A DNA stretch of 64,000 nt from Actinopolymorpha pittospori. Its GTDB lineage: Bacteria > Actinomycetota > Actinomycetes > Propionibacteriales > Actinopolymorphaceae. The stretch is from contig NZ_JADBEM010000001.1 of NCBI RefSeq assembly GCF_014873875.1, positions 5,642,001 to 5,706,000 of the forward strand, read 5' to 3'. The notes under the pieces are model-generated. The model was not told where the DNA came from. It was given only the letters and a program-made list of their open reading frames with translations, and did not search any database. How positions within the stretch are numbered: position 1 is the first letter of the stretch; each line of letters begins with the position of its first letter. This document shows positions 1 to 64,000 of this stretch, piece after piece. The translations under genes were made by a program, and so were the position numbers.

Positions 1-386
1 AGGTCCGCGCCTAAGGCGTTCATGTAGGCGGTGTCGTGCCGGAGGCCTTCGATGTCTTCCAGGCGGGTGCCGCCACACATCACGTTGTAGGTCAGGTTCA
101 GCACATGGTCGGACTCGTGGTAGGGCAGGTGCACCTTCAACAGGTGCAGACCCTCGTTGATCTGGTCAACCAGGCCCAGCTTGGTCACCAGCCGGTGCAC
201 CGCGGCGATCCCGCCGAAACAAGTCGCGTCGAGGTTCCCGCCGACCTCATAGGACACAGTCCCCGAGCCCAGCATCGGGGACGGCTGTTCGCCCCAGTGC
301 CCCGCCAACCCGTGACGCGCCGCAACCCGGCGTCGTCGACGCGCCGCGTTCCGCCGACTCTGAACATGCGATATCTTCTTCACCAC
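1..386 (-). CDS. IS1380-family transposase, N-terminal part (cut by window edge)
   Basis: An open reverse-strand frame runs from a GTG at 386 to the left edge. An ATG at 275 is a shorter alternative start. It reads AARHGLAGHWGEQPSP, then GSGTVSYEVGGN, LLKVHLPYHESDHVLN and GGTRLEDIEGLRHDT, which I recognise as the N-terminal region of IS1380-type DDE transposases. The catalytic DDE core would lie to the left of the window, so completeness cannot be judged. No terminal inverted repeat could be assigned with confidence, although AAGGCC-containing sequence lies just upstream (around 388-435). Family call is from recognisable motifs; intactness is unknown. Confidence 0.75.
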   Translation of the reverse strand, partial: MVKKISHVQSRRNAARRRRRVAARHGLAGHWGEQPSPMLGSGTVSYEVGGNLDATCFGGIAAVHRLVTKLGLVDQINEGLHLLKVHLPYHESDHVLNLTYNVMCGGTRLEDIEGLRHDTAYMNALGAD

Positions 387-869
387 AAAGGCCTTTTCTT
401 GCCGGACTGCGTTGTGAGCGCTAACCCAGCAAGATAAGGCCTTTGCCTATGAAAACGGCCATCCAGCCCAGCCGACACGCTTGGTCAAGGTCTAGTCGGG
501 CAGTCGGATGACGCATGTCCCGCTCGCGGAGCGGCTGGCGGCGAAGATCACCATCCGTCCGCGTCGAACAGGCTTGGGCCGTAGGCCTCGCCGGTTCGGG
601 CCCATTGCGTCGTGATACCGGCCGGCTCCGGTGCCTACCGTGCGAACGACGAGCTGGGCGGGCGCTCCATCCCCATCAGAAGGGCTCGTACGACGGGCAG
701 GCGGAGTGCGCAGTGCGCCCAGTGCTTCCCATAGCGGCCGATGTAGCCCTTTTTGGAGTGTGTGGGCTACACCGGTCGCCAGCATCCGCCACACGTGGGC
801 GTACTTTGACAGTGCCTGCGGTACCGCCTGGCGTAGGGGCCGCCGATGCCGTAGGTGGGGGTGCAGAAG
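387..869. other. Region without a supported gene
   Basis: Between the transposase start and the next gene, all open frames look like antisense or chance frames (Arg/Pro-rich, no motif). A TTGACA hexamer sits at 806-811 ahead of the following gene, but the sequence 17 bases on (TGGCGT) is a poor -10 box. I see no RNA gene or repeat. Confidence 0.4.
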
Positions 870-1487
870 ATGAGTGTCACCGTAATCGTCTTAATCGTTT
901 TGCTGGTCATCGCCGTGATCGCCCTGATCGCGTTGGCAAGCCGGGACGTCATGCGACGGCGTTCGACACGACTGCAGCAAAGGTTCGGGCCGGAGTATGA
1001 ACACGCGGTCGAAGAGACCGGAGGGCGGCGCCAAGCCGAGGCAGAGCTGAGGGAGCGGGAGCAGCGGCACGAGGAGCTGCATCTGCGCGCGCTGCCGTCT
1101 GAAGCACGCAACCGGTACCGCCAGGAGTGGCTCGGCATCCAGCAGCGCTTCGTCGATGTACCAGGCCAGGCGGTACTGGACGCGGACGAGCTGGTCCGGG
1201 TGATCATGCGCGACGTCGGCTACCCGGTGGACGACTTCGAACAACGCGCCGAGTACGTCTCGGTCGAACATCCAGACGTCGTGCGGCATTTCCGCTCAGC
1301 GCACTCCGTGGCCCTCGCGCAGCAACGCGGGCAAGCAGAAACCGAACCGCTGCCGCAAGCTGTGACCGACTACCGCGTCCTTGTGGACGAAGTGCTCGAA
1401 GACGAAGGCCGGAGCAACGGCACGGGCGAAGGCCGGAGCAACGGCCCGGGCGAAGGCCGGAGCAACGGCACGGACAAGGGTAGGTAA
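870..1487 (+). CDS. Small membrane-anchored hypothetical protein with C-terminal repeats
   Basis: About 205 residues from the ATG at 870; an in-frame GTG at 855 adds five. One N-terminal transmembrane helix ([20 protein letters not shown]) is followed by a basic stop-transfer stretch and a charged, probably cytoplasmic, helical domain rich in Glu/Arg/Gln. This resembles the secreted or membrane hypothetical proteins common in actinobacteria. The last ~24 residues are three copies of an EGRSNG(T/P)G/D octapeptide encoded by a 24-bp direct repeat. No enzymatic motif is visible and the function is unknown. It is flanked on the right by the remains of an oligopeptide transporter. Confidence 0.65.
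1404..1475. repeat. Three tandem 24-bp repeats inside the preceding gene
   Basis: The unit starts GAAGGCCGGAGCAACGG and is repeated in frame at 1404-1427, 1428-1451 and 1452-1475 with one or two substitutions. It encodes the octapeptide tail, and copy number can change without frameshift because the unit is a multiple of three. Confidence 0.85.
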
Positions 1488-1544
1488 GGCACAGGCAGCC
1501 TATCCGCAATCGGTTCATGGATAGTGCCCTGCCACTCGGACGCG

Positions 1545-1860
1545 GCATCGCTTCGCACTGTGTCGAGTCGTTGCCGGCGGGCGTGCCCAGGCGTGGCACC
1601 GAGCGGAGCAGGGCCCGCGTGTACGGATGCTGCGGTGCGTGGAAGATCGCGCGGACCGGCGCGCTCTCGGCGACCGTTCCGAGGTACATCACTGCGACAT
1701 CATCGGCGATGTCGGCGACCACACCCAGGTCGTGGGTGATGAACATGATCGCCATGCCGGATTCGTCCCGGAGTTGGCGCAGCAGTTCAAGGATCTGTGC
1801 TTGCGTCGTCACGTCCAGGGCGGTGGTGGGCTCGTCGGCGATCAGTAGCTCGGGGCCGTC
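1545..1860 (-). pseudogene. OppD/DppD-type ABC ATPase fragment (inverted)
   Basis: The reverse strand encodes the second half of a peptide-ABC ATPase. It has Walker [16 protein letters not shown], the D-loop/H-switch region [15 protein letters not shown] and the typical tail [16 protein letters not shown]. The Walker A half is absent and homology stops abruptly near 1860. The missing C-terminal zinc-like cluster of the same type of protein lies directly beyond, but on the opposite strand (1909-2092). The simplest reading is a small inversion inside an old oppD gene with loss of its 5' half. Not expected to be functional. Confidence 0.8.
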
Positions 1861-1908
1861 CTGGAGCCGTCCACGGCGCAGGCCGGTCGGCGATCGTCAC
1901 GGTCACTT

Positions 1909-2092
1909 CGCCCGGGGAGTCGTCCCGCCTCCGTATCAACGCCCGTCGGGTTGCCCGTTCCACAGCCGCTGCGACGACGTCATGCCCGGACGCTGTGATC
2001 AGATCACGCCAGCGGCGGTTCGGGTTCCGGTGGGCGGCGCGCAGTCCAGCACAGTGCGCTGCCTCCTCTACGACGGAGAGGGTGACGCATAG
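1909..2092 (+). pseudogene. C-terminal remnant of an OppD-type ATPase
   Basis: The forward frame reads [19 protein letters not shown] followed by further Cys/Pro residues and ends with TAG at 2090-2092, immediately before the next ATG at 2093. P-x-GCPFHxRC is the hallmark of the oligopeptide/dipeptide ATPase C-terminal extension (oligo_HPY). The zero-distance junction with the following oppF-like gene is the normal operon order oppD-oppF, so this is the original strand and the 1545-1860 fragment is the inverted part. Confidence 0.75.
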
Positions 2093-3151
2093 ATGGAATC
2101 GCCAATGCTCGCGACCCGGCTGGCTGACTCGGTACCGGCGGAGCCGCTCCTCCGGATCGACGGCGTACGAATGCACTTCCCGGTTCGCAAGGGATTCTTC
2201 GGTCGGGTCGTCGGCAGCGTCCGTGCGGTCGACGGCGTGAGCCTCGAGATCCACCGAGGCGAGACGCTCGGCTTGGTAGGGGAGTCAGGCTCGGGCAAGA
2301 CCACCCTGGGCCGGTGCATCGTCCGCGCCTACCGCCCGACCACGGGCCGCATCCTCTATGCCGACGGAGGCCAGCCGGTCGACCTAGCAGAGTTGCGCAA
2401 AGGTGCCTTGCGGCCATACAGGCGAAAGATACGGATGGTCTTCCAAGATCCCTATGGCGCGCTCAACCCACGGTTGACGCTGCTCGAGCTCATCGGTGAA
2501 CCGTTGCGGATCCACGGCCTCGTGCAGGGGCACGAGATCGAAGACCGCGTGGCGGAGCTGCTGCGGACATGCGGCTTGCGCTCGGAGTACATGCATCGGT
2601 ATCCGCACGCGTTCTCCGGCGGGGAACGCCAGCGGATCGGGATTGCGCGGGCACTGGCTACCAGCCCCAGCCTGCTCATCCTCGACGAAGCGGTGAGCGC
2701 GCTCGACGTGTCGGTCCGGGCGCAGATCCTCAACGTTCCTGCAGGACCTGCAGGAACAGCTCGACCTCACCTACCTCTTCATCTCCCACGACCTCTCCGT
2801 CGTGGAGCACCTCTGCGACCGGGTGGCCGTGATGTATCTCGGGAAGATTGTGGAGACGACCGGTGCGGAACCCCTCTACGTCCGCCCGCGGCATCCCTAC
2901 ACCGAGGCGCTGTTGTCCGCGGTCCCGCGCCCTGACCCGGATGCGCCGAGGGGCGACCGGATCGTCCTCCGGGGCGACGTTCCCGACCCGGCCGCGCCGC
3001 CGCCCGGTTGTGCGTTCCATCCCGCTGTCAGTACGCCGACGAGCGGTGTGCTGTCGCCGAACCGGCGCTGGAGGAGAAGGAGTCGCCCGGACATCAGGTC
3101 GCCTGTCACCACACCGAGCGGCTGCACCTCAGGGGCGTGGCTCGTGGCTGA
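2093..3151 (+). pseudogene. OppF/DppF-type ABC ATPase with two compensating frameshifts
   Basis: The protein starts normally: an ABC domain with Walker [13 protein letters not shown]-loop MVFQDPYGALNPR, signature FSGGERQRIGIARAL and Walker [16 protein letters not shown]. An extra base at about 2736 (CAACGTTCCTG) shifts the frame. The continuation ([47 protein letters not shown]) is in the next frame. A missing base near 3021-3024 restores the first frame ([13 protein letters not shown] ... TGA at 3149-3151). Roughly 95 codons are therefore out of frame. Two opposite indels could be decay or sequencing errors. Without them this would be a normal ~350-residue peptide-transporter ATPase. Confidence 0.8.
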
Positions 3152-3362
3152 GACTGGCGCGGGTCGGTGTGGAGGGGCTGCTTGGCGCGGCCATGGTCGG
3201 CCGGCCGTACGTGGGTCTAGTGGTGTGCGCGAAGGCATCCGGGTCGACCGAGCTGTTCATCGTCCGCGCCGCGACCGGAGGCTTCCCGATGGTGCTCTTC
3301 GATCTCGTCGCGGTGACGTTGACGTCGTCGACCGCGCCAGGTATGTAGATCACAGGAGGGCG
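3152..3362. other. Short stretch without a recognised gene
   Basis: A forward frame reads [20 protein letters not shown] and ends at a TAG near 3346-3348. It has protein-like composition but no start or motif, and may be the tail of a lost gene. No function is offered. Confidence 0.25.
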
Positions 3363-3466
3363 ATTTCGCACCCCGAGCTCAGCTGAGGAGTCCGACCTCG
3401 CGGGCGTTTTCGCAGGTCAGAGGGTGCGCCCGGGAGGATTCGAACCTCCGACCATCGGATTAGAAG
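3363..3466. repeat. Attachment-site copy 1 (left end of island A), contains 3' half of tRNA-Arg
   Basis: Direct repeat of the segment at the intact tRNA-Arg (42987-43090). It opens with ATTTCGCACCCCG, is partly diverged to about 3405, then matches almost exactly from GCAGGTCAGAGGGTGCGCCC through the T-arm to the anticodon-loop triplet (GGATTAGAAG, complement strand). The 5' half of the tRNA is missing, so this is not a tRNA gene. Such a 3'-half duplication is what tRNA-targeting tyrosine integrases leave. A second ATTTCGCACCCCG lies at 3556-3568 on the other side of the core and could be an integrase arm site. Confidence 0.85.
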
Positions 3467-3798
3467 AATCACACGTAGTGTCTACAACGCCCTCACCTGC
3501 AGCTTTACCACCAAGATCACCCTCACCAGCATCCTGGCGAGCACTGGCGTACGGCATTTCGCACCCCGTCCCGCACCCCGCGCGCTCGCCTCCGGTGACG
3601 GCACCGGAGTGATGGTCTGGCGAAGTGGCGCAGCGGACGATCCACGACACCCGCAGGCTGCGGCTCAGCATCGCTCGTTAGGACCCATACAAACCGATTG
3701 GGCGGCGCGCCGAAGAGTGTCCCCACCGCGTCGCACGAGGCTGTGAAGTCCAGTACAAGTGGCACGTCGCTACGTCAGCAGAGCCCGAGGCATATGTA

Positions 3799-4443
3799 TC
3801 AGAACGCGGAGATGACCCGGGAGCGCTCACTGCGCGTAAGGGCGCTGATCAGGGCTGACTGGCCATGGCGGCGTACAGCCAAGCGCACCAGCAGGTCACG
3901 CACCGGAGCGAACACCTCGTCCGGGAACTCCGGAGTGGGTAGGTCAACGCTCAGCGCGAGATCGTCGGCATGCACCACAATCTCCAGCATGCGGGTGAGC
4001 AAGAAGTCATCCCGGCGCAGGGACCACCCTTGCCAGGGAATCAACACCACGTCACTCGCGGAATGGCCTGCGAGCAGCGCGCTCGCCGTCTCCAGCGCCC
4101 TGGTGGCTCGTGTTTTGAGGGCTGCTGCGCCAAGTGTTGCCGCGGCGTCGTCTGTGCTGCGATCGTTCGGCGGGTCATCGGGCGAGCTCGACGTAACCCA
4201 GGCAGCGCGGTCGTAGTGGGTGTCAACGGAGTCCAAGGGCGGGACATCGGTCGTGAACGGGAGGAGTTCTGCGGCGCGGGCGATCTGCCGCCCGAGGTGG
4301 CAGGCAAGCGCCCCTACGGACATCTTCAGCAAGGCGCTCGGCCGCAGCCACTGATCGGAGACGTCGGTTCGCTGGATCAGCTCCAGTGCAATCGTTCCGG
4401 CGATCGGGAACGCTGCATCCAAGCTGTCGACGGTCTCGCGCAT
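3799..4443 (-). CDS. DinB-like maleylpyruvate isomerase family (MDMPI_N) protein
   Basis: 214 residues. It has the four-helix DinB/MDMPI architecture: an early His in VGALACHLGRQIARA and a C-terminal RMLEIVVHADDLALSV segment, whose E..H..DD pattern matches the metal-binding Glu/His positions of mycothiol-dependent maleylpyruvate isomerase-type proteins of actinobacteria. These are thiol-cofactor transferases or isomerases of mostly unknown substrate. It stands alone, downstream (on its strand) of the GNAT remnant. The start is an ATG followed by RETVDSLDAAF. Substrate cannot be inferred. Confidence 0.7.
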   Translation of the reverse strand: MRETVDSLDAAFPIAGTIALELIQRTDVSDQWLRPSALLKMSVGALACHLGRQIARAAELLPFTTDVPPLDSVDTHYDRAAWVTSSSPDDPPNDRSTDDAAATLGAAALKTRATRALETASALLAGHSASDVVLIPWQGWSLRRDDFLLTRMLEIVVHADDLALSVDLPTPEFPDEVFAPVRDLLVRLAVRRHGQSALISALTRSERSRVISAF

Positions 4444-4602
4444 CCGATCAGTCTCGCATGCCGCCAGCTCGACGCTGCCTCTCGTCCGCGCAGTATCGCA
4501 AGGGCCGCGGACTCACTCCGACCGCTCTGGCAGCTTCGCTGATCTCCACGTCGGCGGCACGTACCGGGCCTTCTTTGCACTCGCCAGTCACCTGGTAGGC
4601 GT

Positions 4603-4752
4603 CACGTGCACTGCATCACCAGCCCGCAGAACGCGGCGTCGCAGGCGTTCCACGCGCGACTCGGCTTCACGACCTCAGCTGTGAAGCCGGACTACGACGG
4701 GCCCGGACTCGATCGCGTGGCGTTCACCATCGATCTTGCGCGAATCCGATGA
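4603..4752 (+). pseudogene. C-terminal fragment of a GNAT acetyltransferase
   Basis: About 50 codons read HVHCITSPQNAASQAFHARL and then GF, V, PDYDGPGLDRVAFTIDL. This is the typical last part of a GNAT N-acetyltransferase (N..A..FH..LGF, with the final beta strands), ending at TGA 4750-4752. The acetyl-CoA-binding N-terminal part is not found upstream in any frame, so this is a relic. Confidence 0.65.
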
Positions 4753-5007
4753 CCGGCCCATCGGCAGCATCCTCGACGACTCGAAGCCAGCGCGTGACGG
4801 CGGTGAGATCGATCACGCCTGGGTGGGGCGAAGCTGTCTTGTCGAGTCCCTCGAAGGCGGTCCGGTCCGGTGCCTCTGATTCACGACCACCAATCGGCCG
4901 GCTGGCGAGTCTGGGCTGACGTCACGATCGCGATCATCATGGCCGCTGGGATGATTGCGCTGCTCACTTACGGGCCGCGAGATCGAGCGGCTGGAAGGGG
5001 ATCTCTC
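4753..5007. other. Short gap upstream of the isochorismatase-like gene
   Basis: No supported gene. A forward frame is open from 4870 into the next gene, but its N-terminal ~46 residues look like read-through upstream sequence. A purine-rich GGAAGGGGA (about 4992-5000) is the likely ribosome-binding site of the GTG at 5008. Confidence 0.4.
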
Positions 5008-5580
5008 GTGACCACAGCACTGATCATCGGCGACGTCCAGCGAGGCATCACAGGCAGCTACCCGTTCGCCGAGCAGGTGGTGCCGCCGCTCACCGAACTG
5101 CTGCCCCGCGCCCGGGCGGCAGGTGTCCTCGTCGTGTTCGTACACTTCGCCTTCCGGCCCAGCGGGGTCGACCTGCCGCCGGACAACGAGCTGTACCGGT
5201 CGTTCTTCGACGCCGGGGATGCCTTCCACGAAGGATCACCCGGTACCGAGATCGATCTGCCGGTCACCGATTCTGACGTCGTCGTGCGCAAGCGCCGGGC
5301 CAGTGCATTCGCGGGTACGGACCTCGACCTCGTGCTGCGTGCTCGCGGCGTCGGCACGGTCGCGATCGCCGGGGTCGCGACCGGCGCGATGGTCGCCGCG
5401 ACGTGCTACGACGCGGCGGACCGCGACTACCACGTGACCGTGCTGCGCGACGGGTGCGGCGACGCCGATCCGGCCGTGCACGAGTTCTTCATGGACACGG
5501 TCTTCCCGAGCCGGGCTTTCGAGGTCACGTCCTGCGCCGGCTGGCCGGGCAGGCAAGCGCGAGCGCGAGCGCCGCATTGA
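5008..5580 (+). CDS. Isochorismatase-like (cysteine hydrolase superfamily) protein lacking the usual nucleophile
   Basis: 190 residues from the GTG at 5008, chosen because ALIIGDVQRG is the canonical first strand and a GGAAGG ribosome site precedes it. The fold markers are IGDVQ (catalytic Asp), VVVRKRRASAFAGTDLD (catalytic Lys region) and VATGAMVAATCYDAADRDYH. In true isochorismatases and nicotinamidases the last motif carries a Cys (T-x-x-C-V). Here the position is Met (GAMVAAT), with a Cys four residues later. It is probably a member of the actinobacterial subgroup lacking the nucleophile, so hydrolase activity is doubtful. No operon partners. Confidence 0.7.
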   Translation: MTTALIIGDVQRGITGSYPFAEQVVPPLTELLPRARAAGVLVVFVHFAFRPSGVDLPPDNELYRSFFDAGDAFHEGSPGTEIDLPVTDSDVVVRKRRASAFAGTDLDLVLRARGVGTVAIAGVATGAMVAATCYDAADRDYHVTVLRDGCGDADPAVHEFFMDTVFPSRAFEVTSCAGWPGRQARARAPH

Positions 5581-5619
5581 AGCTGACCGCACCATCGCGG
5601 GCGCCATCGCGACTGGCCA

Positions 5620-6066
5620 TCACGCCGCGGCCCGTCCTTGCTCCTCAGGTGGCCGGACTTCGCGGAACTGGCCCAGTAGCAGCAGGTCGTAGGAGATCTT
5701 CAGCACGCCCCCGGTGACGAGCGGCCAGCCGAACGTCGAGTGGCCCAGCATCCAGCCAGCGAGGATGGGCGGCACCACGGATGCCAGGCTGCGTGGCACG
5801 TTCGTCACGCTCGCCGCTGCCGGGCGCTCGGCTGGTGAGACGACTGCCATCACGTACGACGTGCGCACGGGAACGTCCATCTGCGACAGCGCCAACAGCG
5901 CGGCGACCGCGAGCGGCGCGGTCGGCATGAACGCGGCGAGGATCAGGAAGCCGTTCGCCGGGAGGTGGGTGAACACCATCGTCCGCACGAGCCCGATGCG
6001 GCGGGCGATGCGCACGGCGACGAGCGAGGAGAATGCCGAGAGCAGGCCGGTCCAGAAGAACGCCGC
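5620..6066 (-). pseudogene. C-terminal half of an MFS transporter, truncated by a transposase
   Basis: The reverse strand encodes about five transmembrane segments: FFWTGLLSAFSSLVAVRIAR, then VRTMVFTHLPANGFLILAAF, APLAVAALLALSQMDVPVR with TSYVMAV, and a final SLASVVPPILAGWMLG helix. The DVPVRTSYVMAVVSP.ER pattern is typical of drug-exporter-type MFS proteins. Homology starts abruptly at about 6066, where the sequence switches to transposase. The N-terminal half is missing from the window. Confidence 0.75.
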
Positions 6067-6557
6067 GCGATGTGCCGATACCCACCGGTGGCCTCCAGGT
6101 CCGGGGCCGCACCCGCCTGCCAGGCCCGCTCACGCGCCTTCGCCCGCGCCTGGCGCACCAGCCCCAGATGCTGTTCATCGATCCTGTCGACCAGCCGCCA
6201 CACGGTCGGCTGACTGGCCACCGCCCCGTGCAGTTGCGGGCGGTCCCGCAACACCGCGATCCCCGACGTCGCCCTCGCCCCATCGGCGATCGCACACGCC
6301 TGATCAGCGAACACCTGCCCCGGGGAGTGAAGCCACGGGCCCCGATACGTGTCAGCCAACGCCTGGGTGACGAACCTGGTCAGACCCACGAACTCAGCGA
6401 GCTCGCGCAGCATCGACACACCCGCATGCGAGGCCAACCCGTGCCCATCCGAGCTGACCCGAAACCGCGGCCCAGCCACGCCACCCCTGCCGCCAGCCGA
6501 ACCATCCTTGCCTCGCCGTGCCTTCTTCCCACCCGACGAACCCTTGCTACGCTTCAC
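6067..6557 (-). pseudogene. IS1380-type transposase, N-terminal fragment
   Basis: From a GTG at 6557 the frame gives a basic leader (KRSKGSSGGKKARRGK), then FRVSSDGHGLASHAGVSMLR, LADTYRGPW, VFADQACAIADGA and VASQPTVWRLVDRIDE. This is the classical N-terminal part of IS1380 (DDE group 1) transposases. It stops near 6067 inside MFS sequence, so the catalytic core is lost. It is a different subgroup from the transposase at the left edge of the window. Confidence 0.75.
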
Positions 6558-6560
6558 CTA

Positions 6561-6630
6561 CGGAGTGCCTTTCTGCGAGAAAGATCGTTGTCCTCAAACA
6601 CCGATTCTTCCTTACAGGCAAGGCACTCCG
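6561..6630. repeat. 11-bp inverted repeat upstream of the transposase fragment
   Basis: CGGAGTGCCTT (6561-6571) and its exact complement AAGGCACTCCG (6620-6630) are separated by 48 bases. They lie immediately upstream of the truncated transposase. They may be an IS terminal repeat with a nested copy or a hairpin. Confidence 0.45.
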
Positions 6631-6968
6631 CCGCATTTAGACCCCGTGCCGCCGACCCACGTGAATAGCCGAGGCTAAACCGGTCGGAGAATGCACCTGA
6701 CCGATCCGCTTGTGGCAGCCGTCGGTTGGCACTCGTGGCCGGCGCGGCGCACGGTCTGCTAGCGGTCCAGGCCGCCCGGCTGCCAGATTATCTTGCGATG
6801 TACTCGACGGCGTTCGCCAAGGTCCCGCAACGTCATGATCGGGAACAATGGGCTGGGGCTGAGTCGAGTGGCGCCTACACTGCGAGTTATGGTTACGGCG
6901 CTGTGGAGTCCGGGTTCGAGCGTGCCCTTCGCCGGAAGCCCGATGCTTAGCGCCCTGGGTCGACGGGG
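6631..6968. other. Promoter-side region upstream of the ROK regulator
   Basis: A forward frame of 74 codons (6726-6950) has no recognisable domain or good ribosome site, and I do not support it as a gene. Otherwise no feature is visible. Confidence 0.35.
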
Positions 6969-8267
6969 GTGCTGGCGGTGAGTTTCGGCCGGGGGAGCAA
7001 CCTGCCGGCGATCGGCAGCTACAACCAGGCTGTGGTCCTGGACGCGATTCGCCGCGCTCGCGGTGGCTTGAGTCGAGTCGAGATCGCTCAACGAACTGGC
7101 CTGACCGCGCAGACTGTCGGTAACGTATCCCGAAAGTTGCTGCAAGAGGGTCTGATCCGCGAGAGCGGCCGGGTCATCAATGGGCCTGGCAAACCGCGCC
7201 AGATGCTCCAGCTGCGACCGGCAGGACGCTTCGCGGTCGGCGTGCACGTCGACCCCGCCGTAATTACTCTTGTCCTGGCCAACTTAGAGGGCTCGGTCGT
7301 GGCTCATTCGCGCTACCGAACCCCCTCCAGTTCGCGCCCGAATGAGGTCGTTGACCTGATCGCCCGCCGCACGCGCGAGTTGGTCAGAGGGGCAGACGTG
7401 GTACCCGAGCGACTCCTGGGTCTCGGCGTCGCCGTTCCAGGTCCTATCGACGTTGAAGCCGGAGTGGTTCTGGACCCGCCCTTGCTGCCCCTTTGGCGGG
7501 ACGTGCCGTTGCGGCAGGTCCTCACCGAGGCCACCGGTCTGCCGGTGCTGGTGGACAAGGACGCGATCGCTGCCGTTGTCGGCGAGCTCTGGCTCGGAGC
7601 CGGCGCGGACGATCGGCGTAAGGAGCGCACTGGCGTCGCCTTCGTCTACTACGGCGCGGGTCTGGCGGCTGGCCTCGTGGTCAACGGAGAGACAGTTCGT
7701 GGCAAGGGCTCGGTCGCGGGCAACATCGGCCACATCACTGTCGACGACCGGGGGCCAACGTGTAGTTGCGGCCGGGTCGGCTGCCTGGGCATGTTGGTGA
7801 CCCCGCAGGGCCTGGTGTTGGAGGCGATAGCCCGAGGTGTGCTGCCGAGCCCCGCTGCCCCGGTCGACGAGAAGGCCGACATGAAGTCGGTCGAGCGTCC
7901 TTTCATGCGCCTGGCGCGGCTGGCCGAGCGAGGCGACGTCGCGGCGCGGGAGGTGCTGCGCCAGGCGGGTGTTCGCCTGGCCCGGGCTGTCGTGGTGCTG
8001 GCGAACCTCCTGGACATGGACGATTTCGTGTTCGGCGGGCCGTTCTGGCGACCGATCTCGGCGCAGTTGCTGGACTCGGTACGTGAGGCTGTGCTCACCT
8101 CTACGGCGCTTGTACCCAAGCAGGCGATGCACCTGGTCGACACGCGCATCGGGGAGGACGTTGCCGCGGTCGGTGGCGCATGTCTGGTGCTGGACGCCGC
8201 AGTGACACCCCGGCCGGCGGCCATGCTCATCTCGGCCAAGGGCTCCTCGGGCGCGCTGGCGTTGTGA
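6969..8267 (+). CDS. ROK-family transcriptional regulator
   Basis: 432 residues from a GTG at 6969 (a GTG at 6978 is equally possible). The N-terminal winged helix (residues ~20-75, AIGSYNQAVVLDAIR ... LSRVEIAQRTGLTAQTVGNV) is followed by a ROK domain with VAVPGPID, GLPVLVDKDAIAAVVGELW and the zinc motif CSCGRVGCLG. ROK repressors bind a sugar or sugar phosphate and release a sugar-uptake operon. The genes immediately downstream, on the same strand, are a carbohydrate ABC system and a sulfatase, so it most likely controls them. The glucokinase DxGxT ATP motif is absent, as in regulators. Confidence 0.88.
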   Translation: MLAVSFGRGSNLPAIGSYNQAVVLDAIRRARGGLSRVEIAQRTGLTAQTVGNVSRKLLQEGLIRESGRVINGPGKPRQMLQLRPAGRFAVGVHVDPAVITLVLANLEGSVVAHSRYRTPSSSRPNEVVDLIARRTRELVRGADVVPERLLGLGVAVPGPIDVEAGVVLDPPLLPLWRDVPLRQVLTEATGLPVLVDKDAIAAVVGELWLGAGADDRRKERTGVAFVYYGAGLAAGLVVNGETVRGKGSVAGNIGHITVDDRGPTCSCGRVGCLGMLVTPQGLVLEAIARGVLPSPAAPVDEKADMKSVERPFMRLARLAERGDVAAREVLRQAGVRLARAVVVLANLLDMDDFVFGGPFWRPISAQLLDSVREAVLTSTALVPKQAMHLVDTRIGEDVAAVGGACLVLDAAVTPRPAAMLISAKGSSGALAL

Positions 8268-8412
8268 CCGCCTGAGTGGCCAAGGTCCAGGCCCGCCGGT
8301 GTCCCGCCGACGCTGTGTCGGGTGGTATGGGTTCCCTGCCGCTCCGTCACCCAATCAGCTCGAGCCCGCCGTTGCCCGGTCGGAGTCACCCTTGACGGGA
8401 ATAAGTAACTAT

Positions 8413-8424
8413 GTTTTATTAAAC
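8413..8424. promoter_or_regulatory. AT-rich palindrome, candidate ROK operator
   Basis: GTTTTATTAAAC is a near-perfect dyad in otherwise very GC-rich DNA, preceded by AATAAGTAACTAT. It lies 50 bp upstream of the binding-protein gene and downstream of the ROK gene. This is a sensible place for an operator of the transport operon. Inference only. Confidence 0.45.
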
Positions 8425-8473
8425 TCGGCCTCACGGTCTTAGCAGGTCCCCCGGCATCGCTGCAAGGAGCGAC

Positions 8474-9754
8474 ATGAAGCGCTTGAAGACCCTGGCTGTG
8501 ATCGGCGTGCTGGCGGCTGCCCTCGTGTCTGCCTGTGGGGGCCAAGGCTCGGGTGGCGGCTCCGGGACGGTTCACCTGGTGTTCCGGCAGTTCGATCCGG
8601 CCAACGAGGTGAAGGGCCTTCAGCAGGTGGTGGACGGGTGGAACAAGGCCCACCCCGACATCCAGGTCGATATGCAGACCCTGAGTCCCGCGAACTCCCA
8701 GCAGTTCGCCCGAGAGGCCAACAGTGGGTCGGGTCCGGACATCAACCTGGTCGGCTACGCCGACGTCGCCTTCTTGGCCAAGCCGAAGATCCTGATGCCG
8801 ATCGACGACCTGATGAAGAAGACCCCCCTGGGCAGCTCTACCGACAATCTGCTCGCCACCGACATGGTGACCTTCGACGGCAAGATGTGGGCGCTGCCGT
8901 GGACCGCTGACACCTTCGCGCTCACCTACCGGCCTGATGCTCTGTCTCGTGCGGGGGTCACCGCGCCGCCCGCGACATGGGAGGAGCTTGCGAGCGACGC
9001 GAAGAAGGTTGACTCCTCGAGCGGTGGCAAGACGGCCGGGTTCTGCTTCGCCGGTGCGGGCTCGGCCACCAGCGCCCAGTGGTTCGCGATCAACTACTAC
9101 CTCTGGTCGCACGGCGCGACCCTGATCAAGAAGGACGCCTCGGGCAAGTTCCAGCCCGGCGCGACCAAACAGCAGCTGGCTTCGGCCATGGACTACTTCA
9201 ACGGCTTGTTTACGTCCGGTGCCACCCCGGCGTCCTACAAAGCGGTATCGGACTACACCGACCCCTCGATCACCGGGGGGCTGGCGAACGGTGGTTGCGC
9301 GATGTCCTATGAGCCGCCGCAGACGTTGCGAGCGATCGTAGGCCAGGCGGCGAGCGGCGCGGTCCTTACCGCCCCGATGCCCGGCGGCCTGAAGGACGGC
9401 AACACGCACCTCGGCGGACGAGCGCTGGCGATCAACGCCAACACCGAGCACGCCGACGCCGCTTGGCAGTTCGTCAAGTACCTGGCGAGCCCGGCCACCT
9501 TCAAGACGTACAACCAGTATCCCGCTTCAAAGTCCACGCTCGAGTCGTTGAACGTGCCCAAGCCCGAAAAGGGGTACGTGGAGCAGCTACCGCACGCGCA
9601 GTCCTTCGCTCGCTACAACGGTGCGGCCATGACCATCGCCTCTATCCAGCAGCTCGTGGATCAGCAGTTCTCGGCGGTCTACTCCGGGCAACGCAGTAGT
9701 AGCGACGCGGCGCAGGCCCTCCTGGACGGGCTGTCCGCAGGTTTGAAGGGCTGA
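8474..9754 (+). CDS. Carbohydrate ABC transporter substrate-binding lipoprotein (family 1)
   Basis: 426 residues. The signal peptide with lipobox (MKRLKTLAVIGVLAAALVSA followed by CGGQ) predicts a lipid-anchored extracellular protein. The mature part has the family 1 solute-binding pattern (VVDGWNKAHPDIQVDMQ, PDINLVGYADVAFLAKPKIL, LPWTADTFALTYRPD, NGGCAMSYEPPQTLR, HADAAWQFVKYLASP). A GGAGCGAC ribosome site precedes the ATG. It is the first gene of a four-gene operon with two permeases and a sulfatase. No ATPase gene is included, so a shared MsiK-type ATPase elsewhere is likely. The ligand is probably an oligosaccharide, possibly sulfated. Confidence 0.9.
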   Translation: MKRLKTLAVIGVLAAALVSACGGQGSGGGSGTVHLVFRQFDPANEVKGLQQVVDGWNKAHPDIQVDMQTLSPANSQQFAREANSGSGPDINLVGYADVAFLAKPKILMPIDDLMKKTPLGSSTDNLLATDMVTFDGKMWALPWTADTFALTYRPDALSRAGVTAPPATWEELASDAKKVDSSSGGKTAGFCFAGAGSATSAQWFAINYYLWSHGATLIKKDASGKFQPGATKQQLASAMDYFNGLFTSGATPASYKAVSDYTDPSITGGLANGGCAMSYEPPQTLRAIVGQAASGAVLTAPMPGGLKDGNTHLGGRALAINANTEHADAAWQFVKYLASPATFKTYNQYPASKSTLESLNVPKPEKGYVEQLPHAQSFARYNGAAMTIASIQQLVDQQFSAVYSGQRSSSDAAQALLDGLSAGLKG

Positions 9755-9758
9755 GAGC

Positions 9759-10709
9759 GTGGAAGCTGGGTCCGCTGCCCACACTGCCACGGTGCCGACC
9801 AGCCGGGCAGTACGGAGACGAGGCAGGCGGCAGCCGTACGTGCTGTTGAGCCCGGCGCTGGTGGTCATCGGGGTGCTGTTCCTCTTCCCGGCGATCTACA
9901 ACGTCGTGCTCGCCTTCCAGAAGCTGACTCCCTACGACGCGCCGGGCGACGCCACGTGGGTGGGGTGGTCCAACTTCGCGGCACTGCTGCATAACCCAGA
10001 GACCGGCCAGTCGGCGTTCAACACTGTGTTCCGGCTGACCGCGATCACGGTGGCGATCCGTCTGGTGATCGGTATGGCCTTGGCATTGCTGCTGCAGAGC
10101 CAGGTGCTGCACCGGTGGAAGCTGCGCGGGGTCGCCCGGACGATGGTGCTGGTTCCGTGGATGATCCCGCCGGTTGTGGCCGTGGCGAGTTGGCGGTGGT
10201 TGTTGGACGCCAACACCGGGGTGCTCAACCAAGTGCTCGTCGCTACGGGGATGATCGATCGTGGCGTGCCGTTCCTGGCGAACACCGGCACGGTCTGGTG
10301 GTCGGTGATCGCGATCCTGGTGTGGCGGGAACTGCCTTTCGTGGTGATCGTCCTGCTCGCGGGACTGCAGTCCATCCCCAAGGACCAGTACGAGGCCGCC
10401 GCGCTGGATTCGGCCGGTGCATGGGGCTCCTTCCGTTACGTCACGCTGCCACACCTCAGGCCCGTGGTTACCGTGGTTGTGTTGATGACCGTGATCCAGA
10501 CCTTCAACAACTTCGTCTACGTGTGGCTGGCCACTGGCGGTGGCCCTGGTACATATACGCAGGTGCTGGCCACTCAGCTGTACTCGGCCGCGTTCATCGG
10601 CAACAGCCTTGGCCAGGGAGCTGCCATCGGTCTGGTGATGTCGGCGGTGATGGCCGTGTTCGCGCTGGCCTACCTGCGGGTGTCCGCACGTCGGGAGGAG
10701 GCCCTGTGA
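9759..10709 (+). CDS. Carbohydrate ABC transporter permease (MalF/UgpA type)
   Basis: 316 residues from a GTG four bases after the binding-protein stop. It has six predicted membrane helices beginning with YVLLSPALVVIGVLFLFPAI and the cytoplasmic EAA loop QYEAAALDSAGAWGSFRYVT, which docks with the ATPase. It ends by overlapping the next permease by 3 bases (GTGA), indicating translational coupling. Confidence 0.92.
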   Translation: MEAGSAAHTATVPTSRAVRRRGRRQPYVLLSPALVVIGVLFLFPAIYNVVLAFQKLTPYDAPGDATWVGWSNFAALLHNPETGQSAFNTVFRLTAITVAIRLVIGMALALLLQSQVLHRWKLRGVARTMVLVPWMIPPVVAVASWRWLLDANTGVLNQVLVATGMIDRGVPFLANTGTVWWSVIAILVWRELPFVVIVLLAGLQSIPKDQYEAAALDSAGAWGSFRYVTLPHLRPVVTVVVLMTVIQTFNNFVYVWLATGGGPGTYTQVLATQLYSAAFIGNSLGQGAAIGLVMSAVMAVFALAYLRVSARREEAL

Positions 10710-11608
10710 GCGTGCATACCCCCATGCTGTCGCAGACGTCCTCATCGCCCGCGTCGCCGATGCGTCCCGACCGGCAGGACCGGCGCAGGCCGGCGGATCT
10801 GCTGGTGGTCGTGCCTACTCTGGTCGTGCTGGCGATCATCGTTTTCCCGGTCGTGTGGATGGTCTACAGTTCGCTACGCCCGGCCGATGCCATCGCCACC
10901 GGCACCTCGTGGTCGAACGTCTTCTCTGGCTTGGGCTTGGATGCTTACCAACGACTGTTCAGCGAATCCCACTACGGTCGCTACCTCGGTAACAGCATCG
11001 TGGTGTCCGTGATCAGCACCTGCTGCACCGTCGTCCTGTCAGCGATCGCCGGGTTCGCCTTGTCCCGGTACAGGTTCCGGATGCGCACCTCGGTGCTCAT
11101 GCTCGTGCTGGCCACACAGCTGCTGCCGTTCGTCGTACTGATCACCCCGATCTACTTGGCCTTCTCCGAGGTCGGGTTGCTGAACTCCTACCTCGGGATC
11201 GTCGTGGTCTACACGGCGATGACCCTGCCGATGGCGATCTACCTGATGATGGGGTACTTCAATGCCATCCCCCGGGGGTTGGACGAAGCAGCCCGCATTG
11301 ACGGCTGTTCCACCCTCGGAGTGATCTTCCGGGTCATCGTGCCAGTTGCCCTGCCCGGCATCGTGACCGTCGCAGTAACAGCTTTCATCGCCACCTGGGA
11401 AGAGTTCCTGTTCGCGACCGTGCTGCTCACCAACGACGACCTCAAGACGGTGCAGGTCGGCTTGGCCGGATTTTTCGGGGAGTACGCCACGGACTGGTCC
11501 CTGGTCATGGCCGCCGCGACCGTAGCCGCGATCCCCACCGTTGTGCTGTTCTTCCTGGTCCAGAAGAGGCTCGTCGCCGGCATGGCCGCCGGGAGCGTGA
11601 AGGAGTGA
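10706..11608 (+). CDS. Carbohydrate ABC transporter permease (MalG/UgpE type)
   Basis: 300 residues from the GTG at 10706, which overlaps the previous stop and has GGGAGGAGG just upstream. Six membrane helices start with LLVVVPTLVVLAIIVFPVVW. The EAA loop is LDEAARIDGCSTLGVIFRVI. It forms the transmembrane pair with the preceding permease. It runs directly into the sulfatase gene (stop and start overlap), so import and desulfation are co-expressed. Confidence 0.92.
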   Translation: MSVHTPMLSQTSSSPASPMRPDRQDRRRPADLLVVVPTLVVLAIIVFPVVWMVYSSLRPADAIATGTSWSNVFSGLGLDAYQRLFSESHYGRYLGNSIVVSVISTCCTVVLSAIAGFALSRYRFRMRTSVLMLVLATQLLPFVVLITPIYLAFSEVGLLNSYLGIVVVYTAMTLPMAIYLMMGYFNAIPRGLDEAARIDGCSTLGVIFRVIVPVALPGIVTVAVTAFIATWEEFLFATVLLTNDDLKTVQVGLAGFFGEYATDWSLVMAAATVAAIPTVVLFFLVQKRLVAGMAAGSVKE

Positions 11609-12945
11609 TGGTGTCCGAGCCCGCACCCAACGTCGTGGTCCTGTACGCCGATGATCTGGGTTGGGGCGACCTGGGCTGCTTCGGCGCCGACGACCTCGAC
11701 ACGCCCGCCCTGGATGGGTTGGCGGCCAGCGGGGTTCGGCTGCCGCAGTGGTACTCCAACTCCCCGGTGTGCTCCCCGTCCCGGGCCAGCCTGATGACCG
11801 GTCGTTACCCGGCACACGCAGGGGTGGAGGCCATCCTGGGTGGCTCGCGGCGTACGGCGGGACTGCCGCCACAGTCGACCCTGGCCAGCGAACTGCGCGA
11901 CCGTGGCTACGCGACAGGCATCTTCGGCAAGTGGCACCTGGGCGCGGAGGCCAGCTACGGACCGCTGCACCGTGGCTTCGAGCGTTCCTTCGGCTTCCGC
12001 GCCGGGTGCGTGGACTACTACTCCCACATCTACTACTGGGGCAACCACAACGCTGTGCACGACCTGTGGGACGACGAGCAGGAGGTGTGGCTCAACGGCG
12101 AGTACCTCACCACCGTCATCGCGCATCGGGCCGCCGACTACATCGAGCAGAACGCGGATCGTCCCTTCTTCTGTTACGTCCCCTTCAACGCCCCGCACTA
12201 CCCGCTGCACGCGCCCGCCGCGTACGTGGAAGCCTTCGCACATCTTCCCGAGGACCGCCAGATGATGGCGGCGATGATCAAGGCGATGGACGACGGAATC
12301 GCGCACATCCTGCACACCCTGCAGCGGTTGGGCCTACGGGAGAACACCATCGTGTTCTTCTCCTCCGACAACGGTCCATCGGTCGAGGAACGCAACTGGC
12401 TCAACGGTGAGGAGGTGTCCTACACGGGCGGCTCGGCTGGGGGCCTGCGCGGGCACAAGGGCTCGCTGTTCGAGGGTGGGATCCGCGTCCCGGGCATCAT
12501 CTCCTGGCCCGCACAGCTGCCCGCCGGCACGGATCTCGCGGGCCCGGGCGCGATGATGGATCTGGTGCCCACGCTGCTGGAAGCGGTCGACGGAAGCCCT
12601 TCCACGTGTGCGGACATCGACGGCCGGTCGGTGCTGACCGGGCTGCGCGAGGCCGTCCTGGCCGGCTTCGCCGGGCGCGAGCCCGACCCCGATCGATGGC
12701 TGTTCTGGGAGTACGAAGGCCAGTTGGCGGCCCGGCACGGACGCTGGAAGCTCGTGCTCGAGGCACGCGAGAGCATGGCCGCACCCGTCGTCGTCGGCGA
12801 GGGTCTGTTCGACCTGGACGCTGACCCCGCCGAACAGCACAACGTGTCCGAGGTTCATCCCGAACAGGTGGCGGCGATGAAGTCACGACTCCTGGCCTGG
12901 GCCGCGACCTGCGCGGGCTGGCGTGACGCGCTCCTGGTGGGCTGA
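11608..12945 (+). CDS. Type I sulfatase (formylglycine-dependent)
   Basis: 445 residues from the ATG at 11608 (GTG at 11605 also possible). The metal-site motif VVVLYADDLGWGD near the N-terminus, the catalytic signature CSPSRASLMTGR (Cys about 55, the residue converted to formylglycine), FGKWHLG and FFSSDNGPS are all present and intact. No signal peptide is visible, so it is probably cytoplasmic and acts on an imported sulfated sugar. Being last in a ROK-regulated sugar-ABC operon, it likely removes sulfate from a glycan-derived oligosaccharide. It needs a formylglycine-generating enzyme encoded elsewhere. Confidence 0.92.
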   Translation: MVSEPAPNVVVLYADDLGWGDLGCFGADDLDTPALDGLAASGVRLPQWYSNSPVCSPSRASLMTGRYPAHAGVEAILGGSRRTAGLPPQSTLASELRDRGYATGIFGKWHLGAEASYGPLHRGFERSFGFRAGCVDYYSHIYYWGNHNAVHDLWDDEQEVWLNGEYLTTVIAHRAADYIEQNADRPFFCYVPFNAPHYPLHAPAAYVEAFAHLPEDRQMMAAMIKAMDDGIAHILHTLQRLGLRENTIVFFSSDNGPSVEERNWLNGEEVSYTGGSAGGLRGHKGSLFEGGIRVPGIISWPAQLPAGTDLAGPGAMMDLVPTLLEAVDGSPSTCADIDGRSVLTGLREAVLAGFAGREPDPDRWLFWEYEGQLAARHGRWKLVLEARESMAAPVVVGEGLFDLDADPAEQHNVSEVHPEQVAAMKSRLLAWAATCAGWRDALLVG

Positions 12946-13003
12946 CCAGCCCAAGGCCAGCAAGCCCATGCACCACCAGCGTTGTCATCGACGCCGTACG
13001 TCC

Positions 13004-13205
13004 CTACAGACCTTCACAACGCTCGAAGGACTGACGGCCTACCTCTGGGACGTCGACGAGTAGCGCCAACAGCGGGTCGTGCTCGTCGATCAGTCGCAGC
13101 ATGGTGTGGTCGATCTCGACAGTGATGATGGTGTGCCGATAGCCGAACCCAACCTGGACACGCTGTCCAACGACCCGGATCTCGCCCAGCTGGGATCGCC
13201 TCGGT
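13004..13205 (-). pseudogene. Possible C-terminal remnant of a transposase
   Basis: The reverse frame reads LGEIRVVGQRVQVGFGYRHT, IITVEIDHTMLRLIDEHDP and then a stop at 13004-13006. This resembles the C-terminal beta-rich tail of IS481-like transposases of actinobacteria (V..G..V.VG....T..V.VD....V). No catalytic region is present. The assignment is tentative, but the composition is clearly protein-like and the fragment sits next to an att site. Confidence 0.35.
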
Positions 13206-13343
13206 GAGGCATCGGCGTCGCTGGGTGAGTGGGTTCGTGCCGGCGTAGACCGTCACCGGAGGCTCCCGAGGGGCGCATCTCGATCTACCCGGCGGTGACG
13301 TTGTCGGCGACCCGATCTAGGCATGCAAGGTCAGCGTAGAGCG

Positions 13344-13445
13344 ATTTCGCACCCTGAGCTCGGCAAGTCGGTAGGGACCTTCGCGCGTTTGCACAGGTCA
13401 GAGGGTGCGCCCGGGAGGATTCGAACTTCCGACCATCGGATTAGG
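13344..13445. repeat. Attachment-site copy 2 (junction of islands A and B)
   Basis: Matches the segment beside the intact tRNA-Arg: ATTTCGCACCCTG, GAGCTCGGCAAGTCGGTAG, ACCTTCGCGCGTTT and then the tRNA 3' half up to GGATTAG. A C-to-T change in the T-arm (GAACTTCC for GAACCTCC) and other single differences show it has drifted. The 5' half of the tRNA is absent. It is the shared boundary of the two islands. Confidence 0.88.
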
Positions 13446-13598
13446 AGGAGGCCTCACAAGATCGTCTAAGCCATCTACCTGCGCTTATACCTGCAGCCCG
13501 CGCCGCTGCGGTCACCTCAACCCACATGGTTCGCAGCTGTTTCGTGTCACGAACCGTGTCACGGCCCAGCCGGGACCGCCAAGTCTGCTCGGAGGCTG

Positions 13599-13994
13599 TC
13601 AGTAGCGACGTCGGCCGCGTTTGTAGGGGGTGAGGCTGGCTGGTTCCTCGTTGCCGATCCAGTCGCCGTGGGCGAGTCGGCGGAGGCTGGCCTCGAGGTC
13701 GAAGGTGAGCCATCGGGAGAGCTGCGGGTGGGCGTGGTGTTCCCAGAGGCCGTAGGGGCCTTGAAGTGTTTCGAGCCAGGTGATGAGGTCGCGTACGCGG
13801 CGGTCATCGGCGGAGACGCCGCATCGGGAGGCGAGATCGACGGTGGCGTAGAAGGTGATCTGTCCCGTCGCCGGTTCGAGCCCGACCAGGCGGGAGACTT
13901 CCCAGCCGCGGGTCGATTCGTCTCGGGTCTCGCGCGTCAGGAGGTGGTCGACACCGATGCGGGCGGCGTCCAACCGCGGCCGGGTCGGTCGCAT
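13599..13994 (-). CDS. Hypothetical protein
   Basis: 131 residues from an ATG at 13994, 23 bp after the stop of the DUF1841-like gene on the same strand. It contains a mid-region VGLEPATGQITFYATVDLAS and LQGPYGLWEHHAHPQLSRWL and ends in a very basic tail (KRGRRRY). No family is recognised. Same orientation and close spacing suggest co-transcription with the upstream gene. Confidence 0.5.
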   Translation of the reverse strand: MRPTRPRLDAARIGVDHLLTRETRDESTRGWEVSRLVGLEPATGQITFYATVDLASRCGVSADDRRVRDLITWLETLQGPYGLWEHHAHPQLSRWLTFDLEASLRRLAHGDWIGNEEPASLTPYKRGRRRY

Positions 13995-14017
13995 CGCGGT
14001 GGCTCAACGAGGCTGCA

Positions 14018-15697
14018 TCAGCCGGCGGAGTCCGCGGACTCCCGCCATGAGTGCGGGAGTGCGGCGAGGGCGGCGCGGTAGCAGTCGAGGTCGAAGGCGT
14101 CCTTGTTCCCGCACGCGCGCGCGACCTGCTCGGACACCGCGAACGCCAGGGCATGCAGGACTTCGTGCCGTTCGAGGCCCTGGTGGGCCAGCCGCTGCGC
14201 GGTGGCCCACGTTTCCGGCGGGTCGTTCTTCCACAGCTGCCGGGCGATTACGGTGTGCAGGGTGACGTGCCGGCGCGGGTTACGGTCACTGCTCTTCGCC
14301 ACATGGTGGGTGCTCTCGGTGTCGGCGTGCTCCTCGGCGATCAACCTGCGGAAGGAGTCCTCGTCCTCCGGATCGAACTCCCGGTCGGGGAGCCGCGGGA
14401 GGGCGAACATCCGTCGGGCGAACACCGGGTCAACGTCCGCCGCCGGGTCAACGTCGGCCAGCATGCGTTCGACTGCCTTTCGCTCCGGGCTCCACCGCTC
14501 GGTGTCCTCGTACGCTGCCTTGAACCGGCCGGTGATGTCCGGCAGCGTAGCGAGGACCTTCTCAAGCGACTTGTCTGACATCCCGGTGCGCCGGGCGGCG
14601 TATCGCACCCAGGCCGGGATGACCTCCGGTACCTGGTCGCCATGGGAGCGGGCGAGCAGCCCAGTCCGGGGCAGCCAGCCGAGCAGGACCACCTGGAGCT
14701 TGGTCGGACTCACCCGCAGCGGCTGGCCGCGATCGTTCTCGACTCCGTAGCTCACCAGTTCGGCGGCGATGGCCTCCGCGGCGGCGGCCGGCAGCCCGGC
14801 GGCCTCGGGAGCGGAGAGGAACTCGGAGACCACATTGGACCGCGCCTTCTCCGACCATGCCGGCGGTTTCGGGCTCGGGCTGCCTGGCGGCAGGGCCCGG
14901 ATGCGCGCGATCGCGAACGGGTGCAGATTCTGGTATCCAACCGTCACCGGCGGATCCTCCGCTTGGGGCGTGACGCCGAACGCCTCCTCGAGCATGGTGT
15001 GGACCGAAGCCGGCTCGGACCGGGTGAGCAGGCGCCCGGAGTCGGATCCGGCGGCCTCCAGCATCGCGTCGAGCGCTTCGGTTACGTCGGGCTCGACGCG
15101 AACGTCGGTGGCCATGCCGGCCAGGGTGTGGTTGACGGTCACCCGGAGTCCGTGTTCGGCTTCGTCCTGGTAGACGTACGTGAGCATGATCTCGGTCTCG
15201 TCACCGAATTCCGAGTCCGAGGTGTAGCAGCTGCGGACCTGGCTTCCGCCGACCAGTGGGGCCCACTCGGGGGCTTCGGTGTCGCGCAGCACCGGGTCGG
15301 TCAGCCCGCCGCGTGCCAGCTGGGCAAACTGGGGTTCGGTGACGGCAGCGATGGCATTGAGCAGCGCGACCGTGTCCCGGGCGTGGAGCTGCGCGAGGGG
15401 TTCGCTGACGGCGGGGTCGACAGTTTGCTCGTTGATCAGCTCGATGAGGAGCTCGTCGGGATCGTCGCGATGAAGCTCAGAGACGATGGCTTCACGCCAG
15501 TGGTTCAGGAACGTGGAGATGTACGTCTCAACCGTCAACGGTTTGGTGAAGGATCGAAGCTCACGGGCGGCCTGCCGGAAGCTCTCGCTCAAGTCTTGCA
15601 AGTCCTCGGGCGAGATGCCACGGTTCTGGCGAGGATGCCAGCTGCCGCCCCGCTCGGCTGCCGCCTTCTTGGTCGGGCGACGACTCTTCGAACTCAT
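14018..15697 (-). CDS. Large hypothetical protein with C-terminal DUF1841-like domain
   Basis: 559 residues from the ATG that begins MSSKSRRPTKKAAAERGG; an upstream ATG at 15733 is less likely. The basic leader is followed by a long soluble protein. The last ~110 residues (RRHVTLHTVIARQLWKNDPP, then ETWATAQRLAHQGLERHEVL and HALAFAVSEQVARA) match the DUF1841 pattern, a helical domain that includes a conserved HE pair. The rest has no recognised domain and no membrane segment. Function unknown. Confidence 0.6.
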   Translation of the reverse strand: MSSKSRRPTKKAAAERGGSWHPRQNRGISPEDLQDLSESFRQAARELRSFTKPLTVETYISTFLNHWREAIVSELHRDDPDELLIELINEQTVDPAVSEPLAQLHARDTVALLNAIAAVTEPQFAQLARGGLTDPVLRDTEAPEWAPLVGGSQVRSCYTSDSEFGDETEIMLTYVYQDEAEHGLRVTVNHTLAGMATDVRVEPDVTEALDAMLEAAGSDSGRLLTRSEPASVHTMLEEAFGVTPQAEDPPVTVGYQNLHPFAIARIRALPPGSPSPKPPAWSEKARSNVVSEFLSAPEAAGLPAAAAEAIAAELVSYGVENDRGQPLRVSPTKLQVVLLGWLPRTGLLARSHGDQVPEVIPAWVRYAARRTGMSDKSLEKVLATLPDITGRFKAAYEDTERWSPERKAVERMLADVDPAADVDPVFARRMFALPRLPDREFDPEDEDSFRRLIAEEHADTESTHHVAKSSDRNPRRHVTLHTVIARQLWKNDPPETWATAQRLAHQGLERHEVLHALAFAVSEQVARACGNKDAFDLDCYRAALAALPHSWRESADSAG

Positions 15698-15768
15698 GGG
15701 CCGAAGTTTCTCACGGCCGACTGCCCGAAACATGGGTCGCCGTAAGCGAGTAGGTTGGGTTCAGGTCC

Positions 15769-17760
15769 TCACCCGATGAAGTACTGGGAGGGATTCGTCA
15801 ATGCGGGCGTGTTGAAGTAGAAGGCCTCGGGGATGGACTTCGGGATGTTGTGAACGTTGTTCTTGACGATCCCGTAGCTCTGGCTCGCCTTGACGGTGCC
15901 GATCACCCAGAACTGCTCCGCCGCGACGTCCAACACTTGCCGGAAGAGATCCTTGCGCTGTCCGGCGTCCACGCTGGCGTTGGCCTGTCGATAGAGGTCC
16001 ATCTGCTTCCGCGCTGGCGCCGGTGGCTGCTCGCCGTCGGACCCGCCCGAGAGGAACCACGTCGCCCATGGCACGGCGAACCAGGAGCCGGCCTCCGACG
16101 GGAAGTAGCAATACGGGTGCAGGATCGCGTCGTCGAGGCCGCCGCCACCTGGCCAGACCGCGGCGTCGTGCTTGTTCGCTGCCGTCCGCTCCTCGAACAG
16201 TGACCGGTCCTCGCTCTTGATCCGCAGGTCCACACCGACCTGCCTCCAGTACCCCTTCACTAGCGTCATGACGTCGGTCATGAACGGGTACGGGGTTCCC
16301 GTGGCGATCTCGACGGCGAAGGAGATGGGCTTGCCGTCCGGCCGGAGTCGGATGCCATCGGAGTTCGTCGTGTCGTATCCGGCATCGTCTAGGTAGCGTC
16401 GCGCCTTGTCGAGATCGTGCTCGGTGTACTGCGTGGCGAGCCGCTCGTGGTAGAACGTCGACTCCTTCGCTGGCGCCACTTGCCACGGCTCTCCCTGCCG
16501 CTGAAAGACCGCGTCGCTGATCTCCGCTCGGTTGATCGCGTACGAGAGTCCGATGCGGAAGTTCTTGTTCTGGAAAACGGCCCGGAGCATCGGGTCCTCG
16601 TGTGCCAGGTTCAGCATGATGACGACCTGGTTCATGATGTCGGTCGTGATGTCGACGAAGTGGTAGTCGCCCTTGCCCCGGTTGCGCGCAAGTACGGGCT
16701 TGTTTATGAGCGTATTGATCGACCTGGTGTGCATGTCGAGTTCGCCGTTCATGGCCAGCAGGAGTGTCGTCTCCGTGTTGTTGACCACGCGGTAGGTCAC
16801 GCGGTCGATATAGGGCAGCTGGTTTCCCTTCGTGTCGGTCTTGAAGTAGAACGGGTTGCGTTCTGCGGAAACCCGGCTGCCTTTCCCGAGCGCGCTGGTC
16901 AACCGCCAGCCGTGCACTGTTGGAAGGTCCGGGTTGACCCACTGGTCCGACCTGGCACCGAACAGCTCCACCCAGGTGGAGAACTTTCCCTCCTTCGCCA
17001 GCGTTAGCACATCGGTGTTGTACTTCTTGTGGAAGCGCTCGAGGTAGTGCTTCGGCGACGCCGTCAAGACGGTGGCGCTCGGCGTACACAGCCGTTGGAG
17101 TAAGAGACCGAAGGGCTCGGCAAAGGAGACTCGGAGCGTGTGATCATCCAGCCTCGTCACCGTGGGTGGCTTGCCTCCCACGGTGAGGTCGCTGGGGAAG
17201 ACTGGACTCAGCTCGGTATTTCCCAGCACGTCTTCGAACGCAAAGATGACGTCGTCGACGCGGAACGGCTCCCCGTCTGACCACCTCATGCCTCGACGGA
17301 GGGTGAACACGTACGAGCGCCCGTCCTGCTCGGTCCGGACCTTCTCGGCGACGTTCGGCAGCGGCTTCGTTCCGTCCGGGCTCCACCGCAGCAGTTGCTC
17401 GTAGCCGATAGAGCGGTCGAGCCAGGAGGTGTCCGCCGCCCCTTCGAGCGCGGTCCGCCACGTGCCACCGTAGGAGCCGACCCTATCGACCGGCTTGACC
17501 ACGAGCGGCGTGACCGGCAGACGGTCGGCCAGCTTGGGCAGCTTGCCAGAACGCACCTGAGTGACAAGCTCGGGGCTCTGCTTTCCGTTCGATCCGGATC
17601 CCGTACTGGTGGGTCTGTTGGTGGGAGAGGTCGAGAGCAGGTCACAGCCGGCGGCCGAGACCGCCAGGAGGACGGTGGCGCCTCCCTGGAGAAGGAGCCT
17701 CCTCGAGGGGTAGGTGGCGGCGGATATCACCCCATGCCGGTTGGAGTTCGTGGCACTCAT
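15769..17760 (-). CDS. ABC transporter substrate-binding lipoprotein, family 5 (peptide/opine type)
   Basis: 663 residues. The N-terminus has a twin-arginine-like export signal with lipobox (YPSRRLLLQGG ... VSAAGC), so a Tat- or Sec-exported lipoprotein is likely. The mature part shows family 5 hallmarks: GTWRTALEGAADTSWLDRSI, SYVFTLRRGMRWSDGEPFRV and FRIGLSYAINRAEISD. No permease or ATPase gene is adjacent. It lies 40 bp after the Rieske gene, so it is probably the last gene of the AraC-controlled unit and supplies its substrate. The ligand is unknown. Confidence 0.85.
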   Translation of the reverse strand: MSATNSNRHGVISAATYPSRRLLLQGGATVLLAVSAAGCDLLSTSPTNRPTSTGSGSNGKQSPELVTQVRSGKLPKLADRLPVTPLVVKPVDRVGSYGGTWRTALEGAADTSWLDRSIGYEQLLRWSPDGTKPLPNVAEKVRTEQDGRSYVFTLRRGMRWSDGEPFRVDDVIFAFEDVLGNTELSPVFPSDLTVGGKPPTVTRLDDHTLRVSFAEPFGLLLQRLCTPSATVLTASPKHYLERFHKKYNTDVLTLAKEGKFSTWVELFGARSDQWVNPDLPTVHGWRLTSALGKGSRVSAERNPFYFKTDTKGNQLPYIDRVTYRVVNNTETTLLLAMNGELDMHTRSINTLINKPVLARNRGKGDYHFVDITTDIMNQVVIMLNLAHEDPMLRAVFQNKNFRIGLSYAINRAEISDAVFQRQGEPWQVAPAKESTFYHERLATQYTEHDLDKARRYLDDAGYDTTNSDGIRLRPDGKPISFAVEIATGTPYPFMTDVMTLVKGYWRQVGVDLRIKSEDRSLFEERTAANKHDAAVWPGGGGLDDAILHPYCYFPSEAGSWFAVPWATWFLSGGSDGEQPPAPARKQMDLYRQANASVDAGQRKDLFRQVLDVAAEQFWVIGTVKASQSYGIVKNNVHNIPKSIPEAFYFNTPALTNPSQYFIG

Positions 17761-17800
17761 GCGGTCACCGTCTTCTTTCCATTGTTACCAGGATGAGCCA

Positions 17801-18217
17801 TCATCCTGGCTCTCGGCCCGACCCGCCCGGCTCATCACGACCCGCACTGCGAACCCGCGCGGGGACGACCACGTAGACGCCGTCGTCGCAAGTGACCACG
17901 GGATATCCCTTGAGCCTGATGGTTTCGTCAGTGAGGTGCTCGCCTGTCTCGAGGTCGTACTCCCAGCCGTGCCAGGGACAGCGCAGGACCGGCTTGTTCT
18001 CGTCCAGGCGGTACTCGTAGACGCGTGAGGGCAGCATCGTCCCTTCGACCCGGCCGAGGCAGACCGGAGCGCCGGCGTGCGGGCAGACGTTGCGCCAGGC
18101 CCGGTAGTGGTCACCGACCCGGAATACACCGATCTCGATGGCGCCCACTCGCAGGACCGTACAGGCGCCGTTCTCGAGCTGCTCCGCACCGGCGACGTGC
18201 TCCTCGCGGGTGGTCAT
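17801..18217 (-). CDS. Rieske [2Fe-2S] ferredoxin
   Basis: 138 residues. The two cluster motifs are CPHAG and CPWHGWEYD, i.e. C-x-H and C-x2-H pairs, in the order of Rieske ferredoxins of oxygenase systems, and there is no catalytic oxygenase domain. The ATG overlaps the amidohydrolase stop by four bases (ATGA), so the two are coupled. It probably delivers electrons to, or belongs with, an aromatic or heterocyclic ring-modifying enzyme not encoded here. Confidence 0.88.
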   Translation of the reverse strand: MTTREEHVAGAEQLENGACTVLRVGAIEIGVFRVGDHYRAWRNVCPHAGAPVCLGRVEGTMLPSRVYEYRLDENKPVLRCPWHGWEYDLETGEHLTDETIRLKGYPVVTCDDGVYVVVPARVRSAGRDEPGGSGREPG

Positions 18218-19290
18218 GCGCCGGCTCCCGAAGTGGCGAGCCCGTAGAGCTGGACCGCGTTGGTGGACATGATCCTGGTGCGTACGTCGCGATCTAGCGG
18301 CGGCAGCGCGATCCGCGGATTGTCGAAGTCCCAATGGGGGTAGTCCGACGAGAACATGATCATCGTCTCGGCGCCAGCCATCGCGATGATCTGGCCGAGA
18401 TGTCTCGGGTCGTCGGGCTCCTCGATCGGCTGGGTGGTCAGCCGGATGTGCTTCCTGATGTACTCCGACGGACGCCGCTTGAGCCACGGGACCGTCGCGC
18501 GCAATGCCTTGTAGTTCTTGTCCATGCGCCACATCAAATGCGGGAGCCAGGCGATGCCGCCCTCGATCGCGACGAATGTGAGGTCGGGGAACTTCTCGAA
18601 GACGCCTTCGCTGACCAGGCTGTTGACATGCGTCATGTAGTTGATCGGGAGAATGTTGTGCCACTCGAAGTAGCGCGTGGGGTAGCCGGCCGGCGTGGGC
18701 GCGCCCGCGATGCCACGGCCCTCGGTGCCAGGGTGGATCGCGATCGGCAGCCCGGCTTTCTCCGCCGCGGCGTAGATCGGGTGGTAGAACCGCTGACCGT
18801 ACGGCTGTTGCGCCGCGCTGGCCATCAGCACCTGCACGACATCGGGATGACCGGCGCTGCGTGCGATCTCCTCGGCCGCGGCCACCGGGTCGGAGGCGTT
18901 GATGATGATCGAGCCCTTGTACTTCTCGCTCGCCGGCAGCCAGGTCGCGGCAAGCCAGTCGTTGTAGGCCGCAGCGATCGCCGTACCGTAGTCGGGGTCG
19001 GGGAGCAGCGAGAGACCCAACACACCGGAGCCGGTCAGGATGGCGTAGTCGATGCCGTGCGGAGACAGGTGGTGCTCGTCGAGGTAGGCCGGATCGTTGC
19101 CGGGCGTTCCCCCGCCCGGTGGCACGGCGTCGCGCCGCATGAGTCCGACGGGGGAGTAGTAGACACCCCCGCCCGTGCCGCTCGCGGCCCACTGGCGGTG
19201 CCACTCTTGCGGCAGGAAGTCCAGCAGCTCGGTCTTGCTCTTGAACGCGTTGTGGACATCGGTGTCGACGACGGGGTCGGTGTTCTCCAT
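18214..19290 (-). CDS. Amidohydrolase-family metal-dependent hydrolase/decarboxylase (ACMSD-like)
   Basis: 358 residues from the ATG at 19290, with GAGG a few bases upstream. Expected metal and active-site elements are VDTDVHN (Asp-x-His in place of the usual His-x-His), GLPIAIHPG (second His), VAIEGGIAWLPHLMWRMD and MFSSDYPHWDFDNP (conserved Asp/His). This is the Amidohydro_2 pattern shared by ACMSD and resorcylate-type decarboxylases. Together with the Rieske protein and AraC regulator it suggests catabolism of an aromatic acid. Substrate not determinable. Confidence 0.82.
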   Translation of the reverse strand: MENTDPVVDTDVHNAFKSKTELLDFLPQEWHRQWAASGTGGGVYYSPVGLMRRDAVPPGGGTPGNDPAYLDEHHLSPHGIDYAILTGSGVLGLSLLPDPDYGTAIAAAYNDWLAATWLPASEKYKGSIIINASDPVAAAEEIARSAGHPDVVQVLMASAAQQPYGQRFYHPIYAAAEKAGLPIAIHPGTEGRGIAGAPTPAGYPTRYFEWHNILPINYMTHVNSLVSEGVFEKFPDLTFVAIEGGIAWLPHLMWRMDKNYKALRATVPWLKRRPSEYIRKHIRLTTQPIEEPDDPRHLGQIIAMAGAETMIMFSSDYPHWDFDNPRIALPPLDRDVRTRIMSTNAVQLYGLATSGAGA

Positions 19291-19396
19291 GTGGTCAACC
19301 TCGAGAGGTGAGACATTGCCCGGAACGCTAGCCCGCAGCCCTCGCCGCGCGAAATGGATCGTTGTTTCGCGTACCTGGACGCTGGTTCGCCGCGCC

Positions 19397-20251
19397 CTAG
19401 AAGCCGCGGAAGTCGCGCGGCGGAACACCGGTCGCCCGCCGGAAGACTCGAGAGAAGTGGAAGGGGTCGCGAAAGCCGACTCGGCGGGCGATCTCGGCGA
19501 CCGACAGGTTGGTCGTACGCAGATAGCGCTTGGCCTCGTCGATGCGCAGCCCGCGGACGTACCCGCTGAAGTTGTAGCCGGTGTGGCGGCGGAACGCGGT
19601 CGAGAAGTACGCCGGCGAGAGGCCGACGCGTCCGGCGACGGACACGCGGTCCAATGGCGTGGTCAGGTGGGTCTTGATGTAGTCCACGGCGGCGTCGATC
19701 GCGCGGGTGGTCGCCGGGAGCACCGCGGGCGCAGAACCGGTGCCAGGCACGAGTAGCTCCAGCGCCTCCAACATGGTAGTGCGCGCATGCCACTCGTAAC
19801 CGAGCCCCGCCGCGGACCACACGTTGTACGCCCTCGCGAAGACCGGCTCGACGCCGGGCGAGTCGGTGGTGACGATCGGCGGTAGGGGCAAGGGCCGTCG
19901 TTCTGCGAACTGGAGGTCCGGCGTCTTCCCGCGCCAGTCCACCAGCGCGTAGTGGTACTGGATGGAATAGAAGCACGCCGGGTCTTCCTGCGCGACTGTG
20001 ATGTTCAGCGCGATGCCCGCGGGAAAGTGGAAGACCGTGCCCGTCCGGAGGGTTTCCACGCGCGTGTCGACGCGGAGGCTACCGCGCCCGCTGTGGACGT
20101 ACGCCAGCACGTGAAACGCCGTCCGCGCCTTGGTGATCTCGTACGCTGTGTCCCGCCAGAATGCGCGGTCGCGGTTCTCGACGTGCACGATGCGGGGCAC
20201 GAACCGAGTCAGAAAGTCGTAGCCAAGGGGTTGGCCGACGGAGCCGTTCAT
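19397..20251 (-). CDS. AraC-family transcriptional regulator
   Basis: 284 residues. An N-terminal cupin-like sensor region (GRGSLRVDTRVETLRTGTVF) precedes two C-terminal helix-turn-helix motifs: VAGRVGLSPAYFSTAFRRHT and VAEIARRVGFRDPFHFSRVF. It is upstream of and co-oriented with the amidohydrolase-Rieske-binding-protein genes, 106 bp before the first, so it likely activates them in response to the substrate. Confidence 0.9.
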   Translation of the reverse strand: MNGSVGQPLGYDFLTRFVPRIVHVENRDRAFWRDTAYEITKARTAFHVLAYVHSGRGSLRVDTRVETLRTGTVFHFPAGIALNITVAQEDPACFYSIQYHYALVDWRGKTPDLQFAERRPLPLPPIVTTDSPGVEPVFARAYNVWSAAGLGYEWHARTTMLEALELLVPGTGSAPAVLPATTRAIDAAVDYIKTHLTTPLDRVSVAGRVGLSPAYFSTAFRRHTGYNFSGYVRGLRIDEAKRYLRTTNLSVAEIARRVGFRDPFHFSRVFRRATGVPPRDFRGF

Positions 20252-21185
20252 GTGTCGCGGCCGCCTAGAGGTTACTCACGGCTGCGTCGCGCGCTCCGAC
20301 CTCACCGCGCCGCACGCGTGGCGCAGGGTGCGAGGGCGGGGAACTAATGTGCGGTGGAAGGTTCCCGCGTGCATCGTGTGGGCTGTCATCCGCTTCCCCC
20401 TCGCCGCGTGACGGTGCCTGGCGCACTGACGCCTTGGCGGCAGTGGGTCGGGGCGTCTCCGTCTGCCGGCTCCCCAGTAGGCCGGGATCAGGGCATTCGG
20501 CACTCAGGAAACCAGGCACTATAGGTCCGGTCATCGCGGCACGCTAGCAGTGGTGCCTGCACCCGTTCCAAGGGTTTGCAAGTCGACCGACACTGCGGAA
20601 GGGTCAGCACCGGGAGGTGCTCGAGCCCAGCCCGGCGGCGCGGTGGGAGCCACATCGACATCGACCTGCCGATGATGAAAGCGATCCTGACTCTCAGCGA
20701 GTCGTTCGCTGGCTGCCCACCCATCGGCCTGACGTGCCCACCACCGATACGAGGCCCGCCACTGAAGCCACCCACGCGGGCGATCCGAGGTGCGCCGCCA
20801 TCGGAGGCTACGACAACCGCGCCATGGACCTGCTCTCCCGCATGCTCCGGGGTGCGCCATGCCGACGATGCACCAGCCCCAGCGTCGCGCGGTACTGAGC
20901 GGCAGCAGTCCAACCGCGACCGGCGAGAGGCTCTCGGGGGCCATTCGTATCTGGGAATAACCGCTGCACGCATCTGCGGTCGGCCCGACGGTTCGGATGT
21001 CATCAGGTCGTTGCGGTGCAATGGCTGCCGCCCTTGCCAACCTCTACGACTGAACGCGACACACCAAGGAGCGACCAGCTCGGCGTCGGCGAAAATACCC
21101 TCGCTCGACCGACCCAGGACCGCAGATTGACGCGCGTGCCCGGACTCTGGTTTGGTCGGTTAACCATCCCCAACGAGGAGTTCGG
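20252..21185. other. 934-bp region without a supported gene
   Basis: Frames on both strands are open for up to ~180 codons but are rich in Arg/Pro/Ser, lack motifs, and none has a convincing start. I see no tRNA, repeat or IS end. The last ~15 bases hold GAGGAG, the ribosome site of the next gene. It is most likely intergenic or fully decayed DNA. Confidence 0.4.
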
Positions 21186-23094
21186 ATGACTGGAGCAGGT
21201 CGTGTGGCCCGTCTTGGTGTTGCTGCCGGCCTGGTTGTCGGTGTCGTGATGGCTGGCCTTGTCGGGAGTGGTCCGGCCTCGGCGTCACTCGGCGACTCGC
21301 TCGCCGACATCCGCAACAACGTCTCGATCACCGACGCCGCCACTCATCAGCGCGGTCAACTCGACAGTGCCGGCAGCTCGCTCCGGGCCTCGGCGATGGC
21401 CGTGGCAGGGTACGGTCCCGGCGCGGAGGTCAGCGTGGACGGCATCGATTTCACCATGCCTGACGTCACGCCGGGCGAACCCGACAACTTCAGCCCGAGC
21501 ACGGCCGCAACGAGGATCGGCGTGTCGGGCAGTGGCAATGCGATCGCCTTCCTCGGCACCGCGGGTGTCTTCTCCGGCCTCGACCTCACGGTGCATTACA
21601 CCGACCGCTCCAGCGAACGGTTGTGGGTCGGGATGCCCGCCTACACCGACACCGCCGCCGACCCACTCGACCTGTCGACGATTGCGACCACCATCGCCCG
21701 GCCGCAACACTACTGCAGCGCCTGACATCGATCTTGGAACCGACTACGCGGTCTTCACGATCGGCGTGAACATCGACCCGTCCAAGACGGTGCGCAGCCT
21801 CACCATGGCCAGCATCGGTTCGGTTCATCTGTACGACCTGGAGGTCACCACCGTCGAGGAGCCTTTCGTGGCCGACTCCGTGCTGGGCCGGACCCCCCAG
21901 CCGGAGGACGACGGTGTGGCGTGCGATCCTCGGGTCGAGGGCGAAGAGGTATGCGGGCCGTTCAACTACTGGGAGAACGCCGATCCCTCGACCCACCTGC
22001 GCTACTTCCCCGCCTCCGGGGTTGTGCCCGAAGGAGCGACCGCCTTCTACAACGAGATCACCGTGCAGTCGTCGGTTCCGTCGACGTACTTCATGACCAA
22101 CGGCTACAGCGGCGGCTACTACGGCATCCAGGAACTTGGCGACGGCAGCAAGATCGCGATCTTCTCGATCTTCGGCCCCAACCGGGGCACGGTGCCGGAC
22201 GACAAGCTGACCTCGAAGGTGCTGTACCGGATCGGCTATGGCGACTTCGTGATCCATGGTGAGTACGCGGGCGGCCCGAGCATCCGGATCCCCTTCGACT
22301 GGGAGGTCGGCAAGACGTATGCGACCATGATCACCAACCAGCCGGATGCGACGCCTGGCAATCATGCGCAGATCGTGACCGCATGGCTGAACACCGAACC
22401 GATCGGCCAACGTCCGAACTGGCTCAAGCTGATGACCGTCAAGACCGAGCGCCCGTCCGAAACGCCGCTTCAGATGACCGGGTTGTATTCCTTCCTCGAG
22501 GACTTCATCCGCGACGGGTCGTTCACCGAGGGACGGGTTCGTCAGGCCGCGTACGGCAATGCGGCGATCTACCACGCCCGCGGCGGATGGCGGCCGCTGA
22601 ACCGGATCGGCTTCACCGGCCAACTCTCGGGCAAGTACACGATCCAGAACGACGCCTACCCGATGCCAGGCGAGACCTGCGTGATCACCGAGAAGATCAC
22701 CGGCGGCGATATTCCGTTCGCCGACGTACGCAGCGGTTACGGCACGATCTGGGACACCACCAAGTGCGACCGGCCCCGAAAGTTGCCGGCACCTTCCCTT
22801 GCCCCGTTGGCCATCAGGGCGCCGATCCAGCAGGCGACGACATTCCTCGACGTCGAGGCCTCTGTGGGCGGCGATCAACTTTCGCTGTCGACCGAGTTGC
22901 TGGCCAATGACGAGCCGGTGCAGGTGAGCGTCGACGGTACGCCGGTCTCGGCTGCCGATCTGGTCGCTTCATCGACCGGCACTCTCGATGTCCAGATCAC
23001 GCTACCCAACCCACTGGCGCCAGGTGATCACGCCGTCGAGGTGAGCGGCCGGAGCAGCAACCTGACCGGCAGCACCACCATCACCGTCAAATGA
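21186..23094 (+). pseudogene. Secreted DUF3472-domain protein, one frameshift
   Basis: The signal peptide (GVAAGLVVGVVMAGLVGSG, cleavage after ASA) begins an exported protein. The frame breaks at a CCC run (21697-21699): removing one C joins STIATTIA to GRNTTAAPDIDLGTDY and gives one ORF of about 635 codons. The second part has the DUF3472 core (FYNEITVQSSVPSTYFMTNG, GGYYGIQELGDG, IFSIFGPN) and a C-terminal Ig-like strand region. Homologues are secreted carbohydrate-associated proteins of unknown activity. A GAGGAG ribosome site is present. Decay and a base-calling error are both possible. Confidence 0.8.
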
Positions 23095-23106
23095 TCAACG
23101 TTACCT

Positions 23107-23129
23107 TGATCAACTCCTGGAGTTGATCA
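23107..23129. terminator. Perfect 11-bp hairpin
   Basis: TGATCAACTCC, one central T, GGAGTTGATCA. It lies 12 bp after the DUF3472 stop (+) and overlaps the stop codon of the small minus-strand ORF, so it could terminate both convergent units. There is no U-run, and the central loop must open a few pairs. Confidence 0.5.
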
Positions 23130-23213
23130 GCTGCGGACACCGGGATCGAAGGTCTGGGCGCAGGTGATGCACTCGTCGTAGGTATCGCGGTGGAGCAGAC
23201 GGTGCCCGGTCAT
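23127..23213 (-). CDS. 28-residue CxxC micro-protein coupled to DUF3846
   Basis: ATG at 23213 overlaps the DUF3846 stop (ATGA). The product, MTGHRLLHRDTYDECITCAQ plus eight residues, has a CITC pair that could bind metal. The four-base overlap, same strand and protein-like composition support translation by coupling. No homologue is recognised. Confidence 0.5.
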   Translation of the reverse strand: MTGHRLLHRDTYDECITCAQTFDPGVRS

Positions 23214-23569
23214 GGATGGGCTCCGAGGCTGACGAGGACGTCGATGATCAGGGTGAGGGCGGCCTTGGCCTGGTCATGAGTGAGGTTGATGGTGTCGCCG
23301 TCGCGGGTGACGCCGCACAGGAGTGCTGGCCCGAAGTAGGGCTGGTGCGTGAGGCCGTAGCGGCGAGCGAGTTCGGTGGCGTAGGGATTGACGGGGTGGT
23401 TGTACATGCCTTCGTCGTCGAGCCACATGTCGATCTTGCTCGTTAGGGAGACGACATCGACGTTGTGGCAGTGAAGGACGGCGTACATCGTCTTGAGGCG
23501 GTCGTGGTCGGGCAGCGCAACTGCGCCGACCCTGCCGTCAGTCTCGATGACGATCGCGTTCCCGTCCAT
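23210..23569 (-). CDS. DUF3846-family protein
   Basis: 119 residues. The central KIDMWLDDEGMYNHPVNPYA and late GPALLCGVTRDGDTINLT segments match DUF3846, a family carried by actinobacterial plasmids, phages and integrative elements; its role is unknown. It fits the mobile setting. It is coupled to the micro-protein downstream and preceded, 83 bp away, by the frameshifted Cys-rich gene. Confidence 0.7.
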   Translation of the reverse strand: MDGNAIVIETDGRVGAVALPDHDRLKTMYAVLHCHNVDVVSLTSKIDMWLDDEGMYNHPVNPYATELARRYGLTHQPYFGPALLCGVTRDGDTINLTHDQAKAALTLIIDVLVSLGAHP

Positions 23570-23652
23570 GCGTCCTCCAAGATGTTGGGTTCGTGCCGGG
23601 GCCGCTGCAGGTGCCTGATGTCGCGGACGCGGGATGTTGCACGGAAGGTCCG

Positions 23653-24157
23653 TCAGAGGCGTGTTCCGCCTTGATGCGAGAACCGATGGTCAAGCGGAGT
23701 GACCTGGGCGCCAGCCAGGCGTTCGCCGGCGACGGTGGCGTGCGCCTCGCAGAGGACTGACAGATCCCCGAAGCCGTCGCGGAGCAGATAGGCGGCGGGT
23801 TGATCGCAGGTCAGGCCTGACCGGTGGTAGTCGAAGGTCCGGCGACAGGCCCGGGCACCAGCAACGCCCGTCAGCGGAGCACAACGTGTCACCGTGCTCC
23901 GGGCACACACCCCAGCGTGCCTGGCATGTGTCGTCGTCGCGCCGGTCGAGCTGGGCAAGGTCGCGCGCTGTGACCTCTAGCTGCGCAGCAACCGATCGGA
24001 GGTAGGAAGCGGTCGTGTCCAACCTGAATCCGGCACTCCGCTGCGGTGTGTTCCTCGCCTGTATCTCCTGATCTACGGCCTCAACCTGCGCTGCCAGTCC
24101 ACGTGCGTCGGCTGCGAGCTGTTGGATTCGATCGACGCGTTCCGCAACAAGGTCCAT
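23653..24157 (-). pseudogene. Coiled-coil/Cys-rich element protein, frameshifted
   Basis: From the ATG at 24157 the frame gives a helical, coiled-coil-like N-terminus (AERVDRIQQLAADARGLAAQ) and a Cys/His stretch (CQARWGVCPEHGDTLC, RCWC). Around 23850 the sensible reading moves to the next frame: ACRRTFDYHRSGLTCDQPAA, then SVLCEAHATVAGERLAGAQV, ending at 23653. The two parts look like one ~165-residue zinc-binding protein split by one indel in a GC run. The operator-like repeats at 24199-24238 lie just upstream. Confidence 0.5.
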
Positions 24158-24198
24158 GCGCGCACCTCCAAGGCTCGTGGACTCCGACGAGGTGTCCG

Positions 24199-24238
24199 TG
24201 GATAACGGTGGATGAGAAGGTATCCGCGGTTATCCGCG
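24199..24238. promoter_or_regulatory. GGATA/TATCC phased repeat, site 1
   Basis: GGATA (24200), GGATG (24210), TATCC (24221) and TATCC (24231) form two direct pairs each spaced exactly 10 bp and facing each other, with 14 of 17 positions of the half-sites complementary. It lies ~45 bp upstream of the reverse gene starting at 24157. The same arrangement recurs at 25421 and 34103, so it is probably an operator for an island-encoded regulator. Confidence 0.6.
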
Positions 24239-24578
24239 TTGGCAACTACGGCAGTGCCGCGCGACGCGCAGGAGGAAGGCGTAGAGGCAGCGGTCCATCG
24301 CTGCGGCGTGGAATCGTCAAGTGCCGCGGCCGTGAAGGACCAGAACGAGGGATGCGTCCTTTGGCGGCCAGGGTCAACAAGCCTGCGGATCGACCGATCC
24401 CGTGCGTGGCTGCCAGAGCGATTGGAGGTCGCGCGAGCGCGTTCAAGCGGCCGCCGCCGGGCTGCGGGTAGGAGGCCGGAGGACCCGGAGCGCGACAGGT
24501 ACGGCGCTGCCGTCAGTGAAGGCCCGGGTGCCCGGTGGGCGCGAGATCGCTCGAGATGGCCCGGCCCCGGTGTTGGCG
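24239..24578. other. Gap without a supported gene
   Basis: The forward frame open across this stretch is Arg/Ala-rich and motif-free. Nothing else is recognised. Confidence 0.35.
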
Positions 24579-25391
24579 TCAGGCGGTCGTGAGGTGGAGC
24601 GTGCCCCCGGCGGCATCCACGTCCGCTGGGTCGAGTTGAACGACGTTCGTGTCTCGTACCGCTCGGACCACGGCGTCTACAGCTCGACCCACCAGTGCCG
24701 GCGCCTCGGTGTGGACGTAGTGCCGGGCATCGTGGGCGACGAGGAGCGGCGCTCCCAGGCCGGTAGCGAGACGGCGCTGCCACCGCTGCCAGCGCTCGTC
24801 GACCTCGGCGAGGGTGTACGGCGCGTACTTCTCGGGCGACTGCGCGGTCGCCCACCGGCCCACGGAACTGGCCACGACCACGGCGGGAACCTGCGACACA
24901 GCCGTGCGACGGAACTCCTCGAGACCAACGCTCCAGTCGAACTTCATCCCTAGGTCGTTGTCGGCGACCGTAGGTCCGAATCCGGTCACGTCGGCGTAGA
25001 GGTCGGGATCGGTGGCATCGACGTACACGAGACCGGCCACATCTGCCGGCGTCTGGGCGGCGTACACGTGGATGATGAGACCGCCGATGGAGTGGCCGAC
25101 GAACACGCGAGGACTCGGGACGCCGGCCGCGTCGAGGAGGACGCGCAGTTGGCTGGCAGCGTCGCCGTACGAGCGGGGGACACTCGCCTCGTCCTGCGGC
25201 AGCGGATCGCTGTCACCCAGGTCCGGCCGATCGTACGTCACCGTCATGGTCCGCACGGAGAGCGTCGACAGGAGAACGTCCCACACGTGGCGATCGTCGT
25301 TCAAGCCGGTCACGAACACGACCGGCGGATGACCCTCACCAGTGATCTCGACGGCCAGCTTCAACCCGTTCACATCCACGTGGCGCGTCAA
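24579..25391 (-). CDS. Alpha/beta hydrolase
   Basis: 270 residues from a TTG at 25391. That start is chosen because GAGGAGG sits seven bases upstream and the first strand (HVDVNGLKLAVEITGEG) follows. Fold markers are PPVVFVTGLNDD (oxyanion region), VFVGHSIGGLIIH (nucleophile Ser in G-H-S-I-G), VDATDPD (acid) and HYVHTEAP (catalytic His). It lacks a signal peptide, so it is cytoplasmic. It is divergent from an XRE regulator with phased GGATA repeats in between. Substrate unknown. Confidence 0.85.
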   Translation of the reverse strand: MTRHVDVNGLKLAVEITGEGHPPVVFVTGLNDDRHVWDVLLSTLSVRTMTVTYDRPDLGDSDPLPQDEASVPRSYGDAASQLRVLLDAAGVPSPRVFVGHSIGGLIIHVYAAQTPADVAGLVYVDATDPDLYADVTGFGPTVADNDLGMKFDWSVGLEEFRRTAVSQVPAVVVASSVGRWATAQSPEKYAPYTLAEVDERWQRWQRRLATGLGAPLLVAHDARHYVHTEAPALVGRAVDAVVRAVRDTNVVQLDPADVDAAGGTLHLTTA

Positions 25392-25417
25392 CGGCGTGCC
25401 TCCTCGCGTCTTGATCT

Positions 25418-25437
25418 CGTGGATACCTACGGATAAC
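25418..25437. promoter_or_regulatory. GGATA direct repeat, site 2
   Basis: CGTGGATACCTACGGATAAC carries GGATA at 25421 and 25431, 10 bp apart, in the divergent promoter region between the hydrolase (TTG 25391) and the XRE regulator (GTG 25482). It is a half-version of sites 1 and 3. Confidence 0.5.
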
Positions 25438-25481
25438 CTTCCAGAACTGTCGACCGCTGTCCAGAGGTAAGGAGCCGTTCC

Positions 25482-26342
25482 GTGGCCAAGGCTCCGCTTG
25501 ACTCCAGGCGCCGCCTTGGTGGGGAACTCCGTCGGCTCCGGCTCGCCGCGAAGTTGAGCGGTCCCGAGCTCGCGAGACGTCTCGAGGTCGGGCAGGCAAC
25601 GGTGTCCCGGATGGAGACGGGGCAGGTACGTCCGAGTCTGGAGACGGTCGAACGGTGGCTGGAGGCCACTGGCGCCGCACCCAAGGTGCGGCGCAGCGTC
25701 ATCGATCTGGCCGAAGATGCCCAGGTCGACGTCACCGGTTGGCGAAGTGTCTTCCGCGGTGGGATGGCGCCTCAGCAGCGTCAGACGCATCAGTTCCACG
25801 CTGCCGCTACCGCGATCAGGCACTTCCAGCCGTTCATGGTGCCCGGCTATTTCCAGTCGGCCGGGTACGCCAGAGGGGCGCTGCTCGGCTTCCGGCTCAC
25901 CGATCAGGTGGCTGATATCGACCAGACGGTTGAAGCTCGCCTTGAACGCCGGAACCTGTTGATCGAGCGCACCGAGATCTCCTACCACCTGATCGTCACC
26001 GAACTCGGCCTGCGCGCGTTGCCGGCTGGAGCGACGGAGCAGGACAGGTCGGAGTCGTGGACGGTGATGCTCGACGCGGCAAAGCTGCCGCACGTAACCG
26101 TCCAGATCATTCCTGCGGACGCGCCGATGGAGCAGCTGCCGATCTGCGGCTGGACGACCTTCGATCTGCCGGACGGCTCCGTCGATCCGATGATCGTTCA
26201 GGTCGAGACGCCGGCCGCGATGCTCACATTTTCCGGACCCGATGTTCGCCCGTTCGAACTCGGCTGGGAGCGCATGCTCGCGTCCGCCCTGAGCCCCGAG
26301 CAGTCGACGAAGCACCTTCGGCGGATGCTCGGCCGCAAGTGA
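25482..26342 (+). CDS. XRE-family regulator with DUF5753 domain
   Basis: 286 residues from a GTG. The N-terminal helix-turn-helix (LRRLRLAAKLSGPELARRLE, VGQATVSRMETGQVRPSLET) is followed by the DUF5753 domain (FQPFMVPGYFQSAGYARGAL, FELGWERMLASALSPEQS). The pair XRE-DUF5753 plus a small DUF397 gene is an abundant actinobacterial regulatory or toxin-antitoxin-like module, and the DUF397 gene follows 32 bp downstream here. It may bind the GGATA repeats in front of it. Confidence 0.88.
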   Translation: MAKAPLDSRRRLGGELRRLRLAAKLSGPELARRLEVGQATVSRMETGQVRPSLETVERWLEATGAAPKVRRSVIDLAEDAQVDVTGWRSVFRGGMAPQQRQTHQFHAAATAIRHFQPFMVPGYFQSAGYARGALLGFRLTDQVADIDQTVEARLERRNLLIERTEISYHLIVTELGLRALPAGATEQDRSESWTVMLDAAKLPHVTVQIIPADAPMEQLPICGWTTFDLPDGSVDPMIVQVETPAAMLTFSGPDVRPFELGWERMLASALSPEQSTKHLRRMLGRK

Positions 26343-26374
26343 AGTTCACACCCAATCAGAGGAGTGAAGTCACC

Positions 26375-26605
26375 ATGCTGAACCCACCTACTCCGCCTGC
26401 CCTGGACGAGTTCGGGGGATGGCAGACACCCGCCGGCCCTTGGACGGGCGGCGCATGCAATGACGGGCCCTGTGTAGCGGTCGCCTACGGGCCGGACGGT
26501 TGGGTCGCGGTCACTGACACGAAGAACCCGGGAGGCTCCGTGCTGACCTTCACCGCGGACGAGTGGAGCGACTTCCGCAAGGCGATCGTCGGCAACACCA
26601 TCTGA
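26375..26605 (+). CDS. DUF397-type small protein
   Basis: 76 residues from the ATG at 26375, with GAGGAG ahead of it. The C-terminal half (GPDGWVAVTDTKNPGG, LTFTADEWSDFRKAI) is the DUF397 signature, where the final T..EW..F motif is nearly invariant. It is the usual partner of XRE-DUF5753 regulators (BldB/AbaA-like modules in streptomycetes). It directly precedes the MFS gene. Confidence 0.82.
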   Translation: MLNPPTPPALDEFGGWQTPAGPWTGGACNDGPCVAVAYGPDGWVAVTDTKNPGGSVLTFTADEWSDFRKAIVGNTI

Positions 26606-26631
26606 GGAACCTCGATGCCAGGGGAGGGCAC

Positions 26632-27894
26632 GTGGCGACGCCCGAAGCAGTCCAAGATGCGGATCAGACCGTACGGAGGCCTCGCGGCCTTCGGGCACTG
26701 GTTACGGCGACCTACGTGTCCTCCCTCGGCGACGGTGCCCTTGCGGCTGCCGCACCCCTGGCGGCCGCGGCCATTACCCGTGATCCAGCAGCGGTCGCGC
26801 TGGTGTCGGCGGCGGAATACCTCCCCTGGCTGGTGGTGACGCCGTTCGCGGGTGCTCTGGTAGACCGATGGCGCCTGCGGACGGTCCTGGTCGTTGCCGA
26901 CGTCCTCCGCGCTGGAGGGCTGGCACTGCTCGCGATCCTCATCATCGCGGGCGCCGCCTCGATTCCGGTGCTCGCGGCGACCGCGTGCGCGATCGTGGTG
27001 GGTCAGATCTTCGGAGACACGGCAGCGCAGACGATCGTGGTTGACCTCGCCGGCCGCGACAGTGGGGCGCTCAACAAGGCCAACGGGCACATCTCATCGG
27101 CGACCACGGCCGGGAAGTCGCTAGTCGGTCCACCGATTGGAAGTGGGCTGTACGCCGCGGTTCCGTGGCTTCCGTTCGTGCTCGACGCCGTGTCGTTCGC
27201 GGTCAGTGCCGGGTTGGTCGCGAGTCTGCCGAAGCGGCGAGGGCCTACTTCGCGTGCTGGCCGGCCGCGCCTGTTGGCCTCGATCGGTGAAGGAGCTAGG
27301 TTCCTCGTCCAGCACGCCCAACTACGTGTGCTGTGTCTACTGGTAGCAAGTGCCAACCTGGCGAGCTTCATGGCGATGTCGACGTTCGTGCTCTTCGCCA
27401 CCGAGCGGCTGGGTGTCACGACAGCCGGGTACGGCGTGCTGCTGGCAGCCTCCGCCGTAGGCGGCGTTGCCGGGGGCTTCGCGAGCGGGCGCATCGCCCA
27501 GTGGCTCGGTGCCCGCCCGACGATCATCGCCGGGCTCGCACTTCAGGTGGTCGTCTGGCCTGCCATCGGCTGGACCAGCTCGCCGTATATCGCTGGGGCG
27601 CTCCTTGCCGTCGTCGGGCTCTGTGCTGCGGTGACGACCGTCGTGTGCGTCACCGCGCGGCAGCAGCTCACCCCGGCAGCGATGCTCGGTCGGGTGATCT
27701 CGGCGTTCCGAACTGTCAGCGCTGGGACCGCGCCGTTGGGCGCGCTTCTCGGCGGTGGGCTGGCTGCTGTGGTGGACCTCAGGGCCCCGTTCTACGTTGC
27801 GGGCGTTGTCCTAATGGCCGCAGTTCTAGTCTCCTTACCCAGCCTTCGTAGTGTTCAAGCCGACCCTATCTCGACGGAAGGAGTGGGCCAGTAG
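26632..27894 (+). CDS. MFS exporter
   Basis: 420 residues from the GTG at 26632, with GGGGAGGG upstream. About 12 hydrophobic segments are visible (LVTATYVSSLGDGALAAAAP; YLPWLVVTPFAGALVDRWRL; YGVLLAASAVGGVAGGFASG). The GDGAL and D-R-W-R cytoplasmic loops are typical of DHA3/enterobactin-exporter-like MFS proteins. It may export a small molecule or drug. It ends 2 bp before the stop of the convergent kinase-PurZ gene, leaving no room for a separate terminator. Confidence 0.88.
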   Translation: MATPEAVQDADQTVRRPRGLRALVTATYVSSLGDGALAAAAPLAAAAITRDPAAVALVSAAEYLPWLVVTPFAGALVDRWRLRTVLVVADVLRAGGLALLAILIIAGAASIPVLAATACAIVVGQIFGDTAAQTIVVDLAGRDSGALNKANGHISSATTAGKSLVGPPIGSGLYAAVPWLPFVLDAVSFAVSAGLVASLPKRRGPTSRAGRPRLLASIGEGARFLVQHAQLRVLCLLVASANLASFMAMSTFVLFATERLGVTTAGYGVLLAASAVGGVAGGFASGRIAQWLGARPTIIAGLALQVVVWPAIGWTSSPYIAGALLAVVGLCAAVTTVVCVTARQQLTPAAMLGRVISAFRTVSAGTAPLGALLGGGLAAVVDLRAPFYVAGVVLMAAVLVSLPSLRSVQADPISTEGVGQ

Positions 27895-27896
27895 CC

Positions 27897-29561
27897 TCAT
27901 TCCCACGTGCGCCGGTCGATCACGCTACGTGGGTCAAATCGGGTGCTAATCAGCGTCACGGGCGCGCCAGAAACTTGCTCGATTTCTTCGATGAAGTGAG
28001 TCGTGGCCTGATCCAATTGGTTGTAGCGTCGCGCAGCTCGGTTAGTGACGTTGAGGTAATCCGCGAACGTCAATGCGATGTCAGTCGCCCCATTTAGCTC
28101 CGCAGATCGACGTAGTAACTGCCAGTCGAATTCTCCAACTCGGCGAAGTTTATGCGACCGTGATCCGAGTTCGACTTTCAGTAGCTCATCCACATCCACT
28201 CCCGACCGGTCTGCGATATCGGCCCAGTCGAGTTCTTGCGACATGTAACCAGACGTTGAGTCATCTGGACTCTTGACTCGGATGGGATATGACCGAGTCA
28301 CCATAATGACGCGACGTACGCGCGAGGGTGAGATACCGGCCTCGGCGAGACATCCAGCAGTCGTCGTGTCGCGGCCAGTGACGTAAGGATAGCTGCCATG
28401 GAACAGGCTGAGGCCTGTTCCTTGGGTGCCTTCGAGAAGAACGCGATGTTGCGACCGAAAGGCGGCGTCGAGTACGTCCGCAGCCGATCGGAGCCAGGAT
28501 TGTAGCTCTGCCACGTCGCGCGCAAGTCGTACGGGTGGCTCTCCGCCGTGCCTGCCTAAGATCCGGCGCGCAGTGGCCGCTCCGCCGCCCTTGCCTGTCG
28601 AGCCAATTCCCTTTACAAGCACCTCTTCGGCCGCGATGTCCGCAGCCTCAATAATCATAGCCTGAGGATCGATGAATAGTCGCCCAATGCTTACGCCACA
28701 CTCGGCTATCTCCTTGTGGAGCTGTGTAAGGTCCAGCGTCGCACCAGGTCCAATGAGCAGGGTGGCCCTTGAGTTAGCAAGCGTGCCAGAAGGGAGTAGG
28801 CAATGGGTGTACGCTGGCGTGGTAGGGACTTTATGTCCAGCGTTCGGGCCACCCACGCGCATCAGTACTTGATACTCGTCCGCCAAGTAGTAGGCGATGT
28901 TCCCCTTGCCTTCACTGCCGTACTGGGAGCCGATGATGACGTCGACGAGGCGAACGTCCCGGCGAGATAGGAGCCGGAGTGCGGCGGCGGCACGAATCTC
29001 AACATCTGCGGCTGTGCAACGATCTGTGTCGATTGCTACGTCCGCTTCGGCGTGCAGTTGAGCAACCTCCCGCTCTGTTTTGTTCTGTGCTACGGCAGAA
29101 TAGCTAGGGAGTTCGGCGAATCCACTTCCAGTGCCACGTTGTCGATAGCGCCAATCGAGTACCTTCGCAGGAGCGTGAACGTGGATATGAAAGAAGCGTC
29201 CTGGGTAGGCTGAGCGAAGCGCATCGATTTGCGAGCGGTGTCGGACTGAATCTACGATCACTAATTTTGTCGACCGGTTACTGCTAGCGATCAGTCTGCT
29301 CACGCCTTGAGCAACCCACTGTCCGTTAGTCTCCTTGTCGAGTGCGTCGCCGAAATCTTGCATCGCACGTCGTTCGGCGGGAAGCTGGATTCCTCTGTAA
29401 TCGGCGAGCTCCTGCATAAGCTCATGCGTATGAATGTGCATAGCGCCGTAATGCGCGGCAAGCGCTCGACCCAGTGTTGACTTGCCAGCGCCCACGGGGC
29501 CGCTTAGAGTGACTATACGAGTAGATATCGGAAACCCTTGGGTGCTCGACTCATCGGTCAT
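27897..29561 (-). CDS. P-loop nucleotide kinase fused to PurZ-like adenylosuccinate synthetase
   Basis: 554 residues. Residues 15-200 form a P-loop kinase (Walker A GPVGAGKST at 21-29; LVIVDSVRHRSQIDAL), similar to NMP or dephospho-CoA-type kinases. Residues ~205-554 are a compact PurA fold: GSQYGSEGKG at 211-220, RVGGPNAGHKV (catalytic His 243), GSTGKGGGAATARR, LLEGTQGT and HGSYPYVTGRDTT. PurA has Asp in the G-D-EGKG loop; here it is Ser216, which I recall as the diagnostic change in phage PurZ acting on dGMP. At ~350 residues this domain is shorter than bacterial PurA (about 430). Start supported by CAGGAG seven bases upstream. Predicted: (d)GMP + Asp to N6-succinyl-2-amino-(d)AMP, with the kinase phosphorylating the product. 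Base composition is lower in GC than the neighbours, suggesting acquisition. Confidence 0.82.
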   Translation of the reverse strand: MTDESSTQGFPISTRIVTLSGPVGAGKSTLGRALAAHYGAMHIHTHELMQELADYRGIQLPAERRAMQDFGDALDKETNGQWVAQGVSRLIASSNRSTKLVIVDSVRHRSQIDALRSAYPGRFFHIHVHAPAKVLDWRYRQRGTGSGFAELPSYSAVAQNKTEREVAQLHAEADVAIDTDRCTAADVEIRAAAALRLLSRRDVRLVDVIIGSQYGSEGKGNIAYYLADEYQVLMRVGGPNAGHKVPTTPAYTHCLLPSGTLANSRATLLIGPGATLDLTQLHKEIAECGVSIGRLFIDPQAMIIEAADIAAEEVLVKGIGSTGKGGGAATARRILGRHGGEPPVRLARDVAELQSWLRSAADVLDAAFRSQHRVLLEGTQGTGLSLFHGSYPYVTGRDTTTAGCLAEAGISPSRVRRVIMVTRSYPIRVKSPDDSTSGYMSQELDWADIADRSGVDVDELLKVELGSRSHKLRRVGEFDWQLLRRSAELNGATDIALTFADYLNVTNRAARRYNQLDQATTHFIEEIEQVSGAPVTLISTRFDPRSVIDRRTWE

Positions 29562-30044
29562 CGCGCGGCTCCTGAGAAAGTCCTGATTGAAATTCCGGGG
29601 ACGTGGGGATAACCAGCGGGGCCGTCTGAGAAGCTGGTGCCGATTGAGGCTCTTCCTATGGCGACATGTAACCGCTTGCGCTGGCTACACGACGATGCCG
29701 CTAACGCGAGTAGGTGCGCAGTCGCGCCCCTAGTGCCACTCCGAGAACATGCCTCAGAGGGTCGGCCCCCGACTCCTCTTATAAGCACCGCCCCCCTCTG
29801 TCGTTCCCGGTGGCGCCAGCGGTGGAAGATAGCAGTTATGGGTTCGCCCGTGAGTACAACTGGCCAGCTTCGGCGGACATACACTGCACATTACTCGCCT
29901 CGCCAAGAGGCGACGGGAACGTTTTCGCGCAGGGACCGAAATCGGACTCTACCCATCCCCGGCCTTTACGCCGGCTGGGCCGTGTGCTCCATCCCGACTC
30001 GGAATCGGAGGTAGACGAGGAGGCGTCAGGCTCCTGCGGCGGGT
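29562..30044. other. 483-bp spacer inside the nucleotide cassette
   Basis: No gene is supported on either strand. Two short hairpins are visible (around CCTCGCCAAGAGGCG and CCGGCCTTTACGCCGG, 29.90-29.98 kb), which may end the MazG transcript. The promoter of the kinase-PurZ gene should lie here. Confidence 0.4.
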
Positions 30045-30431
30045 TCAGAACGGCAGCGAAGGCTGGTCGGCGAGCACACTCTTGATGTCGGGTGGGCAGT
30101 AGCCGGAGGACTTCAGGACTTTGCCGTCCTGACGCAAAATGGGGTTGCCGTCTGCGCCCAACTTGCTCATATTGGAGCTGTGGACCTCTCGCAGAGCGGC
30201 ATCCAGATCTATCCCGTAGGTGAGCGCTGCACCATAGGCGACGTAGACGATGTCAGCAAGAGCGTCCGCGATGGCTACCAGGTCTTTGGCCTCGGTGGCG
30301 TCGACGAACTCGCCAACCTCTTCGCACAGCAGCTGCGCTCGCAGACTGGCCTGCTCGACGGGGATGTCGACTGTCGGGCGCCCCCTCCGGGGGAGGTTGA
30401 ACGCGTCGTGGAACCTTCCCACTGCGAGCAT
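30045..30431 (-). CDS. MazG/PRA-PH-type nucleotide pyrophosphohydrolase
   Basis: 128 residues from the ATG at 30431; the frame is open to 30677, but the extra N-terminus is unstructured and overlaps the divergent promoter. All-alpha NTP-PPase core: AVGRFHDAFNLPRRG, LCEEVGEFVDATEAKDL, IADALADIVYVAYGAALTYG and a tail with HSSNMSKLGADGNPI and GKVLKSSGYCPPDI. The paired acidic motifs bind Mg for hydrolysis of (d)NTP to (d)NMP and PPi. Phage Z clusters carry a protein of this fold (MazZ) that makes dGMP from dGTP for PurZ. The same neighbourhood here suggests the same job, but the substrate must be tested. Confidence 0.8.
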   Translation of the reverse strand: MLAVGRFHDAFNLPRRGRPTVDIPVEQASLRAQLLCEEVGEFVDATEAKDLVAIADALADIVYVAYGAALTYGIDLDAALREVHSSNMSKLGADGNPILRQDGKVLKSSGYCPPDIKSVLADQPSLPF

Positions 30432-30606
30432 CGCTTCAGAAACGCTATGAGGTGTCCGGGCGGGTGCCTCGGTCTCGGCGGCGCAGCGAGAGCCACTAGG
30501 AGTGGTCGCAAGGGCGTCGGAGTCGAGTGGGAGTTGCCCTAGCCCCGAGCTGACGGGCATAGACAAGGTCCGACCATCGACCGCGACTTGCCCGCTGGAA
30601 GGAGCC

Positions 30607-30684
30607 ATGCTCGAACCTTGCCACATTGATGGCACTTCGAGCTCCCGCCACGCCAGTACTTTCGGCGAGTCGGTCAAGGTCTAG
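30607..30684 (+). CDS. Possible 25-residue leader peptide ahead of the lyase gene
   Basis: ATG at 30607 is preceded by a strong GGAAGGAGC ribosome site and encodes MLEPCHIDGTSSSRHASTFG plus five residues, ending 20 bp before the lyase start. It could be an upstream regulatory ORF or chance. No homologue recognised. Confidence 0.3.
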   Translation: MLEPCHIDGTSSSRHASTFGESVKV

Positions 30685-30704
30685 GTTCGCGGAGGGACGT
30701 ACTG

Positions 30705-32009
30705 GTGATCACGCGGTACACGTCACCTGAGATGGCTAGCATCTTTTCCGATGAGAATCGGCTCAGACTGTGGTGGCTTGTTGAGTTGGCGGTCATCGAT
30801 GCGTATGCGGTCGAAGGTATCGTCCCAAGCGAGGCTGCGGCTGCGGTTCGGGCGGCACTCCTTCCTTCCGTGGAGGACGTTCTTGCTCGTGAGCAGATCT
30901 TGCAGCATGATCTGGTCGCCTTCCTATCGGCCTGGACAAGACCGATGCCGCCAGAGATGTCGAGGTGGGTGCACCGCGGTCTTACCAGTTCAGATGTCGT
31001 TGATACTGCGCTGGCGCTGCAGTTGACCGAGGCGAGCGATCTCATAGAGGCACGGACAGATCGGCTGGTGGAAGTGCTTCGCGCGCACGCGCTTGAGCAC
31101 CGGGAGACCGTGCGTGCGGGGCGAACGCATGGTCAGGTCGCCACGCTTGACGTGTGGGGTCATCGCGTGGCCGACTTCGCGTTGGCTGCGGTGCGGGCAC
31201 GGAGACGCTTGCGTGCAGCCCGCCACGAAGTGGCAGTCGCAAAGCTTTCCGGGCCGACTGGGTCCTACCTACATGTGCCAGCATCTGTGGAGATCCGGGC
31301 GGCGGGGTCACTCGGCCTCCGCGCAGTGGACGTCGCGACCCAGGTTGTTCTGCGCGATCGGCTCGCGAACTGGATGTGTGCCCTAGCGCTGCTCGCGTCG
31401 GTCTGCGAGGCGGTCGCCCTTGAGGTTCGTCTCGGGCAGCACGGTGGAGTCAGAGAGATAGCTGAGCCTGCTGCGCGTACTCAGGTCGGGTCGTCCTCGA
31501 TGCCGCACAAACGAAACCCCGTCGCGTCCGAGCGGATCTGCGGACTTGCGAGGGTAGTACGCAGCTACGTTGTCCCAGTAATGGAAGGCCTCGCCCTGTG
31601 GCATGAACGGGACCTCAGCCACTCTTCGGTAGAGCGAATCTGCGTGCCAGATGCCGCAGCCCTAACAGAGCAGATAGTGGTAGCAACTGCGCACGTAATT
31701 GACGGCCTACACGTTGACGCGTCCCAAATGGCATCGACGGCCGCCGCTGCGGGAGCACAGGTTGCCTCGCACTCGGCGCTGATCGCACTGACGGACGCAG
31801 GGATGGGCTGGGAGGAGGCGTGGAAGGCTGTGAAACTTGCTTCCGATACAGCCTGCGCCAGTGGCGAGGATCCGAGCGTGGAGGACCTCGTAGCAGCTCT
31901 CCGGGTGGCCGCTGCAGAAGGCACCCTCGCAGCCGACCTATCAGCCCTGACGCCGGATCCCCAAACTGACGGCCTCCGAAGGCTGTTCGCTCGGCTTGAG
32001 GATCTGTGA
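30705..32009 (+). CDS. Adenylosuccinate lyase paralogue (PurB-like)
   Basis: 434 residues from a GTG at 30705 (GGAGGG upstream). It matches Bacillus-type PurB along its length: YTSPEMASIFSDENRLRLWW, HDLVAFLSAW, HRGLTSSDVVDTAL, GRTHG (catalytic His 142), the superfamily signature GSSSMPHKRNP at 262-272, and LALWHERDLSHSSVER. PurB cleaves succinyl-AMP or SAICAR to fumarate and the amine. Divergent from the MazG gene and separated from the PurZ-like gene only by it, it is the obvious next step, releasing 2-amino-(d)AMP from the succinyl intermediate. Known phage Z pathways borrow the host PurB; a dedicated copy is notable. Confidence 0.88.
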   Translation: MITRYTSPEMASIFSDENRLRLWWLVELAVIDAYAVEGIVPSEAAAAVRAALLPSVEDVLAREQILQHDLVAFLSAWTRPMPPEMSRWVHRGLTSSDVVDTALALQLTEASDLIEARTDRLVEVLRAHALEHRETVRAGRTHGQVATLDVWGHRVADFALAAVRARRRLRAARHEVAVAKLSGPTGSYLHVPASVEIRAAGSLGLRAVDVATQVVLRDRLANWMCALALLASVCEAVALEVRLGQHGGVREIAEPAARTQVGSSSMPHKRNPVASERICGLARVVRSYVVPVMEGLALWHERDLSHSSVERICVPDAAALTEQIVVATAHVIDGLHVDASQMASTAAAAGAQVASHSALIALTDAGMGWEEAWKAVKLASDTACASGEDPSVEDLVAALRVAAAEGTLAADLSALTPDPQTDGLRRLFARLEDL

Positions 32010-32072
32010 TCGGAAACTATTCATATCCAACATGCGCTGCCTCGGCTCGTTCGAAGGCCTACGCTACGTCTC

Positions 32073-32747
32073 GTGGACATCGAGGAACTTGTCGCCAAAT
32101 ACCCTATTCTGTTTCACATGGCGGAAGACGATACCTGGCCCTCGATCGCGCGCCATGGGTTGCTCAGCACCAATGCAATCGTGGAGCTTTACCGCCTCGA
32201 CCATGAGCAGGCTGATGCAATCGTTGGACAGGTAAGGCGTCGCAGCGTTACCCTGAGTGATCCAAAGCTTGGTTCGATGACGATCCGTGATCAGTTACCG
32301 CTGAAGTTTCTAGACGGCTGCCTGACGGCGTCGACGACACCGCGTCAGTTCCTGGACGCTCTTAACGGACGAGTATTTTTTTGGGTGACCGAGGCCCGGC
32401 TATTGCGATTGCTACGGGCTACGCAATACCGGAAGAAGCGCCAGACGATCTTGCGGGTGGACACCGCGCGACTCATGGAACGCCACGAGGGTCGTGTCCA
32501 GCTGGCGCCGTACAACACCGGCAGCATGCACGTACCTACGGCGCCGAAGCGAGGTGCTGATGTCTTCGTGGACGTCGCCTCCTATCCGTATGGCGAGTGG
32601 CGCAGGAGGCGCGGCAAGGCAGGCGACGCCCTCGTCGAGCTGACAGTTCCCCACTCCGTCCCCGACATCGTGGATTGCTTACTCTCGGTCGAGTCATGGT
32701 CGGGTGGCGTGTGCGACAGGAGGATTTGGGGCGACGCGGCACGGTGA
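32073..32747 (+). CDS. DUF7002-type protein, possible ADP-ribosyltransferase-like fold
   Basis: 224 residues from a GTG 63 bp after the lyase stop, same strand. The N-terminus (ILFHMAEDDTWPSIARHGLL plus ST) resembles the H..E...SI..HGLLS opening of DUF7002 and of DarT/RNA-2'-phosphotransferase-like proteins that bind NAD or nucleotides. A later RVFFWVTEARLLRLLRATQY segment is typical of DUF7002. No membrane segment. Its place at the end of the nucleotide cassette makes it the candidate effector or nucleotide-using enzyme. The family name is from recall and the fold suggestion is inference. Confidence 0.6.
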   Translation: MDIEELVAKYPILFHMAEDDTWPSIARHGLLSTNAIVELYRLDHEQADAIVGQVRRRSVTLSDPKLGSMTIRDQLPLKFLDGCLTASTTPRQFLDALNGRVFFWVTEARLLRLLRATQYRKKRQTILRVDTARLMERHEGRVQLAPYNTGSMHVPTAPKRGADVFVDVASYPYGEWRRRRGKAGDALVELTVPHSVPDIVDCLLSVESWSGGVCDRRIWGDAAR

Positions 32748-32921
32748 CGTGCCGTGTGAGCGCACGATCCTGGGCATCGCGGGGCTAGGCTCCAGGGACG
32801 GCCGTCGGACGGACCAGCTCGCGATACGTCGCTGGTGCCGTACTCCTGGTGGCGGTCCTGATCTCCCTCGGAGGCATCCGTGGCGTGGATCCTGTCCAGG
32901 TGTGACCGCTTAACCGACTGG

Positions 32922-32960
32922 ACGGCGTGCCCCAACCCGTCAGAGGTCGGAGCACGCCGT
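32922..32960. terminator. Candidate bidirectional terminator
   Basis: ACGGCGTGC (32922-32930) pairs exactly with GCACGCCGT (32952-32960) across a 21-base loop. It is located between the convergent DUF7002 gene and the lipoprotein gene. Confidence 0.45.
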
Positions 32961-33003
32961 CGTGGGGTTCACGACTAAGCCCGCGAGGTGTGCGGGGAGA
33001 AGT

Positions 33004-33816
33004 TCACTCCGGCGTTATGCTCCACAGACCGTCGCCTGTGACCTGGATGATGGACGGTTCGGGTAGCTGGACCTCACCCTTGAAGTTGCTGGTTTCGTTC
33101 ACGAGCATGTCGAGGCCGCCCTTCGCGTAGGCCTGGACGGCAAAGTCGCCTTCGCCGATGTGTTCAACCTTGGCGGCGGCTTCCGCGCCGATGTAGACCA
33201 GAACGTCGTCGCCCCGACCATGGACCGTCTCACGGTTATCAAGGCTGCTAATCGACTCCAGCGGCAGGGCTTTAACTGCCCATGTCCCGTCTGTCGTGAT
33301 CTTCAGGCGCGTTGTGTCGTCGTCGCCGAAGTCGAGGAGGACGCGGCCTGAGTAGGGTCCGGTGGTGTAGATCAAGGCCTCCTGGCTCTCCACAATCTCG
33401 ACCTTGAAGTCTCCTGATCCTTCATGCGTGATGTCGGCGAACCCAATATCGGATGGCTTGGTGAGGCTGAGGACCTGGTCGCCGCGGCCTGAGTAGAGGC
33501 CCGGCCCGTGCTTGGTCGGCGCCGCCGAGGTATGCGTGGGGGTGGCCACCGGCGATGGAGTGACGACCGGCGATGGGGTAGCAACCGAGGTGACGGTGGC
33601 GTCAGGTGAGGAAGTGGCGACCGATTCTGTGGTCATATCCCCGTCATTGCCTGCGCAACCGGTCGTCAGCGCTGCCAGTCCGAGGGCGACGATCAGAGCT
33701 GTGGAGCCGAGGAAGCCAGTTCTCTTTGGGGACTTCGGCTTCTTCGGTTGCTGTGTAGAGCTCGATGCTTGTGACTGGCCTTGCATGGGCTGGGCAAGCT
33801 GGTACTGCTCGGACAT
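33004..33816 (-). CDS. Membrane-anchored lipoprotein-like secreted protein with beta-repeat domain
   Basis: 270 residues from the ATG at 33816 (GAAGGGGATC upstream). A polar, Gln/Pro-rich leader of ~30 residues precedes a hydrophobic segment ending LAALTTGCAGND (lipobox-like), a Thr/Ser/Pro-rich linker of ~40 residues, and a C-terminal domain of repeated short strands (GSGDFKVEIVESQEALIY, GEGDFAVQAYAKGGLDMLVN, GDGLWSITPE). The repeats suggest a beta-helix or lectin-like extracellular domain. No enzymatic motif. It is co-located with, but not part of, the nucleotide cassette. Confidence 0.65.
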   Translation of the reverse strand: MSEQYQLAQPMQGQSQASSSTQQPKKPKSPKRTGFLGSTALIVALGLAALTTGCAGNDGDMTTESVATSSPDATVTSVATPSPVVTPSPVATPTHTSAAPTKHGPGLYSGRGDQVLSLTKPSDIGFADITHEGSGDFKVEIVESQEALIYTTGPYSGRVLLDFGDDDTTRLKITTDGTWAVKALPLESISSLDNRETVHGRGDDVLVYIGAEAAAKVEHIGEGDFAVQAYAKGGLDMLVNETSNFKGEVQLPEPSIIQVTGDGLWSITPE

Positions 33817-34163
33817 GATCCCCTTCGCGACAACTGAGAGTGGGCCGTGCCTTGGCCGGCCGGCGCCCCTTCGGGCAGAGAGATGAACCGCAAGCGTCCG
33901 GCCCGGTTGCATGTGCGCCCGGGTCCTCGCGTCACAAATGGATCAAGCTGAGGCCAGAGGCGGCAGCGCTGGCCACAGCGAGGGGCTGGGACGACTGCCC
34001 GGCGCGCATTGCTCGGTCGTTCGTGCAGCGGCCCCCTGGATGTGAACCCAAGGGACGGTAGCGCTTGGTAGCGGTGACCCTCCGATCTTGTTTGCATCCC
34101 ACGGATAAACGTGGATAGTCTTCGCGTGTCGTGATCTATCCGCGAGTATCCACGGAGGTCTTG
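33817..34163. other. Divergent promoter region upstream of the element's transfer genes
   Basis: No gene supported. It holds the GGATA/TATCC array (site 3) and a GGTAGCG(C)TTGGTAGCGG direct repeat around 34058-34075. This is probably the main control region of the 34.1-40.1 kb operon. Confidence 0.45.
34103..34151. promoter_or_regulatory. GGATA/TATCC phased repeat, site 3
   Basis: GGATA at 34103 and 34113 (10 bp apart), then TATCC at 34137 and 34147 (10 bp apart) facing them. The layout is the same as site 1 but with a longer centre. The last repeat ends a few bases before GGAGG, the ribosome site of the small gene at 34164, so binding here would block its transcription or translation. Confidence 0.65.
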
Positions 34164-34307
34164 ATGGGCCGGGGGACTCCGAGATCGACACGTCGAGTCG
34201 TCGAGCCGCGTGGTGACGCGAAGAGCGCCGATGCGGCACGTGACGGCGGGCCGGGTGGCATACCGCTGCTCAACCAACCGACTGCCGAGTCAGGAGAGGT
34301 GAGATGA
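34164..34307 (+). CDS. 47-residue hypothetical protein coupled to whiB
   Basis: An ATG preceded by CGGAGGTCTTG gives a basic, polar protein (MGRGTPRSTRRVVEPRGDAK at the start). Its stop overlaps the whiB ATG (ATGA). The good ribosome site and coupling support it. No family recognised. Confidence 0.5.
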   Translation: MGRGTPRSTRRVVEPRGDAKSADAARDGGPGGIPLLNQPTAESGEVR

Positions 34308-34684
34308 CCTCCATCGACGCTGATCGCCTGATGGAAGCCGCGAAGTTGTCGAGCCCTGCACTGCGGGAGCGGACGCAGCGGGACGGGCTCTGCTCGAAGG
34401 ATCAGGACCGGGCCGACGAGTGGTTTCCACCGCAGCCGCCGGAGACGTCGTCGGGTGCGCGTGCCCATTACGAGCACACCGCTCGGGCTCTCTGCACGCC
34501 TTGTCCGGTGCGAGCCGAGTGCCTCGAGTTCGCGCTCCGGCAGGAGGCCGGCCAACGTGCGTGGGGGATCTGGGGTGGCCTCGCCCCGTGGCAGCGCGAG
34601 CCGCTGGTGAAGGCCCGCCGGCGCCATGACACTGCCCACGATCTTGCGAGCACGACCATCCGTGCGCTGTCACAGGCCGCGTGA
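34304..34684 (+). CDS. WhiB-family iron-sulfur regulator
   Basis: 126 residues. Four Cys at about 30, 64, 67 and 73 (GLC ... CTPCPVRAEC) ligate the [4Fe-4S] cluster, followed by the WGIWGGL turn at 87-93 and a basic C-terminal DNA-contact region (VKARRRHD). WhiB-like proteins act with sigma factors in actinobacteria and are frequent on AICEs, plasmids and phages, where they control transfer genes. It is the second gene of the unit behind operator site 3. Confidence 0.92.
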   Translation: MTSIDADRLMEAAKLSSPALRERTQRDGLCSKDQDRADEWFPPQPPETSSGARAHYEHTARALCTPCPVRAECLEFALRQEAGQRAWGIWGGLAPWQREPLVKARRRHDTAHDLASTTIRALSQAA

Positions 34685-34774
34685 CGTCCTCCCGTAATCG
34701 CGAGTCCACCCAAGCAGCCGGGGGCGCGGATGACTCCCCATGGCCCGCGCCCTCGGCGTACCAAGGAGATCGCC

Positions 34775-35023
34775 ATGCAGCTTCTCGACCTGACCCTTGT
34801 TCGTGCTGACGGGCAGCGTTTCCCGACGATCCGGGTGTTCTCCGACCAGAAGAGCGGCCCACTTCTGCGTGCCTATCTCGAGGTGCTGGCTCGGGCGCAG
34901 GACGACAAGAAGGGCCGCAATGACTGGCTCGCCGAGTACCGGCTCGAGGTCGCTCTGCCGAACCGCCCTGATCCGGAGTTCGTGTTCGCGGCCATCGGCG
35001 ACGAGCAGGGGAAGGTCCGCTGA
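34775..35023 (+). CDS. Small AICE-type hypothetical protein
   Basis: 82 residues from the ATG after CAAGGAGATCGCC. It begins MQLLDLTLVRADGQRFPTIR and ends with a VALPNRPDPEFVFAAIGDEQ region. Soluble, no motif. Its position in the transfer-gene operon and close spacing to the next gene (3 bp) suggest an accessory role. Confidence 0.6.
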   Translation: MQLLDLTLVRADGQRFPTIRVFSDQKSGPLLRAYLEVLARAQDDKKGRNDWLAEYRLEVALPNRPDPEFVFAAIGDEQGKVR

Positions 35024-35026
35024 CCG

Positions 35027-35305
35027 ATGGCCGGTCATCGGAAGGGGCGTAGCCGGGTGTTGGTGGCCCAGAAGCGGGCCAGTCAGTCCCGGACGCGGTT
35101 CCAGGATCGGATCGCTGCGGTCACCAGGCCGGGGGATCAGGTCATGGTCGCCTTCGACTTCTTCCGTGCGGCGCTGAAGCACGCGCTGAACCGGCCGGAG
35201 ACGCGAGCGCACGCCGAAGACGTGGCCGTCGCGATCGCAGAGCACCTGGCCATCGCGGCGAATCACCTCCTGGACGCACAGCTAAGGAGCAGCCATGACC
35301 GCTGA
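35027..35305 (+). CDS. Small helical hypothetical protein of the transfer operon
   Basis: 92 residues, very basic at the N-terminus (MAGHRKGRSRVLVAQKRASQ) and helical after (RAALKHALNRPETRAHAEDV). It overlaps the start of the next gene by 11 bases, so the operon is tightly packed. A nucleic-acid-binding role is possible from the charge pattern but not shown. Confidence 0.55.
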   Translation: MAGHRKGRSRVLVAQKRASQSRTRFQDRIAAVTRPGDQVMVAFDFFRAALKHALNRPETRAHAEDVAVAIAEHLAIAANHLLDAQLRSSHDR

Positions 35306-35798
35306 AGCAGTTCCCGGTACGACGGTCACCAGCGATGAAGCTGCACTCTCCAGTGCAGAGCTGGAGAGTCCGGCGTCGACGGAGGCCAACGCGGCACCGC
35401 GTCTCCGCGCGCGTGAGGACACCGCCGACTCTCCAGTGGAAGAGGCCCAGGCACCTGGTCCGGCGGTAGGTCGCGTTCGGCGGTTCATGGCCTTCTTCGA
35501 CCCACCCGAGATCGTGTCGGAACGACGCCCGTCGCTCGCGGAGGTGGTGGCGTACGCGAGGCGAGCGCCGTACGCACCGGACCAGGGTCCTCGTCGTACG
35601 GCCGGGCTGGGTTACGCGTTCGTGGTCGCGGTTCCCGTGTACGCCGTGGCGTACATCTGCGCGTGGATCTGCGAACGGCCGGCACGACTCGTCTCCGCGC
35701 TGATGTTGGTGGCGGCGTTCTGCTTCACCCCGGCCGGTTTGTGGGCGAGGACCGCGTTGGCCGAGGCGTTGCGCTGGAGCGCGCAGCACCTGACCTGA
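35295..35798 (+). CDS. Membrane protein of the transfer operon
   Basis: 167 residues: a long acidic Ala/Glu/Ser-rich leader (about 60 residues), a PPEIVSERRPSLAEVVAYAR segment, then two hydrophobic segments (TAGLGYAFVVAVPVYAVAYI and LVSALMLVAAFCFTPAGLWA). It may be a partner of the FtsK-like translocase at the membrane. GGAGCAGCC precedes the ATG. Confidence 0.6.
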   Translation: MTAEAVPGTTVTSDEAALSSAELESPASTEANAAPRLRAREDTADSPVEEAQAPGPAVGRVRRFMAFFDPPEIVSERRPSLAEVVAYARRAPYAPDQGPRRTAGLGYAFVVAVPVYAVAYICAWICERPARLVSALMLVAAFCFTPAGLWARTALAEALRWSAQHLT

Positions 35799-35799
35799 T

Positions 35800-36294
35800 G
35801 TGAGCACGTCGGCAACCACGATCCGGAAGACAGGGAAGAAAGGGGTCCACATGGGCGCGTTGTCCGCTGCGGCACTCGGCGCGATCATGTTCGGGATCGC
35901 GTGCGTGTGCCTGAAGAAGCACAAGCTGCCGCAGGGCACGCCGTGGCTGATGTTGATCGCCGGGGCCTGCCTGGCCGGCATGCTCGGTGCCGTCATCGCC
36001 TGGGTGACCAGCACGCTGGGGATGGTGGGCGGCACCGTCACCGGGATTCTGTTCGGAGCCGCTGTGCCCGCCCTGGTTACCTTCGTGGTCACGGCGATCC
36101 TCATCATCGACATGCACCCGAAGCGCGGCCGGGCGACGAAGGCAACGCCGTGGCTCGCGCTGCTGGTCATCCCTTTGGCGGTCGCGACGTTCGGTGGCGT
36201 GATGGCGGCCCTCCCCGGCCGGATCAACGAGCTGGTGGCGACCGCGGGTACCGCCGTCGCGCAGGCACTCGGCGACGTCGTCGGAGGGTTGTGA
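35800..36294 (+). CDS. Multi-span membrane protein of the transfer operon
   Basis: 164 residues from a GTG one base after the previous stop. Four hydrophobic segments are visible (GALSAAALGAIMFGIACVCL; WLMLIAGACLAGMLGAVIAW; GAAVPALVTFVVTAILII; WLALLVIPLAVATFGGVMAA), with short basic loops. A Spd-like spread or pore role is possible by context. No family identified. Confidence 0.6.
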   Translation: MSTSATTIRKTGKKGVHMGALSAAALGAIMFGIACVCLKKHKLPQGTPWLMLIAGACLAGMLGAVIAWVTSTLGMVGGTVTGILFGAAVPALVTFVVTAILIIDMHPKRGRATKATPWLALLVIPLAVATFGGVMAALPGRINELVATAGTAVAQALGDVVGGL

Positions 36295-36301
36295 GCCGGC
36301 G

Positions 36302-37285
36302 ATGGAGATCCTCGTCATGTCGATGCTGGTGGCGGCGCTGGTCCAGCGCGCGGCCAAGGACGCGTGGGCCGGCGCCACCGGTAGGACCTTCCCGTCCCAG
36401 CAGTACCGGTTGAAGCGGCTGGAGCTGAAAGCCACACGAGCCGCGAACTCCGGCCAGTCGCCGGTCAGGCGTCCGGCGCGGGACTACTTCGCCGGGTTGT
36501 GGGCGCTCGCGTGGGACACCCAGTACCAGCGTCAGCAGCGGCGGTGGGACGAGCGTCAGGACCGCTGGGATCGCAGGCGATCCGGCGAGCATCGCGACCG
36601 CGGTAAGCCTCGACCGGCCCGCGACTTCGCTGCCGCTTGGTGGCAGACCGGGCCCGCCCAGCGCTGGCGTAACGCTTGGGGGCGGGCGGCGGAGAAGCGG
36701 AAGCGCAAACTCGGCGGCGCGGGCGAACCCGCCGACCGGCAGGCAGGCGAGACCGACGTGCCGGTGGCTCCCGTGGTGCCAGGGCCGAGGTCAGGCGGGC
36801 GGAAACCCGAGACTCCGCCCGCCGAAGCACAGCCCGAGCCTGCTCCGCTCGCCCCACCTCGACAGCCCCGCGATGGTGGCGACGACCTGGCCGACAACCC
36901 CGAGGCGTCCGACGACGCGAGCGACTCACCCGTACCGAACGAGAGAGAAGGGACCGAGGAGATGACGGTTTCGACGAGCACGGCCAGTCCGGCCCTGGCG
37001 TCGGGAGAAGCACCGACCTTGGACGCCAAGCAGGCGTTCGTCCAGTCCTACGCGACGGTGTTCCCGGCGATCAAGGTCGCGTTCCTCAACTTCGCGAATA
37101 CCCTCGCCGTCGACGAGTACGGAGCGGGCACGCAGGGTGCCGCCGTGCGCGCGGCGGAAGCGGTGTCAGCGGCGGAGGTGGCCGTCGCCGAGCTCGCGGA
37201 GATCGTCTGCGGCGCGGCGGTCGACATCCGTGACCGGGCGGCTGCCGCCGGCTTCGAGGTCGGGCGCGACGCCCTTCGCCAGTAA
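36302..37285 (+). CDS. Large charged hypothetical protein of the transfer operon
   Basis: 327 residues: a short hydrophobic start (MEILVMSMLVAALVQRAAKD), a strongly basic Arg/Trp/Gln-rich middle (LAWDTQYQRQQRRWDERQDR), a Pro/Glu/Asp linker, and an Ala-rich helical C-terminus (EAVSAAEVAVAELAEIVCGA). It looks like a membrane-tethered scaffold or DNA-contact protein. No catalytic motif. It is directly upstream of the translocase gene. Confidence 0.55.
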   Translation: MEILVMSMLVAALVQRAAKDAWAGATGRTFPSQQYRLKRLELKATRAANSGQSPVRRPARDYFAGLWALAWDTQYQRQQRRWDERQDRWDRRRSGEHRDRGKPRPARDFAAAWWQTGPAQRWRNAWGRAAEKRKRKLGGAGEPADRQAGETDVPVAPVVPGPRSGGRKPETPPAEAQPEPAPLAPPRQPRDGGDDLADNPEASDDASDSPVPNEREGTEEMTVSTSTASPALASGEAPTLDAKQAFVQSYATVFPAIKVAFLNFANTLAVDEYGAGTQGAAVRAAEAVSAAEVAVAELAEIVCGAAVDIRDRAAAAGFEVGRDALRQ

Positions 37286-37420
37286 CCCACAGACCGGTGG
37301 GCCCCTGGGCTCCCCCCACCCGGGGGTCCACCGCTTAACCGGGTGGCGTCCGCGGCTCCCTGCCCCCAGTCGTGGGCGCCACCCACCCTCTCGTACCGGC
37401 TCGCGAAAGGAGATACGTCG

Positions 37421-39541
37421 ATGGCAGCACCGGCAGCCTCCACCGTTCGCCGGCAACCTGGCGCTCGTGGGGCCAAGGAAGTGTCGCCCGGACAGTCCTC
37501 TCGTTCACCTGGATCGGCCCAGGGCGCGCGTGATCAGGTAACTCGAAGCGTCAGCTGGTGGCGGGAGGTGCGGTCCTCTCTGTGGCGGCTGCGCCGTCCG
37601 GCTCTCCCGCACCTGGTCGCGCTCGCCCTCCTGGCGCTGGCCTTCATGGTGGCGCTGGTCAACCTGAGGACTAACGGGATCTACCGCGTGGGGATCACCG
37701 CGGTGGTCGCGACAGTCTCCACGGTGACGCTGCTCGCCGGCTGGGCTCTGGCTCGCCGCCAGGTTCCGGCGCGTTGGCGTCTCCACATATATGTGTCGGC
37801 CGTCTTCGCCGGCGGATGGCTGGTCGCTGCCAGCGTCTGGCTGACCGCGGTCACGGTCAGCATCCTCCTGACCGGCGAGTACGTCCTGGCCGCGCGCTGG
37901 TGGCGGCGTACGCGGATCACGACCTACGGCACGATCAAGGACATTCCCGGTGTGTTGCCTGATTCGAGGCCGGCAGACAACGTCGTTCGGGATTGGGACA
38001 GCTTCGTCGCCGGCCAGCGCGGAGCACTTCCGGGTGCACGGCTGACCAAACCCGAACCGCTCGAGCACGGACGGCAGTACACGATCGAGTTCGTCCGCGG
38101 CCAGCAGTCGATCGGGGACGCGATCAACACGATGGTGCGGATCGCGGGTGGGCTGGGTCTGCAGACCAGCCGGCTGGTGGTCGAGGACCATCCCTCCCAG
38201 GTCCCGAACCTCGGTCTCCTGAAGGTCATGACCAAGACGCCGGTCGAGGACAATCCGCCGTACCTCGGTCCGACCTGGAGGGACGGCGCGGTGTCGATCG
38301 GTCCGTACGCCGACTGGATGGGTGAGGCGGGCTGGCGGCTGTGGACGCCGGGGGAGAGCGGCGACAACGACGGCTCCGCCTGGTCGGGAGCGTTGATCGG
38401 CGCGCCCGGTTCGGGGAAGTCCCGGACGCTGGAGTCGATCATCATCGGAGCCATGTGGTCCGGCCTGGTGGTGAACTGGTTCATCGACCCGCAAGGCGGT
38501 GCGTCGAGCCCGGCGCTGAAGAAGTACGCGGACTGGTATGTCGACCTGTCCGGCGCGGAGGACATGCTGTGCGCGGTGGAGCGGGTCGCAGCCTGGCGCG
38601 AGTTCGAGAACGCCACGGAAGGCTGGACCGGTTTCACCCCTCGCCCGGATCGGCCACTGCTCGTCGTCTCCATCGACGAGGCCCACGAGGTGCTCAAGGG
38701 GGTCTGGGGCAAGCGGCTGTCGTCCCTGGCCAGGAAGGTTCGCAAGCTGGGGATCTGTTTCATCGTTGTCTCGCAGTACCCCGGCATCGAGACGTTCGGT
38801 GGGGACGAGGCGCTGCGGTTGTCGATCATGGCGGGGAACGGCATCTGCTTCCGTACGGCTTCCAACTACGCCGGCTCGCTGATGGCCGGGCTGGAGATGG
38901 ACCCGAAGCGGCTGCCCGATGTGAAGGGCTACGGCTTCACCATCCGCGTCGAGGGGTTCTCCCGGCTCGCGCCGTTCCGCAACCGCCTGTGCAAGGACCC
39001 GTTCGGCCAGATGGGGGTTGCTAGCCCTCGTGCTGCTCGGTTGGACCCCGGATCGAGCAACGCGGCTGGACCGGCCTACGCCGAGCGCGCGGCGCGCGCG
39101 GAAGCCTCCGTGCAGGCATCGAAGGACAAGCTCGAAGCGGTGCGGAACGGCACACTCAGTGCGTCCGAGGTGATCGGCAGCCATGTGTCGCCGGCGCGAG
39201 GCAGCGGCCTCAACGCTGTGGCCGCGGAAACCCTTCTGCAGGCGATGGGCCTGCCCTCGGCTCCCGGCGAAGGTATGAACTCGCGCGCCGGACCCGCTCC
39301 TGGTCCTGCCGGCGGTCTCGAAGGCGTCACGTCTTGCGCCGCGACTTCCGAGGTGGACGGCGACGGCACCAAGGGCCACCTCGCCGTTCTCGAGGCTCTC
39401 AGCGCCGGGGCGGCGAGCCCGGCGGACATCGTGTCGGTAACCGGGTACTCCGCCTCCCGCGTTCACCAGATCCTGGCGGACCTGACTAGGGACGGCCGTG
39501 TCGAACGGACTGGGCACGGGCGCTATCGCGCAATGGCCTGA
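37421..39541 (+). CDS. FtsK/SpoIIIE-type DNA translocase (AICE TraB-like)
   Basis: 706 residues from the ATG after AAAGGAGATACGTCG. The N-terminus holds two or three membrane segments (LPHLVALALLALAFMVALVN; GITAVVATVSTVTLLAGWAL; FAGGWLVAASVWLTAVTVSI). The motor domain has Walker A IGAPGSGKSRT (about residue 327) and Walker B LLVVSIDEAHEV (about 412), then VVSQYPGIETFGGDEALRLS. The last ~60 residues are a winged-helix-like module (ILADLTRDGRVERTGHGRYR), as in the gamma domain that recognises clt-like sequences. In AICEs this single protein moves double-stranded DNA between mycelia. It is the core transfer gene here. Confidence 0.88.
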   Translation: MAAPAASTVRRQPGARGAKEVSPGQSSRSPGSAQGARDQVTRSVSWWREVRSSLWRLRRPALPHLVALALLALAFMVALVNLRTNGIYRVGITAVVATVSTVTLLAGWALARRQVPARWRLHIYVSAVFAGGWLVAASVWLTAVTVSILLTGEYVLAARWWRRTRITTYGTIKDIPGVLPDSRPADNVVRDWDSFVAGQRGALPGARLTKPEPLEHGRQYTIEFVRGQQSIGDAINTMVRIAGGLGLQTSRLVVEDHPSQVPNLGLLKVMTKTPVEDNPPYLGPTWRDGAVSIGPYADWMGEAGWRLWTPGESGDNDGSAWSGALIGAPGSGKSRTLESIIIGAMWSGLVVNWFIDPQGGASSPALKKYADWYVDLSGAEDMLCAVERVAAWREFENATEGWTGFTPRPDRPLLVVSIDEAHEVLKGVWGKRLSSLARKVRKLGICFIVVSQYPGIETFGGDEALRLSIMAGNGICFRTASNYAGSLMAGLEMDPKRLPDVKGYGFTIRVEGFSRLAPFRNRLCKDPFGQMGVASPRAARLDPGSSNAAGPAYAERAARAEASVQASKDKLEAVRNGTLSASEVIGSHVSPARGSGLNAVAAETLLQAMGLPSAPGEGMNSRAGPAPGPAGGLEGVTSCAATSEVDGDGTKGHLAVLEALSAGAASPADIVSVTGYSASRVHQILADLTRDGRVERTGHGRYRAMA

Positions 39542-39599
39542 TGTCCGTGCGGCGAGGTCGTCGGTCGGCGTCGGTTGGGAGTGATCTGAAGGGCGATTT

Positions 39600-39878
39600 G
39601 TGGATCCGATCATCAACGATGGGCAGGCACGTCGCCTCGCGGCCGAGTGGCATGGCGGGCAGTGGACGGCGCTGTACTCGCTGGCGTCCTCCGGCCACAT
39701 CGACCGCGATCGACTGCGTACCGAAATATCGAGAGAGGTGCAGGCCCTTGAGCACGGGTGCCCACGGCGTGACCTGCTCGCGCTGGACAAGTACGTCCGC
39801 CACCGTGGCGACACCTCGACCGTCCCCGGATGGCATCGGTTGTGGGACGAGACGCCGGTCAGGCTCGACCAGACCTGA
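39600..39878 (+). CDS. Small hypothetical protein
   Basis: 92 residues from a GTG: IINDGQARRLAAEWHGGQWT, then SLASSGHIDRDRLRTEISRE and a HGCPRRDLLALDKYV stretch. Proteins of this pattern are common in AICEs and actinobacterial plasmids next to the translocase. Function unknown. Confidence 0.6.
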   Translation: MDPIINDGQARRLAAEWHGGQWTALYSLASSGHIDRDRLRTEISREVQALEHGCPRRDLLALDKYVRHRGDTSTVPGWHRLWDETPVRLDQT

Positions 39879-39905
39879 CCTGCTTCGCAGGTCAGTGAGC
39901 CAGCC

Positions 39906-40133
39906 GTGACCGAGGACTTGGGCAAGCGGTTCGTGGTCGCCGGGGGAGACCTGGTGGCGGGGTTCGGGAACAGGGACGACGCGGTCGCGCAGTACCACGT
40001 GATGACCGGTGCGAACATCGACGTCGAGCTCCAGGAGATGAGCATCAGTGTGTGGGAGCAGGCGCGCCGGGAGCTGGCGGCCACACACCCCGACGTGACG
40101 ATCGTCGACATCACCAGAGGCGAGCAGCTCTGA
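39906..40133 (+). CDS. Small hypothetical protein
   Basis: 75 residues from a GTG 27 bp after the previous gene: TEDLGKRFVVAGGDLVAGFG ... VWEQARRELAATHPDVTIVD. Acidic, soluble, no motif; probably the last gene of the transfer operon. Confidence 0.5.
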   Translation: MTEDLGKRFVVAGGDLVAGFGNRDDAVAQYHVMTGANIDVELQEMSISVWEQARRELAATHPDVTIVDITRGEQL

Positions 40134-40516
40134 CCGTAGGTCCCCACCGTGATCGGCCGCGGGGGCGTCCTGAGTGGCGGGACTCTGGGCGACTCTGACG
40201 TTCTTGCGCGCACCTTCTATGTAGTCGAGCGAACAGCCGGCTCGATACGCCCGCCCATCGCAAGAGAATCCCGAGCAAGGTCAGGAGGCGCTGTATGCCG
40301 TGGTTCAGGACGTCGACAGGAAGAACGCGCTCGTGTCCTCGCCCTTACGGTCCGCCTTCACGAACCATTTCGTGGCGTCTGCGGCCAGGACGATCCGAGC
40401 ACGACCACGGCGTCCGGCTCCTCCGCCCGCGAAGCGGGGCGCCGGGAAGATCCCAGCCAGGGAAGGGCACGTGCCGGTCGTGGGCCCGCCGCCAGCTTCA
40501 TGACCGGCTCGGAGCT
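40134..40516. other. Gap upstream of the Rep-like gene
   Basis: Several overlapping frames are open but none is convincing. A minus-strand stretch (~40305-40420) reads IVLAADATKWFVKADRKGED, which looks protein-like but has no recognised partner. The true start of the downstream gene may lie in this gap. Confidence 0.35.
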
Positions 40517-41497
40517 GTGTGTGACACGTTCGCGTTCGACGAGAAGGCTGTCGCGGCTGGCAACGCTGCGATCGGCCTCTGGACGCGCGCCGGCTCGTGG
40601 TGTGCGCAGCAGTTGTCGGACGGGATGGTGCCCGAGCACATGTTGGCCGCGCTTGGCGGCACCGCCGCGAGCGCTCGGAAGCTAGTCGACGTAGGTCTGT
40701 GGGAGCCGGTCGAGGAGGGGTACCGGTTCGTGGAGTGGAAGGGCGTACAGCCCACTCGGCGCGAGATCGAGCAGGGCCGGGCGGGTGCACGCGTGCGGAT
40801 GCGCCGCGCACGGCGTGGCCCTCGGCGTTCGACTACTGATGGCACGGACCTCGATGACAAGGAAGGCCCAGCTGTGGCGGGAGCCCCTGAGCATTCCAGT
40901 CTCGATGATGACAGGAGTCCCGGTGACTCCCGAGAGCTCGTGAGTTCGGACGATGTTCGGCGGAACGCCGATCGAACTTCCGAGGCGGTTCGGTCAACCC
41001 AGTCCAGACCCAGTCCTCCCTCCTCCCCCTCCCCTCCAGAGAGTGAGCAGTGGACCGATGCGCCGGGAGGAGGAGGTCCGTCGACTGCGCTCGACCCTCG
41101 TGACCAGCCGCCAGGCTCAGATGCCCGCGCCTTGGAGCTCGCCGTGCTCGAGTCGCTCGGACCGCGATGGCGGATAGGCGCTAGCGCCGCCGAACGCCTG
41201 GTGCCGTCCGTCGCCACGGCGCTGGAGGCTGGCTGGACGAGCGAGGATCTCGCGAAGCATCTGGGTGCGAGTCCCGAGGGTGTCCGGAGTCCGTACGCGG
41301 TGCTGTCGGCGCGGCTGAACGACCTCCCGTCCCCGCCCGCCGCGCGGCGCCAACGCCCCCACTGGTGTGGGACGTGTGACGAGCTCACCCGTATGCGCGA
41401 AACCATCGATGAACAGCCCTTCCGATGTCCCACATGCCACCCAGCGGTGGTCGGCGACGAATCTGGTGGTCGAGTCGAGAGGCCCGGACCCGGGTAG
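40517..41497 (+). CDS. Replication-initiator/phage-like protein with C-terminal zinc ribbon
   Basis: About 326 residues from a GTG at 40517 (start uncertain; weak ribosome site). The opening FDEKAVAAGNAAIGLWTRAG, then WCAQQLSDGMVPEHMLAAL and VDVGLWEPVEEGYRFVEWKG, is the N-terminal domain typical of replication-associated proteins of actinobacteriophages and AICEs. A polar Ser/Pro linker follows. The C-terminus has CGTCDELTRM and FRCPTCHP, a four-Cys zinc ribbon. Likely role: replication of the excised element. Confidence 0.68.
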   Translation: MCDTFAFDEKAVAAGNAAIGLWTRAGSWCAQQLSDGMVPEHMLAALGGTAASARKLVDVGLWEPVEEGYRFVEWKGVQPTRREIEQGRAGARVRMRRARRGPRRSTTDGTDLDDKEGPAVAGAPEHSSLDDDRSPGDSRELVSSDDVRRNADRTSEAVRSTQSRPSPPSSPSPPESEQWTDAPGGGGPSTALDPRDQPPGSDARALELAVLESLGPRWRIGASAAERLVPSVATALEAGWTSEDLAKHLGASPEGVRSPYAVLSARLNDLPSPPAARRQRPHWCGTCDELTRMRETIDEQPFRCPTCHPAVVGDESGGRVERPGPG

Positions 41498-41534
41498 CCC
41501 GGTCCCGAGTCCCGCCGTGGCTGGTCGCACGGAC

Positions 41535-41843
41535 CTACGGTCCGAGCCAGTGGCGTACGAACGTCAGGACGCTGTCGAAGTCGTCGGCGTCGGCGACCGG
41601 CGGGAGCAACGCGATCCACTCCCAGTAGGCGCGCCTCTCGCCGACGACGCAGCGGAGTGTGATCGAGAGGCTGGCGTCGTGGGGGTCGTCGACGCGCACG
41701 GCCCACCCGCGCCGGGCTTCCAGCACCTCGACCCGATAGTGCTCGGCGAGGATGCCGTGCAACTTAACGGCGTACGTCTCGCTGGTGTTCCGTCGTTCTG
41801 CCTGTCGTTCCTCGACCTTCGCAAGGGCGTCTTCCCACGTCAT
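41535..41843 (-). CDS. Small hypothetical protein
   Basis: 102 residues from the ATG at 41843: MTWEDALAKVEERQAERRNT, then VKLHGILAEHYRVEVLEARR and AYWEWIALLPPVADADDFDS. The only gene in this part on the reverse strand. Protein-like composition, no recognised family. Confidence 0.5.
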   Translation of the reverse strand: MTWEDALAKVEERQAERRNTSETYAVKLHGILAEHYRVEVLEARRGWAVRVDDPHDASLSITLRCVVGERRAYWEWIALLPPVADADDFDSVLTFVRHWLGP

Positions 41844-42073
41844 CGCGTCACCACCGCGATGAGCAGGTAGCCGAACGCCGCGAAGAGAAGGAACCTGCCG
41901 AGTCTCCAGAGCAAGAGAGCCACACCTCTTTGAAGCCGAAGGTGCGGCCACCGCGTCGTTCCGAGGGCCACACCGACCTGGGGACCTCCGACCCCTCTGC
42001 CAGGGGCCGATGATCTATCGCCTGTATCACTGTAGCCCTAGGAGCCTGTGGGGACAACCTGACAGCGTCCTGC

Positions 42074-42089
42074 CCGGACATATGTTCCG
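42074..42089. promoter_or_regulatory. Near-palindrome overlapping the GntR upstream region
   Basis: CCGGACATATGTTCCG is a dyad with one mismatch centred on ATAT, 8 bp before the ATG at 42097. GntR repressors of AICEs autoregulate through such sites. A further TGATCTATCGCCTGTATCAC at 42011-42030 partly resembles the right half of site 3. Confidence 0.4.
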
Positions 42090-42096
42090 AAGCACC

Positions 42097-42468
42097 ATGA
42101 TCGACCCGAACGCGGACCGCGCTCTGTTCCGCCAGCTCGCTGACCAGATCCGAGAGAGGATCAGCGCCGGCGAGTTCGAGCCTGGCCAGATGCTCCCGTC
42201 CGAGGCGGCGCTGGGGCAGGAGTACGGACTCGCTCGGACAGCTGTGCGCGCCGCACTGTCGTTGCTACGCGCCGAGGGTCTGGTGGAATCCGTCCGCGGG
42301 CTCGGCAGTGTGGTTCGCGACCGGCCCGAACCGAAGCCCGTTCGACTTCACAAGGGCGATGAGGCCACGGTGACCCTCGGTGAGGGCCTGCCCAGGGTGG
42401 TCGTGGTCCGCGCCAGCGGGGACACCGAGACGTACCCAGCCGACGGCGTGATCCTCCGCCCAGCCTGA
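42097..42468 (+). CDS. GntR-family regulator, small (Pra/KorSA-like position)
   Basis: 123 residues from the ATG at 42097; an ATG at 42082 would overlap the palindrome. The winged helix (ALFRQLADQIRERISAGEFE, GQMLPSEAALGQEYGLARTA, VRAALSLLRAEGLVES) is complete, followed by a short tail without the UTRA or FCD ligand domain. AICE regulators of this family (such as KorSA of pSAM2) control excision and replication genes. It sits between rep and the integrase remnant, the expected place. Confidence 0.85.
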   Translation: MIDPNADRALFRQLADQIRERISAGEFEPGQMLPSEAALGQEYGLARTAVRAALSLLRAEGLVESVRGLGSVVRDRPEPKPVRLHKGDEATVTLGEGLPRVVVVRASGDTETYPADGVILRPA

Positions 42469-42645
42469 CGTTGGGGTAGCGGTGCGGTGCCGTTCTCGGC
42501 TTGAGCCCGGTGGGCTAAAGGTCTTGACGCGACGTCGAAGCCTAGTCTGCCGGCAACGTTCCGCCCCAGGTCTGGCCATCAGACCTGTCACATTGCGCTC
42601 CGTCATTACGTGGTTTTGCCCAATACCTGCCACACCAGCACGAAC

Positions 42646-42677
42646 GGCCCCTGACCTGCGCAATCAGGTCCGGGGCC
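42646..42677. terminator. Strong hairpin between GntR gene and integrase remnant
   Basis: GGCCCCTGACCTG (42646-42658), loop CGCAAT, CAGGTCCGGGGCC (42665-42677), with one mismatch. It is placed to end both the forward GntR transcript and the reverse integrase transcript. Confidence 0.6.
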
Positions 42678-42799
42678 GTCGTCGTAGCGGCGCGTTCGAG
42701 GCAACGGTGTGCGGACCGTCGGCTCTGCTTGTCGGCTCGGCGTTTGTGCTGGTCAGGCGCTTCCCGCAGGTCGCCGATCGGCAGTTGCAGCGCCGCGCG

Positions 42800-42962
42800 G
42801 CGTATACGCGGCGCCGTTTGGACGTGCCTGCTGGGGCATGGGGCCCAAGGAAGGTCGGATGTGCTTGCGAATGTTCCCCTCGTAGGCGGTGCGCGTGCTG
42901 GTGGCGACGTCCAGTACCTCGGCGAGCCATTTGTCGATCAGTTGGTTCAGCGTCGCTGACGT
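42800..42962 (-). pseudogene. Tyrosine integrase fragment (core-binding domain only)
   Basis: The reverse frame from 42962 reads TSATLNQLIDKWLAEVLDVA, then TSTRTAYEGNIRKHIRPSLG. This is the SAM-like core-binding domain of phage-type tyrosine integrases (LDKWL.....S.STR..YE..IR.HI.P.LG). The arm-binding N-terminus would have to lie inside the adjacent att repeat, and the catalytic C-terminal domain (R..HRH..Y) is missing; sequence decays before the terminator at 42646. It identifies the integrase class but is surely inactive. Confidence 0.78.
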
Positions 42963-42986
42963 TCGCGGGTGCGGTCGTTAGGGGCG

Positions 42987-43090
42987 AATTCGCACCCTGA
43001 GCTCGGCAAGTCGGTAGAGACCTTCGCGCGTTTTCGCAGGTCAGAGGGTGCGCCCGGGAGGATTCGAACCTCCGACCATCGGATTAGAAG
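42987..43090. repeat. Attachment-site copy 3 (at the intact tRNA-Arg)
   Basis: Starts AATTCGCACCCTGAGCTCGG, runs through CCTTCGCGCGTTTTCGCAGG and the tRNA 3' half to GGATTAGAAG, where identity with copies 1 and 2 stops, at the anticodon. This places the crossover within the anticodon-to-3'-end half of the gene. Confidence 0.88.
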
Positions 43091-43121
43091 TCCGGTGCTC
43101 TATCCACTGAGCTACGGGCGC
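43049..43121 (-). tRNA. tRNA-Arg (anticodon UCU)
   Basis: 73 nt, complete cloverleaf on the reverse strand: acceptor GCGCCCG with CGGGCGC, D-arm GCTC...GAGC, anticodon loop CTTCTAA (anticodon TCT), T-arm GGAGG-TTCGAATC-CTCC and discriminator A. CCA is not encoded. One anticodon-stem pair (C-A) is unpaired. It is the integration site of both islands; the elements replace sequence 3' of the gene and keep it functional. Confidence 0.92.
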
Positions 43122-43218
43122 GAGTCTGCTGGATGGCCCCCGTTGGCGCCACCGCGCCACAGCGTAGTGGAGACCCTGCCAGATGCGGACACGGTAGGTA
43201 CCCCGCTGTGCCCGGTTT

Positions 43219-43254
43219 TTATCCACAAGTCCGGATTGAGGCGTTCTATCCACA
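43219..43254. promoter_or_regulatory. Two DnaA-box-like sites upstream of ssb
   Basis: TTATCCACA (43219-43227, consensus DnaA box) and CTATCCACA (43246-43254, one mismatch) lie 27 bp apart in the ssb promoter region, next to the tRNA. They could couple ssb expression to DnaA. Confidence 0.5.
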
Positions 43255-43329
43255 GCGCCTCGCGTGGTCGACCTCCGCCTGCACTGGCTCCGCCACTGTG
43301 GTGACCACAGCCACGAGAGAGGGTCGCCC

Positions 43330-43951
43330 ATGAACGAGACGATGATCAGCATCTCAGGCAACGTTGCCACGGATCTGCGGTTCGCGAGGTCTGACCGCGG
43401 TACGTCGCTCGTGTCATTCCGGCTGGCCTCGACACCCCGACGTTACGACCGTAGTCAGGGCGGCTGGGTCGACGGGAGGACCACCTACGTCACGGTGGTG
43501 TGCTGGCGCTCCCTCGCTGAGAACGTCGCGGCCAGCGTCCACAAGGGGGGACCCCGTCCTGGCCTTCGGACGGCTTCGCGTGGAGACGTGGGAGCGCGAC
43601 GGGCGGAGCGGGACGACGGTCGAGATCGACGCTCAAACAGTGGGACACGACCTGACGCGAGGTACGTCCGCGTTCCGCCGTGCCCGCCGGGAGCAGCGAG
43701 AGGTGAACTCCGACGCCTCGGCCGCGGAGGAGTTGGCGCGTAGCTGGGACGCCGAGCCAACCGAGGAGCAGGTGGCGGCGTCCTCCAAGATCACCGGGCC
43801 TTCGGGCGAGTCAGGAAGCACCGGTGATCTCGCAGATGTCGGCGTTTCGTCCGAGGAGGGCGCGCTGCCCACGCGCCCGCGAGCTGACGACCAAGGCCCC
43901 CTGGCCGTCGGCACCGCGACCTCGGACGACGCCGATCGGCGGGCCGCCTGA
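43330..43951 (+). pseudogene. ssb: Single-stranded DNA-binding protein, frameshift in a G6 run
   Basis: From the ATG at 43330 the OB fold begins MISISGNVATDLRFARSDRG and continues VSFRLASTPRRYDRSQGGWV, TTYVTVVCWRSLAENVAASV, HKG. A run of six G (43545-43550) then shifts the frame. Read with five G it continues DPVLAFGRLRVETWERDGRS, VEIDAQTVGHDLTRGTSAF, and an acidic disordered tail to 43951. The corrected protein is ~206 residues. Its G+tail layout suits an actinobacterial secondary SSB. The homopolymer makes a base-calling error as likely as a true mutation. Confidence 0.82.
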
Positions 43952-44150
43952 CCGGTCCGCCGGAGGTGCGGGGGGCCACGCGCCCCCGCGCCTCGACACT
44001 GCCGGGCGGCCTCCTCCCGCTCGCGGTGCTGCCCACCCCCGCCACGAGAGAGGGCAGGACGCCGCCCGGCAGTGACCACGCTTGCTCGGTGTTGCAGGAT
44101 AGGTAGTCGTCGTCTTGTTTTGTTCCCAACCCCCCTCAAGGTGGATCGAC

Positions 44151-45833
<1,683 letters not shown>

Positions 45834-45863
45834 GCGAACTGCTTTCTTGATCCGGCGTGCAGC

Positions 45864-45900
45864 GCACCTCGACCACCGAACGTGAAGGTGGTCGAGGTGC
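45864..45900. terminator. ettA terminator hairpin
   Basis: GCACCTCGACCACC (45864-45877) and GGTGGTCGAGGTGC (45887-45900) pair perfectly over 14 bp around a nine-base loop, 31 bp after the ettA stop and in front of the convergent marR gene. Confidence 0.8.
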
Positions 45901-45996
45901 CGCTTCTGTGGCGTGGGCAGTACGCGGCCGGTGTCGACAAGGATGTGCCCGCGGTGACGCTGCCCGGAGCGGTGTCGGTCACGTCTTCGGCGGCGG

Positions 45997-46527
45997 TCAG
46001 TCCGCGGTCGCGCTCTTCGTCGCAGCTGTCGTGGCGGCGTCTTCGGTCGCCGCTTCGGCTCGGTGCTTGCGGCAGGCTTGCACCTCGCGGGCTCCGACGG
46101 CCTCGAACACCCGTCCGACCACCTCGAAGTCCTCGTCGCTCACCAGATCGACCAGCCCGTCCCGCACGCCGGAGACATGGGTCGGCGCCACCTCAACAAG
46201 TCGGGCATATCCCGCCTCGGTGAGGCGGGCGAGCACGCCCCGGCGGTCGGAGGCGCAGGTGTCCCGCTCCACCATGCCGGCCGCCTCCATCCGGGCGATC
46301 GTGTGGGTGAGCCGGCTCCGCGAGTGGTTCACCGAGTCGGCGAGCTCGGCCATCCGGAGGGTGCGTTCGGGAGCCTCCGAGAGCCGCACCATGATCTCGT
46401 ACTCCGGCATCGACAGACCGAGTGCGCGCAGGTCACGGTCGAGCCGCTCCATAAGCCGCGCACTGCCCATGAGGTACGCCCGCCAGGCGCGCTGCTGGGA
46501 GGCGGTGAGCCACCTGGTCGTCTCCAT
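45997..46527 (-). CDS. MarR-family regulator
   Basis: 176 residues. Winged helix: LSMPEYEIMVRLSEAPERTL, MAELADSVNHSRSRLTHTIA, and the wing CASDRRGVLARLTEAGYARL. The C-terminal Ala/Thr tail is low complexity. It is divergent from the yceI gene, with two TTCAA/TTGAA dyads between them, so it probably represses both. Confidence 0.88.
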   Translation of the reverse strand: METTRWLTASQQRAWRAYLMGSARLMERLDRDLRALGLSMPEYEIMVRLSEAPERTLRMAELADSVNHSRSRLTHTIARMEAAGMVERDTCASDRRGVLARLTEAGYARLVEVAPTHVSGVRDGLVDLVSDEDFEVVGRVFEAVGAREVQACRKHRAEAATEDAATTAATKSATAD

Positions 46528-46549
46528 GAAGTCAGCCTACCCGGAATAG

Positions 46550-46599
46550 TTGACAGTTCAATCAGGTTGAAGCTAGCGTCCTTGAAGTTGAATCTTCAA
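46550..46599. promoter_or_regulatory. yceI promoter with two MarR-type dyads
   Basis: TTGACA at 46550-46555 and TAGCGT at 46574-46579 (18-bp spacing) can serve as -35/-10. TTCAA-N5-TTGAA (46557-46571) lies between them, and TTGAAG-N6-CTTCAA (46582-46599) just downstream. Binding of the neighbouring MarR protein to either would block transcription. Confidence 0.55.
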
Positions 46600-46626
46600 T
46601 TCCACCGCCTTTGTGGAGGTTTCACC

Positions 46627-47178
46627 ATGAGCAGCCCCACGACGACGCCGGACCTGACCAGTGGCATCTGGACCATCGACCCGGTCCACTCCGAGGTTGG
46701 CTTCACGATTCGTCACCTGATGAGCAAGGTCCGCGGTAACTTCCGCGAGTTCGAAGGCGCGCTGGAGGTCCCGGGCGACCCGGCGAAGTCCACGGTCACG
46801 GTCAACGTCTCCTTGGCGTCGCTCGACACCGGCAACCAGCAGCGTGACGACCACGTGCGTTCCGGCGACTTCCTCGAGATCGAGAAGTTCCCGACGATGA
46901 CGTTCGTCTCCACCGGTGTTCGCGGCGAGGGCGAGGAGTTCACGCTTCTCGGCGACCTTACCGTCAAGGGCGTCACCAACCCCGTCGAACTCGCCGCCGA
47001 GTTCCTCGGTGTGGCAGAGGACGCCTACGGCAACACCCGCGCGGGATTCGAAGCCTCGACGACGATCAACCGGAAGGACTTCGGCGTCGACGCCAACGTC
47101 CCGCTCGGTGGCGAGAAGTTCCTTATCGGCGACACCGTGACCGTGCAGATCAGCATTGAGGCGGTCCTGCAGAAGTAA
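46627..47178 (+). CDS. YceI-family polyisoprenoid-binding protein
   Basis: 183 residues. Lipocalin-like YceI pattern: GIWTIDPVHSEVGFTIRHLM, VRGNFREFEGALEV, QQRDDHVRSGDFLEIEKFPT, LTVKGVTNPVELAAEF and NRKDFGVDAN. No signal peptide, as in many actinobacterial members. Binds isoprenoid-like lipids and is often induced under MarR control. Confidence 0.92.
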   Translation: MSSPTTTPDLTSGIWTIDPVHSEVGFTIRHLMSKVRGNFREFEGALEVPGDPAKSTVTVNVSLASLDTGNQQRDDHVRSGDFLEIEKFPTMTFVSTGVRGEGEEFTLLGDLTVKGVTNPVELAAEFLGVAEDAYGNTRAGFEASTTINRKDFGVDANVPLGGEKFLIGDTVTVQISIEAVLQK

Positions 47179-47351
47179 GCAGCACACATTGGCGGTAGGC
47201 GAACCTGACAGGGGGCCGCGACCTCGGGTCGTGGCCGCCTGGTCGTTTCGGGGCGTCAGCGTCGGTCGGTGGTCACGTCCGCCGCTGCCCGCGAGGTGGC
47301 CACGTACCCCACCCCGACCGGTCGACGATCCCTGCCTGAGAGGATCGCCAC

Positions 47352-47765
47352 GTGAGTCGATTCGTCTTTCCCTGCCCGCTGCGCTGGTCCGACATGGACG
47401 CCTACGGCCACGTGAACAACGTGAGCTTCGTCCGCTACCTCGAAGACGCCCGGGTGGCGTTGTTCTTCGAAGGGGCCAAGGAGGCAGGCGTCACCACCTT
47501 CGAGGGAGAACTCGTCGTGGTGCGGCACGAGATCGACTACCGGCGTCCGTTGCTGTTTCGTCCTGAGCCGATCATCGTCGAGACCTGGGTGACCGGGATC
47601 CGGAACTCGTCGTGTTCGCTCAGCTATGAGTTGCGGGACGAGGACACGACCTTCGCCACCGCACAGAGTGTCCTCGCCGCGTACGACGCGAAGGCCGATC
47701 ATGCCCGGCGGCTCAGCGCGGACGAGCGGACCTGGCTCGAGAAGTTCCGCGACGACGCGAGCTGA
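47352..47765 (+). CDS. Acyl-CoA thioesterase, hot-dog fold (4HBT/FadM type)
   Basis: 137 residues from a GTG. The catalytic region LRWSDMDAYGHVNNVSFVRY carries the Asp of the D-x-G-HVNN motif, followed by VVVRHEIDYRRPLLFR and ETWVTGIRNSSCSLSYEL. Matches YbgC/FadM-like thioesterases that hydrolyse acyl-CoA. Often found near ettA in actinobacteria. Confidence 0.9.
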   Translation: MSRFVFPCPLRWSDMDAYGHVNNVSFVRYLEDARVALFFEGAKEAGVTTFEGELVVVRHEIDYRRPLLFRPEPIIVETWVTGIRNSSCSLSYELRDEDTTFATAQSVLAAYDAKADHARRLSADERTWLEKFRDDAS

Positions 47766-47842
47766 GGAGTGCTCGTCCGGTTGCCCTGGCCGAGGCACCA
47801 GCCACGAGGCCGCGCGCGGACTCCCGCGACGAGCAGTCCCGG

Positions 47843-48502
47843 CTACTTCTCGATTTCGGGCTTGGAGCCCTTGCTCCCGTTCCCCTTGCGCTTGACCTCG
47901 ACGCCACCCCAGAACGCCAGCCCGGTGACCCGGACCGTCAGTTGGCCGGGGACCGGCTCGACGTGGTAGCTGTGATCGTCGAATCCGCCCATGATGCCGA
48001 CGCCGTCGACCACCACCGCGACGTCCTCCGGCACGATGATCTCGATCCCGCCCATCACAGCGAAGGCGCGGATCGTGACCTCCCGCTGTGTGAAGCGAGC
48101 GGAACGAAGGTCGATCTGGACGCCGCCCATGAAGGCGACGGTGGTGTAGGCCGGAGGCACGAGCCAGGCCCCGCGCCGGGTCGCCCCCGACAGCACGGCG
48201 ACCGAGAACGCGTGGCGCGCCGTACCGCCGGTCACCCGGTCGTTCGATGCCACCGCCTTCGGCGTGGGGGCCGTCCGGGCGAGGGCGGCGGAAGCGGCGA
48301 AGTCGGCCGGAAGGTCGCTGGTGAAGCGCTCCAGGTCGGCGTAGGTCTTGGCCGCGAACACCCCGTCGAGGCGCTCGTCGAGCTCCTCGAGGGTGAGGCG
48401 ACCCTCGCCCGCGGCGTCACGGAGGACCTCGGCGATCCGCTGACGGTCAGCGTCCGAAGCGCGGACGTGACTCGCGTCGGTGGGTTCGGGAAGCTGGCTC
48501 AC
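47843..48502 (-). CDS. DUF1707 domain membrane-associated protein
   Basis: 219 residues from the GTG at 48502 (frame open further, but the DUF1707 domain begins there: HVRASDADRQRIAEVLRDAA, EGRLTLEELDERLDGVFAAK). The C-terminal half has a beta-rich repeat region (AFMGGVQIDLRSARF, FAVMGGIEIIVPEDVAVVVD, LAFWGGVEVKRKG) like the LiaF/DUF2154 cell-wall-sensor fold. Probably a cell-envelope stress protein of actinobacteria. Confidence 0.82.
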   Translation of the reverse strand: MSQLPEPTDASHVRASDADRQRIAEVLRDAAGEGRLTLEELDERLDGVFAAKTYADLERFTSDLPADFAASAALARTAPTPKAVASNDRVTGGTARHAFSVAVLSGATRRGAWLVPPAYTTVAFMGGVQIDLRSARFTQREVTIRAFAVMGGIEIIVPEDVAVVVDGVGIMGGFDDHSYHVEPVPGQLTVRVTGLAFWGGVEVKRKGNGSKGSKPEIEK

Positions 48503-48938
48503 AGCGGCAAGTTTAGGGGTTCGCCGTCGCCACGGGCGGGACGAATACGCGCGAACGCGGGCGGTGTCCAGGGCACCAGGTCTCGGGTCGACCACGGTCC
48601 CCGCTCGACGCCGGTCCGGGCGGTCGGACCGTAGCCCGGTCGGACCGGTGCGCGGGTTGGGCCGCCCGTCATCGGGATGGCGCCTCGTCGCCGCCGTGGG
48701 ACGTCTGCCGGCTCCCTCGTCCGGTTTCGGATAGTGCCAGTGACGCGACACGGCGTACGGGGCGGTCTCGCCGGCCCAGGCCGGCGTAGTCTAGTGGCGA
48801 GAAAGCGCTTACCTTATGTGCCGTCCTTCCGCCACGTGGGCTCGGCAGCTGTGGGTCCAGCCTGGGCGATCGCGATGACTCGGCACGGCACGATGCCGGT
48901 GACAGTGCCTCGCACGACCTTCCTCGAGAGGAGCCCAG
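48503..48938. other. 436-bp intergenic region with a LacI-type operator
   Basis: No gene supported. GAAAGCGCTTA at 48801-48811, with the AAGCGCTT palindrome, is the classic LacI/CcpA-type operator core, 128 bp upstream of the oxidoreductase. GAGAGGAG just before the ATG at 48939 is its ribosome site. Confidence 0.5.
48801..48811. promoter_or_regulatory. LacI-family operator-like palindrome
   Basis: GAAAGCGCTTA contains the central CG palindrome AAGCGCTT. Such sites control sugar-catabolic genes in actinobacteria; here it would control the oxidoreductase. Confidence 0.5.
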
Positions 48939-50324
48939 ATGACCACGCAACAACCGTCCACACAGGGAAACGACGCCGAGGCGGATTCGCCGTCGGATGG
49001 CGTCCAGGGGCGGAAGCGGTACGCCGTGGTCGGGCTCGGCTCGCGCTCCCGGATGTTCACCACGGCCCTCCTCACCGACTACCGCGAGCACGGTGAGCTC
49101 GTCGGTCTGTGTGACCTCAACCGGACCCGGATGAGCTACCAGAACAAGACGTTCGGCGACACCCACGGTGCCGGACCGATCCCGACGTACGGTGCCGACG
49201 AGTTCGTCCGGATGCTCGAGGAGCAGCGGGTCGACGTCGTGATCGTGACGACCGTCGACCGCACCCACGACCACTACATCGTGACCGCGATGGAGCACGG
49301 CTGCGACGTGATCAGCGAGAAGCCGCTGACCACCGACGAGCAGAAGTGTCAGCGGATCCTTGACACCCAGGCCCGCACCGGTCGCAAGCTCACGGTCTCC
49401 TTCAACTACCGGTACGCACCGCGTAACTCGGCGGTGAAGGACCTCATCCAGTCCGGTGCGATCGGCGATGTGCTGTCGGTCCACTTCGAGTGGGTCCTTG
49501 ACACCCGGCACGGCGCTGACTACTTCCGCCGCTGGCACCGCGACAAGCGCAACTCCGGCGGCCTGATGATCCACAAGGCGAGCCACCACTTCGACCTGGT
49601 CAACTGGTGGCTCGGTGCGACGCCGGAGACGGTGTTCGGGTTCGGCGGCCTGCGCTTCTACGGTCGGGACAACGCGGAGAGCCGGGGCCAGGCGGTCCGC
49701 TCCTACCGCAGTCACGGCAGCCCCGACCTCGGGTCCGACCCGTGGGCCATCGACCTCGCCGGCGACGCCACGCTGCGGTCCCTCTACCTCGACGCCGAGC
49801 ACGAGGACGGCTACATCCGCGACCGCAACGTCTTCACCGACGGCATCAGCATCGAGGACGACATGGCCGTCCTGGTGCGCTATCAGACCGGCGCGACGAT
49901 GACCTACCACCTCACGGCGTACTCGCCGTGGGAGGGCTACCGCGTCATGTTCAACGGCACCAAGGGACGGCTCGAACTCGACGTGGAGGAACGCTCCTAC
50001 GTCAGCGGCGCCGCCCACGACCCCAACAAGCCCGGACGGACGGCGGCCAAGCCGATCGACACCGCCCGGCTCACCCTGCGTCCGCTCTGGGACGTCCCGC
50101 AGCCCGTCACCGTGGAGGAGGGCAGCGGCGGCCACGGCGGTGGGGACCGGCGGCTGCTGGCCGACCTGCTGGGACCCGAGCAGGAGCCCGACCCGCTCGG
50201 TCGCGGGGCCAGCCACGTCGACGGTGCGTTCGCGATGCTCGTCGGTGCCGCGGCGAACCGGTCGTTCGCATCCGGCAGCCCGGTCCGCATCAAGGACCTC
50301 GTGACCTTCCCCACCTCCGGCTGA
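48939..50324 (+). CDS. Gfo/Idh/MocA-family oxidoreductase
   Basis: 461 residues. NAD(P)-binding Rossmann motif RYAVVGLGSRSRMF near residue 28, the conserved EKP of the active site (CDVISEKPLTTDE, catalytic Lys) and GGLMIHKASHHFDLVNWWLG (catalytic His). Typical of sugar or inositol dehydrogenases. It is convergent with a GH95 glycosidase and shares a terminator with it; with the LacI-type operator, a role in glycan sugar oxidation is likely. Confidence 0.9.
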   Translation: MTTQQPSTQGNDAEADSPSDGVQGRKRYAVVGLGSRSRMFTTALLTDYREHGELVGLCDLNRTRMSYQNKTFGDTHGAGPIPTYGADEFVRMLEEQRVDVVIVTTVDRTHDHYIVTAMEHGCDVISEKPLTTDEQKCQRILDTQARTGRKLTVSFNYRYAPRNSAVKDLIQSGAIGDVLSVHFEWVLDTRHGADYFRRWHRDKRNSGGLMIHKASHHFDLVNWWLGATPETVFGFGGLRFYGRDNAESRGQAVRSYRSHGSPDLGSDPWAIDLAGDATLRSLYLDAEHEDGYIRDRNVFTDGISIEDDMAVLVRYQTGATMTYHLTAYSPWEGYRVMFNGTKGRLELDVEERSYVSGAAHDPNKPGRTAAKPIDTARLTLRPLWDVPQPVTVEEGSGGHGGGDRRLLADLLGPEQEPDPLGRGASHVDGAFAMLVGAAANRSFASGSPVRIKDLVTFPTSG

Positions 50325-50339
50325 GGACGAACCCACACC

Positions 50340-50388
50340 TGACACGGTGGACCCGGCGGCGGCTTCTCGCCCCGGGTCCACCGTGTCA
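50340..50388. terminator. Bidirectional terminator
   Basis: TGACACGGTGGACCCGG (50340-50356) pairs with CCGGGTCCACCGTGTCA (50372-50388), 17 bp perfect, between the convergent oxidoreductase and GH95 genes. Confidence 0.85.
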
Positions 50389-50422
50389 CTGGGCTGGGAG
50401 CCGCCGCCCAGGCTGGTGCGCG

Positions 50423-52825
50423 TCAGTGCCGTCTGGCGGAGGCGCGGTAGTGGTGGCCGGCCTGCGCGGTGAAGGCGATGGTGTCGTCGGAGTCGCAGCG
50501 GGTGTGCTCGACGGGTTCGCTGGTGCTCTGGTCGAGCAGGGCGTACGGCGTCGCGAAGAGGTCACCGGTGACCCGCAGCACACCGGTTCTGCCCGGCACC
50601 AGGTCGATCCGTATGGCATGGGTGTCGGCCCAGGTGATGTCGAGCGTGACGTCGCCACGCGCCCGGAGTCCGGCGACCTGTCCGCCCGCCCAGACGGCGG
50701 GAAGGGCCGGGAGGACGTGGATGGAGGCGACGCCGCCGTCCAGCCGGCTCTGGACGAGGAGTTCGGCGATCCCGGCGGTGGCGCCGAAGTTGCCGTCGAT
50801 CTGGAACGGCGGATGCGTGTCCCACAGGTTGGGCAGCGTCGAGTGCCGGAGCAACTCCTGCAGCATCAGGTGGGCGTGGTCGCCGTCGTGCAGTCGCGCC
50901 CAGAAGTTGATCTTCCAGGCCTTGCTCCAGCCGGTGCCGCCGTCGCCGCGGGCCCGCAGGGAGACCTGTGCGGCCTTGGCGAGTTCGGGGGTGTCGAGCG
51001 GCGACACCTGTGCGCCCGGATGTAGCGCGTACAGGTGGGAGACGTGCCGGTGGTCGTCGGTGGTGTCGTCGAGGTCGGCCTTCCACTCCTGCAACTGCCC
51101 CCACGAGCCGATCCGTAGCCCCGGATCGAGGCGCTCGCGCGTGTCAACCATTCGTTGACGCAGCCGGGGGTCGTCGTCGAGCACCACGCTGGCGGCGATC
51201 GTGTTGGAGAGGAGGTCCCACACGATCTGCTGGGACATGGCGGCAGCCGCGGTCACCGGCCCGTGCTCGGGGGAGTAGCTCGGCGACACGACCAGGGTGC
51301 CGTCGGCCGGGTCCTCGACCAGGAAGTCGAGCCAGAAGCGCACCGCCTCCACCATGACCGGGTAGGCACGTTCGCGCAGATAACCGACGTCGCCGCTGAA
51401 CTCGTAGTGCTCCCACAGGTGGCGGCACAGCCAGGCCGCCGCCTCGGGGAACCAGAACGAGGTGGCGTACTGGCGTACGCCGTTGAAGCCCCAGATGTTG
51501 GTCTGGTTCTGGACCACCCAGCCGTCGACTCCGCAGATGGTCCTCGCCGCCTCGCGCCCGGGCGGCACCATCGCCTCGATGTAGTCGACCAGCGGACCGA
51601 CGGTCTCGGCGAGGTGGGTGGGTTCGGCCGGCCAGTAGTTCATCTGCAGGTTGATGTTGACGTGGTAGTCACTCGACCAGGGCGGGGTGGTGGAGGCGTT
51701 CCAGATGCCCTGCAGATTGGCCGGCAGCGAGCCTGGGCGGGAGGAGGCGATGAGGAGGTAGCGACCGTACTGGAAGAACATCGCCTCCAGCGCCCGACTG
51801 TCCGGCCCAACCCCGTCGTAACGGGCGAGGAGTTCGTCGGTGGGCAGGGCCAGGCTGGCGGGCTGGCCGATGTCGAGATGGACGCGGCCCATCAGGCCGG
51901 CGTGGTCGGCGATGTGTGCCGCCCGCAGGTGTGCATAGGGCTGCGCCGCGGCGGCGTTGACACGGCGGGTCAGCGGGCGGTGCGGGTCGCGGCCGCGGTA
52001 GTGCGGATAGCTGGGGGAGTAGTCGGTGCCGGCGCAGAAGATCACCGTGGCGGCGTAGGCGTCGCGCACGGAGACGGTGTCCTCGCCGTCGTAGAGGAAA
52101 CCGTCCTCGGCGATGACGAGCACCTGTCCCTCGTAGGTGAGTCCGTTGTCGGGAAGCGTGCCCCGGACGGTGATCCGGCCGTTGTGGACGTGGACGCGGG
52201 GGTCCGGGTGCGGAGTTCTGAAGCGCACTGTCAAGGACAACTTGCGCGGCTCGCTGGCCTGGAACCGCGTCGCGATCACGCCGGCGGGATGGCTCGCGAT
52301 GTGCTCGCGGGAGAAGTGCGTACCGTCCAGGTGGTAGTCGACGCGGGCGACGCCCTCGGACAGGCTGAGTTCGCGGCGGTAGCCCTTCGGCGCCGAGCCG
52401 GGATCGTGCAGGTCGAAGTGGAGTTCGCCGAACGGCTGGTAGGCACCGAAGGCGGTGTCGTACTGGCCCAAGCGTTCGGCGAGCCACTCCGGTGCCAGGT
52501 GCTCACCGGCGGCGATCCTGCGACGTACGTCGTCGAGCACACCCGTACGGGGGTAGTCCCACAGGCCGTAGCGGTAGGCGCGACCGCCTTCGAACGCGCC
52601 AGGGCCGCCTGTCCACAACGTCTTCTCGTTGAGCAGGAGGCGTTCGGATGCCACGCCACCGAAGACGGACGCGGCGAGCGTGCCGTTTCCGATCGGCAGG
52701 GCTTCGCGTTCCCAGTCACTGGCAGGCGCGTCGTACCACAGCGTCAGGTTGTCGGCGGTCTCGGGAAGCGACGTCGATCCTCGGAAGGGTGGCAGGTGGT
52801 CGGCAGGCGATCGTGGGAACGTGAT
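50423..52825 (-). CDS. Glycoside hydrolase family 95 (alpha-L-fucosidase/galactosidase type), apparent ATC start
   Basis: About 800 residues. The N-terminal beta domain ([20 protein letters not shown] plus [12 protein letters not shown]) and the (alpha/alpha)6 barrel with [32 protein letters not shown] and [19 protein letters not shown] are GH95 hallmarks. No signal peptide is evident. An in-frame GTG at 52654 would remove ~57 residues of conserved sequence. An AGGAGG at 52832-52837 lies six bases before ATC at 52825, in frame with everything, so ATC (or a mutated ATG) is the likely start. Neighbouring GH13 and MocA genes point to glycan degradation. Confidence 0.85.
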
Positions 52826-52991
52826 GGCGAGCCTCCTGACGAGTGAGTCGGGAACGGGCTCGTACTGGGACTTGATCGTACATCTGAGATTTCTGTCGTG
52901 TCAGCGAGACAACTTCGTCCGCGATGGACGAATGAGGACACGCTGACGCCGACAGACCAATGTCCCAAGGCGTACTTGCAAAATTGCGGGG

Positions 52992-54644
52992 TTATTTTCT
53001 GATCCGCAACCAGGCAGCCACATCGCTGCGAAGCACACCGTCGGCGAGCGGCGCACTGGCGAGCAGCACCTCCGCGTCGGCGGGAAGCTCGACAGGTTCG
53101 GAGCCGAGGTTGACGACGCAACGGAACTCAGTGCCCCGGTCGAACGCGAGAACGTCCTCGCCGTGTGCCTGCCACCGGAGTTCGTCACCCGCGAGGTCCG
53201 GAAGGGAACGACGGACCCGGAGTGCCTCGCGGTAGAGCGCGAGCATGGAGGTGGGGTCGTCGGTCTGCACCTCCACCGTCTGCTGCTTCCACTCCGTCGG
53301 CTGGGGAAGCCACGCAGCGGCGGCGCCGAACCCGAGCGCGGGCGCGTCACCCGTCCACGGCAGCGGCACGCGGCAGCCGTCGCGACCGCGGACCCGGTGA
53401 CCAGAACGCTCCCAGATCGGGTCCTGCAGCGAGTCGAGCGGGAGATCCTCCACCTCGGCGAGACCGAGTTCGTCGCCCTGGTAGACGTAGGCGCCACCGG
53501 GAAGGGCCAGCATCAACAGCGCGGCCGCGCGGGCGCGGACCGTGCCCAGGGCAAGGTCTGTGGGAACGGTGCCAGCCGGTCGCTGGATGTCGTCGGTGTC
53601 CCGTCCGTAGCGGGTGACGTGGCGGATCACGTCGTGGTTGGACAGAACCCAGGTGGGCGCCGCGCCGACCTCGCCGAGGGTGCGCAGGTTGTGGTCGACG
53701 GAGGCACGCAGCTGAGCGGCGTCCCATGCGCACTTGAGGAAGTCGAAGTTGAACGCGGTGTGGAGCTCGTCCGGACGCAGGTAGCGCGCGAGCCGGTTGG
53801 TGGCCGTGCGGACCCAGGCCTCGGCCACGAAGACACGCGGACCGTGCGGGGAGTCGACGTAGGAGTCGGCGACCCGTCGCCAGTCGCGGTAGATCTCGTG
53901 TACGCCGTCGCGGTCCCAGTGCGGGTGGTCGGCGATGTCCGGCTCGGCCAGGAGCTCCTCCTCGTCCAGGCCGATGTCGGGAAGGGCGGCGTGCTTGTCC
54001 AGGCCGTGCGCGACGTCGATGCGGAAGCCGTCGACGCCACGGTCGAACCAGAACCGCAGGATGTCCTCGAACTCCCGGTGGACCTCGGGGTTGGACCAGT
54101 TCAGGTCGGGCTGCTCCGGCGCGAACAGGTGGAGGTACCAGTCCTCCGGGACGCCCTGGTCGTCGAGGAGTCGGGTCCAGGCCGGACCGCCGAAGACCGA
54201 ACGCCAGTCGTTCGGCGGCAGCGCGCCGTCAGGTCCGCGGCCGGGGCGGAACCAGTACCGCGCCCGCTCGGCCGAGTCGGGATCAGACGCCAACGCCTCG
54301 CGGAACCACGCGTGCTCGTCGGAGGTGTGGTTGGGCACGATGTCGAGGATCACCCGCAGCCCGTGCTCGTGTGCCTCGGCGATCATCGCCTCCGCCTCGG
54401 CGAGCGTCCCGAACTCCGGGGCGATCGCCTGGAAGTCGGCCACGTCGTATCCACCGTCCGCCATCGGTGAGGCGTACCACGGGGTGATCCAGATCGCGTC
54501 GACACCAAGCTCGGCGAGATAGGGGAGCCGGGACCGGATGCCGGCGATGTCGCCCACACCGTCGCCGTTGCCGTCGGCGAAACTCCGAACGTAGATCTGG
54601 TAGATGACGGCGGTGCGCCACCATGCGGCGGAGGAGATACTCAT
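52992..54644 (-). CDS. GH13 alpha-glucosidase/oligo-1,6-glucosidase
   Basis: 550 residues. (beta/alpha)8 barrel motifs: VIYQIYVRSFADGNGDGVGD, ILDIVPNHTSDEHAWF, GFRIDVAHG (nucleophile Asp), VFVAEAW (acid/base Glu), VLSNHDVIRH (transition-state Asp). No signal peptide; intracellular. Acts on imported malto- or isomalto-oligosaccharides. Its stop lies ~165 bp upstream of the GH95 start on the same strand. Confidence 0.92.
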   Translation of the reverse strand: MSISSAAWWRTAVIYQIYVRSFADGNGDGVGDIAGIRSRLPYLAELGVDAIWITPWYASPMADGGYDVADFQAIAPEFGTLAEAEAMIAEAHEHGLRVILDIVPNHTSDEHAWFREALASDPDSAERARYWFRPGRGPDGALPPNDWRSVFGGPAWTRLLDDQGVPEDWYLHLFAPEQPDLNWSNPEVHREFEDILRFWFDRGVDGFRIDVAHGLDKHAALPDIGLDEEELLAEPDIADHPHWDRDGVHEIYRDWRRVADSYVDSPHGPRVFVAEAWVRTATNRLARYLRPDELHTAFNFDFLKCAWDAAQLRASVDHNLRTLGEVGAAPTWVLSNHDVIRHVTRYGRDTDDIQRPAGTVPTDLALGTVRARAAALLMLALPGGAYVYQGDELGLAEVEDLPLDSLQDPIWERSGHRVRGRDGCRVPLPWTGDAPALGFGAAAAWLPQPTEWKQQTVEVQTDDPTSMLALYREALRVRRSLPDLAGDELRWQAHGEDVLAFDRGTEFRCVVNLGSEPVELPADAEVLLASAPLADGVLRSDVAAWLRIRK

Positions 54645-54812
54645 GCGCCGAGCTTTCCGGTCACCGCACCACCAGGCAAGTCGGATGGCCTATCCCACCA
54701 CCGTGTGTTTCCTCACGCCGATCGCGGCGTGCGTAGGGCGCGGCGTCCGCATCCACCCTGGCGGCGTTGTCGTCGCGCGTAGGACACCGCCACGCGTTGG
54801 TGTCGGGCGTTT

Positions 54813-55250
54813 CTAGCCGAGCAGGTTGGGACGCTGGCCTTCGACGGTGTTGACCATGGAGTTGGCCGCCATCACGAGGTACGTCCACAACTGGTGCTCG
54901 TGCGCCGGGTCGAGTCCCAACTCCTCGACCGCCGTCCGCATGTGGCCAAGCCAGCGATCGCGAGCGTCCTCGGTCACCGCGAACGGCGCGTGCCGCATCC
55001 GCAGCCGCGGATGCCCGCGCTGTTCGGAGTAGGTACGGGGACCGCCCCAGTACTGCTCGAGGAACAGCAGCAGGCGCTCTTCGGCGCCCGCGAGGTCGGG
55101 TTCGGGGTAGAGCGCGCGGAGCTCTGGGTCCTCGGCGACTCCGGCGTAGAAACGCGCCACCAGGCGCTCGAAGGTCGCGTGACCGCCGACCGCGTCGTAG
55201 AAGGTCTGCGCTGGCTGGTCGGGCCGGCCGCCCGGTGGTTGCTCGCTCAT
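54813..55250 (-). CDS. glbO: Group II truncated haemoglobin (GlbO type)
   Basis: 145 residues from the ATG at 55250. [20 protein letters not shown] (helix B/E region), [28 protein letters not shown] (proximal His) and the W/Y pattern are those of trHbO. O2/NO-binding redox protein widespread in actinobacteria. Chromosomal, not in an operon. Confidence 0.92.
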
Positions 55251-55383
55251 CGGGTCCCATTCTGACAACCGGCGGCAAGTCGCGGTCGCCGGGCCGGCCA
55301 CAAGGGTCGGTCCCGGCGCCGACCGCCCCGGCGGGGCACGGGAGTTCTGCCCGTTTTGGCGGCTTTCCCCACGTTTCCGGTGC

Positions 55384-56385
55384 TCACGCGGCGCCGCTCG
55401 CGGAGGAGGAGGCGGCGTGCAGGTGGCAGGCCACGCTGTGCCGGTCGGGCTCGGCGCCCAGCACCGGAAGCGGGGCACGCCGGCAGTGCATGGCGACCCC
55501 GGCGGCCTCCGCGGCTCCGGAGGCCAGTGCGTGGCAGCGCGGGTGGAAGCGGCAGCCGACCGGAATCTGCGTGACGTCGGGTGGTTCGCCGGTCAGTACG
55601 AGAGGCGCGCCGACGGGGGAGTCGGGGAGTACGGAGACGAGTGCCCGCGTGTAGGGGTGCTGGGGCGCGGTCAGCACCTGCTCGGTCGGCCCCGACTCCA
55701 CGATCCTGCCGAGGTACATCACGGCGAGCCGGTCGGCGATGCTCCAGGCCAGTCCGAGGTCGTGGGTGACGACCAGCGCGGCCAGCCCGAACTCCTCACG
55801 TAGCCGCAGCAGCAGGGCCAGGATCTCGCCGCGTACGGACGCGTCGAGGGAGGCCACCGGCTCGTCGGCGATGATCACCTTGGGCTCGAGGACGAGAGCG
55901 CCGGCGATGACCACGCGCTGGCGCTGGCCACCGGAGAGTTCGTGGGGGTATGCGAGGAAGAAGCGCTCGGCCGGTCGGAGTCCACAGTGCGACAACGCCC
56001 GCGCCACGCGTTCCCGCTCGTTGTCGGTGATGCCGTGGATGCGCAGACCCTCGGCGACCGCCTCGTAGACCGTGTGCCGGGGATTGAGGGCACCGGTCGG
56101 GTCCTGCAGCACGAGTTGCACCGAACGTCGGTAGGCCTTGAGCCCGGCGGAGTTGGTGGGCAGTGGGGCGCCGGCGTACTCCACGGTTCCGGCGCTCGGA
56201 CGGACCAGGCCGAGCAGCGTGCGGGCGAGCGTCGTCTTGCCGCAGCCCGACTCACCCGCGAGGGCGAGGATCTCCCCTGGTGCAAGGTCGAGGTTGACAC
56301 CGTCGACGGCGCGCGCCCGGCGGCCGCCGCGGACCCGGAAGTCCACCTCGAGTCCGCGGGCGGACAGGACGGGGGACTCGCTCAT
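55384..56385 (-). CDS. Dipeptide/oligopeptide ABC ATPase (DppF type)
   Basis: 333 residues from the ATG at 56385, overlapping the stop of the DppD gene (ATGA). Walker [17 protein letters not shown]-loop [14 protein letters not shown], signature [15 protein letters not shown], Walker [15 protein letters not shown], and the C-terminal peptide-ATPase tail GCRFHPRC with QHPYTRAL. Last gene of a five-gene operon (SBP-B-C-D-F). The C-terminal Cys cluster matches the family, so, unlike the broken copy at 2-3 kb, this one is intact. Confidence 0.93.
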
Positions 56386-57422
56386 GGGGTACTCCTCGTG
56401 GCGTCGGCGGTGCTCTCGACCCGTAGGCACGCGGCGACCCGGTCCGGCCCGGCCGCGCGCAGCGGCACCGGCGTCGACGCGCACTCGGGGAGTACGACGG
56501 GGCAGCGCGGATGGAACGGGCATCCGCTCGGCAGCGCCGCCGGGTCGGGTGGGTCGCCGCCCAGCCCACGCGGACGGCCGCGCGCGGCGGGATCGCCGAC
56601 GCTCGGGAACGCCGACGCCAGCGCACCGGAGTACGGGTGCAGCGGGTCGGTGAACACCTTTCCGGCCGGGCCGAGTTCGACGACCTGACCGGCGTACATC
56701 ACGGCGAGCCGTCGGCAGTTGGCCGACAGCACCGAGAGGTCGTGGCTGATCATGAGCAGAGCGATCCCACGCTCGGCGACCAGGGTGCCGAGGAGTTCGA
56801 GTACCTGCGCCTGGATCATCACGTCGAGCGCCGTCGTCGCCTCGTCGGCAATGATCAGCCGGGGTGAGCAGGCGAGGGCCATCGCGATCATGATCCGTTG
56901 CCGCTGCCCACCGGAGAGTTCGTGCGGATAGCTGCGGGCCCGCCAGGTGGGCAGGCCAACCTGGGTGAGGAGTTCGTCCACCCGCTGGTTCGCCTCGGCC
57001 TCGCTGACCTTCTCGTGCAGCAGGATCGGCTCCGCGATCTGGCGGCCGATCCGGTGGACGGGGTTGAGGGCGTGCATGGCGCCCTGGAAGACGATCGAGG
57101 CGCCGGCCCACCGCAGAGCACGCAGGCGTCCCCAGGACATGTCGAGGACGTCCTCGTCGTCGATCCGGATCTGCCCCTCCACGGTCGTGCCCGCGGGGAG
57201 GAGACGCAGCAGTGCCAGCGCCAGGCTGGACTTGCCGCAGCCGGACTCACCGGCGATGCCGAGCGTGTCACCCGGCTGCAAGGTCAGGTTGACACCGCGG
57301 ACGGCTGGGATGTCGCCGCGGGCGCCGTGGTAGGTGATCGCCAGGTCGCGTACGTCGAGCAGGGGCGCCGACGTGGGAGACGGGGCCGCGGGGGAGGCGG
57401 GGGACGGGGATGTGGGAGACAC
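56382..57422 (-). CDS. Dipeptide/oligopeptide ABC ATPase (DppD type)
   Basis: 346 residues from a GTG, starting 3 bp after the permease stop. Walker [16 protein letters not shown], signature [15 protein letters not shown], Walker B LIIADEATTALDVM, GCPFHPRCPVVLPEC tail. A Pro/Ser/Ala-rich leader of ~20 residues precedes the domain. Paired with DppF as the ATPase heterodimer. Confidence 0.93.
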   Translation of the reverse strand: MSPTSPSPASPAAPSPTSAPLLDVRDLAITYHGARGDIPAVRGVNLTLQPGDTLGIAGESGCGKSSLALALLRLLPAGTTVEGQIRIDDEDVLDMSWGRLRALRWAGASIVFQGAMHALNPVHRIGRQIAEPILLHEKVSEAEANQRVDELLTQVGLPTWRARSYPHELSGGQRQRIMIAMALACSPRLIIADEATTALDVMIQAQVLELLGTLVAERGIALLMISHDLSVLSANCRRLAVMYAGQVVELGPAGKVFTDPLHPYSGALASAFPSVGDPAARGRPRGLGGDPPDPAALPSGCPFHPRCPVVLPECASTPVPLRAAGPDRVAACLRVESTADATRSTP

Positions 57423-57425
57423 GGC

Positions 57426-58355
57426 CTAGCGACCTCGCAGTCTGGGGTTGAACACCGCTTCGAGGGCGCGGCCACACAGGGTGAAGCACAAGACGACGAC
57501 CAGAATGGCGAGGCCGGGCGTCAGGAGGTACCACCAGGCGCCGAAGGTCACCGCGCCGGAGGAGTTGGCCCGGCTCAACATGCTTCCCCACGACACGCGG
57601 GAGGGATCGCCGAGCCCGAGGAACGACAGGGTCGCCTCCGCGAGGACGGCGCTCGCGACCTCGAGCGTCGTGCTCGCGAGCACGAGCGGCATGACGTTCG
57701 GAAGTACGTGCCGGGTCATCTGGTGCCAGTGCCCGGCACCGAGTGCCTTCGCGCGTTCGAGGTACGGACGCGCCTCCACGGCCAGCGTCTGCGCCCGGAT
57801 CAGCCGGGCCGTCCCGGGCCAGGAGGTGACGCCGATCGCGACGACGATGGTGGTGAGACTCGGCCCCAGGACGGCGGCGAGGGCGATCGCGAGCACCAGC
57901 CGGGGCAGCACGATGAACCAGTCGGTGACCCGCATCAGCAGCCCCGTGAACCAGCCGCCGAAGTGGCCGGCGGCGATGCCGACCAGGGTGCCGATCCCCA
58001 TCGCCAGCAGGGTGGCGGTCACGCCGACCAGCAGCGAGATGCGGGCACCCCACAGGGTGAGGAGTAGGACGGAGCGGCCGGTCTCGTCGGTGCCGAGTGG
58101 GAAGGAGAAGCTCGGCGGCTCGAGCCGGTCGCCGGTCGCCTGGGTCACGTCCAGGCCGCTCTCGTCGGTGATGAGCGGGGCGGCCAACGAGAGCACCACG
58201 ATGACGAGGAGCCCGGCGAGGCCGATGACGCCGGCGCGCTGTTGCCGGTAGGACCGCCAGAACCGCCGCAGGGCCGCCTTGCGGCGTTCCCAGACGACCG
58301 ACCGGACGGAGGTCAGCGCCGGGGTGTCCGGCGTACCGGAGGGTTGTGTGGTCAT
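57426..58355 (-). CDS. Dipeptide/oligopeptide ABC permease (DppC type)
   Basis: 309 residues from the ATG at 58355, which overlaps the DppB stop. Cytosolic leader, then helices from VIGLAGLLVIVVLSLAAPLI, the FSFPLGTDETGRSVLLLTLW segment typical of DppC, and the EAA-like loop ERAKALGAGHWHQMTRHVL. Operon position as expected. Confidence 0.93.
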   Translation of the reverse strand: MTTQPSGTPDTPALTSVRSVVWERRKAALRRFWRSYRQQRAGVIGLAGLLVIVVLSLAAPLITDESGLDVTQATGDRLEPPSFSFPLGTDETGRSVLLLTLWGARISLLVGVTATLLAMGIGTLVGIAAGHFGGWFTGLLMRVTDWFIVLPRLVLAIALAAVLGPSLTTIVVAIGVTSWPGTARLIRAQTLAVEARPYLERAKALGAGHWHQMTRHVLPNVMPLVLASTTLEVASAVLAEATLSFLGLGDPSRVSWGSMLSRANSSGAVTFGAWWYLLTPGLAILVVVLCFTLCGRALEAVFNPRLRGR

Positions 58356-59404
58356 GCGTGTCGCACCCTCGGGTCGAGGAACCGGTAGACGATGTCGGCG
58401 GCCGTGTTGGCGAGGATCACCGCGGTCGAGAAGAACAGGAACGTGCCCTGGAGCAGCGGCAGGTCCGGGATCTTCAACGCCTGGTAGGCGAGCAGCCCGA
58501 GTCCGGGCCAGCTGAACACCGTCTCGGTGAGGATCGCCCCGCCGACCACGCCACCGAGCTGGAGGAAGACCAGGGTCACGGTGGGCAGCATTGCGTTGGG
58601 GACGGCGTGCCGGCGGCGTACGACGTCGTCGCGCAGACCCTTCGCGCGGGCCGTGACGAGGTAGTCGCCGTCCTTCTCCTCCAGGATCGAGGAGCGCATG
58701 ACGAGGACGTACTGCGCGTAGATCACCGCGGTCATCGTGAGCACCGGCAACACCAGGTGGTGCAGGGTGTCGATGGTCTGCGGCCAGAAGCCGGGCGGGG
58801 TGTGGGGCGAGATCATGCCGTTGATGGGGAACAGCCCGAGGTACCGGGCGAACACCATGATGATGATCATCCCGAACCAGAACGTCGGTGCGGACCAGAG
58901 TGTGAGCGAGACGCCGACCTGCACCTTGTCGAACCTGCTGCCCTGGTGCCATCCGGCGCGGGTGCCGATCCACAGGCCGAGCGCGGCCGCGATCACGAGC
59001 GCCGTCCCGGTGAGCAGGATGGTCGCGCCGAGGCGTTCGGCGATCAGGCTGGTGACCGACTGTTGGTACTGGTAGGAGTCGCCGAGGTCGCCGGTGAGGA
59101 CGCCCTTCAGATAGTTGAGGAACTGCAACGGGAGCGGTTGGTCCAGCCCGAGCGTGTGGCGGAGTGCTGCCCGCTCGGCGGGACTCGTCGGGACGTCCCT
59201 CGTCAACGCGTCGACGGGGTCGCCGCCGAGGATGCGGAAGAGGAAGAACGCCGAGAAGACGACCATCACCAGCGAGATGGCGGCGCCGCCGAGCTTGCCC
59301 AGGAGGTAACGCGCGAAGCCGCTACCGCCACGTGCGGGGGACCGGTCGGTGTCGTTGGTGGCCGAGCCCGCGGGCTCGGCCACCAACGAGGGATCCATCG
59401 TCAT
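58352..59404 (-). CDS. Dipeptide/oligopeptide ABC permease (DppB type)
   Basis: 350 residues. N-terminal helix AAISLVMVVFSAFFLFRILG followed by GDPVDAL and the periplasmic DQPLPLQFLNYLKGVLTGDL typical of DppB; later SAPTFWFGMIIIMVFARYLG and RAKGLRDDVVRRRHAVPNAM (EAA loop). Starts 9 bp after the binding-protein stop. Confidence 0.93.
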   Translation of the reverse strand: MTMDPSLVAEPAGSATNDTDRSPARGGSGFARYLLGKLGGAAISLVMVVFSAFFLFRILGGDPVDALTRDVPTSPAERAALRHTLGLDQPLPLQFLNYLKGVLTGDLGDSYQYQQSVTSLIAERLGATILLTGTALVIAAALGLWIGTRAGWHQGSRFDKVQVGVSLTLWSAPTFWFGMIIIMVFARYLGLFPINGMISPHTPPGFWPQTIDTLHHLVLPVLTMTAVIYAQYVLVMRSSILEEKDGDYLVTARAKGLRDDVVRRRHAVPNAMLPTVTLVFLQLGGVVGGAILTETVFSWPGLGLLAYQALKIPDLPLLQGTFLFFSTAVILANTAADIVYRFLDPRVRHA

Positions 59405-59413
59405 GCGGGGGAA

Positions 59414-61240
59414 CTACTCCCGATCGTCGGCGGTAGAACGGCGCCGGAGGGCGATCACGCCGGCGGCGGCCGCGATGAGGACGACCGCGGCTCCTCCACC
59501 GAGGTAGAGACCGACGCGCGAGCCCGTCTCCTCCTCCGCCTTCTCGACCGGCTTCGCCGAGACGAAGGCCCAGTTGCCCTGCTGGCCGGAGATCATGCCG
59601 CGGTCGGCGGGCTGCTTGACGAACCCGGTCCACCGGTCGCTGCGGTAGGCCTCGAGCGTGTCGGAGTACCGGAGGACGATGACCGGCGCCTTGGTGTAGA
59701 GGATCTGCTGCATCTGCTTGATGATCTCGGCCCGGGCCGGGATGTCGCTCTCCCGCTTCTGCTCCTCGTGCAGCTTGTCGTAGGCGGGGTCGCAGTAGAA
59801 CGTGTCGGTGTCGCGCTGGGTGCCGGTCGCGTCGTCGGGCAGCACGCCGCACGTGTGCAGGCTGAGGATCGAGGTGGGGTCTGGCCCCACGCCCCAGCCG
59901 GAGAAGATGATGTCGTACTTACCGAGATAGAGGTTGTCGTTGAGCTTGGTGAAGTCGGCGCTCTGGATCTCGGTGTCGATGCCGATCTGCTTCCACCAGC
60001 CCTTGAGGTAGTCGGAGTCGGTGGCCTCCGACGGGGTGTCGGCGTGGTTGAGCAGACGGAACTTCAGCGGCCGGCCGTTGCCGGGCATCCGCCGGATGCC
60101 GTCCGGGCCGCGCTTGTAGCCGGCGTCGTCGAGGATGCGGTTGGCCTCGGCGATGTCGAACTTCGTCGTCTCCGACTCACTCGGCTGCCAGAAGTAGGTG
60201 CTGAAGATCGGCGGAACGTAGCTCACACCAGGCTCGGCGAGCCCGTCGTTGACCTTCGCGATCAACTCGTCCTTGTCGATGGCGTGGTGGATCGCCTGCC
60301 GGACCCGGACGTCCTTCAGCGCGGGGTGCCCGTCGCCGAAGGGCTGCCCCTTCTTGGTGCGCGCGCCGACGTTGAACGTGATCGAGCTGAAGCGACGGTT
60401 CTGGGCCCGGTTGCGGGTGATGCCGGGCTGGTTCGCGAGCGACTCGTACTGTGCCGGCGTCAGCCCGCTCACCACGTCGACCTCGCCGGCGATCAGCGCC
60501 TGCACGCTCGCGTCGGGCGTCTTGTAGTAGCGGAACACGAGCTCGTCGTAGGCGGGCGCGCCGTCCCAGTAGTTCTTGTTCGCCTTGAGCCGGATGAACT
60601 GGTCCGTCTTGAACTCGACCACCTGGAACGGGCCGGAGCCGACCAGCGGGAAGTCGAAGTTCTTGAAGTCCTTGATGCTGTCGATCTTCTCCCAGATGTG
60701 CTTCGGGACGATCGCGTTGTCCAGGGCGAGCATCTGGTTGGTGGGTTGCTTGAGCTTGATGACGAGCGTCGTGTCGTTGGGCGCGGAGACGCTCTCGAAG
60801 TTGTCCACCAGGTCGGAGGAGGACGCGTGGGCGGCCGGGTCCGTCATCATCAGGTGGTAGGTGAACTCCGCGTCGCGCGCCGTGAGCGGCGTGCCGTCGG
60901 AGAACTTCACACCCTTGCGGATCGTGTAGGTCCAGGTCAGGTGGTCGGCGGACTCTTCCCACTTGGTGGCGAGGCCAGGGGAGGGCTTGAAGTCCTTGGC
61001 GCTCCAGTCGATCAGCGAGTCGTAGGTCAGACCCGCCACGGTGTAGCCGATCGCGAAGAACGACATGAACGGGTTGAACGTGTCGACCGACTGGGACGCG
61101 GCGACGATCAGCTGCGTCGGCTGGGCCTTGGCGGGCTCCTCGGCATGCCCCACGCTGGTCGGGAGCACGACGCCGACGGCGCAGACCAGAGCGGCGAGGC
61201 CTGCCGCGGCTGCACGTAACCGGTGTTTCACGATCCGCAT
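59414..61240 (-). CDS. ABC substrate-binding protein family 5, C-terminally membrane anchored
   Basis: 608 residues from the ATG at 61240, with GGGAGGAC upstream. A classical (not lipoprotein) signal peptide, MRIVKHRLRAAAAGLAALVC ... VGHA, is followed by family 5 motifs (SVDTFNPFMSFFAIGYTVAG, TWTYTIRKGVKFSDGTPLTA, RVRQAIHHAIDKDELIA) and a C-terminal hydrophobic anchor, LGGGAAVVLIAAAAGVIALR, plus basic residues. The missing lipobox and the extra anchor are an alternative way to tether the receptor. First gene of the dpp-type operon. Confidence 0.9.
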   Translation of the reverse strand: MRIVKHRLRAAAAGLAALVCAVGVVLPTSVGHAEEPAKAQPTQLIVAASQSVDTFNPFMSFFAIGYTVAGLTYDSLIDWSAKDFKPSPGLATKWEESADHLTWTYTIRKGVKFSDGTPLTARDAEFTYHLMMTDPAAHASSSDLVDNFESVSAPNDTTLVIKLKQPTNQMLALDNAIVPKHIWEKIDSIKDFKNFDFPLVGSGPFQVVEFKTDQFIRLKANKNYWDGAPAYDELVFRYYKTPDASVQALIAGEVDVVSGLTPAQYESLANQPGITRNRAQNRRFSSITFNVGARTKKGQPFGDGHPALKDVRVRQAIHHAIDKDELIAKVNDGLAEPGVSYVPPIFSTYFWQPSESETTKFDIAEANRILDDAGYKRGPDGIRRMPGNGRPLKFRLLNHADTPSEATDSDYLKGWWKQIGIDTEIQSADFTKLNDNLYLGKYDIIFSGWGVGPDPTSILSLHTCGVLPDDATGTQRDTDTFYCDPAYDKLHEEQKRESDIPARAEIIKQMQQILYTKAPVIVLRYSDTLEAYRSDRWTGFVKQPADRGMISGQQGNWAFVSAKPVEKAEEETGSRVGLYLGGGAAVVLIAAAAGVIALRRRSTADDRE

Positions 61241-61498
61241 AGGGCGTCCTCCCGGGGCTGGGTGAAGAAAATTACTGCCGGAGCCAGCGCGCGGCAGGTA
61301 AGTGTCGGCCGATGTTGCCCTGCGATGGCTTGTCCGGTCAAGATCCAGACGCAAAGGTCATCCAGCCGTCACCCGACGGGTGCGTTACGTGCGCGTGGCG
61401 AGCCAGGGGCTGCGCGTCGGGAAGCAGGTGAGCAGGGCAGGATGACGTCGTACGACGAAACGAAACGAATCGACCACGGTGTCAATCGAGGAGGATCC
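61241..61498. other. Divergent promoter region
   Basis: 258 bp between the peptide operon and osmC-like gene. No gene, repeat or clear promoter boxes assigned. GAGGAGGATCC just upstream of 61499 is the osmC ribosome site. Confidence 0.4.
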
Positions 61499-61927
61499 AT
61501 GGCAACCACGCGTACGGCGAACGCCCACTGGGAGGGCTCCCTCATGCAGGGGAGCGGCCAGGTCTCGCTGGACTCGTCGGGACTCGGGAAGTACGACGTC
61601 ACCTGGGCGTCGCGTGCCGAGGACGAGCCGAACGGCCGGACCAGCCCGGAGGAGCTCATCGCCGCCGCGCACTCGACCTGCTACTCGATGGCCCTCTCGC
61701 ACGGACTCGCCCAGGCGGGCACCCCGCCGCAGACCGTGGACACCAAGGCGGACGTGACGTTCCAGCCCGGTGAGGGCATCACGGGGATCCACCTGACCGT
61801 GCGCGCCAGCGTGCCCGGGCTGGACGCGGACGGCTTCGCCGCGGCGGCCCAGAACGCCAAGGAGAACTGCCCCGTCTCCAAGGCGCTCGCCGGCACCACC
61901 ATCACCCTCGACGCCGCGCTGGTCTGA
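61499..61927 (+). CDS. OsmC-family organic hydroperoxide/peroxiredoxin-like protein
   Basis: 142 residues from the ATG at 61499. OsmC pattern: SPEELIAAAHSTCYSMALSH (first catalytic Cys) and AAQNAKENCPVSKAL (second Cys), the pair that reduces organic peroxides. Monocistronic, ending before a tandem repeat and a strong terminator. Confidence 0.92.
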   Translation: MATTRTANAHWEGSLMQGSGQVSLDSSGLGKYDVTWASRAEDEPNGRTSPEELIAAAHSTCYSMALSHGLAQAGTPPQTVDTKADVTFQPGEGITGIHLTVRASVPGLDADGFAAAAQNAKENCPVSKALAGTTITLDAALV

Positions 61928-62006
61928 ACGCGGCTTGTTCGAAACGCGGCTGGGTCGAAACGCGGCTGGGTCGAAACGCGGCTGGTTCGAAACGCGGCTG
62001 GGTCGA
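61928..62006. repeat. Five tandem 16-bp repeats downstream of osmC
   Basis: The unit AACGCGGCTGGGTCGA (with variants TTGTTCGA and TGGTTCGA) is repeated about five times immediately after the osmC stop, then degenerates into CAGCCGG. Non-coding. Confidence 0.75.
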
Positions 62007-62068
62007 ACACAGCCGGTCTGAACACCGCTGGTCGTCGGGTCGTCGACGCCACGTGGGGGAGTGACACT

Positions 62069-62107
62069 CGGGCCTGTCCCGCGGATCGTGTCCGCGGGAC
62101 AGGCCCG
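62069..62107. terminator. Bidirectional terminator between osmC and mscS
   Basis: CGGGCCTGTCCCGCGGA (62069-62085), loop TCGTG, TCCGCGGGACAGGCCCG (62091-62107), a perfect 17-bp stem between convergent genes. Confidence 0.88.
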
Positions 62108-62146
62108 CTGTCATGTCGTCGGGCCGGGGGCCCGGCAGGAGCGTCC

Positions 62147-63070
62147 TCAGGGGGTGCCGGGGGCGGCGCCGGACTGTCCTGGCTGGCCGGGCCAGACCGG
62201 CGTGGGGACGCGGATGTTCCTCGCGTCGAACAACTCCTTCAGCCGCAGCCGGAACTCCCGCTGCACGCCGAAGTGCTGGTTGGGCCGGCACTTGCCGATC
62301 ACCCGCAGCGTCAGCGACGAGCCGTTGACCTCCTCGATGCCGACCACCTGCGGCGTCTCGAGGATCTGGTCGCGCCAGTTCTCGTCCTCGGCCAGCTCGC
62401 GGCCGACCTGGTTGACGAGCTGCTCGACCTGCGCGACGTCCTCGTCGTAGGCGACGGACACGTCGAGCACCAGGCTCGACCACCCCTGACTCTTGTTGCC
62501 GACCCGGAGTACCTCGCCGTTGCGCACGTGCCACAGCACACCGTCGCCGTCCCGCAACCTGGTCACCCGCAGGCCGACGCCCTCCACGGTGCCGGAGGCC
62601 TGACCCATGTCGATCACGTCACCCACGCCGTACTGGTCCTCGAGCAGCATGAAGACGCCGGCGAGGAAGTCCTTGACGAGGTTCTGGGCACCGAAACCGA
62701 GCGCGACACCCACGACGCCGGCGCTGGCGAGGACGGGAGCGAGCTGGAAGCCGAGTTGGTTCAGCGCGGTCAGCGTCACCATGCTGGCGATGACGACCGT
62801 GGTGATGCTCTTGAACAGGGATCCGAGCGCGTGCGCACGCTGGGAACGGCGTTCGTGGTAGAGCGTGCCGTTGTTGCCGATGAGCTGGGCCGCGCGCTCG
62901 CTGCCGAAGAAGTGCCTTGGTGGCTCGAGGCCGGCGGTCTTGATCACCAGGCGGTCGACGAGCCGGTTCAGCACCGCACGGAGGGCGACTCCGAGAACGA
63001 TCAGGAACGCGACGCGGGCGGGGGTGTCGGCGTAGGCGGTGAACTCGTTCCAGGTGAGCGCGAACGGCAT
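62147..63070 (-). CDS. Small-conductance mechanosensitive channel (MscS family)
   Basis: 307 residues. Three transmembrane helices, the pore helix LASAGVVGVALGFGAQNLVKD (Gly/Ala-rich TM3 with the conserved FGAQ...V.D motif), and the beta domain (YGVGDVIDMGQASGTVEGVG, LRVTRLRDGDGVLWHVRNGE). Shorter C-terminus than E. coli MscS. Osmotic safety valve. Confidence 0.92.
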   Translation of the reverse strand: MPFALTWNEFTAYADTPARVAFLIVLGVALRAVLNRLVDRLVIKTAGLEPPRHFFGSERAAQLIGNNGTLYHERRSQRAHALGSLFKSITTVVIASMVTLTALNQLGFQLAPVLASAGVVGVALGFGAQNLVKDFLAGVFMLLEDQYGVGDVIDMGQASGTVEGVGLRVTRLRDGDGVLWHVRNGEVLRVGNKSQGWSSLVLDVSVAYDEDVAQVEQLVNQVGRELAEDENWRDQILETPQVVGIEEVNGSSLTLRVIGKCRPNQHFGVQREFRLRLKELFDARNIRVPTPVWPGQPGQSGAAPGTP

Positions 63071-63419
63071 CAGCGGGCATCCAGGTGCTGCGGGGACGGG
63101 CGGACCATGGTCCCCGAGCCTAAGAGCCCGGCCCGGCGAGCCCCAACAGGAGGCCAGTATTCGGGCGTGTCCCGCGATCCGGGGGAGAGGCCACTTCGAT
63201 CACGCCTTGCGACGTTATGTCCGAGATGCCCGCACCCGGCGGGCCCGGTGACACGACCCGGTGAAACGACCTGGTGAGGCGGCGTCCTGCGCGTGGCCCC
63301 GGATGCCCCCGGATGCCCCCGGACATGCCCGGACATGCCCGAGACATGCCCCTGACACGGCGACGCGGCGCCGACCCCCCACCGGGGAGTCGACGCCGCG
63401 TCGTGAAGTACGGCCGGTG
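63071..63419. other. 349-bp intergenic region with short tandem repeats
   Basis: No gene supported. At about 63296-63355 the motifs GGATGCCCCC and GGACATGCCC are each repeated two or more times in tandem, giving low-complexity DNA; a terminator hairpin was not clear. Confidence 0.45.
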
Positions 63420-64000
63420 CTACTTGGTGTTGGCGCCGCGCTCCTGGATCTGGTCCTGGTACTCCTTGCGGATCTGCTCGCCGCCCTCCTTGAGCCACGT
63501 CGCGACCGCGTCGTCCCACGCGCTCAGCGGCTTGCGGCCCTGGATCACGGCGTTCATCTCGTCGGTGAGCTTGCCGTCGATGGTGGAGCCCTTGGTCGAC
63601 TGGGTGTTGGAGTACATGCCGAGGCAGGGGTTCGGGATCCCGTTCGGCACGACCGTCTGTTCGTAGGTGTGCTGGATCTCGACGTCACCCTTACGGCCGG
63701 GCTGGTAGGTGACCGAGGGCCCTTCGGCGATGTAGCGGATCGGGATGACCGTCTCGCTCAGTCCGACAGGGGTGTACTTCGGGTCGCCGTTGTTGTCGAT
63801 GGTGTGGTGCACGCCCTCCTGCCCGTAGAGGCGGAAGAAGTACTCCTCACTCCCGAACGGCGCGGCCAGCCAGTTGCAGACCCGGAGCAGCTCCTGGAGC
63901 CGAGTCTTGTCGGCCTTCTTGAACGCCGTCATGCTGTAGTTCGAGCCGCCGTGGGCGATCTTCCCCTCGCCCCCGTCGTAGCCGGGAATGACCATGAGGT
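63420..64000 (-). CDS. ABC transporter substrate-binding protein, C-terminal part (cut by window edge)
   Basis: About 193 residues visible, open to the right edge. Sequence such as LQELLRVCNWLAAPFGSEEY, FFRLYGQEGVHH and MNAVIQGRKPLSAWDDAVAT is typical of the C-terminal lobe of family 1 sugar-binding proteins of the LipO type, used with complex-glycan ABC permeases in actinobacteria. The signal peptide and permeases would lie outside the window. Confidence 0.75.
   Translation of the reverse strand, partial: LMVIPGYDGGEGKIAHGGSNYSMTAFKKADKTRLQELLRVCNWLAAPFGSEEYFFRLYGQEGVHHTIDNNGDPKYTPVGLSETVIPIRYIAEGPSVTYQPGRKGDVEIQHTYEQTVVPNGIPNPCLGMYSNTQSTKGSTIDGKLTDEMNAVIQGRKPLSAWDDAVATWLKEGGEQIRKEYQDQIQERGANTK

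Follow-up and report, generated by a model that had tools for sequence, protein, structure and literature searches.

The window analysed here is a 64,000-nucleotide stretch of the genome of Actinopolymorpha pittospori (contig NZ_JADBEM010000001.1, positions 5,642,001 to 5,706,000). Within it, an open reading frame at 27897..29561 (-) encodes a 554-aa protein in which a dNMP-kinase-like N-terminal domain (residues ~12-198) is fused to a synthetase domain of the PurA/PurZ type (residues ~203-554). The kinase domain contains a P-loop, GPVGAGKST, at residues 21-29 (29475..29501, (-)). An AlphaFold2 model of the fusion gave a pLDDT of 91.2. When residues 203-554 of the model were compared with solved structures, the best match was P. 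horikoshii PurA (PDB 5k7x; Z 42.5, 38% identity over 324 residues), followed by PurZ0 (7vf6, Z 38.6) and phiVC8 PurZ (6fm1, Z 38.0), in agreement with the PurA-like domain assigned in a preliminary description of this DNA. Residues 12-198 matched an adenylate-kinase-related (AdkA-like) protein (Z 19.0) and then other NMP kinases. By sequence, the kinase domain resembled phrog_139, a family of phage deoxynucleoside monophosphate kinases (E 8e-7). A weak resemblance to the N-terminal region of anti-phage dCTP deaminases scored far under the cut-off (NF041025, E 1.5e-6).

On one side of the fusion gene, and convergent with it, is a gene for an MFS transporter (26563..27894, (+)), which is not conserved beside the relatives described below and probably lies outside the system. 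On the other side are genes for a PRA-PH/MazG-superfamily pyrophosphohydrolase (30045..30677, (-), with a true start perhaps internal), a PurB-like adenylosuccinate lyase (30705..32009, (+)), which scored above the TIGR00928 cut-off (356 vs 326 bits), and a DUF7002 protein with a predicted DarT-like ADP-ribosyltransferase fold (32073..32747, (+)). A possible function of the PRA-PH enzyme is to supply (d)GMP from (d)GTP. It belongs to the same superfamily as S-2L MazZ; the match was weak (hhalign probability 18%) and its closest solved structure was DR2231, and we rejected its identification as MazZ proper.

Farther along, a gene at 37343..39541 (+) encodes a TraB/FtsK-like conjugative transfer protein, identified by a weak model match (44 bits vs a cut-off of 800), and a tRNA-Arg(tct) gene lies at 43047..43121 (-). 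The 3' 40 bp of this tRNA gene (43047-43086) are repeated on the same strand at 3423-3462 and 13404-13443; the copy at 13404..13443 (-) has one mismatch and is a possible attachment-site remnant. A fourth 40-bp copy was found ~70 kb beyond the first, outside the window, and the repeats mark an integration hotspot, possibly with stacked elements. No PF00589 match that would indicate a tyrosine integrase was found between the repeats. Because the repeats flank the locus and a TraB-like gene is present, we concluded that the locus is probably cargo of a surrounding integrated mobile element, perhaps a decayed one.

Active-site residues and family membership of the synthetase domain

The preliminary description had placed an Asp-to-Ser change at the catalytic position of the loop GSQYGSEGKG (residues 211-220; 28902..28931, (-)), which replaces the Asp13-bearing loop of PurA. 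In a MAFFT alignment with E. coli PurA, S-2L and phiVC8 PurZ, three PurZ0 proteins, and one paralogue from the same genome, Ser216 (codon AGT, 28914-28916, (-)) fell in the column occupied by Asp13 of E. coli PurA (Asp14 with Met counted) and Ser23 of S-2L PurZ, which bears out that placement; phmmer alignments were also made for the 554-aa protein. Ser occupies this column in phage PurZ (S-2L, phiVC8) and in PurZ0 (Zanella, Wawa, Galactica). Asp was found there in E. coli PurA, P. horikoshii PurA, a deazapurine-cluster PurA, the canonical PurA of the genome (loop GAQWGDEGKG), and a 335-aa PurA paralogue (loop DALWGDSGKG). As a change from AGT to GAT or GAC requires at least two base changes, a single sequencing error does not explain Ser216. 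The His of the NAGH motif was also correctly described as kept; its codon (His243, CAT, 28833..28835, (-); the equivalent of PurA His41) lies slightly outside the interval 28900-28945 first assigned to the feature. The 335-aa protein is the third PurA paralogue of the genome (L006:9556-10563 (-), ~G000:C1:8499555-8500562), and along with the retained Asp it has the sequence NAGAS, Ala replacing the NAGH His.

Ser216 was invariant across 43 aligned fusion proteins, the others being 46-63% identical to that of the window, as were G26 and K27 of the P-loop. The pattern used for the locus search itself contained Ser (Q[WYF]GSEGKG adjoining VGGPNAGH); nine loci outside this pattern, found via VGGPNAGH alone (L031, L040, L075, and six with GE[YF]GSEGKG), still had Ser. 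Every inspected locus with the loop intact had Ser at this position, one locus (L073) being truncated at the loop.

Published comparisons found Ser at the Asp13 position in 147 of 147 (100%) phage PurZ proteins, Asp in 99% of compared PurA proteins, and Ser or Gly in four archaeal PurZ-like sequences (PMC12884076). Another study put the Ser hydroxyl and the dGMP 2-amino nitrogen 3.7 A apart, a distance exceeding that of the hydrogen bond originally postulated, and a contribution to guanine preference is possible (PMC8342488). The preliminary description had taken the Ser to be what allows the 2-amino group to be accommodated. We retain the residue as a strong marker of the PurZ type in sequence comparisons, and we do not retain it as the cause, which these two studies do not establish. 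Ser216 fits the prediction that the substrate is a 2-amino purine (GMP/dGMP) rather than IMP, and we regard a PurZ-type substrate choice for the fusion as quite probable. Where S-2L PurZ has Gln308, all fusions have Asp, the same as in PurA, which would make GTP a likelier donor than ATP. At the position of PurA Arg303 the window fusion has Lys and its relatives have a mixture of Arg, Lys, and Asn, and so a preference for the 2'-deoxy form is not readable from the sequence. The Arg303 and Thr129 positions were discarded as further substrate markers, being mixed or common to Asp-type paralogues.

The fusion passed the cut-off of the superfamily model PF00709 (169 vs 27) and missed those of the PurZ model NF038379 (195.2 vs 300 bits), the archaeal PurA model PRK04293 (272.8 vs 368 bits), and the PurA model TIGR00184 (183.3 vs 395.6 bits), the archaeal PurA model being the top-scoring NCBIfam model, above PurZ. 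A tree of 32 sequences separated the fusions, as a single clade (100/99), from PurA (100/100), phage PurZ, and PurZ0. The fusions were grouped only weakly with the phage Ser-bearing lineages (79/78), and one actinobacterial Ser-bearing protein fell outside that grouping. Judged from these comparisons, the fusion is PurZ-type by its catalytic residue and is not within the described phage PurZ family. Phage membership of the window fusion was also rejected, since no phage record spanned 80% of it and the best phage matches were at most ~36% identical.

The closest overall fold and the top NCBIfam model would also suit a divergent archaeal-type PurA that still acts on IMP, a spare purine enzyme in which Ser216 is tolerated. 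We consider this unlikely. Ser is invariant in the clade, compared with Asp in 99% of PurA (PMC12884076), the genome already has a canonical PurA, and a fixed kinase fusion with defence-like partners would be odd in a housekeeping copy.

Relatives and conserved neighbours

Scanning of 84,980 genomes, taken by species, yielded 414 relatives, which occur in bacteria and archaea and are patchy across phyla. The best 79 of the 414 were nearly all full-length fusions and came from Actinobacteria, Acidobacteria, Planctomycetes, Verrucomicrobia, Chloroflexi, Proteobacteria, Bacteroidota, and archaea. Within the phylum of the window, the full fusion (E <= 1e-60) was present in 1 of 396 sampled genomes, the source genome itself, and among 58 related genomes it was present in two, the source genome counted. 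A copy 73% identical to the window protein belongs to the same order (L221), and L021 and L221 exemplify loci whose three-gene operon is intact. Where there was enough flank to inspect, DUF7002 was the next gene downstream of the fusion in 76 of 83 loci, and directly upstream, in 54 of 82, was a gene for a protein of ~440-500 aa that joins an IrrE/CapP-like protease domain to a macrodomain at its C terminus (PDB profile matches to IrrE, 1e-12; CapP, 5e-11; macrodomain, 4e-47). The preliminary description was right about the residue, and its single-residue view omitted the conserved kinase fusion and the ADP-ribosyltransferase and macrodomain partners. The window differs from its relatives in gene order: its (+) strand carries DUF7002 after the PurB-like gene, and its (-) strand carries the genes for the fusion and PRA-PH. 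It also has no IrrE-macrodomain homologue, and neither does the rest of the genome, where only a weak M78 match was found. From the missing gene and the rearranged order we concluded that the window copy may be incomplete.

The AlphaFold2 model of DUF7002 (pLDDT 96.1) matched DarT1 best (Foldseek E 6.6e-5; Z 10.6, rmsd 3.2, 160 residues aligned), then DarTG (Z 9.6), and then tRNA 2'-phosphotransferases. DarT1 was also the sole PDB match in sequence-profile searches, with an E value of 0.085 that is not significant alone. On the strength of the predicted fold we place DUF7002 with the DarT ADP-ribosyltransferases. Its invariant residues include His15, Arg55, and Glu189, which presumably would suit an active ADP-ribosyltransferase. 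Of the 396 genomes of the phylum, up to 12 others had DUF7002 but no fusion, and such lone genes (L107-L112, L114, L115) had varied surroundings.

Other genes were added to the module in particular groups. In actinobacteria, PRA-PH homologues were near the fusion in nine other loci and PurB-like homologues in three (L018, L021, L024). Alphaproteobacterial plasmid loci had an HD nucleotidase and a 455-aa protein; the latter (L010:13099-14457 and homologues) is conserved, is without a Pfam match, and adjoins the module. We rejected the identification of the rhizobial HD protein as DatZ, as it was far closer to dNMP phosphatases (phrog_318, E 2e-62) than to the dATP triphosphohydrolase phrog (E 4e-7). 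No homologue of it was detected in the window by tblastn, and no HD domain was detected by Pfam among the proteins of the window's cluster. One archaeal locus (L060:8001-13375) contains a convergent pair of kinase-PurZ fusions; DUF7002 follows one of them, and an IrrE-macrodomain gene precedes the other. A Sinorhizobium medicae plasmid (L014:7287-11928) encodes a stand-alone Ser-bearing synthetase (GGQFGSEGKG) adjoining an HD nucleotidase, a dCTP-deaminase-like protein, and a BilD-like ThiF protein. A Rhizobium leguminosarum plasmid (L015:7360-15708) has FolE, QueC, QueE, nitrile hydratase, a PurA-like protein with Asp kept, and PurB, a cluster resembling one for a 7-deazapurine nucleoside.

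With PurB-like and MFS genes close by in the window, and a PurA-PurB pair beside que-type genes on a rhizobial plasmid, the PurZ-like enzyme, PurB, and the transporter might be thought to make and export a purine analogue, as in 7-deazapurine clusters with PurA and PurB. Such a nucleoside antibiotic cluster is, however, very unlikely, as relatives show no conservation of the MFS gene or of other biosynthetic genes, the PurA of the deazapurine cluster has Asp, and the conserved partners are instead an ADP-ribosyltransferase and a protease-macrodomain protein. We rejected this reading because the conserved neighbours do not match it.

Defence genes are plentiful around the relatives, and in most of these the fusion gene and its two partners lie on mobile DNA or amid such genes. 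At E <= 1e-15, 130 sampled neighbour proteins of the fusion matched 136 PADLOC models and 121 proteins beside canonical purA matched two; as the counts are redundant across models and the control consisted of core purA loci of one class only, we take the enrichment to be strong and not exact. Annotated rhizobial plasmids carry the operon beside AbiE, SIR2, AbiJ, RelA/SpoT, and UvrD/AAA genes. Type I restriction genes were present in 11 of 78 fusion loci vs none of 20 controls, a difference that is suggestive only. We consider a defence role for the conserved module probable, a little less so than the PurZ-type substrate choice.

About seven distinct IMG/VR contigs also encode the kinase-PurZ fusion, and on the three whose neighbours were identified (L140, L143, L145) it lies beside genes for DNA polymerase, DnaB, or primase. 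A Z-DNA enzyme would be expected in such surroundings, which favours the PurZ-type interpretation. DUF7002 was absent from the seven IMG/VR fusion records tested. The viral contigs L140, L142, L143, L145, L146, L149, and L158 are candidate Z-genome phages with a third PurZ type. Because the phage contigs, like Z-genome phages, have the enzyme next to replication genes, and because the kinase fusion, PRA-PH, PurB, and the rhizobial HD nucleotidase would suit dZTP supply, the module might instead make dZTP for the DNA of the host or element, the DarT-like enzyme attacking unmodified or invading DNA in a self/non-self system. Cellular Z-DNA of this kind seems improbable to us, as a gene for a Z-specific polymerase is absent from the conserved bacterial neighbours and the HD protein is far nearer to dNMP phosphatases than to DatZ. 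In a tree, fusions from phages are interleaved with those from bacteria, and tRNA-derived repeats lie on either side of the locus, as might be left by a Z-genome phage whose domesticated relic has lost its function. The three-gene association extends across many phyla with ORFs intact, however, and no phage replication genes are conserved at the bacterial loci, and we regard a functionless relic as highly improbable.

A proposed nucleotide-based module and its likeness to known systems

Kongming makes a base-modified nucleotide, dITP, with the help of a dNMP kinase, and this nucleotide signals infection (PMC12948488). Because of this analogy we take phage defence to be the likeliest role of the module, and the explanation that we prefer as a whole, a PurZ-type kinase fusion within a nucleotide-based phage-defence module, has in our judgement slightly the better side of an even chance. 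The synthetase domain would condense aspartate with GMP or dGMP to give N6-succino-2-amino-(d)AMP, and the fused kinase would phosphorylate the substrate, or the product after the lyase, towards the di- or triphosphate of 2-aminoadenine (Z). In actinobacteria, PRA-PH may supply the (d)GMP and the PurB-like lyase may complete the base. We propose that the non-canonical purine nucleotide would be made as (d)GMP rises during infection and would release or direct the DarT-like ADP-ribosyltransferase, and that the IrrE/CapP-like protease-macrodomain protein would serve as the restraint and sensor of that enzyme. This particular wiring of signal and effector is doubtful, and the link from nucleotide to ADP-ribosyltransferase is a guess. 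Put more broadly, that a 2-amino-purine (Z or succino-Z) nucleotide from the kinase-PurZ protein controls, or is a substrate of, a DarT-like enzyme restrained by the protease-macrodomain protein, together forming a widespread prokaryotic immune module that is new to description, is possible and falls somewhat short of an even chance.

In the publications consulted, synthesis of 2-aminoadenine is treated as a phage trait, plus a few archaeal PurZ-like sequences. Some 400 cellular homologues with the PurZ-type Ser, a kinase fusion, and an ADP-ribosyltransferase/macrodomain pair constitute a candidate new defence module, and we found nothing relevant on DUF7002, on a PurZ-ADP-ribosyltransferase pairing, or on an anti-phage adenylosuccinate synthetase in a literature search whose scope excluded subscription journals and preprints. 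The homologues suggest that synthesis of Z-type nucleotides extends to bacteria, probably as part of their conflict with phages, and bacteria may make or sense such nucleotides against them. If so, Z-nucleotide chemistry would be used by cells too, beyond phages, and the phage Z pathway might have a cellular source or sink in this clade.

The module resembles several known systems in part. With phage PurZ and PurZ0 (S-2L, phiVC8, and Arthrobacter and Microbacterium phages) the window fusion shares the synthetase fold (Z 35-39), the Ser, and the NAGH His. It differs from them in having a kinase domain, in forming its own clade below the PurZ model cut-off, in its bacterial setting with an ADP-ribosyltransferase, and, relative to S-2L PurZ, in having the PurA-type Asp in place of Gln308. 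Archaeal-type PurA (P. horikoshii, 5k7x) is closest in overall structure to the synthetase domain, but the fusion has Ser for the catalytic Asp, plus the kinase domain. Neither DUF7002 nor the synthetase is represented by a PADLOC model, and among the PADLOC models the module proteins did not match DarT and matched DarG only weakly. The likeness to DarTG lies in the predicted DarT-like fold of DUF7002 and, among relatives, in the macrodomain of the upstream protein, as in DarG; unlike DarTG, the module has its macrodomain fused to an IrrE/CapP-like protease and adds the kinase-PurZ gene, and the IrrE-macrodomain protein, the would-be antitoxin partner encoded upstream in most relatives, has no counterpart in the window or elsewhere in the genome. 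Pfam searches detected no KomA deaminase, HAM1-like KomB, or SIR2-like KomC among the cluster genes of the window. With Kongming and the anti-phage dCTP deaminases the module shares the pairing of a nucleotide-modifying enzyme with dNMP kinase activity in defence, whereas it differs from them in using PurZ-type amination, not deamination, and in having the kinase fused in.
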